From contig PTLN01000003.1 of assembly GCA_002938125.1 (NCBI GenBank), positions 1 to 39,380 of the forward strand: DNA of 39,380 nucleotides, read 5' to 3'. Within the stretch, counting starts at the first letter, position 1; every line of letters starts with the position of its first letter. The notes beneath the pieces were generated by a model. That model saw only the letters and a program-made list of their open reading frames with translations. It was not told where the DNA came from and ran no database searches. The position numbers and the translations under genes were made by a program. Positions 1 through 39,380 of the stretch are shown here, in pieces. This stretch comes from Alphaproteobacteria bacterium MarineAlpha2_Bin1 (GTDB lineage Bacteria; Pseudomonadota; Alphaproteobacteria; SHVP01).

Positions 1-159
1 ATTAGTAGGTGAAGGAACTTCTAATGTAACCTTATCTGTTTCCAATTCTACAATAGGTTCATCTATTTTAACTAGATCTCCTTTTTTTTTGATCCACTTA
101 GCAACAGTTGCTTCCACAACAGATTCTCCTAATGGCGGAACCTTAATTTCTATAGGCAT
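1..159 (-). CDS. sucB: Dihydrolipoamide succinyltransferase (2-oxoglutarate dehydrogenase E2), N-terminal fragment, runs off window start
   Basis: Reverse complement reads [52 protein letters not shown], a lipoyl domain with the ETDKV lipoylation motif; directly downstream of sucA. Not in the supplied ORF track because truncated. Confidence 0.93.
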
Positions 160-189
160 AATCTTATAATCTCCTTATATAAAAAAATA

Positions 190-3066
190 CTATTCTGCAG
201 CAGCATTTTCATGTTTTGTTATAATCTTAAGAGCATCTTCAATAATATTTTTTTGTTCCATAAGGTGCCTCTTAGCAGTACCTGTAGCTGGCGATGCTGA
301 TGGGGAACGACCATTATAAATAGGTCTTTCACTTTTCATTTTAGAAGCAATCATAGACTCTTCTATATGGTCTCTAACAAATGACCAGGCACCCATATTC
401 ATGGGCTCTTCTTGGCACCAAATAATCTCTGCATTGGGTGTTTGCAAAAATAATCTTTTTAGATTTTTTACAGGAAATGGATAGAGCTGTTCAATCCTTA
501 TAATTTTAATTTCAAATTTTTTAAGTTTTTCTCTTTCCTCATAGAGGTCATAGAATATTTTTCCAGAACATAAAATTACTCTTGTTACTTTAGCGTTAGT
601 TACTTTAGGATTAACTTCATCCAAAACTCTATGGAAGCTTGTTCCTGGGCCAAAATCTTCTATTTTTGAAATGCAGTTTTTGTGTCTTAAAAGTGATTTT
701 GGAGTCATAATAACTAGTGGTTTTCTAAAATCTCTATTTACCTGTCGACGTAAAACGTGAAAGTAGTTTGCTGGTGTAGTGCAATTAACTATTTGCATGT
801 TATCCTCGGCACATAATTGAAGATACCTCTCTAAACGAGCGGATGAGTGCTCAGGTCCTTGTCCTTCATAGCCATGAGGTAAAAGTAAAACTAAACCATT
901 CATTCTGAGCCATTTTGACTCGCCTGCGCTTATAAATTGATCTATTACAACTTGTGCACCATTTGCAAAGTCTCCAAATTGTGCTTCCCACATTACTAGT
1001 GCATTTGGTTCAGCTTGTGCAAAACCATACTCAAAACCCATGACAGAAGCTTCTGATAATGGTGAGTCAATTATCTCAAATTTAGCTTGATCTTCTTCTA
1101 AGTTTGCTAGAGGAATGTAACGAGTTTCATTCAATTGATCTATAAAGACCGCGTGTCTTTGACTAAAAGTTCCTCTAGAGCTATCTTGACCTGATAATCT
1201 AACAACAAACCCATCTTTTAGAACTGATCCAAAAGCGAGTCCCTCTGCGGTAGACCAGTCTATATTTTTACCTGATTTTATTGAATTTTCCCTATTTTTT
1301 AAAATTCTTAATAACTTTTTGTGAATACTAAAGTTTTCAGGAACCGTTGTAAGAATTTTTCCAATATTTCTAAGTTCGTTAATTTCAACAGCTGTGTCTC
1401 CGCGTCTATCTTCACCATATGCCACTTTAAGGCCAGTCCATTGCCCTTTAAGCCAGTCTGCATCATTAGGTTTGTAAGCTCTTCCAGCTTCAAATTCGTT
1501 TTCTAAATATTCATAATGCTCATCATGCATTTTTTGAGCTTGTTCATTATCAAGAATTTTCTCATTTAAAAGTTGTTCTAAATATTTTTGCTTTATAGTA
1601 GGCTGGTTTTCAATTTGTTTATACATTAAAGGTTGTGTAAATGATGGTTCATCACCTTCATTATGCCCATACCTTCTATAACAAATTATATCAAGGACGA
1701 CGTCCATCCCAAAAGTTTGTCTGAACTCCATTGCTACTCTTGCAGCATGCACAACGGCCTCTGCATCATCACCATTAACGTGAAAAATTGGTGCCATTAC
1801 CATTTTAGCCACATCCGTAGGGTATGGAGAAGATCGAGAATAAGCAGGACCAGTAGTAAATCCAATTTGGTTATTTATGATTATGTGAATGGTTCCACCT
1901 GTTCTATAACCTCTTAAGGCTGAAAAAGCAAAAGTTTCAGCAACAACACCTTGTCCTGCAAATGCTGCATCGCCGTGAAGAATAACACCTAAAACCTCTC
2001 TAATATTTTCTGATTTCATTTGAGATTGTTTAGCTCTTACTCTTCCAATTACGACAGGATCTACGATTTCTAAATGAGAAGGATTTGGAGCAAGACTCAA
2101 ATGGATATTTTTGTCATCAAAAGTAATATCTGAAGAGGAACCCATATGATATTTTACGTCACCAGATCCACCTGCACCCTCAGGATTAGCTGGGTTTCCT
2201 AAAAATTCAGATATAATAGCTTTAAAAGGTTTATTCAAAACATTATGTAGAACATTTAATCGACCTCTATGAGCCATACCCAATACCACTTCTTTGAGAC
2301 CAATTTGACCGCCTCTTTTTAGAATCTGAAGCAGTGCAGGAACTAGAGACTCTCCTCCATCTAGTCCAAAGCGCTTTGTCCCAATATATTTTTTATGAAG
2401 GTAATTTTCAAAATTCTCTGCAGCTAATAAATTTTTGTATATTGCTATTTTGCCATTTTTAGAAAATTCAGTTCTATTTTCTATTTTTTCAATTCTTTCC
2501 TGAATCCAGGCCTTTTGATCTGGATCTTGTATATGCATAAACTCTACACCAATAGTCCCACAATAGGTCTTTTTTAACGCATCCATTATTTCATAGAGGG
2601 TAGCAGTCTCTTTTCCCAAAACATTATTTATAAATATTGGACGATCATAATCTTTTTCTGTAAAGCCATATGTTGCTGGATCCAATTCTGGGTGTATTTC
2701 AGGTTTTTGAAGGTTTAGTGGATCTAGGTCTGCAAGAAGATGGCCTCTTATTCTGTAAGCCCTTATAATCATAATTGCTCTAATTGAGTCAAGAGTAGCT
2801 GATCTAACATCTCCAGCCATAAGACTCCTATTTCCAGCTATCCCTTTGGCTACAGCCTTAATTGAGTTTTCAGGGTCCTCTGCATTAATTACCTTAGAAG
2901 CAGTTTTACCCCAATTTGGAAACTCCTCGACCTCGTTAGAGAGTCTTCCCAGTCCTTCAAACCACTGTGCCCAATTAATGTCTACTGAAGATGGGTCTTT
3001 TGACCAACGAGAATGCAATTCTAAGATTATTGTCGCATTTGATCCTGATAGAAAACTATCATCCAT
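190..3066 (-). CDS. sucA: 2-oxoglutarate dehydrogenase E1 component
   Basis: 958 aa; E1 motifs such as GMAHRGRLNVL, HGDAAFAGQGVVAET, GHNEGDEPSFTQP, PHGYEGQGPEHSSARLER. Confidence 0.98.
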   Translation of the reverse strand: MDDSFLSGSNATIILELHSRWSKDPSSVDINWAQWFEGLGRLSNEVEEFPNWGKTASKVINAEDPENSIKAVAKGIAGNRSLMAGDVRSATLDSIRAIMIIRAYRIRGHLLADLDPLNLQKPEIHPELDPATYGFTEKDYDRPIFINNVLGKETATLYEIMDALKKTYCGTIGVEFMHIQDPDQKAWIQERIEKIENRTEFSKNGKIAIYKNLLAAENFENYLHKKYIGTKRFGLDGGESLVPALLQILKRGGQIGLKEVVLGMAHRGRLNVLHNVLNKPFKAIISEFLGNPANPEGAGGSGDVKYHMGSSSDITFDDKNIHLSLAPNPSHLEIVDPVVIGRVRAKQSQMKSENIREVLGVILHGDAAFAGQGVVAETFAFSALRGYRTGGTIHIIINNQIGFTTGPAYSRSSPYPTDVAKMVMAPIFHVNGDDAEAVVHAARVAMEFRQTFGMDVVLDIICYRRYGHNEGDEPSFTQPLMYKQIENQPTIKQKYLEQLLNEKILDNEQAQKMHDEHYEYLENEFEAGRAYKPNDADWLKGQWTGLKVAYGEDRRGDTAVEINELRNIGKILTTVPENFSIHKKLLRILKNRENSIKSGKNIDWSTAEGLAFGSVLKDGFVVRLSGQDSSRGTFSQRHAVFIDQLNETRYIPLANLEEDQAKFEIIDSPLSEASVMGFEYGFAQAEPNALVMWEAQFGDFANGAQVVIDQFISAGESKWLRMNGLVLLLPHGYEGQGPEHSSARLERYLQLCAEDNMQIVNCTTPANYFHVLRRQVNRDFRKPLVIMTPKSLLRHKNCISKIEDFGPGTSFHRVLDEVNPKVTNAKVTRVILCSGKIFYDLYEEREKLKKFEIKIIRIEQLYPFPVKNLKRLFLQTPNAEIIWCQEEPMNMGAWSFVRDHIEESMIASKMKSERPIYNGRSPSASPATGTAKRHLMEQKNIIEDALKIITKHENAAAE

Positions 3067-3290
3067 TTATGTTTTTCTTTCAATGTAATATTAAGTATTT
3101 TTATACATAATTTTATGTGGGATGTACTAAATTAATTCATTAATTTTTTCTCTGAATTCAAAGCAAAAAAACAACAATTTCACTAAAATCCTTTAAACCT
3201 GGTCACAATATATATACTTATATATTATATCGCAATATATTAATTTTTTACAAATCTATGTAATATTACAACTATCTAGAGTAAAAATTA

Positions 3291-3944
3291 TTACGATTTA
3301 ATCGTTTTTACTGGTTTTTTTCTAGTTGGATAGCATGATGAGCAGATTCTACACTCGATTCCAAAGCATGATCTTGCCTTACAATACTCCCGTCCATAAT
3401 AGATTATCTGAATATGAAGTTTATTCCACAAATTCTTTGGGAACAAATTTTTCAAATCTTTTTCAGTTTGCTTAACACTCTTTCCATTAGTTAGCCCCCA
3501 TCTTTGAGCCAATCTATGGATATGAGTATCTACTGGAAAAGCAGGGTGTCCAAAACCTTGAGACATTACAACACTTGCTGTTTTATGCCCAACACCTGGT
3601 AGTTTTTCTAAATCCTCGTAACTATCAGGAATATCTCCATTGAATTTATCAACTAATATTTTTGATAAACCCTTGATTGACTTTGACTTTTGAGGCCCAA
3701 GACCACAAGGTTTAATTATATCAAAAATTTTTTGTTGAGAAATTCCTTTCATTTTAAATGGATCGTTTGCAATTTTAAATAGTTTAGGTGTCACTTCGTT
3801 AACACGAATATCTGTGCATTGAGCACTTAATAAAACAGCAATCAAAAGTTCAAAATTATTTTTATGCTTTAAAGGAACAGAAATTTTCGGATAAATTTCA
3901 TTTAACGTAGAAATAATTATATCTATTCTCTGTGTTTTTTTCAT
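3291..3944 (-). CDS. nth: Endonuclease III
   Basis: 217 aa; HhH motif LPGVGHKTASVV, VDTHIHRLAQRWGL, C-terminal 4Fe-4S cysteines (CKARSCFGIECRICSSC). Confidence 0.96.
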   Translation of the reverse strand: MKKTQRIDIIISTLNEIYPKISVPLKHKNNFELLIAVLLSAQCTDIRVNEVTPKLFKIANDPFKMKGISQQKIFDIIKPCGLGPQKSKSIKGLSKILVDKFNGDIPDSYEDLEKLPGVGHKTASVVMSQGFGHPAFPVDTHIHRLAQRWGLTNGKSVKQTEKDLKNLFPKNLWNKLHIQIIYYGREYCKARSCFGIECRICSSCYPTRKKPVKTIKS

Positions 3945-3945
3945 G

Positions 3946-4341
3946 CTACATGTTTATTTTTTTAGGTGGGTAATAGAACCATATAAATACAGTCCAAAAA
4001 AAACAAATAAAATAAATTAAAATAAAATAAACAATTGAAAAATCCCAAAACAATAAATTTTGAAGCCATTTAGATATGAAGGTTCTTGTATCAGTATTGC
4101 CTCTTAATATGTTTTCAAAAATAGTAAGTGGACAAATAAAACCAATTAATGTTTCAAATAAGATTATAGTAATTAATAATAAATGTACGAACCTCAAATA
4201 AAAATTTTTGGCAAAATTCCAATTCAGCTTATAGGGTATAGGGAAAAATAAACCTAAAAATACAAAAAAAGCTATAAAAAAATGAATAATAAGGATAATG
4301 TCTGCTAAAAGGTAATTCATTGTAAATTTTATTTTAATCAT
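3946..4341 (-). CDS. DUF2784-like small membrane protein (start may be the internal ATG at 4320)
   Basis: 131 aa, hydrophobic, MNYLLADIILIIHFFIAFFVFLGL opening typical of DUF2784; abuts nth. Confidence 0.75.
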   Translation of the reverse strand: MIKIKFTMNYLLADIILIIHFFIAFFVFLGLFFPIPYKLNWNFAKNFYLRFVHLLLITIILFETLIGFICPLTIFENILRGNTDTRTFISKWLQNLLFWDFSIVYFILIYFICFFWTVFIWFYYPPKKINM

Positions 4342-4381
4342 ATAATTTTTATTTCATACCATATAATTACTAGGTGTAAAA

Positions 4382-5053
4382 ATGGAACTTGTTTTTATTT
4401 ATTTAGATATTCCTTTTTGGAGAGCTGAAGTTGGAAGAATTGCTTTATTTATGGGCGACGTGAACTTTAGAGATTTAAGAGTTACTAGAGAAGAATTCCT
4501 TAAAATAAAAGAAAATGGTTCACTAAATGGTAAATTTTCTATTCCATTCCATCAGCTACCTTGTTTAATCGTTAACGGTGAATCAATTGCGCAAACTGCA
4601 GGAATAGCAAGATTCTGTGGCAAACTATCCAATCTTTACCCAACTAATGATGATAAATCTGCAGGATTGGTTGATCAATTCATAGATTTTGCTACAGATA
4701 TAACTGTTTTAATTTCTCAATCCAGTAAATTTAGTGATATAGAAAAAAAACGATTGAGTAGAGTTGAATTATATAAAAATGAACTTTCTAGAAAGTTCTC
4801 AATGTTAGAAAAATGTATTAAAAAAGACAATACATGGTTAGTAAGTTCAAATATTACCATTGCTGATATTGCTATTTGGAGATTAATGGGTTGGTTATCA
4901 AGTGGAGAATTGGATGGTGTGCCCAATGATATTTTATCAAATTATCCAAAGATAAGAGATATCTGTATAAACGTTGATAATCATACTAAAATAAAAGCTT
5001 GGGTAAAAAAAACATATCCAAATGAATACAATAGAGGTAATTTCATTAAATAA
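4382..5053 (+). CDS. Glutathione S-transferase family protein
   Basis: 223 aa; thioredoxin-like N-domain (KFSIPFHQLPCLIVNGESIAQTAGIARFCGKL) and helical C-domain (NITIADIAIWRLMGW). Confidence 0.85.
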   Translation: MELVFIYLDIPFWRAEVGRIALFMGDVNFRDLRVTREEFLKIKENGSLNGKFSIPFHQLPCLIVNGESIAQTAGIARFCGKLSNLYPTNDDKSAGLVDQFIDFATDITVLISQSSKFSDIEKKRLSRVELYKNELSRKFSMLEKCIKKDNTWLVSSNITIADIAIWRLMGWLSSGELDGVPNDILSNYPKIRDICINVDNHTKIKAWVKKTYPNEYNRGNFIK

Positions 5054-5099
5054 AAAATTTATAAAGTAAATGAACTTTAACATAAATTAGGGAAATCCT

Positions 5100-5873
5100 T
5101 TGCCTAGACATCGCGGAATATATAACCCAAAAAATTCTTCACCATACGAATTAAGTAGAACTAGAGTTGAAAACTTTATTAGATGTCCTGCATGTTTTTA
5201 CTTACAACAAGTAAAAGGAGTAGTATTTCCAACTTTACCAGGTTTTAATCTGAACGAAGCAACAGACATTCTATTGAAAAGAGATTTTGATAAATATAGA
5301 TCCCTTGGCAAGGCCCATCCATTTCTTGTTAAACTTGGAAAAGACTTTCTTATTCCTTATTACCATGAAAATTTCAACCTCTGGACTCAAAGTATTCACT
5401 TTGCATCAGATGGAAGAATGAATTTTCATCATGAACCAACTAATCTTAAGGTTGGGGGAGGTCTAGATGATGTATGGTTAAATCAAAAAACAAATGAATT
5501 ACATATTGTTGATTATAAAAGTACATCACAAAGAACTGCAGGAAAAAAAATATCTTTAAATGATTTTTGGAAAAAGTCATATAAACGGCAAATGGATTTT
5601 TATGTTTGGATCATGCTTAAAAAAAAACTTAATGTAAGTAAAACAGGTTTTTTTTTATATTGTGATGGAGATCGATTTGGAAATTATACCTTCTTAAATT
5701 CAGATTCAGCAACTATGAATTTTAAGATGACGCTTCTTTCTTATAGTGTTGATCTTTCATGGGTAGAAGATACTCTCTATAAAATAAAAGATTGTTTAGA
5801 GTTAAAATCACCCCCCAATCACAATAATAATTGCGAATATGGAAAATTTATCACCCAAATAATTGAAATTTAA
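5100..5873 (+). CDS. PD-(D/E)XK nuclease-superfamily-like protein
   Basis: 257 aa; RVENFIRCPACFYLQ followed by GGGLDDVWLNQKTNELHIVDYKST (D...DYK core); TTG start. Confidence 0.7.
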   Translation: MPRHRGIYNPKNSSPYELSRTRVENFIRCPACFYLQQVKGVVFPTLPGFNLNEATDILLKRDFDKYRSLGKAHPFLVKLGKDFLIPYYHENFNLWTQSIHFASDGRMNFHHEPTNLKVGGGLDDVWLNQKTNELHIVDYKSTSQRTAGKKISLNDFWKKSYKRQMDFYVWIMLKKKLNVSKTGFFLYCDGDRFGNYTFLNSDSATMNFKMTLLSYSVDLSWVEDTLYKIKDCLELKSPPNHNNNCEYGKFITQIIEI

Positions 5874-5966
5874 TATTTTTTTAGATAATTAAGAATTGTG
5901 TTTTCTTTTTGCAATATTTTTTTATAATAAACATTTATATATATATTAATATTTTATTTATAATGC

Positions 5967-6419
5967 GTGATAATGGAAGCAATTTTACAGCCGCTTAAGA
6001 TTAATTGGAAATGTAAACATACCTGGCCAAGGGCCATGTATAATACTCTTTGGTGTCTAATTGGATGTTCTATTGGAGATCTAGGAACGATATATTATTT
6101 CCAAGTTAATAATATTGACTGGCCTGTAATGCTAATAATGGGTCTGGCAATAATTAATGGTTTAATTACCTCTATAATATTAGAAACAATTATTTTATTA
6201 AGACAGATGACGCTAAGTATAGCATTCAAAACTGCAATAGGTATGTCACTAATTTCTATGATATCGATGGAAGTTGCAATGAATCTTGTTGATTGGTTAA
6301 TCACAGGAGGAGCAATGCTTTACTGGTGGATTATTCCTCCAATGCTGATCGCCGGTTATGTAACTCCGTTACCATATAATTATTGGAGGTTAAAAGTTTT
6401 AGGAAAAGCTTGTCACTAG
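5967..6419 (+). CDS. DUF4396-like membrane protein
   Basis: 150 aa; KCKHTWPRAMYNTLWCLIGCSIGDLGT plus four predicted TM segments. Confidence 0.7.
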   Translation: MIMEAILQPLKINWKCKHTWPRAMYNTLWCLIGCSIGDLGTIYYFQVNNIDWPVMLIMGLAIINGLITSIILETIILLRQMTLSIAFKTAIGMSLISMISMEVAMNLVDWLITGGAMLYWWIIPPMLIAGYVTPLPYNYWRLKVLGKACH

Positions 6420-6502
6420 AAGTTATCATAGTGATTATTTTTCTATTTAAGATTTGATTTCACTTTTGTATTTTTTACGTATAATTAAGCAAGGATGTTT
6501 AA

Positions 6503-7699
6503 ATGAAATCTCATTCTACAAATTCATCAAGGAAGAATTTTATTTCTGATGCAAGGTGGCGTGATTTTGGGAAACATTTTTTAAGACCAGAAAATAATCA
6601 TGACGAATCAGCTTCTCAAGATTTTTATTTAGAGATGTATCGTTTTCTTGGCAAAGAGTTAGGCCCTGCAAGAAAGAAAATTTATGAATTAAAGATAAAG
6701 AAAGAATTTATAAATAAATATGGTTACAGTCCTAAAAACCGCCATCAGGTAAGGAAAGCTGTAAAAAATAATCCTTTTTTTCAGTTTTGGGGTCATATGA
6801 GATCCAATATAAATCAGGAAATGTTCTATAAGAATCAATTGATTGTCGATAGACAAATTGAAAACTTAAATGGTAAAGCTAGAGTTAACCAAAAAAGTAT
6901 GGGTACACTTAATTTAAACCCTGATTTAAAAGTTCCAAAATATCAAAGCTTTGATATGCATTGGATGCCGGGGAGCTATTATACTGAGAAATTTGAAAAA
7001 GGTGATATTTCTGCTGGGGCTCTTTATGACTCAGGCGGGATTTTTTTAATGACTAATGGATCGCTAGGTCCATTTAATGACGGAGCAGCATATTCCTTGA
7101 TCAATTACTTAAAATCATATCTTCCTAAGTTTAAACCTAATAATATATTAGATTTAGGCTGTACTGTAGGGCATAATACACAACCGTTTAAAGAGTTTTG
7201 GCCTGATGCAAAAGTTACAGGTATAGATATAGGTGCGCCTGTTTTAAGATATGCTCATGCTAGATCTACAAAAATGGGTTACTCTATTGATTATTCTCAA
7301 CAAAATGCTGAAAAAACAGATTTTAGAAACTCATATTTTGATTTAGTTGTTTCTACAATGTTTTTACATGAAACATCCAAAAAAGCTATAAATAATATTT
7401 TTAAAGAGTCTTACAGAGTCTTAAGGCCTGGTGGTTTGATGATTCATGTAGAGCAGCCTCCTTTTAGATATTTTGATGATCCATACGAGCAATTTATAAG
7501 AGATTGGGATACTCACAATAATAATGAGCCTTTTTGGGGGCCGATGCATGATCTAGATTTACATAAGATGGCCTGTAACTCAGGTTTTAAACATAAGGAT
7601 ATTTTTGAAAAGATGATACCTTTAGTTAAGCCTAAACTTGATGATAAATTTTCTCTTGGAATAGGGGAGTGGTTTATTTTTGCGGGATGGAAAAAATAA
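6503..7699 (+). CDS. Class I SAM-dependent methyltransferase with long N-terminal extension
   Basis: 398 aa; motif I ILDLGCTVGHNTQPF, VTGIDIGAPVLRYA, FDLVVSTMFLHE, YRVLRPGGLMIHVE. Confidence 0.85.
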   Translation: MKSHSTNSSRKNFISDARWRDFGKHFLRPENNHDESASQDFYLEMYRFLGKELGPARKKIYELKIKKEFINKYGYSPKNRHQVRKAVKNNPFFQFWGHMRSNINQEMFYKNQLIVDRQIENLNGKARVNQKSMGTLNLNPDLKVPKYQSFDMHWMPGSYYTEKFEKGDISAGALYDSGGIFLMTNGSLGPFNDGAAYSLINYLKSYLPKFKPNNILDLGCTVGHNTQPFKEFWPDAKVTGIDIGAPVLRYAHARSTKMGYSIDYSQQNAEKTDFRNSYFDLVVSTMFLHETSKKAINNIFKESYRVLRPGGLMIHVEQPPFRYFDDPYEQFIRDWDTHNNNEPFWGPMHDLDLHKMACNSGFKHKDIFEKMIPLVKPKLDDKFSLGIGEWFIFAGWKK

Positions 7700-7720
7700 A
7701 AAAATTTAGATTAATTATTT

Positions 7721-9385
7721 TTATTGCATAGATATATCCTTATCTAAAAATTTATTAATATAACTCACCAGGTTTTTTTGACTTTTGGGCATTTCAATTT
7801 TGTTAGAATTTTCAAAAATTTTTGAGATATTATTTCTATTTTTATCAAATTTATTTATTTTATTCTGTAAAAGTAGTGTTTTTGCATAAATTTTTTTATT
7901 AATAGTATCTTGATTATATGAAAAACATGCTTTTGCATAATATTGATATGTTTTTGATGCAGTCATTATTTGAATAAAGTCATGCTGAATTGCTTTAGGA
8001 TCTTTATAAGTAGTTAAGTCTTTAATATTAGCTTCTCCTGTTCTGAACCATGGCCAAAATAATTCAGAGTCTCTCAAATAATTCCACGCTACAATTAACT
8101 GAGTTCCATTTTTATTTGGTTTTATATTAGGAAAGAAATTATTTGAAAAATCTTTCTTCTGTTTTGAATTAAGAAGAATTGGATTTATAAGTATAACTGC
8201 ATCAAACATTAATGGATATAAAGTTAAGGCATTTATTGCTAACGAGATGCTTGCATCAAAAGAAATTATTGAAACCTTTTTTAATTTTAATTTATTTAAA
8301 ATTAAAATCAAATTTTTCGAATAAGAAGAAATTTTATTTTTATAAGTTATAATATCAGAAAAACCATTACCAGGTATATCAAATGAAATAACTTTTCTAT
8401 TAATAGATAACTCTTTTTGAAGCTTAATAGTGCTAAGACTATTTTTGCCAATTCCGTGGAGAATTATAACGGGTTTATTATCATCTTTCCCATATATTCT
8501 AATTAGCTGTTGCGAGTTATTTATGTCTATAAAAGAGGCTGAGGGTGGTTGATTTATTTTTATATTATTGCTATTTAATTTTATTTTTTTACAATTTTTA
8601 GTAATATTTTTTATTAGTTGATGTTTATTACTAACCTTTATTAATTTTATATTTGGATTAAAAAAACTTATTCTATTTACATGTTTTTCCAAAACATCAT
8701 CAGATCGTGAATAAAGAAGAGTAGATATTTTAACTTTTTTAAATGCTAAATGTGTATTATGAGAAAAAGCAGCTTTGTAACCCTTAATATAATTTTCCTC
8801 TGCTCTAAGTTTTGAAATGACAATATTATGTAAGAAATTCGGGTGAGGTAATTTTCTTCTTATTCTATTTTTTTTATTAAACCAAGGGTAGAATATTGTT
8901 TGATCTCTTGTATGGTGCCACGCTCTAATAAGGTGATCTCCGTTAATTCTTGAAATAAATTTAGGTGCATACTTTTTTAAAAGCGTTTTTTTTTCTGCAG
9001 TATTGTAAAACGAAATACCATCAATAATTAAACATTTAATTATGTTAGAGTTTATTGCAACTTCAAGAGCAATGTGTGCTCCTGTATGAGTTCCATAAAG
9101 AATACATTTATTTAAATTTAATTTTTTTAAAGTATCTATTGTGGCATTTGCAAAATCTTTAGCTGTGGGGTTATTTTTTTTTAAAGGTTCTGATAAACCA
9201 TAACCAGGCGTATCCAGAGCAATCATTTGAAAATCTTTTGCAAGTCCATGCAATGGTTCTAATACAAAGCTTCCATCTTGTGGGCTTGCATGTAATAAAA
9301 CTAATGGTCTACCCTTACCAGATATCCAGTAATGAACAATACGCCCATTAATATTGATAAACCTTCTAAATATCTCTTCTTTCAT
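7721..9385 (-). CDS. Tandem (two-domain) alpha/beta-hydrolase-fold protein, both nucleophile elbows non-canonical
   Basis: 554 aa; domain 1 RPLVLLHASPQDGS...ILYGTHTGAHIALEVA; domain 2 KPVIILHGIGKNSLS...VSIISFDASISLAINAL; repeated signature LIRAWHHTRDQTIFYPWF / LIVAWNYLRDSELFWPWF. Confidence 0.85.
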   Translation of the reverse strand: MKEEIFRRFININGRIVHYWISGKGRPLVLLHASPQDGSFVLEPLHGLAKDFQMIALDTPGYGLSEPLKKNNPTAKDFANATIDTLKKLNLNKCILYGTHTGAHIALEVAINSNIIKCLIIDGISFYNTAEKKTLLKKYAPKFISRINGDHLIRAWHHTRDQTIFYPWFNKKNRIRRKLPHPNFLHNIVISKLRAEENYIKGYKAAFSHNTHLAFKKVKISTLLYSRSDDVLEKHVNRISFFNPNIKLIKVSNKHQLIKNITKNCKKIKLNSNNIKINQPPSASFIDINNSQQLIRIYGKDDNKPVIILHGIGKNSLSTIKLQKELSINRKVISFDIPGNGFSDIITYKNKISSYSKNLILILNKLKLKKVSIISFDASISLAINALTLYPLMFDAVILINPILLNSKQKKDFSNNFFPNIKPNKNGTQLIVAWNYLRDSELFWPWFRTGEANIKDLTTYKDPKAIQHDFIQIMTASKTYQYYAKACFSYNQDTINKKIYAKTLLLQNKINKFDKNRNNISKIFENSNKIEMPKSQKNLVSYINKFLDKDISMQ

Positions 9386-9466
9386 GAATTAAGTATTAAA
9401 TATTTAAATTAATAAAAAAAGAAATTTATTTTTAAATTTTATTAAACTATAATTTAAATCTAAAAA

Positions 9467-9895
9467 ATGGGAGAAAATTTGATGATTGAAGAATTTAACG
9501 GGGTATTTTTCCTAATAATATATATAATTTTATTCATTGGCTTTATTTATTATGCTTTCCAAACTTTGTTTGCAACAGCTAAATTTATTGAAAAATATAG
9601 TATAGATCAGTCGGGAGCATTTATGGTTCGTTTTGTGGGAACTTTTATTTCAGCTTTTGCTCTCATACAGTTATATATATTTTTTGATGGTATAGAAGGT
9701 CACTGGGCTTTTTTTCTATTTGGTTTATTGCAGTCTGTAATAGCATTTGTATCAAATCTGATTACAGTAGAGTTTTCAGATTATAAGACTAATAAAGGGG
9801 AAAAAATTACAAAGGAAGGTTATATAGCTCCACTTGTATTTACAATTTTATGGGTGATTTTAATCTATGGTGTGCAGGAAAAGATTTATGTGTAG
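9467..9895 (+). CDS. Hypothetical membrane protein (about 4 TM segments)
   Basis: 142 aa hydrophobic ORF; start may be the ATG at 9482. Confidence 0.65.
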   Translation: MGENLMIEEFNGVFFLIIYIILFIGFIYYAFQTLFATAKFIEKYSIDQSGAFMVRFVGTFISAFALIQLYIFFDGIEGHWAFFLFGLLQSVIAFVSNLITVEFSDYKTNKGEKITKEGYIAPLVFTILWVILIYGVQEKIYV

Positions 9896-9917
9896 CCTTT
9901 AAACCTAACTAGTAAGT

Positions 9918-10568
9918 TTGAAAAGTAATTATATTGATATTTATTGTGAGAGAACTGGCCCAGAATTTTGGTCTGAGCCAGTTAATGCTCTCACAAACAT
10001 TGCTTTTATTTTGTCATCATTATTTTTATCAGTTTATTTAATAAAAAAAAAATCAAAGAAATTTGACCTCGTAAATTGGATTTTTATTTTTTTAATTTTT
10101 TTAATAGGCTTAGGTAGTTGGTCCTTCCATACTTTTGCTAATACAGTTTCACTTTTATCTGATATTATTCCGATTGGTATTTTTATTGTCCTTTATACCT
10201 GGTTTACTTTTCAAAGATTAGTGTATATTAACTGGTATTTCCCATATGTTGCTGTATTAAGTATTCTTATATTATCATTTCTATTATCATTTATACCATT
10301 GTACGGAAGTCAATCTTATCTTGGTGCTCTAATTTTTTTATTTTTAGTTGGTATATATTGTAAAATTTATAGAAATTTAAAATTTTCATCTTCTTTGATT
10401 TTTGCGAGTTTTATTTTACTTGTATCAATAATATTTAGGACTACCGATATGTATATTTGCAAAAACTTTTTTGTTGGAAGCCATTTCATTTGGCATATTC
10501 TAAATTCAATTTTATTATTTATCGTTACAAAAGTAATGATTGATTATGGCCGTAAAAAGAGTAATTAA
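9918..10568 (+). CDS. Ceramidase-domain (CREST superfamily) membrane protein
   Basis: 216 aa; IDIYCERTGPEFWSEPVNALTNIAFI, GLGSWSFHTFANTVSLLSDIIPIGIF, GSHFIWHILNS (S/H/D/H-x3-H pattern of the alkaline ceramidase-like family); TTG start. Confidence 0.8.
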   Translation: MKSNYIDIYCERTGPEFWSEPVNALTNIAFILSSLFLSVYLIKKKSKKFDLVNWIFIFLIFLIGLGSWSFHTFANTVSLLSDIIPIGIFIVLYTWFTFQRLVYINWYFPYVAVLSILILSFLLSFIPLYGSQSYLGALIFLFLVGIYCKIYRNLKFSSSLIFASFILLVSIIFRTTDMYICKNFFVGSHFIWHILNSILLFIVTKVMIDYGRKKSN

Positions 10569-10570
10569 AT

Positions 10571-11803
10571 TTACTTAATAATATTCCTAATTAGTTTTTT
10601 TTCCCAATCTATTCTTTCTTCCCAATTTTCAAGTTTATCTATATAATCTCTTGGATAAGATTGAAGTTTTAATAAGTTTTCTGGATTGTCAACTAGTTGT
10701 TGTAATTGTAATTTCAAAGATTTTTGAAAGTTTTTTAAAGGTAGTTTTATACATATTTGATCTGGGATATACATAAAAGTGTTGGTGTCTCTATGATTCT
10801 TATAATCTGCTTCGGGTAAGATAAAGGAAAGACCTGCTGCTAGAGCCTCAAGGTTTGAGTTAGATAAGTTGCCCATGATATTAAATGAGATATATAAATT
10901 ACACTTAAGTAATATTTCAGTAACTTTATTATGTGGTACTGAACCGTAAAAAATAAAGTTAGATCCGTCGCTTGAATCTCTTGCTTTATTTTTTAATTCT
11001 TCAAGATTATCACCATCACCAATAATGTGTACAATTATATTTTTTTTATATTTATCCTCTAATGAAAGGAATGTTTCAATTATTTCAGTAGTCTGCTTAT
11101 AAGGGTCAATTCTTCCTAAAATAGCAATATTAATCTTGTCAATTAGCATATTCGGATCTTTTGTTTTTAAGGGTTTATCAACACCATTTATTTTAATTTC
11201 CCTCGGAGTTTTTTTATTTAGAATTTGGTTCAAAAAATTAGCTATACCACTTCCATCTTCTGTCCCAATTACTAATGAAAATGGTGAGTTATAACACCAT
11301 CTATCAATTTTTTGTGTTATTGATTTACCATTAAGCATTTTTTTCATTGAAGGTGTTACGCCGAGAACTCTTAATATTACAGGTGTATTAGTAAATCGAG
11401 AGATTATTGATCCAGCTAAAATATTTGATCTATCAACGTAAAAGATATCTGGTTTAAATTTTTTATGGAATTTCCAAACTTTTATAGTTTGTCTGATTGA
11501 ACTTATATGTCCTCTGTATCTACCAAATATTCTTGGTATTTTTTTTACTCCTGTTAAAACTATTGTATTTGCCTCTAACCCTTTAATTTTAATTTTTTTA
11601 TCACTTATTTCATCCCATATATCTTTATAAGAGAAGCCTGATTCTTTTGCAGTAAATATTATTGATACTTCATTATTATCTTCTGCAAACGTCTCTATTA
11701 ATTTATATATTGCAGGTGAACCGCTTGGGTTCCAATTAGTTTCAATTATACTATTTTTAAACCCGCTCATTAATCTGCAATTGATTAATATCTTCATCTT
11801 CAA
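10571..11803 (-). CDS. Glycosyltransferase family 4-like
   Basis: 410 aa; IAILGRIDPYKQTTEIIETF, VHIIGDGDNLEELKNKA, FYGSVPHNKVTEIL, SNSNLEALAAGL. Confidence 0.82.
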   Translation of the reverse strand: MKMKILINCRLMSGFKNSIIETNWNPSGSPAIYKLIETFAEDNNEVSIIFTAKESGFSYKDIWDEISDKKIKIKGLEANTIVLTGVKKIPRIFGRYRGHISSIRQTIKVWKFHKKFKPDIFYVDRSNILAGSIISRFTNTPVILRVLGVTPSMKKMLNGKSITQKIDRWCYNSPFSLVIGTEDGSGIANFLNQILNKKTPREIKINGVDKPLKTKDPNMLIDKINIAILGRIDPYKQTTEIIETFLSLEDKYKKNIIVHIIGDGDNLEELKNKARDSSDGSNFIFYGSVPHNKVTEILLKCNLYISFNIMGNLSNSNLEALAAGLSFILPEADYKNHRDTNTFMYIPDQICIKLPLKNFQKSLKLQLQQLVDNPENLLKLQSYPRDYIDKLENWEERIDWEKKLIRNIIK

Positions 11804-11840
11804 ATCTACTACATTTCTCTCGTTTCAATTTTTAATAACT

Positions 11841-13112
11841 TTAATTAGCACTGACTTTAATTATATCTTGCCATCTAGTGGTAAATTTAGAGGATACATT
11901 ATGTTGTTTCATTTTCCATTCAGATTTTTTACTTTTTATTCCTAATTCTAAACAATTTCTTCCAAATTTTTCGTTAATTTTATCAATTGCTTCCATTAAC
12001 CGATAATTTTCTTTTTTAGCATCGGGAAAGAAACCAGGTATAATTGTTTGTTTGGGGAAAAGATCAAGTAATAAAATACCTCCTTTTCTATATAAATAAT
12101 TTTCTTTCCACAGTCTATTAAATATTTTTCGTGCTTCTAGTACTAGTATTATACTATCAGACGTTGGCGTTATTAGAGTATTTGTTGCACTGTTAGAGTA
12201 CTGTTTAGTATTTTTATTAAATCTATCTGTAGATATAAAGACTTGGATGGACTGACATGCTAGTTTTTTTTTTCGAATTTTTGATGCTGCTATTTGTACA
12301 AATAGCCTGATGGCATCAAATACTTTTTCCTTTTCTCTGACTTCTTTACCAAAAGTACGAGAGCAACGGACAGATTTATTTTGTATTGGTTCTACTTCTA
12401 ATCTATGACAGGGTATACCCTTTATTTCTTTCAGAGTTCTTAGTCCTGTGATACCCATTTTTTTACGTACCCAGTGCTCAGAAGATTTTTTGAGTTCTAA
12501 AGCATTACGGATTTTATTTACATGAAGCATTTTAGACCATTGTCTTCCTATGCCCCAAATATCTTCGATATGTATATTTTGTAAAATCCTATCTATTTTA
12601 TTATCATTTATATTATGAAGGCTAAAAACTCCTTTAGTTGCTATATCTGATTTTGCTATTTTATTAGCAACTTTGGCCAATGTTTTAGTAGGTCCAATTC
12701 CTATTGATACCGGTATTCCTACCCATTTAAATATTGTTTGACGTATTTTTTCACACCATTTAACTGGATCATTTGTAATTAATTTGAGATCAAGAAAGCA
12801 TTCATCAATACTATATATTTCAATATCTGGGCACTTTTCTGCTAATATGCTCATTACCCTTGATGACATATCTCCGTAAAGTGCGTAATTAGATGAAAAC
12901 GTAATTATATCATGTTTTTGAATGATATCTTTTATTTTGAAAACAGGCACACCCATACTAATACCAAGTTTTTTTGCTTCTTGGGATCGTGCTATCACAC
13001 ATCCATCGTTATTGGAAAGGACTATTAAAGGCTTTTCATTTAATTCTGGTTGGAATACTCTTTCACAAGATGCATAGAAGTTATTACAGTCAATTAAGGC
13101 AAACATCGACAT
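11841..13112 (-). CDS. umuC: DNA polymerase V catalytic subunit (Y-family)
   Basis: 423 aa; MFALIDCNNFYASCERVF, EIYSIDECFLDL, GPTKTLAKVANKIAK; 4 bp downstream of umuD. Confidence 0.96.
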   Translation of the reverse strand: MSMFALIDCNNFYASCERVFQPELNEKPLIVLSNNDGCVIARSQEAKKLGISMGVPVFKIKDIIQKHDIITFSSNYALYGDMSSRVMSILAEKCPDIEIYSIDECFLDLKLITNDPVKWCEKIRQTIFKWVGIPVSIGIGPTKTLAKVANKIAKSDIATKGVFSLHNINDNKIDRILQNIHIEDIWGIGRQWSKMLHVNKIRNALELKKSSEHWVRKKMGITGLRTLKEIKGIPCHRLEVEPIQNKSVRCSRTFGKEVREKEKVFDAIRLFVQIAASKIRKKKLACQSIQVFISTDRFNKNTKQYSNSATNTLITPTSDSIILVLEARKIFNRLWKENYLYRKGGILLLDLFPKQTIIPGFFPDAKKENYRLMEAIDKINEKFGRNCLELGIKSKKSEWKMKQHNVSSKFTTRWQDIIKVSAN

Positions 13113-13116
13113 TTTA

Positions 13117-13539
13117 CTATCGGTTATAATGTTTTCTTATACTATGGATCACGACTCCCCAAATTTCACATCCATTTTCATCAATAGGTATGTCAGGAAA
13201 TAAACTATTTTCAGCAGATAATAACCAAGAATCATTTATTTTCTTGAGACGCTTTAAAGTAAGATCACCTTGAATAACTGCAATAACAATATCTTTCTCT
13301 TGTGGATAAAGACTTCTATCAACAATCAGTAGATCTCCATTAAATATTCCTGAGTTTTTCATCGATTCACCTTCAACGCGCGCAAAAAAAGTAGCTGCTG
13401 GCTTTTTTATTAAATATTCATTTAAATCTAATTTACCCTCAGTATGGTCATCTGCTGGACTAGGGAATCCTGCAGAAACGTTAGATCCATACACAATTAA
13501 TGGCATTTTGGAAGGCTTTTTATTGGCAAATAAAATCAT
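13117..13539 (-). CDS. umuD: UmuD/LexA-family S24 peptidase, Pol V accessory subunit
   Basis: 140 aa; Ala-Gly cleavage-type site NVSAGFPSPADD, catalytic Ser in GESMKNSGI, catalytic Lys in GDLTLKRL; operon with umuC. Confidence 0.95.
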   Translation of the reverse strand: MILFANKKPSKMPLIVYGSNVSAGFPSPADDHTEGKLDLNEYLIKKPAATFFARVEGESMKNSGIFNGDLLIVDRSLYPQEKDIVIAVIQGDLTLKRLKKINDSWLLSAENSLFPDIPIDENGCEIWGVVIHSIRKHYNR

Positions 13540-13561
13540 AGATATCCTCTAATTATAACTA

Positions 13562-13576
13562 GAACAAATCATGAAC
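13562..13576. promoter_or_regulatory. LexA (SOS) box, alphaproteobacterial type GAAC-N7-GAAC, in the umuD/alkB divergent intergenic region
   Basis: Plus strand GAACAAATCATGAAC; on the umuD strand GTTCATGATTTGTTC, matching the GTTC-N7-GTTC direct repeat; 23 bp upstream of the umuD start. Confidence 0.88.
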
Positions 13577-13644
13577 ATATGTTATAAATTGTCAAGGAAG
13601 TTTATAAAAAATTATATTCTTAATGATTATTTTGGGTAAAAAAG

Positions 13645-14220
13645 TTGATAGAAAAGCAAAAAATACCAGAAACAAATATATTTCTATACAGAGGTTTCTA
13701 TTCAAATCAAGAAACTTTAGAAGTAATGAAAGAATTAAAGAAAGAAATAGAATGGAAAGAAGTAAAAATAAAGTTATTTGGAAAAGAGTATTTATCACCA
13801 AGGTTAAGTGCTTGGTATGGAGAAAAATCATATAAGTACTCCGGGTATAGATGGGAACAGAGGCCCTGTCCTAAAAGCATAATAAGAATAAAAAAAAATA
13901 TTGAAAAATTAACATTGCTAAAATTTAATGGTGTATTAGCAAACTTATATAGAAGTGGTCAGGATTCAATGGGTTGGCACTCAGATGATGAGAAAGAACT
14001 AGGATCTCAACCTATAATTGCTTCGATAGTTTTTGGGGCAACAAGAAGATTCTTACTGAGAGATAAAAAAATAAAAAATAAGAAAAAAGAAATTAAATTT
14101 GAAGATGGAGATCTTATGTTGATGGGTTCCGGTGTCCAAAAGTGTTGGGAGCATTCAATACCAAAAACAGCAAAGAGCGTAGGAGAAAGAATAAATTTAA
14201 CATTTAGATTAATTTATTAA
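13645..14220 (+). CDS. alkB: 2OG-Fe(II) dioxygenase, AlkB-type alkylated-DNA repair protein (ALKBH2/3-like)
   Basis: 191 aa; LSAWYGEKSYKYSGYRW, FNGVLANLYRSGQDSMGWHSDDEKELGSQPIIASIVFGATRRF, WEHSIPK, GERINLTFR (HxD...H...RxNxTFR); TTG start. Confidence 0.9.
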   Translation: MIEKQKIPETNIFLYRGFYSNQETLEVMKELKKEIEWKEVKIKLFGKEYLSPRLSAWYGEKSYKYSGYRWEQRPCPKSIIRIKKNIEKLTLLKFNGVLANLYRSGQDSMGWHSDDEKELGSQPIIASIVFGATRRFLLRDKKIKNKKKEIKFEDGDLMLMGSGVQKCWEHSIPKTAKSVGERINLTFRLIY

Positions 14221-14231
14221 TGGGCTATAAA

Positions 14232-14606
14232 TCATAAAAAGGGGTTAATATTTTTCTTTGTATTTGTATAAATGCGATTTTGAGCAGGTTGTGGGTTTAG
14301 TTTATCGATTAGTTTGGATAGAAGATCTGAGAGCTGGTCGTACCTTGAAGCTTTTTCTGAGGCTCTGATTGACTCAATTCTAGACTTGGATAAGTCTAGA
14401 ATCGCTTTATCGTATTTTACTTGTATATCTATTTTTTCTTTTTTTAAAAATTCTATTTGATCTTTATAGTCATTTATTCTTTCTTCTGAAGAAGACTTAA
14501 TTTCTGATATTATTGACCTATAAACATTATCCTTATCTTGGATAATTTTTTCATAAAGTTTATCAACCTTGTCTGAAGTTTCAGTATTGCTAAGAATACG
14601 ATTCAT
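14232..14606 (-). CDS. Hypothetical coiled-coil protein
   Basis: 124 aa, charged and helical (YKDQIEFLKKEKIDIQVKYDKAILDLSKSRIESIRASEKASRYDQ); no family recognised. Confidence 0.6.
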   Translation of the reverse strand: MNRILSNTETSDKVDKLYEKIIQDKDNVYRSIISEIKSSSEERINDYKDQIEFLKKEKIDIQVKYDKAILDLSKSRIESIRASEKASRYDQLSDLLSKLIDKLNPQPAQNRIYTNTKKNINPFL

Positions 14607-14736
14607 AATAAAAAATAATTTCCTTTATAGTACGCCAAAAAAATAATATTATACTGTAAGACTACTTCATATAATTAAATTTTCAAAAAAGTTTTTATGG
14701 TTAATATAAATAATATATAAAAAATTCGGAGGTAAT

Positions 14737-15621
14737 ATGGCTGAAAATTCAATAATTTATATAAATGGTGAGTTTACGCCTCTAGCTGAAGCAAAAATTT
14801 CGGTGCTTGATCAAGGTTTTCTGCTTGGGGATGCTGTTTTTGATGTGGTTTCAGCATGGAATGGATACATATTTAAATTAGATGAACATCTAGATAGGTT
14901 TGAAGACTCATTGAGAGCAACAAGAATGAATTGCTCGTTAGACAAACAAGGCTGGTATAAAGCAATTATAGATACAGTAAAGTTAAATAATCTAAAAAAT
15001 GCAAGTATAAGGTTTATTGCAACCAGAGGTATATCAAAAGAAGTAATTGCAGATCCAAGAGATAATTCTCCTACTGAAATTATTTGGGTAGCTCCATATG
15101 TTTTTCTAGCTGATGAAATTGGGAGGCAAGAAGGAATAAAATTGATGATTAGCCATTTAAGAGGTTTTACACCAGATACTTTAGATCCCAGGTACAAATG
15201 TGTTGATCGTCTACATTACCAGTTAGCTAAAATGGAGGCTTTAGATGCTGGATATGATGATTTAATTTGGTTGGATAATAATGGGTATGTTGCTGAAGGA
15301 CCTGCTTCAAATATATTTGTTATTAAAAATGGAATTATGTATACACCAGGTGATGGTATTTTAAGAGGTATAACGCGTCAGGTTTTTATTGATTTAGCAA
15401 AAAGTATAAATATAGAGGTTAAGTTATGCAATATTTCTACTTTTGATTTATTTGCTGCTGATGAAATATTTACTACTAGCACAGCTGGAGGAGCATTACC
15501 AATTAAAGAAGTTTCTGGAAGAAAAGTAAGAGACTCAGTTCCAGGTACTATTACAAAAAAATTGGACTCTTTGTATTGGAAACTCAGAGAGTCAGGAGAG
15601 GGAGCTACGCTAATTAACTAA
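14737..15621 (+). CDS. Class IV PLP-dependent aminotransferase (branched-chain / D-amino-acid type)
   Basis: 294 aa; YINGEFTPLAEAKISVLDQGFLLGDAVFDVVSAWNG, YKCVDRLHYQLAKMEA, GPASNIFVIKNG, TSTAGGALPI; GGAGG Shine-Dalgarno. Confidence 0.9.
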   Translation: MAENSIIYINGEFTPLAEAKISVLDQGFLLGDAVFDVVSAWNGYIFKLDEHLDRFEDSLRATRMNCSLDKQGWYKAIIDTVKLNNLKNASIRFIATRGISKEVIADPRDNSPTEIIWVAPYVFLADEIGRQEGIKLMISHLRGFTPDTLDPRYKCVDRLHYQLAKMEALDAGYDDLIWLDNNGYVAEGPASNIFVIKNGIMYTPGDGILRGITRQVFIDLAKSINIEVKLCNISTFDLFAADEIFTTSTAGGALPIKEVSGRKVRDSVPGTITKKLDSLYWKLRESGEGATLIN

Positions 15622-15639
15622 ATTTTTTTGTATGAATAA

Positions 15640-16797
15640 TTATAATGCAGATTCGTAAATATGAAATGCATCTTTTTCTGTTAAATCTCTTGGATTATTA
15701 ACAAGAAGTCGAGTTTGATTCATTGCCTCTTTGGCTAACATGTTTAATGATTCGCTTTTTATTCCAACTTCACTAAGTTTTTGTTGCAGGCCGCACCTTT
15801 TTGATAAGTTACTCAGATTTTCAACAAATTCTTGTGCTATCTCTTGGTTACTATTTCCTTTTAAATTTGGAAAGACACAATAAGCAATTTCTGTATAAAT
15901 ATGAGGTTTTGTAATAGCGTTGAATTTTAAAACATGAGGCAGAACTAGAGCATTTGATAAACCATGTGGAACTTTAAAGTGTCCACCTATTGGGTAAGCT
16001 AAAGCATGAACAGCTGCGACTGGAGAATTTGCAAAAGCTTGTCCAGCAAACATTGATCCTAGTAACATGTTTGATCTAGCTTCAATATTAGAACCATTAT
16101 GTACAGCTAATTCAATAGATTTCCCCATTAATCTAAGTGCTTTTTTTGCCAAGCTTCTAGAAATAGGGTTATTATTTTGACTTTTTGATGTGTAAGCCTC
16201 AATAGCATGAACCATTGCGTCAATCCCTGTCGCAGCTGTAATATGTGGAGGTAGACCTAGAGTCAGTTCAGGATCTAAAATTGCAGCGTCTGGAATTATT
16301 TTATTTGAAACTACTCCCATTTTTTCACTTGTACCTGTTGTTACAATAGATACAGGTGTAACCTCTGAACCAGTCCCTGCTGTCGTAGGAATTAGTATTA
16401 GCGGAAGTCTATAGCCTTTAATTTTGTCTATACCATAAATTTCATTTAATTTTTCTTGTCCCTTCGATAAAACAGCCGTAACTTTAGCAACATCCAAAGA
16501 AGATCCTCCGCCTATTCCTATGACCCCATCAACAGATTTTTCAATACAGAGTTTTGTTGACTCTAATATGTTAGACTCCGGGGGGTCAGCCTGAACATCT
16601 GAAAAAATAGTAAAGTCTACATTTGCTTCTTTTAGGCTATGAAGCGCTTTTTCGATAATACCAGTTTCTATAATACCCTTATCTGTAATAATTAATATTT
16701 TCCTTCCAATTTTTTTTAAAGTAATATTACCAAGCTCTTCCAAACATCCAGAGCCAAATTTTATAAGAGGTGTAGTATTAAATTCAAAATGCTGCAT
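15640..16797 (-). CDS. Iron-containing alcohol dehydrogenase
   Basis: 385 aa; VIGIGGGSSLDVAK, PTTAGTGSEVTP, DAMVHAIEAYTS, AVHALAYPIGGHFKVPHGLSNALVLPHV. Confidence 0.94.
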   Translation of the reverse strand: MQHFEFNTTPLIKFGSGCLEELGNITLKKIGRKILIITDKGIIETGIIEKALHSLKEANVDFTIFSDVQADPPESNILESTKLCIEKSVDGVIGIGGGSSLDVAKVTAVLSKGQEKLNEIYGIDKIKGYRLPLILIPTTAGTGSEVTPVSIVTTGTSEKMGVVSNKIIPDAAILDPELTLGLPPHITAATGIDAMVHAIEAYTSKSQNNNPISRSLAKKALRLMGKSIELAVHNGSNIEARSNMLLGSMFAGQAFANSPVAAVHALAYPIGGHFKVPHGLSNALVLPHVLKFNAITKPHIYTEIAYCVFPNLKGNSNQEIAQEFVENLSNLSKRCGLQQKLSEVGIKSESLNMLAKEAMNQTRLLVNNPRDLTEKDAFHIYESAL

Positions 16798-16926
16798 AAG
16801 TTTTCTCTATATTTTTTTAATAATTAGAATTAAATTTTTTGTTGTGTATTTTTGTAATAAATTTATAATCTTTTTTAGATAAATTCTACAAATATTATTT
16901 ATTTTATAAAAAAAAATTTAGTTGAT

Positions 16927-18240
16927 TTGGATATGGTAAAATATTTAAAAAAAAGTAAATCTCATGCTGAGAGATCAGTTGACGATATGAAAATTAGGAA
17001 AGTAGTAGAAAACCTTTTACTTGATATTGATAAAAGGGGTGACGAAGCTATCTTTGAAATGTCAAAGAAATTCGATAATTATACTCCGGATAGTTTTCTA
17101 TTGTCAGAAAATCAAATTAACGATGCAATCTCAAAAGTTTCTAAGAGAGACCTAGATGATATCTTGTTTGCCCAAGAACAAATAAGACAATTTGCAAACA
17201 AACAAATGGATAGTTTAAATGATATAGAGGTCGAAACATTACCTGGTGTAATTCTAGGTCATAAAAATATCCCTGTTGACTCTGTTGGCTGCTATGTGCC
17301 TGGGGGAAAATTTCCTATGGTAGCTTCGGCTCATATGTCAGTTGTGACAGCAAAGGTTGCAGGAGTTAAAAGAATTGCTTCAACTGCTCCTGTTCATAAT
17401 GGAGAGCCAAATCCTGCTATTATAGCAGCTATGCATTTTGGTGGAGCAAATGAAATTTATACTTTAGGTGGGGTTCAGGCTGTAGGCGCATTAGCGTTGG
17501 GTACTAAAAATATAAAACCAGTTGATATGTTGGTTGGTCCTGGCAATGCCTATGTGGCTGAGGCAAAAAGGCAACTTTATGGAAGGGTTGGTATAGACTT
17601 ATTTGCTGGTCCCACTGAAACTTTAATTATTGCTGATGAGACGGTTGATGGAGAAATATGTGCAACGGATTTATTAGGACAAGCAGAACATGGTTATAAC
17701 TCCCCTTGTATACTCTTAACTAACTCAGAAAAACTTGCAAATGAAACAATTAGACATGTCGATAGACTTCTTAAGATACTTCCTACGAGAGAAACAGCTA
17801 GTGAAAGTTGGAAAAATTTTGGTGAAGTAATTTTATGCTCTGATTATGATGAGATGGTAAAAATTTCTAATCAAATTTCATCAGAGCATGTTCAGGTTAT
17901 GACTGAGGATGATGATTATTTTTTAAATAATATGAGAAATTATGGAGCACTTTTTTTAGGACCAAGAACAAATGTTTCTAATGGAGATAAAGTCATTGGC
18001 ACTAATCATACCTTGCCAACAAAAAAAGCAGGTCGCTACACTGGTGGTTTATGGGTCGGTAAGTTTATAAAAACTCATACATATCAAAAAATACTCACCA
18101 ATGAGGCGGCTGTTAAAGTCGCAGAGTATTGCTCTAGGCTATGCATGTTAGAGGGATTTGTTGGTCATGCTGAGCAAGCAAATATTAGAATAAGAAGGTA
18201 TGGAGGCAAAAATATTCCATATGGAGAGGCCTCTGATTGA
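16927..18240 (+). CDS. Histidinol-dehydrogenase-superfamily protein, most like HpsN sulfopropanediol dehydrogenase
   Basis: 437 aa; [34 protein letters not shown] (differs from HisD YVPGGTAxYPSS), [46 protein letters not shown]. Confidence 0.8.
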
Positions 18241-19004
18241 TTGACTTACCAAAAATACCCTCATTTCGCCTTGATGGTAAAAGAGCAGTTGTTGTTGGAG
18301 CTAGTAGTGGTATTGGCCTGGGTTGTGCAGTAGCTTTAGCTTCTGCTGGTGCTAGTGTCACGATAGTTTCTCGGAGAATTAATCTTTTGAGTAATATTGT
18401 TAATTCTATCAATCAAAAAGGTTGGAGATCTGATTCTCAAAAATTAGATATTACTGACGTGGTTGAAATAAATAATTTTTTTGAAATTCAAGAAACTTTT
18501 GATATTGCAGTATTTAGTGCTGGAATAGCGAAACATACCATAGCAATAGAAACTAATGAAAATGATTATGATAATGTTATGTCGGTTAATACAAAAGGAG
18601 CTTATTTTTTTGCTCAAGCTTTTGCAGAAAGATTGATTTCTCAAAATTCCCCAGGTTCATTAATTTTCATTTCAAGTCAGATGTCTAAAGTGGGAGGTCC
18701 TGAAAGAGCGGTTTATAGTGGATCTAAACACGCCTTAGAGGGTTTTCAAAAATCTATGGCAACTGAATGGGGGCCATATGGAATTAGGGTAAATTCCATT
18801 TGCCCAACATTTATACAAACTCCATTGACTGAAAGCACCTTCTCAAATAAAGAACGTTTAAGGTGGATTAAAGAAAAAATAAAATTAGGTAGAGTTGGAG
18901 AAGTTGAAGATATAATGGGTGCTGTAATTTTTTTGGCATCTGAGTCTTCATCTTTAATTACAGGTACGTCAATAGTGATTGATGGAGGTTGGACCTCTTC
19001 TTAG
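18237..19004 (+). CDS. Short-chain dehydrogenase/reductase
   Basis: 255 aa; [38 protein letters not shown] (YxxxK), [10 protein letters not shown] start overlaps the preceding stop by 4 nt. Confidence 0.92.
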
Positions 19005-19042
19005 CATGAATACTATTAAAAATTTAAAAATAGCCAAACTAA

Positions 19043-19993
19043 ATGAATAATCAGGACTATTTAATTCTTGATGGTGCTACCGGAACTGAAATATCTAGAA
19101 TGGGTGGTAAAATTGATAATGTCTCATGGTCAGCAATTGCTAATATAACTCATCCCAATTTAGTTCGTTCTATTCATGAAAAATATTTAAAAATTGGTGT
19201 TGATGTTATTACAACAAATACTTTTTCCTCATGTAGGCATGTTTTGGAGGGTTCTAATTTAGGAAATCAAACAAAAAAGATAAATCAAACAGCAGTTCGC
19301 CTTGCAAAAGAGGCTTGTTATAATGTTGCTCCATCAAAAAATATATTGATTGCTGGAAGTATGTCTAACACATTAGCCTGGAAGAAGGGCAAGGCATATC
19401 CAGATCCAAGTTATATTCCAGATATACAGACCGAAACAAATAATTATAGGGAGATGGCATATATTTTAGCTGATTCGGGTATTGATATATTTATACTAGA
19501 AATGATGTTAGATACTGAACATTCATGTAGGCTTTTAGAGGTTGTGAAAGAAATAGGTTTGCCTGTATGGGTTGGATTAAGTTGTAGTGAGAAAATTAAT
19601 GGGGAGATTGTTGGTTATGACCTGTCCATAGAGAGAGAGGAAGGTATAGATCAAGATTATTTAAAGCCTATAAATGAGACATTAGAAAAAATATTTAAGG
19701 CTTTAAAAAACTTTGACCCGGATGTATTAGGAATCATGCACTCAAATATTAAAGTTACATATAAAGTGGTTGAATATTTATCTAATCATTGGTCTAATCA
19801 AATAATGGCTTACCCAGAAATAATTTATTATGATTACTCAAAACATGAGTATAATTCACTTGTTTCTCCTTCAAAGTTTGCACATATATGTAAAGATTGG
19901 TTGGATATGGGTGTAGATATAATTGGCGGTTGTTGTGGAACAACACCAAATCATATAAACGAATTAATTAAACTAATTAATCTTCACGATTAA
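19043..19993 (+). CDS. Homocysteine S-methyltransferase-family protein, variant Zn site
   Basis: 316 aa; LDGATGTEISRMG, VITTNTFSS, DIIGGCCGTTPNHI; usual first Zn Cys position reads GIMHSN. Confidence 0.85.
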   Translation: MNNQDYLILDGATGTEISRMGGKIDNVSWSAIANITHPNLVRSIHEKYLKIGVDVITTNTFSSCRHVLEGSNLGNQTKKINQTAVRLAKEACYNVAPSKNILIAGSMSNTLAWKKGKAYPDPSYIPDIQTETNNYREMAYILADSGIDIFILEMMLDTEHSCRLLEVVKEIGLPVWVGLSCSEKINGEIVGYDLSIEREEGIDQDYLKPINETLEKIFKALKNFDPDVLGIMHSNIKVTYKVVEYLSNHWSNQIMAYPEIIYYDYSKHEYNSLVSPSKFAHICKDWLDMGVDIIGGCCGTTPNHINELIKLINLHD

Positions 19994-19996
19994 GAA

Positions 19997-21460
19997 TTAT
20001 GTACCGCAAAAGGTTTGGAAAACTTGTTCGCCAGACTTTGGAGTAACACTATAAAATGTATCTTCAATTTTTTCTGAAAATGGTTTAGTAATTAGATTTA
20101 AAATTTCTTCTAATGGTTGGAAGTTATCTTTATATACTGCTTCATTAATAACTTTTTCTACTAAATGATTTCTTGGTATATACAATGGGTTAATTTTCTT
20201 CATTTTTTTTGATATAGTTTGAAACTCTATTCGTTCTTTTTTTAATCTTTGATTCCATTCATTTTTCCAATTATCTATTTCGATATTATTATTTTCATTT
20301 AAAATATAATGATTACATAAATTTCTATAGGTAGAAGTAAAATCAAGATTATTCTTAGACATTATATTAAGAAAGTCATTTATCAAGGTTTCGTCGTTAG
20401 TCTCTGTTTTTTCCAGTCCTAACTTTCTTCCCATTATCCGCAACCATTTTTGTTTAAATATTCTAGGGTATTCATTTATTACTTCGTTGGCTTGAGAAAT
20501 AGCTAACTTTTCGTTCTCATGTATTAATGGGAGAATTGCTTCAGCAAATCTTGCAAGGTTCCACTGTGCGATACCAGGTTGATTGCTAAATGAATATCTA
20601 CCTTTAAAATCTATAGAGCTAAACACAGCATTAGGATCATATTTATCCATAAAAGCACAGGGGCCAAAGTCTATAGTTTCTCCTGAAATAGAAGTATTAT
20701 CAGTATTCATTACGCCGTGGATAAAACCCACGCTCATCCATTTTGAAATAAGGTAAGTTTGTTTTTCTTGTAGTTGAACTAATAATTCAAGATAAGGGTT
20801 TTTCATATTTTTAATAGCTGGAAAGTGTCTATTTATTGCAAAATCACAAAGTTTTTTTAGCTTATCTAAATCATTTAATATTTGACAATATTGAAATGTT
20901 CCAACTCTTAAATGGCTAGAGGCAACCCTTGTAAGTATTCCACCAGGTAATGTTTTTTCTCTAAAAACTTTTTCTCCTGTTGAAATAATTGCTAATGATC
21001 TAGTTGTTGGTATAGATAAAGCATTCATTGCTTCACTGACTATGTATTCTCGTATAACTGGACCAAGAGGAGCTTTTCCATCACCATTTCTAGAAAACTT
21101 AGTTTTGCCACTTCCTTTTAGTTGAATATCAAACAAGGTACCATTTTTCTTAGTTACTTCCCCAAGAAGAATTGCTCTTCCGTCTCCAAGATTAGGCACA
21201 AAATTTCCGAATTGATGACCTGAATAAGCAAGCGCAATAGTTTTAGCTTTTTCAGATATATAATTACCAGAAAATAAATCCTTTATTAAGTTGGTATCTT
21301 TAATATTTAAATTTAATTCTTGTGATAAAGATCTATTATATTTAATTAACTTGGGATTTTTTGTTTTTTCAGGTACACGTATTTCAAAAAAAACATTTGG
21401 TAGTTTTAAATAGGAATTACTAAATGGCCAGAATTGATTATATTTATTTTGAATTTCCAT
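19997..21460 (-). CDS. selO: SelO / YdiU-family protein adenylyltransferase
   Basis: 487 aa; YSGHQFGNFVPNLGDGRAILLGEV, DIQLKGSGKTKFSRNGDGKAPLGPVIREYIVSEAM, GVMNTDNTSISGETIDFGPCAFMD; C-terminus ...TFCGT with antepenultimate Cys. Confidence 0.95.
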   Translation of the reverse strand: MEIQNKYNQFWPFSNSYLKLPNVFFEIRVPEKTKNPKLIKYNRSLSQELNLNIKDTNLIKDLFSGNYISEKAKTIALAYSGHQFGNFVPNLGDGRAILLGEVTKKNGTLFDIQLKGSGKTKFSRNGDGKAPLGPVIREYIVSEAMNALSIPTTRSLAIISTGEKVFREKTLPGGILTRVASSHLRVGTFQYCQILNDLDKLKKLCDFAINRHFPAIKNMKNPYLELLVQLQEKQTYLISKWMSVGFIHGVMNTDNTSISGETIDFGPCAFMDKYDPNAVFSSIDFKGRYSFSNQPGIAQWNLARFAEAILPLIHENEKLAISQANEVINEYPRIFKQKWLRIMGRKLGLEKTETNDETLINDFLNIMSKNNLDFTSTYRNLCNHYILNENNNIEIDNWKNEWNQRLKKERIEFQTISKKMKKINPLYIPRNHLVEKVINEAVYKDNFQPLEEILNLITKPFSEKIEDTFYSVTPKSGEQVFQTFCGT

Positions 21461-21469
21461 TTTAAGTAT

Positions 21470-21820
21470 CTAGACTTTTATCCCAAATATTGAACTTGAC
21501 TTGATCATTACAATATAAAGTAAAATTGTAACTATACATGCGCTTGAAATTGCTATCCAAAATGGGATACCAGTCTTGATACATATGGGTAGTACAATAA
21601 AAAATGGAAGTGAAGGAATAACAAAAAAAAGAGTAGAATATGAATGTTCAACTATTTTACTTAAATTTTGAGTGTCATTCCATAACCATATAATTCCAAT
21701 AACTGAAATTAATGGTAATGAGGCGATAAGACCCCCCAAACCAGGATATTTCTTTGCAACTTCAGATATTATGCCTATCATAATCCCTGATATAAGCGAT
21801 TTAAAAATTAAATAAAGCAT
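21470..21820 (-). CDS. DUF3147-like membrane protein
   Basis: 116 aa; EVAKKYPGLGGLIASLPLISVIGIIWLW; 9 bp upstream of selO on the same strand. Confidence 0.8.
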   Translation of the reverse strand: MLYLIFKSLISGIMIGIISEVAKKYPGLGGLIASLPLISVIGIIWLWNDTQNLSKIVEHSYSTLFFVIPSLPFFIVLPICIKTGIPFWIAISSACIVTILLYIVMIKSSSIFGIKV

Positions 21821-21902
21821 GTTATATTATAAACTTTCTCTTATTTTTTAAATTTAACTCAAATTTTTTATTAATAAAGATTAAAACACAATATTAGTAC
21901 CT

Positions 21903-22466
21903 ATGAAATTAAATGATTATAATATTACCAGATTAAAACAACTAATTATACTCTATACCAAGGATAATAGTATTTTGGTTAGGGATGAGAAGGCGCATAT
22001 AAATTTTTTAAGTGAATCGGATTTTACCTCTGAAGAACATCAGATTGCAATCTCTGCTGTTAAAGAAAGTGTACTTCAAGAGATTTCTATGGAATTAATT
22101 CAAAATTTCTTAAGAAACTCTGACATTATGTTTAGTGCAAATGAGAAGAAGCATAATATAACGCCTGAAGGTATGGTTAATATTAAGAATTATTTTAGAC
22201 AGGCATATAATATTTTTCCATTAGAGCAAAAAAAAGAGCTTTTGCCTCTGTTTTTTAACTATAATTTAACTCAGCAAAATTCTATTTTTTTTCAAGATTT
22301 ATTAACAAATGATTATTATTTTAATATATTTTTAATGTTTTTAAATGAAGATAAATTAGATTTTGAAATGATAAAGAAGCAATATTTAGATGATGAAAAT
22401 AATAAATATACTAAGTTATACCCTATGTATGAAAAAATCATGTCCCTTTCTTCTATGCTATCATAA
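21903..22466 (+). CDS. Hypothetical protein
   Basis: 187 aa ORF, ATG start; no family recognised. Confidence 0.6.
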   Translation: MKLNDYNITRLKQLIILYTKDNSILVRDEKAHINFLSESDFTSEEHQIAISAVKESVLQEISMELIQNFLRNSDIMFSANEKKHNITPEGMVNIKNYFRQAYNIFPLEQKKELLPLFFNYNLTQQNSIFFQDLLTNDYYFNIFLMFLNEDKLDFEMIKKQYLDDENNKYTKLYPMYEKIMSLSSMLS

Positions 22467-22487
22467 CTTTTATTATTTGAGGTTATT

Positions 22488-22928
22488 ATGAAATTAATTT
22501 TTTATTCATTTATAATTTTTTTTTCTTTAAGTGGGTATTCGTGGTCTTCGATTACTGAATACAATTGTGTTTCAAATAATATAAATAAATATCAAAAAGA
22601 TCCAATACGATTTCAAATCAATAAAATCGAAGAGAATGGATCTAAATTTTCACTAGTTAGTCTAAAACAGATTGATAAGGTAACACTTAGAGATAAATGG
22701 AGTGATTGGTCATTTATAGAATTAGAAAATAAAGATCAAAATAAATTAGTTTGGTTTTCGTATAATGATGAAATACAGAAAAAAGAAATACTGAAAGTTC
22801 CTGTCCATAGATATAGATTTGACCATTTAAATTTAAGATTAATCACTGAGCGAGCATACCAAACTCTTGGTACTCTCTCCGCTTCATTAGAAAATTATTC
22901 ATGTAGAGTTGTGGGAAGAGCTTTTTAA
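22488..22928 (+). CDS. Hypothetical secreted protein
   Basis: 146 aa; signal-peptide-like MKLIFYSFIIFFSLSGYSWSS; GAGG Shine-Dalgarno; two mature-region Cys (YNCVS, YSCRV). Confidence 0.62.
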   Translation: MKLIFYSFIIFFSLSGYSWSSITEYNCVSNNINKYQKDPIRFQINKIEENGSKFSLVSLKQIDKVTLRDKWSDWSFIELENKDQNKLVWFSYNDEIQKKEILKVPVHRYRFDHLNLRLITERAYQTLGTLSASLENYSCRVVGRAF

Positions 22929-22936
22929 ATATATTT

Positions 22937-23815
22937 TTAATTAGGTGCGTAGGCAATTGAAAATATAATTGCAAATGTAATTATAATTATCCAGAGGAAT
23001 TTGTTTGTAGGTATTTTCTCACCCAACCAAATCCAAGAAACTACAGATGTTACTATAGCAAAAGTAGAAAAACCTATTGTTGCTCCAATTCTTCCACCAT
23101 TCATTGACCCATATAAAAATGCAGCTAAAGCTAAAGTTTCTAGAATAGCTTGAAGAGTTACAAAAATCATTGTTGAATTTTTAGGGAACCATTCATATTT
23201 ATTTTTAAAATTTTTCACGATAAAAAATATCAAAATAAAAATAAAAGCACTCAACCTGTTCAAATAAAGAGCGTGTTCTGCTCCCAAAAACTCAATTGAT
23301 TCTTGTGCAAAGAAAAATCTGAGAGCTATAGTGAATCCTGCGCCCAAACCAAGTAAGGCGGTTACCCTAAGCCAACTTGAAGAATATTTTTTATCAATTA
23401 TTTTTTTGGGTTGAGCTGATATCATCACAATTCCAAAAAAAACTATTATAGATGCTAACAATTGAGTTAGAGTGAACAATTCTCCTATGGTAATATTAAT
23501 TACTATCAATATAACAGAGTAACTAGCTGTAGCAGGAGATGCTACATACACTGGTCCTCGAGCGAGAGCTTTATAAAGAAACGCAACTGCAATTAAATTT
23601 AAGAAACCAGAAATTACTGAGGCTGACCAACTATATAAGTCCCAAGATGGCCAATTCCATGTGATGAGAAACCATAGTGACATCAAAATAGATGACAGAC
23701 TCATGATAAATAAAATGAGTAGAGTTATAGATATTCTTTGACTTGTTATTCGTGCTATTGTATCTGAAGTTCCAATTAGTAATGCACCCAATAAACCCCA
23801 TAAAATTGCTGTCAA
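22937..23815 (-). CDS. EamA/DMT-superfamily transporter
   Basis: 292 aa, about 10 TM segments; two EamA-like halves (ALARGPVYVASPATASYSVILIVI...; ATIGFSTFAIVTSVVSWIWLGEKI). Confidence 0.85.
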   Translation of the reverse strand: MTAILWGLLGALLIGTSDTIARITSQRISITLLILFIMSLSSILMSLWFLITWNWPSWDLYSWSASVISGFLNLIAVAFLYKALARGPVYVASPATASYSVILIVINITIGELFTLTQLLASIIVFFGIVMISAQPKKIIDKKYSSSWLRVTALLGLGAGFTIALRFFFAQESIEFLGAEHALYLNRLSAFIFILIFFIVKNFKNKYEWFPKNSTMIFVTLQAILETLALAAFLYGSMNGGRIGATIGFSTFAIVTSVVSWIWLGEKIPTNKFLWIIIITFAIIFSIAYAPN

Positions 23816-23827
23816 TTCATTTTCCTA

Positions 23828-24913
23828 TTAAAATGGTTCAAATTTACTTAGTTCAGGTATAACATATTCTCCAAATAATTTTATTGATCGCATTAAGTCC
23901 TCTTCTGGAAGATCAGAGAAATTAAACTCACCAAAAAATGTATTAAAGTGACCTGATCTGGAAGAGTCTTTTAATTTTCTTGTTACTGTTTCAGGTGAGC
24001 CTATGAACATTAAATCATTTTCAATAATGTAGTTTGGATTAAACATATTTTTCATTAATTTAGCAGTCTTTGTATCCTTAGTGGCATTTACTCTTTTTTC
24101 AAATCTTGAAACTCTCTCTTCAAAAGAACCAGTTTCAGGAGGTTCAAGAACTCCTTCATATGCTTTACTAGCTCTTATTAGAGCTTTATCAATTGCTTTT
24201 TCATCAGTTTCATCGACATAAACTACGGTTGAATATGCAATATTAGGTTTTTCTTTCCATCCATAACTTACCCATTGAGATAGATATTTTTTGTACTTAA
24301 TATATGCAAGCTCTCTTGGATAAACCAGAAAATAACCAGTATTGATTCTATTTTTTGCACAAAAATCCAATGTTTTTGAATCTCTACTTTGAATCCATAA
24401 TGGGGGATGAGGAAATTGATTTGGTTTGACAGATAATTTTGCATTTTTTGTAATAAAATTTTTGCCTATAAAATTAAATTTATCTTTACTGCTAAATGCA
24501 GTTTTAAGATAATTTACAAATTCAATAGTTGGTAATTTTCTTTCATTATACTTTATTCCAAAAGGTTCGAAGTATAATGGGTTTACACCTGGCACTAGGC
24601 CTAGTTCTAACCTTCCTTCTAGCATTTGGTCAATTATTGCTATCTCTTCCACAAGTCTAAGAGGGTTGTAGAGAGGAACAATATAGCCCATTGGTCCAAC
24701 TCTAAGCCTCTTTGTTTTTAGTCCTGCTCCTGTTGCAAATAAACTTGGGGCTGACATAAGGCTTTCATCTGGTCTAAAATGATGTTCAACACAAAATGCA
24801 TAATCAAAATTAAGCTCATCACAAAGTGCTATTTCTCTCCAGAGTTGATTATATCTTTCACTGGGAGAAATATTTGGTTTGGACCAAACATGTGAAAAAT
24901 GAGCAAATTTCAA
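23828..24913 (-). CDS. LLM-class flavin-dependent oxidoreductase (start moved from ORF-track 24982 to TTG at 24913)
   Basis: LKFAHFSHVW..., AFCVEHHFRPDESLMSAPSLFATGAGLKTKRLRVGPMGYIVPLYNPLRLVEEIAIIDQMLEGRLELGLVPG; AAGGAA Shine-Dalgarno 6 nt before TTG. Confidence 0.88.
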   Translation of the reverse strand: MKFAHFSHVWSKPNISPSERYNQLWREIALCDELNFDYAFCVEHHFRPDESLMSAPSLFATGAGLKTKRLRVGPMGYIVPLYNPLRLVEEIAIIDQMLEGRLELGLVPGVNPLYFEPFGIKYNERKLPTIEFVNYLKTAFSSKDKFNFIGKNFITKNAKLSVKPNQFPHPPLWIQSRDSKTLDFCAKNRINTGYFLVYPRELAYIKYKKYLSQWVSYGWKEKPNIAYSTVVYVDETDEKAIDKALIRASKAYEGVLEPPETGSFEERVSRFEKRVNATKDTKTAKLMKNMFNPNYIIENDLMFIGSPETVTRKLKDSSRSGHFNTFFGEFNFSDLPEEDLMRSIKLFGEYVIPELSKFEPF

Positions 24914-25070
24914 TTTAAATTCCTTAAAATATAGAATAATTACTAAATATAATTTCAAATTATTAAAAAAATAAATATACATGTTTTTTTAATTAAAATA
25001 TAAATAAATTACTTTTTTAGAGATACTTAACTTTATTATTTTTTTATGCTTAATATTCAAAGGAATTTAT

Positions 25071-26366
25071 ATGTCTGGTCCGGATAAATTTAATTTTAAC
25101 ACCTTATCTCTTCATGCAGGTCATAGACCTGACCCGTTAACAGGTGCTCGTGCGGTCCCAATTTACCAAACAACCTCGTATGTTTTTCAGGGTGTAGAGC
25201 ATGCTGCTTCATTGTATAATTTGGAGCGATCAGGGCATATTTATTCGAGGATTTCCAATCCTACTGTTTCAGTTCTTGAAGAGAGACTAGCAGCCCTAGA
25301 GGGCGGTGTAGGATCAGTTTGTACTGCAAGTGGCCAGTCTGCTTTTCATTTAGCTATTGCAACTTTAATGGGATCAGACTCACATATTGTTGCTTCTTCG
25401 GCTTTGTATGGTGGGACACATTATATGTTGAAATATACTTTACCAAGATTTGGTATAAATACAACTTATGTGCACCCAAGAGATATTAATGGTTTTAAAT
25501 CTGCTATTCAATCTAATACTAAACTTATATATGGTGAGACTATAGGTAACCCTGGTTTAGAAGTATTTGATATACCGACTATATCTGAAATTGCACATAG
25601 TAACTCTTTACCATTGATGATAGATTCAACATTTACAACTCCCTATTTATCAAAACCTTTAGATTTGGGAGCTGATATTATAATGCATTCAGTTACCAAA
25701 TTTTTAGGAGGGCACGGTATTGCGATCGGTGGAGCACTTATAGATGGAGGTAAATTTGATTGGGGAAGTGCTGAAAACTTTACTACTTTAAATCAACCTT
25801 ATGAAGGATATGATGGCTTAAATTTTTATGAAGAATTTGGTCCAACAGCATTTATTATGAGAGCTAGATCTGAGGGTTTAAGAGATTTCGGGGCGTGTAT
25901 GAGTCCGTCCAATGCGTTTTATATAATTCAGGGTGTAGAGACTTTGTCCGTAAGAATGAAGCAACATTGTGAAAATGCATATAATGTAGCTGAGTTTTTA
26001 GAAACAAATGAAAATGTATCCTGGGTAAGTTATCCAAGCCTTGAGAGTCATAAAGACTATAAATTGGCTAAGAAAATACTACCTAAAGGATCAGGTGCAA
26101 TACTCACATTTGGAATTAAAGGAGGAAAAGAAGCTGGTAAAAAATTTATTGAAAAATTAAATCTTTTTTCTCATTTAGCTAATATCGGTGATGCTAAATC
26201 TCTTGTTATACATCCAGCAAGTACAACTCATCAGCAAATGACTCCCGAAATGTTAAAATCAGCAGGCATTGGAGAAGATCTGGTAAGGCTTTCAATTGGT
26301 ATTGAAGATTATGACGATTTAATTCAAGATCTAAAACAAGCTCTTAGGGCTTCACAAAGAGTTTGA
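25071..26366 (+). CDS. metY: O-acetylhomoserine aminocarboxypropyltransferase (sulfhydrylase)
   Basis: 431 aa; TLSLHAGHRPDPLTGARAVPIYQTTSYVF, SASGQSAFHLAIATL, HSVTKFLGGHGIAIGG (PLP Lys), VIHPASTTHQQMTPE; AAGGAA Shine-Dalgarno. Confidence 0.95.
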   Translation: MSGPDKFNFNTLSLHAGHRPDPLTGARAVPIYQTTSYVFQGVEHAASLYNLERSGHIYSRISNPTVSVLEERLAALEGGVGSVCTASGQSAFHLAIATLMGSDSHIVASSALYGGTHYMLKYTLPRFGINTTYVHPRDINGFKSAIQSNTKLIYGETIGNPGLEVFDIPTISEIAHSNSLPLMIDSTFTTPYLSKPLDLGADIIMHSVTKFLGGHGIAIGGALIDGGKFDWGSAENFTTLNQPYEGYDGLNFYEEFGPTAFIMRARSEGLRDFGACMSPSNAFYIIQGVETLSVRMKQHCENAYNVAEFLETNENVSWVSYPSLESHKDYKLAKKILPKGSGAILTFGIKGGKEAGKKFIEKLNLFSHLANIGDAKSLVIHPASTTHQQMTPEMLKSAGIGEDLVRLSIGIEDYDDLIQDLKQALRASQRV

Positions 26367-26367
26367 T

Positions 26368-27171
26368 ATGTATATTAGTATCAATAATGAGAATATTTTT
26401 GCATCTAATGGTGGAAAAGATTTTGATTCAGAAAAAAAATGTATAATTTTCATTCATGGTGCAGGCATGGATCATACTATTTGGTCCCAACAATCTAGAT
26501 ATTTTGCAAATAAAGGTTATTCAGTAATTGCATTAGATTTAATGGGGCATGGACAATCCTTAGGTAGGGCGTCAGATGATGTAAAATTTATAGCTAAAAC
26601 AGTTAGCAAAGTAATTAATCAACTAAAAATAAAAGAAGCTGTGGTTGTTGGCCATAGTCTTGGTGCATTAATTTCAATTGAGTTAGCAAAGATCGATAAT
26701 AAAATAGTATCAGAACTAGTGCTTCTCGGTGTATGCATGCCTATGAGAGTGAGCGATGAATTATTATCAAATGCAAAAAATAATAGTCAGGATGCTTTCA
26801 GATTTATAACAATGTGGGGTCACAGTAATTTTTCTCATTTAGGACAAAATATAGTGCCTGGGGTGTGGCTTACAGGCACTTCAATGAAATTACTTGAGTC
26901 TAGTGCTAAGGGTGTTTTGTTTTCTGATTTAATTGCTGTAAAAAATTACGATGAAAATAATGAATTATTACAAAATATATTATGCCCAACATTGTTAATT
27001 TGTGGATCTGAAGATATGATGACCCCTATTAAGAATATTGAAGCTTTAGATAATAATATTAATAAATTAAGTAAAATAGTTATACCAAATTGTGGTCATA
27101 TGATGATGTTAGAAGAGCCAGATATAGTAAGGTCTGAAATTGCCTCATTTTTGGGTTATCATAAAGCGTAA
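26368..27171 (+). CDS. Alpha/beta hydrolase
   Basis: 267 aa; FIHGAGMDHTIW, VVVGHSLGALISIELAK, LICGSEDMMTP, NCGHMMMLEEP; starts 1 bp after the metY stop. Confidence 0.92.
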   Translation: MYISINNENIFASNGGKDFDSEKKCIIFIHGAGMDHTIWSQQSRYFANKGYSVIALDLMGHGQSLGRASDDVKFIAKTVSKVINQLKIKEAVVVGHSLGALISIELAKIDNKIVSELVLLGVCMPMRVSDELLSNAKNNSQDAFRFITMWGHSNFSHLGQNIVPGVWLTGTSMKLLESSAKGVLFSDLIAVKNYDENNELLQNILCPTLLICGSEDMMTPIKNIEALDNNINKLSKIVIPNCGHMMMLEEPDIVRSEIASFLGYHKA

Positions 27172-27347
27172 ATCTTTTATTATTTTATATTTGAGGATTT
27201 TTTGGTTTTTTTAATCACTAGTGTTCAATTTTTTTAGTATGAAGCCTAATTTTAGTTGCAAAATTTTTCTTTTAATGAAAATATTTCAAATTATAAATTG
27301 TAGGTATAAAAATATTTTGAAAAACTAAATAACTGTGATTTAAAATT

Positions 27348-27782
27348 TTGGATCAAAAAAAAATAAAAGATATTATTGAGGATAATAGGGAAAAAGAAGG
27401 CTCCCTATTGCCAATTTTACACGCTATAAATTCCTCATATGGTTATATAGATAAAAGTATAATACCGATAATAGCACATTCTTTAAATATAACAGAAGCT
27501 GAAGTTTCTGGAGTGCTAAGTTTTTATCATGATTTTAAAACTAAGCCTCCCTCTAAAAATATAATCAAACTTTGTATGGCAGAAGCTTGTCAATCTATGG
27601 GATGTAATGACTTGTATTTAAAAATATCCAATTTAATTAATAATGATAATAATACTTCAATAGAGAAAGTTTATTGCTTGGGTAACTGTTCTTTATCTCC
27701 TGCTGCAATTATTAATAATAAATATTTTGGTCGTCTAACCTTAGATAAAGTAACAGAATTCTTATATAATGAAGATAAGTAA
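27348..27782 (+). CDS. fdsG: NAD-dependent formate dehydrogenase gamma subunit (NuoE-like 2Fe-2S)
   Basis: 144 aa; CMAEACQSMGC...CLGNCSLSPAAIINNKYFGRL; TTG start; followed by fdsB. Confidence 0.92.
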   Translation: MDQKKIKDIIEDNREKEGSLLPILHAINSSYGYIDKSIIPIIAHSLNITEAEVSGVLSFYHDFKTKPPSKNIIKLCMAEACQSMGCNDLYLKISNLINNDNNTSIEKVYCLGNCSLSPAAIINNKYFGRLTLDKVTEFLYNEDK

Positions 27783-29286
27783 AGTATTTATCCCAGATGA
27801 TTCTTCATCTTTATCAGTAGGTTCTGAGGAAACATTTTTGGCTTTTAATGATCAATTAGAAAGTGAGTCTATTGATATAATTAGAACAGGATCTAGAGGC
27901 TTATTCTGGCTTGAGCCACTTATTGAGTTTGAGACTGAAATTGGGCGTGTTGGATTTAAAAATGTATCTAATAACGAAGTAGGAAAAATTTTAACTGAAT
28001 TTGAACAACATCCAAATTATATAGGTTTAATTGATGAGATAGAGTTTTTAAAGAAACAGGAGAGGGTAACTTTTGCAAATTGCGGAAAGTATAATCCATT
28101 GTCTGTAGATGATTACATTAAAAATGGTGGTTTAACTGGTTTAAAAAAAGCATTAACTTTAAATCAAGAACAATTAACTGAAGTAATTACTAAATCTGGT
28201 TTGAGGGGGAGAGGTGGAGCAGGTTTTCCCACAGGTATAAAATTTAAAACAGTTTTAAACGCTGTTGCTGAAAAAAAATATATAGTTTGTAACGCTGATG
28301 AAGGTGATAGTGGTACATATGCAGATAGAATGCTTATGGAAGGGGACCCATTTCTATTAATTGAAGGGATGGTTATTGCTGGAATAACTGTGGGAGCACT
28401 TAAAGGTTATATATATCTTCGCTCAGAATACCCTGAAGCTTTCACTAAATTAAAAAATTCAATAGACATTGCTAAAAGTAAAAATATTATTGGTTCTAAT
28501 TTACTTGGAAGTAATAAATCTTTTGATATAGAAGTTAGATTAGGAGCAGGTGCATATATATGTGGAGAAGAGACCGCTCTTTTAGAAAGTTTAGAGGGTA
28601 AAAGAGGGCAAATAAGATCTAAACCACCACTTCCAGCATACGAAGGTTTATTTGGTTTTCCAACAGCAGTAAATAATGTTATAACCTTAGCTACTCTTCC
28701 AATTATAATTTCTAAAGGTTTTAATTTTTATTCTTCACTTGGATCTAGAAACTCCAGAGGAACTTTAACTATACAGCTTACTGGAAATATTAAAAACGGT
28801 GGTCTGATTGAGGTTCCATTTGGAATAAAATTAAGAGAGGTTTTGTATAACTATGGAATGGGAACTTTAAGTGGTAGGCCTATTAAAGCTGTTCAGGTAG
28901 GTGGTCCCCTAGGAGCATATTGGTCTGAAAAGTTGTTTGACACCCCCCTAGATTATGAAACATTTCAAGAAAATGGCGGAATGATCGGTCATGGTGGAAT
29001 TGTCGTTTTTGATGATAATATTGACCTAAGGTTTCAAGCTAAATTTGCAATGGAGTTTTGTTCCATTGAGTCATGTGGCAAATGTACTCCTTGTAGAATA
29101 GGGTCTGTTAGAGGAAAAGAAATACTTGAAAAAATAATTTTTGGTGACAATGTCGAGAAAAACATTAAACTTTTGTTAGATTTATGTGATATTATGGAGA
29201 ATGGTTCTTTATGTGCTTTTGGTGGTTTAATTCCTATTCCAGTAAAAAGTGCAATTGAGAATTTTAAGGAAGATTTTATAAATTAA
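27769..29286 (+). CDS. fdsB: Formate dehydrogenase beta subunit (NuoF-like, FMN/NAD)
   Basis: 505 aa; GLRGRGGAGFPTGIKF, CNADEGDSGTYADRMLMEGDPFLLIEGM, GAYICGEETALLESLEG, ESCGKCTPCRIGS. Confidence 0.96.
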   Translation: MKISKVFIPDDSSSLSVGSEETFLAFNDQLESESIDIIRTGSRGLFWLEPLIEFETEIGRVGFKNVSNNEVGKILTEFEQHPNYIGLIDEIEFLKKQERVTFANCGKYNPLSVDDYIKNGGLTGLKKALTLNQEQLTEVITKSGLRGRGGAGFPTGIKFKTVLNAVAEKKYIVCNADEGDSGTYADRMLMEGDPFLLIEGMVIAGITVGALKGYIYLRSEYPEAFTKLKNSIDIAKSKNIIGSNLLGSNKSFDIEVRLGAGAYICGEETALLESLEGKRGQIRSKPPLPAYEGLFGFPTAVNNVITLATLPIIISKGFNFYSSLGSRNSRGTLTIQLTGNIKNGGLIEVPFGIKLREVLYNYGMGTLSGRPIKAVQVGGPLGAYWSEKLFDTPLDYETFQENGGMIGHGGIVVFDDNIDLRFQAKFAMEFCSIESCGKCTPCRIGSVRGKEILEKIIFGDNVEKNIKLLLDLCDIMENGSLCAFGGLIPIPVKSAIENFKEDFIN

Positions 29287-29299
29287 TAATAGGTTTAAA

Positions 29300-32122
29300 A
29301 TGGGATATTATAAAGATTTAGGTACGCCTCAAAAAAAATCGGATACATCAGTTTCTCTAGAAATAGATGGTAAGATCGTAAATGTTACAGAGGGTACCTC
29401 GGTTCTTAGAGCCGCAGCGGAAAATGATATAGATATTCCTAAACTATGTGCAACTGATAGTTTAGAACCATTTGGTTCATGTAGACTTTGCTTAGTGGAG
29501 ATAGATGGAATAAAAGGTACTCCTGCATCATGTACCACGCCTGTTCAAGATGGTATGAAGATTAGAACTCAAACAAAAAAACTTGCAAAGATACGTAAAG
29601 GTGTAATGGAGTTATATATTAGTGATCATCCGCTAGATTGTTTGACTTGCTCGGCAAATGGTGATTGTGAACTTCAAGATATGGCTGGAGCTGTGGGTTT
29701 GAGAGAAGTGAGATACGGCTTTGAAGGAAAAAACCATTTAGCTATGAATAAAGATGACTCAAATCCTTATTTTTCTTTTGATCCATCAAAATGTATTGTT
29801 TGTTCAAGGTGTGTAAGAGCATGTGAGGAGCAGCAGGGGACATTTGCCTTAACAATAGAAGGAAGAGGCTTTGAATCTAAAGTAACTACAGGAGAAAAAG
29901 AGTTTTTTGACTCAGATTGTGTTTCATGTGGAGCATGTGTAAAAGCCTGTCCAACAGCTACTTTAATCGAGAAGTCTGTTGTTGAAAAAGGTCAGCCCAC
30001 AAGAAAAGTTAATACTACGTGTGCATATTGTGGAGTAGGTTGTTCATTCACCGCTGAATTGCAGGGGGATGACGTTATTAGGATGACACCAAATAAAAAC
30101 GGTAAAGCAAATTTAGGTCATTCATGTGTCAAGGGAAGGTTTGCATGGGGATATGCAACGCACTCAGATAGAGTTAAATCACCCTTAATAAGAGAATCTA
30201 TTAATAAACCTTGGAGAGAAGCTAGTTGGGATGAGGCAATTAAATATGTTGCAGATAAATTTAAAGACATTCAAAATAAATTTGGAGTTAGTTCAATAGG
30301 AGGAATAACTAGCTCAAGATGTACTAACGAAGAAACATTTTTAGTTCAAAAACTTATTAGAACAGCATTTGGAAATAATAATACTGATACTTGTGCAAGA
30401 GTTTGCCATTCTCCTACTGGTTATGGTTTGAAAACTACATTTGGAACATCTGCCGGAACACAGGATTTTGAATCGGTACTCGACTCAGACTTAATAATGG
30501 TCATTGGTGCAAATCCAACTGATGCACATCCAGTTTTTGCATCACTAATGAAGAGAAGGTTACGTAATGGTGCGAAATTAATAGTTATTGATCCCAGAAA
30601 AATTGACTTAGTAAGAACACCCCATGTAGAGGCGTCAAATCACTTACAGCTTTTCCCTGGTACAAATGTTGCGCTAATTAACTCTATAGCACATGTTATT
30701 GCTAAAGAGGGCTTGCTTGATACTAAATTTATTAATGAAAGATGTGATAAAAAAGAATTTAATAATTGGCTAAATTTTATTCTCCAAGAAAAAAATTCAC
30801 CAGAGGAGATGGAGGTTATTACTGGAGTGCCAGCAATAAAAATTATTGAGTCTGCACGTTTATATGCTAAGTCTAAAAACTCTTCCATATATTATGGTTT
30901 AGGTGTAACAGAGCATAGTCAGGGTACAACAATGGTAATGGGAATGGCTAATCTTGCAATGGCAACTGGAAATTTAGGGCGTAAAGGCGTGGGTGTTAAT
31001 CCTTTAAGAGGGCAAAATAATGTTCAGGGGGCTTGTGATATGGGTTCTTTTCCTCATGAATTTTCTGGTTATAGACATGTGTCTGATAAATCAGCAAGAA
31101 AAATTTTTGAGGATTACTGGAAAGTTGAACTGGATCCTGAACCTGGATTAAGAATTCCCAATATGCTAGATGCTGCTATGGATGGTACATTTAAGGGGAT
31201 ATATATTCAGGGTGAAGATATTGCTCAGTCAGATCCAAATACTAATCATGTAATTTCTGCATTATCTTCTATGGATTGTGTTGTTGTTCAAGACCTTTTT
31301 CTTAATGAAACTTCAAAATATGCCCATGTTTTTCTTCCAGGTTCCTCTTTTTTGGAAAAAGATGGGACTTTCACAAATGCAGAAAGAAGAATTTCGAGAG
31401 TTACAGCTGCTATGAAGCCTCTTGCAGGATTGGCAGATTGGGAAGTTACTATGGCTTTATCAAATGCTCTAGGATATAAAATGCACTATAACCATCCCTC
31501 AGAGATTATGGATGAGATTGCTGAACTAACTCCTACTTTTTCTGGGGTTAGTTACAAGTTATTAGATCAGGTTGGAAGCATTCAATGGCCATGTAATGAA
31601 CAAGCACCTATTGGAACACCAATTATGCATGTAGATAAATTTGTTAGAGGTTCAGGGTTATTTATGATAACTGACTATATACCAACGAATGAAAAAACCG
31701 GGCCTCGTTTTCCACTTATATTAACAACTGGGAGAGTGTTATCTCAGTATAATGTAGGTGTTCAATCTAGAAGAACAAAAAATAATATTTGGTATTCTGA
31801 GGATGTACTAGATATAAACCCTTTTGATGCAGAAACGAGAGGAATAAACAACGGTGATTATGTATCCCTTCAAAGTAGAAAAGGTGCTACAAAATTAAAA
31901 GCTAGATTCTCTAATAGATTGCAACCAGGTGTTGTATATACAACATTTCATCATCCAGAGACAGAGGCAAATGTCATAACAACTGAGTTTTCAGACTGGG
32001 CAACTAATTGTCCAGAGTATAAGGTGACTGCTGTGGAGGTAAGATTGAGTAATTCTGTGGAGGGAAATAAGAATAAAAACATTTCCGAAAGTCCAAGAAA
32101 ATTGATGAACTTTGCTCAGTAA
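29300..32122 (+). CDS. fdsA: Formate dehydrogenase alpha subunit (molybdopterin, active-site Cys)
   Basis: 940 aa; N-terminal 2Fe-2S (CATDSLEPFGSCRLC), NuoG-like HPLDCLTCSANGDCELQ, 4Fe-4S CIVCSRCVRAC, TTCAYCGVGC, NTDTCARVCHSPTGYGL. Confidence 0.97.
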   Translation: MGYYKDLGTPQKKSDTSVSLEIDGKIVNVTEGTSVLRAAAENDIDIPKLCATDSLEPFGSCRLCLVEIDGIKGTPASCTTPVQDGMKIRTQTKKLAKIRKGVMELYISDHPLDCLTCSANGDCELQDMAGAVGLREVRYGFEGKNHLAMNKDDSNPYFSFDPSKCIVCSRCVRACEEQQGTFALTIEGRGFESKVTTGEKEFFDSDCVSCGACVKACPTATLIEKSVVEKGQPTRKVNTTCAYCGVGCSFTAELQGDDVIRMTPNKNGKANLGHSCVKGRFAWGYATHSDRVKSPLIRESINKPWREASWDEAIKYVADKFKDIQNKFGVSSIGGITSSRCTNEETFLVQKLIRTAFGNNNTDTCARVCHSPTGYGLKTTFGTSAGTQDFESVLDSDLIMVIGANPTDAHPVFASLMKRRLRNGAKLIVIDPRKIDLVRTPHVEASNHLQLFPGTNVALINSIAHVIAKEGLLDTKFINERCDKKEFNNWLNFILQEKNSPEEMEVITGVPAIKIIESARLYAKSKNSSIYYGLGVTEHSQGTTMVMGMANLAMATGNLGRKGVGVNPLRGQNNVQGACDMGSFPHEFSGYRHVSDKSARKIFEDYWKVELDPEPGLRIPNMLDAAMDGTFKGIYIQGEDIAQSDPNTNHVISALSSMDCVVVQDLFLNETSKYAHVFLPGSSFLEKDGTFTNAERRISRVTAAMKPLAGLADWEVTMALSNALGYKMHYNHPSEIMDEIAELTPTFSGVSYKLLDQVGSIQWPCNEQAPIGTPIMHVDKFVRGSGLFMITDYIPTNEKTGPRFPLILTTGRVLSQYNVGVQSRRTKNNIWYSEDVLDINPFDAETRGINNGDYVSLQSRKGATKLKARFSNRLQPGVVYTTFHHPETEANVITTEFSDWATNCPEYKVTAVEVRLSNSVEGNKNKNISESPRKLMNFAQ

Positions 32123-32123
32123 A

Positions 32124-32936
32124 ATGAGTATTCAAGAAAAAGAAATAAAAACTGTTACTTCTGAGGTAAAGAAATACCTACAATCTGGTTTTGAAAAATT
32201 CAATGATCAAATTGCTATTGAAATTCCAGTTCTCATCAAATTCAATTCAAGAAAATATGTAGTTATGATGGCAAGTCCATCAGATTTTGAAGATTTTGGA
32301 GTTGGCTTCACACTTTCTGAAGGATTAGTTGAAAGTGTTGAAAAAATAGAATCAGTAAGCTTTGAAAAATTAGACAGGGGTGTCAGCGTAAATATTGAAC
32401 TTGCCCCAAAGTATGTTTTAGATATCTTCAATAAGAATAGAAATATAGAAGGTAGGACCGGTTGTGGTATATGTGGAATTAACGAAATTGATAATGCGTT
32501 AAGACCTCTGAAATCATTAAGTATAAAAGGTCCAAGTTTGAATATAGATTTAATTTTTACTGCTATAAGACACTTACCAAATTACCAAACAATTAATAAA
32601 GAAACAGGTTCTGTACATGCTGCTGGGTTCTTTGATTCTAATGCAAAACTGATAGCTATTAGAGAAGATGTAGGTAGACATAACGCTTTGGATAAACTCA
32701 TTGGTAATTTAGCTAGAAAAAACATAAACACTTCTGATGGTTTTATTGTTATTACTAGCAGGTGTAGTATGGAAATGGTTCAAAAAACAATTTCTATTGG
32801 TTGCCCAATTCTTGTATCTGTCTCAGCGCCCACATCTTTAGCTATTGAAATTGCAAAACAAAATAACCTCACTGTTTTAGCTTTTGCAAGAGAAGAAAAA
32901 ATAAATATATATACAGATTTTAAAAGAATAATTTAG
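32124..32936 (+). CDS. fdhD: Formate dehydrogenase accessory sulfurtransferase (ATG at 32124 preferred over track start 32112)
   Basis: MSIQEKEIK...; RTGCGICGINEI CxxC motif, GSVHAAGFFD, REDVGRHNALDKLIG, TSRCSMEMVQK. Confidence 0.95.
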   Translation: MSIQEKEIKTVTSEVKKYLQSGFEKFNDQIAIEIPVLIKFNSRKYVVMMASPSDFEDFGVGFTLSEGLVESVEKIESVSFEKLDRGVSVNIELAPKYVLDIFNKNRNIEGRTGCGICGINEIDNALRPLKSLSIKGPSLNIDLIFTAIRHLPNYQTINKETGSVHAAGFFDSNAKLIAIREDVGRHNALDKLIGNLARKNINTSDGFIVITSRCSMEMVQKTISIGCPILVSVSAPTSLAIEIAKQNNLTVLAFAREEKINIYTDFKRII

Positions 32937-32937
32937 A

Positions 32938-33150
32938 ATGGATATACAAAAATTAGTTTACATGGTTAACCAAATATCAAATTACTTCAATTCTTATCCT
33001 GAAGAAAAGGCAATAATTTCTATAACTAATCATATTAATCAGTTTTGGGATAAGAGAATGAAAAATGAGATTATTTTTTATGCAAAAAATAATGGTAAGG
33101 GTTTAAATTTATCGGCTCTTGCAGCAATAAAAAATTTAGATAAAAAATAA
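32938..33150 (+). CDS. fdsD: Formate dehydrogenase delta subunit
   Basis: 70 aa; KLVYMVNQISNYFNSYPEEKAIISITNHINQFWDKRMKNEI; last gene of the fdsGBA-fdhD-fdsD order. Confidence 0.9.
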   Translation: MDIQKLVYMVNQISNYFNSYPEEKAIISITNHINQFWDKRMKNEIIFYAKNNGKGLNLSALAAIKNLDKK

Positions 33151-33167
33151 ATTTTATCTAATTTTTT
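33131..33167. terminator. Candidate bidirectional intrinsic terminator between fdsD and the MFS gene
   Basis: AAAATTTAGATAAAA-AATAAA-TTTTATCTAATTTTTT: 10-bp perfect stem 33136-33145/33152-33161, flanking A-tract left and T-tract right. Confidence 0.6.
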
Positions 33168-34390
33168 AATTCTTCACCTCTAGGATCTAGATTATTAATA
33201 ATTGGACTTGTTTTTGGCATTGCTACATAATCTGACTGCATATCTGCAGATAATGAATCTCTTTGTGACATTCTCCAAATAATAATAGCTGCAGTTAAAA
33301 TTCCAATTCCTGAGAAGAAACTAAATAGACCTGAAGAATTTGTGAATTCAATAATTAAAGAGGCAAATAAAGGGCCTATAATAGCTCCTATACCGTAAGC
33401 TATTACTAAACCACTCGTTGCAGAAAGTAATTCATCTTTATTTAAATAATCATTTGTATAAGCAACTCCTAATGGATACATTAATGCAATTAAACCACCA
33501 AAAATAATAGAAAGAATTAAAAATAAATAGATATTTGAGTTAAAGATACTTATTAAAATAGAAATTGTTATTAAAAGAATTGCTACTGCAAGCATGAATT
33601 TTCTTCTATCTTTACCATCAGAGATTTTTCCCACAGGCCACTGTAAAATTAGGCCACCTATAGTTACACTACTAATAAATAAAGCTGTTGTATTTTTATC
33701 AAAATTATTTAGTTGTGCAAAAACAGGACCAATTGAGTAAAAAGCACCGCTAACAACTCCTCCCATCAAAGCAAATGTCATTCCAGTCGGCGATTTATTC
33801 CAGAGTTTCATTAGGCTAAATTTCTCAATATTAATAATTTCAGGTGGGGGTAATTTGGTAAGAGCAATTGGAATGATTGCGAAAGACATTAATATAGAAA
33901 AAATAATAAAAATCATGAAATCTCTCTCATCCGGAATTTGAAGAATGAATTGTCCTATGCCACTAAAGAGGTAAACAGCAATAATGTAGTATGAAAAAAC
34001 TTGACCTCTATTATTATTAGTTGCTCTGGCATTTAACCAACTTTCAACACACATAAACATCCCAATAGCACATACTCCTATAGTTAGACGAAAGAAACCC
34101 CAGAAAATAAAATGATTTATAAAAATATGAAATAATGTTATTGCAGACATTGTTGAGCCTAAAACAATAAATGAACGTATATGGCCAACAGACTCAATTA
34201 GTTTTTGAACAAAGTAAGGACCAATTATAAAACCTACATAATATTGGGACATAATCAGTCCAATAATCCATGTTGCTATTCCTTCATTTGTTAGTCTTAT
34301 TGCTAAATATGTTGGAAGAGGACCATTTCCAAGCATAAAAATTGCAATTCCAAGTAGTAGTGAGGATATAGATATTAGATTTTTAGTCAT
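33158..34390 (-). CDS. Major facilitator superfamily transporter
   Basis: 410 aa, about 12 TM segments; QWPVGKISDGKDRRKFMLAVAIL. Confidence 0.88.
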   Translation of the reverse strand: MTKNLISISSLLLGIAIFMLGNGPLPTYLAIRLTNEGIATWIIGLIMSQYYVGFIIGPYFVQKLIESVGHIRSFIVLGSTMSAITLFHIFINHFIFWGFFRLTIGVCAIGMFMCVESWLNARATNNNRGQVFSYYIIAVYLFSGIGQFILQIPDERDFMIFIIFSILMSFAIIPIALTKLPPPEIINIEKFSLMKLWNKSPTGMTFALMGGVVSGAFYSIGPVFAQLNNFDKNTTALFISSVTIGGLILQWPVGKISDGKDRRKFMLAVAILLITISILISIFNSNIYLFLILSIIFGGLIALMYPLGVAYTNDYLNKDELLSATSGLVIAYGIGAIIGPLFASLIIEFTNSSGLFSFFSGIGILTAAIIIWRMSQRDSLSADMQSDYVAMPKTSPIINNLDPRGEELKN

Positions 34391-34465
34391 ATAATTAATT
34401 AAATTAAAGGGTATGATGATTTATATTAAGCTAGTTTAATTTGCAAGAGAAAAATTAAAGAATAA

Positions 34466-35602
34466 TTATCTATAGATTTTTTCAAAAAACATGTGCTCGT
34501 AAGTACCGCTTATTCCTTTTGCTCTTGATAAGGGGTAAAAAGCTTCAGACCTATTAATCAATTTATAACTATTTAAAGATTCAAAGTAGGTTTTTTCAGT
34601 AGTAGCATTTAAGACTCTTAGAGTTCCTTTTTCACCTGTTGGCATACCACTCATATTTTGATTTAAATAGATATAATCAGTCGAATTTCTGATTATATTT
34701 AGATAGTTTTCTACTATTTCAGGTTCCATTTCTTGAAAACTTGCGCTATTCCAAAACAAATCAAATTTGTACGATGTTAGTAACGGAAATTGCCATGATC
34801 CAAGCATATATACTTTGCCAGGACTTAATTTTGGAATTTTTTTCCATTCTCTAGTTTCTCTGTAGGAAATCAAATCGCTTCGAAATAATTTTTTTAAATA
34901 TTGCTCACAACAATATAACTGAATTGGTAGATCAAAATTTAAAAATGAGACCTTAGGATGAAGAGTTTTAATTATATAAATTTGCTTCCCAATACCAGCT
35001 CCTAACTCAACCAGTGTACAATTCCTATTAAAGTTAAAATAATTATTACAATAAGAGTAATTCATATATTTAATTAATGAGTTATATGTATAATGACAAT
35101 TGCCAATTTTGAATCTATCTTGCGGGTAGCCAATATTTTCAATATTTATTTTTTCAATAGGTTGTGCTTTTTTAGACTCTCCATATAATTTTGCAATTCG
35201 GAACGCTGTTTCTCTTAAGTCATTCAAAGATGTATTATAAAAATTTATTGCCCAGTCCGGATACCTATGCATAAGATCTGTAATAAATGATGATGCAGAA
35301 TTTCCTTGATTAAATTCATTAATATTTTGTAATTTATAAAATCTACTGGTATCTATTTTTGGCCTCTCATCAACAGCACCCATAGAAACTAGCCAAGGTA
35401 TACTCTCTTCTGAACATAATTTAAAAATACTTCCATTAATTAGATCTTCAATAGACTGATCTTGATGAAATCTCCAAAAATTACTTGGCATATATTCTGA
35501 TGAGCATTTGGAGCTATCTTTAAGAATCAGATTCAAAAGATTTTTATCATCTTCTAAAGCCTCATAGGGTAAATAATTATCTGAAGCTATCTTTATCGTC
35601 AT
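34466..35602 (-). CDS. Putative sugar O-methyltransferase
   Basis: 378 aa; VELGAGIGKQIYIIKTLHPKVSFLNFDLPIQLYCCEQYL; MPSNFWRFHQDQSIEDLINGS; YIYLNQNMSG. Confidence 0.72.
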   Translation of the reverse strand: MTIKIASDNYLPYEALEDDKNLLNLILKDSSKCSSEYMPSNFWRFHQDQSIEDLINGSIFKLCSEESIPWLVSMGAVDERPKIDTSRFYKLQNINEFNQGNSASSFITDLMHRYPDWAINFYNTSLNDLRETAFRIAKLYGESKKAQPIEKINIENIGYPQDRFKIGNCHYTYNSLIKYMNYSYCNNYFNFNRNCTLVELGAGIGKQIYIIKTLHPKVSFLNFDLPIQLYCCEQYLKKLFRSDLISYRETREWKKIPKLSPGKVYMLGSWQFPLLTSYKFDLFWNSASFQEMEPEIVENYLNIIRNSTDYIYLNQNMSGMPTGEKGTLRVLNATTEKTYFESLNSYKLINRSEAFYPLSRAKGISGTYEHMFFEKIYR

Positions 35603-35693
35603 TTCAAACCTATAAAAAATATCAATTTAAAAAATATAAGTGAAAAGTAAATAAAGAATTAATTTCAAATATTTACTTAAAATTTATAAAAAT

Positions 35694-36611
35694 CTAACTT
35701 GGATTACTGCTTATTTGAAATCCATTATTTATAAGATTTTCTTTTAGTTTTGAAATATGTCTTGGCCCCACTTCACAGCAACCGCCAATAATTTTTGCAC
35801 CTAATTTAACCCAGTTAATTGCAAAATTAGAATATTTTTCTGGGTTTAAATCTTTTCTTTTTTCTAAACTATCTACTGTACCTCCTGGCAATAGTGCATT
35901 AATCGACGTGAAGCCATTTGCATAAGCACCTATAATTGAAAAGTTTGACTTTAATTCTTGAATTGACGAGTCAATAGCTTCTGGTATAGAGCAATTAATT
36001 AAAACTGCATCTACGTTTAAACTTTTCATTTCTTTTATTCCATCAAACAGTTTTTCACCTGATCTCAGTGTTGAAGTATTATCATCATTTATAGAAAAAC
36101 TAATCCATATAGGTTTTGAAAAAATTTTAGCTGCAGTAATAGCAGCTTTAGCTTCAATAATAGATGACATTGTTTCGCAGAGAAAAAAATCTACATTATT
36201 TGCTTGTATTGATGCAATCTTATAATACTGATCGATTGACTCATTAAATCCAGGCGCAGTTTCAGGTCTATAACTAGCTGTTAGTGGGGGAAGGCAGCCA
36301 GCAATATTTAGATCTCCGTTATGAATACTTATTGTTTTATCTTTTGAACGATTAGCGATACTCATTGCTCTATTTTGTAAGGGTTCAAATAATTCTAATG
36401 AGCTATCTCTTTTAAGTCTTTCTGGAGTTAGAGCATAACTATTTAGAGTAATAATTCTTGATCCTGCCTGAATAAAATCACAATGAACATCTTCAACTAT
36501 TTGAGGTTCATCAAGTAAAACTTTAGCTGACCACATTGGGTGAGGTTTTTGTTTAGATCTAAGTAATAGTTCTTGACCCATACCGCCGTCTAATAAAGCA
36601 ATTTTTTCCAT
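35694..36611 (-). CDS. Homocysteine S-methyltransferase-family protein (start moved from 36653 to internal ATG at 36611)
   Basis: MEKIALLDGGMGQELLLRSKQKPHPMWSAK; ITLNSYALTPERL; VLINCSIPEAI and KIIGGCCEVGPRHI Zn ligands. Confidence 0.88.
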   Translation of the reverse strand: MEKIALLDGGMGQELLLRSKQKPHPMWSAKVLLDEPQIVEDVHCDFIQAGSRIITLNSYALTPERLKRDSSLELFEPLQNRAMSIANRSKDKTISIHNGDLNIAGCLPPLTASYRPETAPGFNESIDQYYKIASIQANNVDFFLCETMSSIIEAKAAITAAKIFSKPIWISFSINDDNTSTLRSGEKLFDGIKEMKSLNVDAVLINCSIPEAIDSSIQELKSNFSIIGAYANGFTSINALLPGGTVDSLEKRKDLNPEKYSNFAINWVKLGAKIIGGCCEVGPRHISKLKENLINNGFQISSNPS

Positions 36612-36724
36612 AATTATTTCAATTTTCCAGGTTAATTTAAAAAATTTTATCAATTTTAAAAATAAATGGTACTTTTTTATTTTGGAAGTATTAATTTAAT
36701 CTAATTTGGTGTATTTAATATTTT

Positions 36725-37639
36725 ATGAATAATATTAACAAAAATACAAGCAAATTAAATGAGGCTCTAGCAAAAAAAAAGTTTGTAATTACAGCTGAAA
36801 CAACACCAAAAACAGATACTGATTTGAATGCATCATTAGAAAAAGTATTATACCTCAAAGGACTTGCTGATGCAGTAAATATAACTGACGGAGCAGGAGC
36901 AAAATCGCACCTTTCTAGTCTTGTTTTATCAGGGGTGATGAAATCAAATGGTATTGAACCAATCATTCAACTTACATTAAGAGATAAAAATAGAATAGCA
37001 ATACAAAGTGATATAATTGGAGCTTCTGCAATGGGTGTTACAAATTTTTTAGTACTTACTGGTGACCCTGCGGAAGTTGGAGATGAGAAACAGGCTAAGT
37101 TTGTAGGTGATTTTGAGCAATCAACAGACTTGATTTCATTATTAACAAAAATTAATAATACAGGTGAGTTAAATTCGGGTAGAAATATCACTAATCCTCC
37201 AGAAATTTTTCTTGGTGCAGCTGATGCTCCATTCTTACCTCCTAGTAATTGGAAGCCAGACAAACTTATTGCTAAAGTAAATTCTGGTGCTCAATTTTTT
37301 CAAACTCAATATTGTTTTGATATGAAGATATGCAAAAAATATTTTTCAATATTGTCCGATTTTGGTTTATTAAAATCAGTATACTTTTTAGTTGGAATAG
37401 GGCCATTTTCATCTAGTAAACAAGCTATATGGATGCATGAGAATCTTCCAGGTGTGGAAGTTCCTGATAGAATACTTAATATACTTAGCAAATCTAAAGA
37501 CCAAAAAGGAGATGGAAAGAAAATTTGTCTAGAACTTTTAAACGAATTACATGAAATCGATGGAGTTTCAGGAGCTCATATTATGGGACCTGGTCAAGAA
37601 CAAACTGTTGCAGAAATAATCCAAGCTATTAGGAAATAG
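36725..37639 (+). CDS. Methylenetetrahydrofolate reductase-family protein (MetF-like)
   Basis: 304 aa; VITAETTPKTDTDLNASLEKVLYLKGLADAVNITDGAGAKSHLSS, GVTNFLVLTGDPAEVGD, GAQFFQTQYCFDM. Confidence 0.88.
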   Translation: MNNINKNTSKLNEALAKKKFVITAETTPKTDTDLNASLEKVLYLKGLADAVNITDGAGAKSHLSSLVLSGVMKSNGIEPIIQLTLRDKNRIAIQSDIIGASAMGVTNFLVLTGDPAEVGDEKQAKFVGDFEQSTDLISLLTKINNTGELNSGRNITNPPEIFLGAADAPFLPPSNWKPDKLIAKVNSGAQFFQTQYCFDMKICKKYFSILSDFGLLKSVYFLVGIGPFSSSKQAIWMHENLPGVEVPDRILNILSKSKDQKGDGKKICLELLNELHEIDGVSGAHIMGPGQEQTVAEIIQAIRK

Positions 37640-37644
37640 TTTGT

Positions 37645-38718
37645 TTATCTTCTCGATATAACTGAAACAAGATTTTTTGTCGTTATTGAACCAATTATAG
37701 ATGATTTTTCTTTCACACTTGCAGAACTTATATCAGCATTGACTAATTTCTCAATAGCTTCTTCAACTGTTGTATTTGCATCAATAACAAAATCTGATGA
37801 GGCTGGTTCTTTTTCGATTATATGTTTTACTTGAATTATTTTTCCTCTATTAATATCTTTTGTAAAGTCAGTTACATAATCATCTATTGGTTTTAAAATT
37901 ATTTCTTGAGGGTTACCTTGTTGAACCATTTCACCGCCTCTCAAAATAACAATATTATCCCCCAGTTTAAGCGCTTCATCTAAATCATGGGTAATAAATA
38001 CAATAGTTTTATTTAATTCTTTTTGAAGTTCCAATAGTATATTTTGCATATCAGACCTAATTAATGGGTCTAGAGCGGAAAATGCTTCATCCATTAGTAA
38101 AATATCTGGATTTGTTGCTAAAGCTCTAATTAATCCGACTCTCTGTTGCATTCCGCCAGAAAGTTGAGCTGGGTAATGGTTTTCAAATCCTCCCAAACCT
38201 ACACGTTCAATCCATTCGGAAGATATATTGGTAATTTCATCTTTGCTTTTAGATTGAATCTTAAGACCATAGGCAACATTTTCAGTAACAGTTCTATGCG
38301 GAAAGAGAGAGAATTTTTGAAAAACCATAGAAGCTTTAAATCGCCTAAAGTTTGTTAGTTCTTTCTGTTGCATAGCAAGAACATCTTCACCATCAACAAT
38401 AATTTTTCCTGATGTAGGTTCAATTAATCTATTTATATGACGAATCAGAGTAGATTTACCAGCTCCTGATAAACCCATTACAACTTGGATACCACAAGCT
38501 GGAATACCAATATTTATATCTTGAAGTCCAACAGTATGATTATATTTCTCAAGAAGTTCTTCTTTTGAGATTCCAGCTTTTACCTTATTGAGCATTACTG
38601 CAGGGTTTGGTCCAAAAATTTTATAAAGATCTTTAATCTCAATTTTAGTATTAGTTACTATTGTTATTCTCCCTATGCTTTTGTAATCTTTGACCAAATT
38701 TTTGTGATACACGGTCAA
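37645..38718 (-). CDS. Glycine betaine/proline betaine-type ABC transporter ATP-binding protein (true start uncertain)
   Basis: 357 aa; VVMGLSGAGKSTLIRHINRLIEPTSGKI, HYPAQLSGGMQQRVGLIRALA, DILLMDEAFSALDPLIR, C-terminal CBS-like region; adjacent permease. Confidence 0.93.
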   Translation of the reverse strand: MTVYHKNLVKDYKSIGRITIVTNTKIEIKDLYKIFGPNPAVMLNKVKAGISKEELLEKYNHTVGLQDINIGIPACGIQVVMGLSGAGKSTLIRHINRLIEPTSGKIIVDGEDVLAMQQKELTNFRRFKASMVFQKFSLFPHRTVTENVAYGLKIQSKSKDEITNISSEWIERVGLGGFENHYPAQLSGGMQQRVGLIRALATNPDILLMDEAFSALDPLIRSDMQNILLELQKELNKTIVFITHDLDEALKLGDNIVILRGGEMVQQGNPQEIILKPIDDYVTDFTKDINRGKIIQVKHIIEKEPASSDFVIDANTTVEEAIEKLVNADISSASVKEKSSIIGSITTKNLVSVISRR

Positions 38719-39380
38719 AAATTATTGCAATTATCACAATAGCAAGACCATTCATTAGCCCAACAGCCAAATATTGATTTGATACTGCTCTTAGTACTTG
38801 TTGTCCTAAACCAGCCATTCCAATCATTGCTGCAATTACGACCATTGCTAATGCCATCATAATTGTTTGGTTAACACCCGCAAATATGTTTGGGAGAGCC
38901 AATGGAATCTGAACTCCAAACAATTTTTGCCAATAATTTGCTCCAAAAGCTTCTGCTGCTTCTAAAACATCTCTATCAACTAGTCTTATACCCAGATTAG
39001 TTAGTCTTACTATTGGAGGAATAGCATAAATACAGACAGCAATTAATCCTGGAACTTTTCCTATACCTAACAACATAACTACAGGTATTAAATAGACAAA
39101 GCTCGGAATAGTTTGCATGATATCAAGGATAGGTGTAATTATAGATTGAACTCGATCTGATTTTGCCATCCACATGCCAAGGGGAATTCCAATTGCAATA
39201 CATAGAATTGTTGATACAGATATGATAGCAAGCGTTTTCATAGTATCTTGCCACATTCCAAAGTAGCCTATTAATAAAAAAGCTACAACTGATCCCATAA
39301 CAACGTAAATACTCCTAGCACCTAACCAAGCTAATATAGCAATTACAAATATAATTATCGGCCACGGGGTAGCAATTAAT
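38651..39380 (-). CDS. Glycine betaine-type ABC transporter permease, 5' end runs off the window
   Basis: Track ORF starts at 39298, but the frame is open to the window edge and reads TPWPIIIFVIAILAWLGARSIYVVMGSVVAF; EAAEAFGANYWQKLFGVQIPLALPNIFAGVNQTIMMALAMVVIAAMIG. Confidence 0.92.
   Translation of the reverse strand, partial: LIATPWPIIIFVIAILAWLGARSIYVVMGSVVAFLLIGYFGMWQDTMKTLAIISVSTILCIAIGIPLGMWMAKSDRVQSIITPILDIMQTIPSFVYLIPVVMLLGIGKVPGLIAVCIYAIPPIVRLTNLGIRLVDRDVLEAAEAFGANYWQKLFGVQIPLALPNIFAGVNQTIMMALAMVVIAAMIGMAGLGQQVLRAVSNQYLAVGLMNGLAIVIIAIIFDRVSQKFGQRLQKHRENNNSN

Follow-up and report, generated by a model that had tools for sequence, protein, structure and literature searches.

A candidate LexA operator between divergent umuDC and ALKBH3-like dioxygenase genes in an alphaproteobacterial genus

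Introduction

The window analysed here is a stretch of 39,380 nucleotides from Alphaproteobacteria bacterium MarineAlpha2_Bin1 (contig PTLN01000003.1). Within it, a 105-bp spacer (13540-13644) separates umuDC, on the reverse strand, from a gene for an ALKBH3/2-like dioxygenase on the forward strand, referred to as alkB, and a putative LexA box lies between them. This arrangement raises the question of whether one LexA operator acts on both genes, as a sequence-only reading of the same DNA had proposed. If alkB responds, alkylation damage would be met through the SOS response, and the same blocking lesions would be repaired directly and bypassed in an error-prone manner under a common switch.

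Genes flanking the spacer

The identities of the flanking genes were assigned by Pfam, NCBIfam and PDB comparison, in agreement with the earlier identification of umuDC and an ALKBH2/3-like alkB. The product of umuD is a self-cleaving-type S24 protein with PF00717 as its only domain; the A-G cleavage site, the GESM serine motif and the TLKR lysine motif are all present, a DNA-binding domain is absent, and the gene adjoins umuC. The possibility that UmuD represses its own gene, in the manner of Acinetobacter UmuDAb, was rejected on the size of the protein (140 residues) and its lack of a DNA-binding domain. UmuC contains the three Pfam domains of a UmuC-type Y-family polymerase (Table 1); its score against NF002955 (402.9 bits) is slightly below the cut-off of 431, and this is all the same its best NCBIfam model.

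In comparisons with human proteins of known structure, the dioxygenase is closest to ALKBH3 (E 9e-36), followed by ALKBH2 (5e-25). The iron- and 2-oxoglutarate-binding motifs align, with the HxD motif, the distal His and RxNxTxR present, whereas the E. coli AlkB models give 27 bits against cut-offs of 231-267. On its sequence, the protein is ALKBH2/3-like and not E. coli-AlkB-like, and is predicted to belong to the 1meA/3meC DNA demethylase class. The window alkB starts at 13645 with TTG, whereas the aligned codon is ATG in the closest named relative, 'Rhodospirillaceae bacterium SP279' (genome G002, locus L053 = G002:C15; hereafter SP279), which additionally has an in-frame GTG upstream. The TTG start may lower translation of the window alkB.

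Table 1. Features of the umuDC/alkB locus and of related boxes. Positions without a locus name are those of the window.
Feature	Position	Strand	Remarks
umuC	11841..13112	-	423 aa; PF00817 (IMS), PF11799 (IMS_C), PF13438 (DUF4113)
umuD	13117..13539	-	140 aa; S24 peptidase, PF00717 6e-30; NF007621 147.5 bits, cut-off 110
AGAGGA, likely umuD ribosome-binding site	13543..13548	-	from sequence; kept in SP279
TATAAT, earlier proposed umuD -10	13552..13557	-	without a -35 at proper distance
Putative LexA box GAACAAATCATGAAC	13562..13576	.	GTTC-N7-GTTC on umuD strand; sole exact match in window, top matrix score, kept in SP279
Best umuD promoter candidate, TTGACA-N16-CATGAT	13568..13595	-	10/12 consensus; also in SP279
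Proposed alkB promoter, TTGTCA-N18-TATATT	13589..13618	+	10/12 in window; doubtful
ALKBH3/ALKBH2-like Fe(II)/2-oxoglutarate dioxygenase (alkB)	13645..14220	+	191 aa, TTG start; PF13532 2e-33
imuA-imuB/AlkB-like boxes	L162 1224-1238; L209 2202-2216		
rnpB/mraZ site	L104 1501-1515; L120 1501-1515; L090 1501-1515		

The putative LexA box

As the earlier reading had reported, an exact GAAC-N7-GAAC direct repeat, the alphaproteobacterial type of LexA box, is found between umuD and alkB at 13562-13576. This is the sole exact match on either strand of the window, for which shuffling gives an expectation of 0.53. A weight matrix was built from 17 LexA-type sites belonging to lexA, recA, imuA and umuD of relatives, with the umuD/alkB spacer sites left out; it ranks the site at 13562 first in the window with 17.6 bits, the training sites scoring 16.1-22.8. 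The runner-up, GAACAAAGTAAGGAC at 34207, has a mismatch and lies within a transporter-like gene, and was discarded. A second element, GAACATATGTTA at 13573-13584, overlaps the box and is one mismatch away from the LexA palindrome of the Gram-positive type; the central part of this element, AACATATGTT, is perfectly palindromic over 10 bp and is kept in SP279. The Gram-positive-type reading was set aside, as the lexA sites of the genus fit GAACN7GAAC.

A chance match to which LexA does not bind would be consistent with the genome-wide counts: the 1.87-Mb draft contains 25 matches to GAACN7GAAC and 50 to the reversed control, and the bare motif is not enriched over that control in these genomes. 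The case for the box therefore rests on its position and its company. Both argue against coincidence, which is very improbable and was dismissed in view of the position, the conservation and the type of operator: in simulation, 0.0008 exact matches are expected per 105 bp at the composition of the spacer, the site precedes an SOS gene, the box is conserved in SP279, and lexA of the genus carries the same operator.

The operators of related genomes provide that company. Two members of the genus (G001 and SP279) encode a LexA with a Pfam DNA-binding domain, and each lexA has two exact boxes just before its start, GAACAATGATAGAAC and GTTCTATTTTTGTTC in SP279. Upstream of recA, in the window's own genome (G000) and in SP279, a conserved near-match with one mismatch, GAACAAAACAAGTAC, is observed. 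One or two exact boxes precede imuA in six other family members, and an exact box lies upstream of two distant alphaproteobacterial umuD genes (in G038 and G017). Taken together, the lexA boxes of the genus, the recA near-match and the imuA boxes of the family make the operator assignment sound. The box in the window resembles the operators at lexA, recA and imuA in motif and in placement before an SOS gene; it differs in that it would serve umuDC, in whose place imuA-imuB and DinB-like genes are found in the rest of the family. The window's own genome, which is 84% complete, yielded no lexA; the presence of LexA is therefore presumed from the sister genomes. The other S24 match in this genome (contig C133; 102 aa) looks like a signal-peptidase-type S24/S26 protein and was rejected as lexA. 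On these grounds, it is highly probable that 13562-13576 is the LexA operator of umuDC.

A candidate umuD promoter

The best umuD promoter candidate, TTGACA-N16-CATGAT, has its -10 and start region spanned by the box, which lies 22 bp from the umuD start codon; the box thus lies over the core of a candidate promoter of an SOS gene. A transcript from this promoter would retain the AGAGGA ribosome-binding site. The elements described in the sequence-only reading, ATTATA (13552-13557), TTGTCA (13589-13594) and TATATT (13613-13618), are all in place. The first of these, read as TATAAT on the umuD strand, had been suggested as the -10 of umuD, an assignment that is less likely: the distance between TATAAT and TTGACA is 32 bp, TATAAT lacks a usable -35, and a start driven by it is predicted at about 13545, inside AGAGGA, which would cut off the ribosome-binding site. 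TTGACA-N16-CATGAT is therefore the better candidate on sequence, with TATAAT a less likely second.

We infer LexA binding, repression of umuDC and SOS induction from this layout. In the undamaged cell, LexA would cover the -10 and start region of the umuD promoter; upon DNA damage, activated RecA would bring about self-cleavage of LexA, and UmuD and UmuC would be made. The operator and the control of umuDC by LexA are very likely. The divergent ALKBH3-like gene might share in this control to some extent, since the spacer that LexA would occupy is common to both promoters, and the chance that it does so appears about even.

Comparison with SP279 and the proposed alkB promoter

The whole umuDC/box/alkB arrangement is retained in SP279, with UmuC 91% identical and approximately 90% identity across the neighbouring genes. 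The expectation that the box accompanies the gene pair in relatives is thus borne out, in one relative only. A 77-bp run, 13537-13613, which includes the box and the umuD promoter, is identical in the two species. Identical runs of similar length occur elsewhere in the comparison, for example 102 bp within umuC, so this identity does not single out the box. The alkB-proximal part of the spacer, 13614-13644, has diverged.

This divergence affects the promoter that had been proposed for alkB. No pair comparable to TTGTCA-N18-TATATT is present in SP279, the sole relative keeping the gene pair, where the -10 region has diverged, and the proposal is not upheld by conservation. With this candidate not conserved, the suggestion that LexA controls alkB derives from the 105 bp that the two genes share. 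Of the single SOS switch envisaged for both genes, the umuDC half is strongly supported, whereas repression of alkB is a plausible conjecture.

Two readings of the box are consequently weighed here. LexA at 13562-13576 might repress both divergent promoters, which would make alkB a true SOS gene. The location of the box inside a common spacer and the retention of gene pair and box together in SP279 point in this direction; against it, the alkB start is 68 bp beyond the box, the box is upstream of the best alkB -35 and not under it, and SP279 does not retain that promoter. Repression of both promoters is, on balance, evenly poised. Alternatively, the box might be the operator of umuDC alone, the alkB promoter being constitutive or otherwise regulated and the divergent placement incidental. 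Such a restricted role, which fits the position of the box over the umuD promoter, close to the umuD start, and the divergence of the alkB-proximal spacer between the two species, is a realistic possibility somewhat short of even; the shortness of the spacer speaks against it, as does the recurrence of the pairing of an AlkB-like gene with an SOS polymerase operon (see below).

Distribution of the gene pair and a parallel arrangement

Among 385 genomes of the class, 33 have some match to the ALKBH3-like gene; leaving aside the genus itself, roughly ten of these are close. The search recovered the gene from none of the eight remaining genomes of the order. Outside the genus, no ALKBH3-like locus examined in the 385 genomes (flanks of approximately 1.5 kb) adjoins umuDC, and within the genomes searched the umuDC-alkB pair is restricted to this genus. 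None of the remaining close AlkB homologues in the class adjoins an exact box, a point against shared control. Searches with either protein gave no relatives in viral contigs, and in plasmids and phages only distant ones (<51% identity); no viral or mobile source of the umuDC/alkB cassette was found.

UmuD proper is found in few of 60 relatives, the other family members being matched through LexA alone. UmuC is the sole Y-family polymerase detected in the window's genome and in SP279 (a single IMS match per genome), whereas other family members have DinB-like and/or ImuB genes in place of umuDC. This smaller-genome genus thus presents a replacement of translesion polymerases, with UmuC instead of DinB-like/ImuB.

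A parallel arrangement is observed in two genomes of one genus from another order (G321 and G397), in which a distant PF13532 AlkB-like gene is divergent from imuA-imuB, with the exact box GTTCTATTTTTGTTC between the genes; imuA lies 26 bp away from this box and the start of the dioxygenase gene 91 bp. Like the window, these loci have a translesion operon and a PF13532 gene diverging around an exact GTTC-N7-GTTC box, and the geometry is alike: the box is close to the translesion gene (22 bp in the window, 26 bp there) and far from the dioxygenase (68 versus 91 bp). Unlike the window, the operon is imuA-imuB, the AlkB-like protein is only approximately 23% identical, and the order is another one, from which a separate origin of the pair is concluded. 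This parallel favours shared control in the window; however, imuA alone explains the box in G321 and G397, and the pair is therefore no proof of dioxygenase control. Tentatively, coupling of a polymerase operon to an AlkB gene around one LexA operator may have arisen more than once in Alphaproteobacteria, with SOS inducing both alkyl reversal and bypass. Because it recurs with imuA-imuB in a second alphaproteobacterial genus, such coupling could be tested as a pattern. What concerns umuDC is routine SOS biology, and the recurrent pairing of translesion-synthesis and AlkB genes is a modest extra point.

Comparison with known systems

In Sinorhizobium meliloti, a single box reportedly serves both uvrA and ssb. 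Similar to the window, two divergent DNA-repair genes share a short region in an alphaproteobacterial SOS system; the genes themselves are different. These divergent uvrA-ssb promoters are cited in PMC1839093.

Control of an alkB gene by the SOS response is not new as such, being known from Actinobacteria. In Streptomyces venezuelae, alkB is under LexA control, for which ChIP-seq and expression give support (PMC9380542), and in M. tuberculosis, alkB (Rv1000c) shows RecA-dependent induction (PMC8151990). Both cases resemble the one proposed for the window in that an AlkB-family gene belongs to the SOS regulon, and they lend support to shared control. They differ in that the operator is of the actinobacterial LexA type and the gene is not described as divergent from a polymerase operon; furthermore, their regulation is backed by expression data, whereas the window case is known from sequence. 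No description of umuDC or imuAB divergent from alkB was found in the open-access literature.

Other exact boxes in the genus

In SP279, 31 exact matches to the box are present, and nearly all except the lexA and umuD/alkB sites are within genes. Those outside long open reading frames are the two lexA sites, the site in the umuD/alkB spacer, a match in the interval from rnpB to mraZ, another at a distance of 221 bp from a small gene, and a last one without a nearby gene start. The rnpB/mraZ site, an exact GAACN7GAAC just 3' of rnpB and approximately 150 bp upstream of mraZ of the cell-division cluster, recurs in each of the three genomes of the genus; it could either act as an SOS operator or belong to the end of rnpB.
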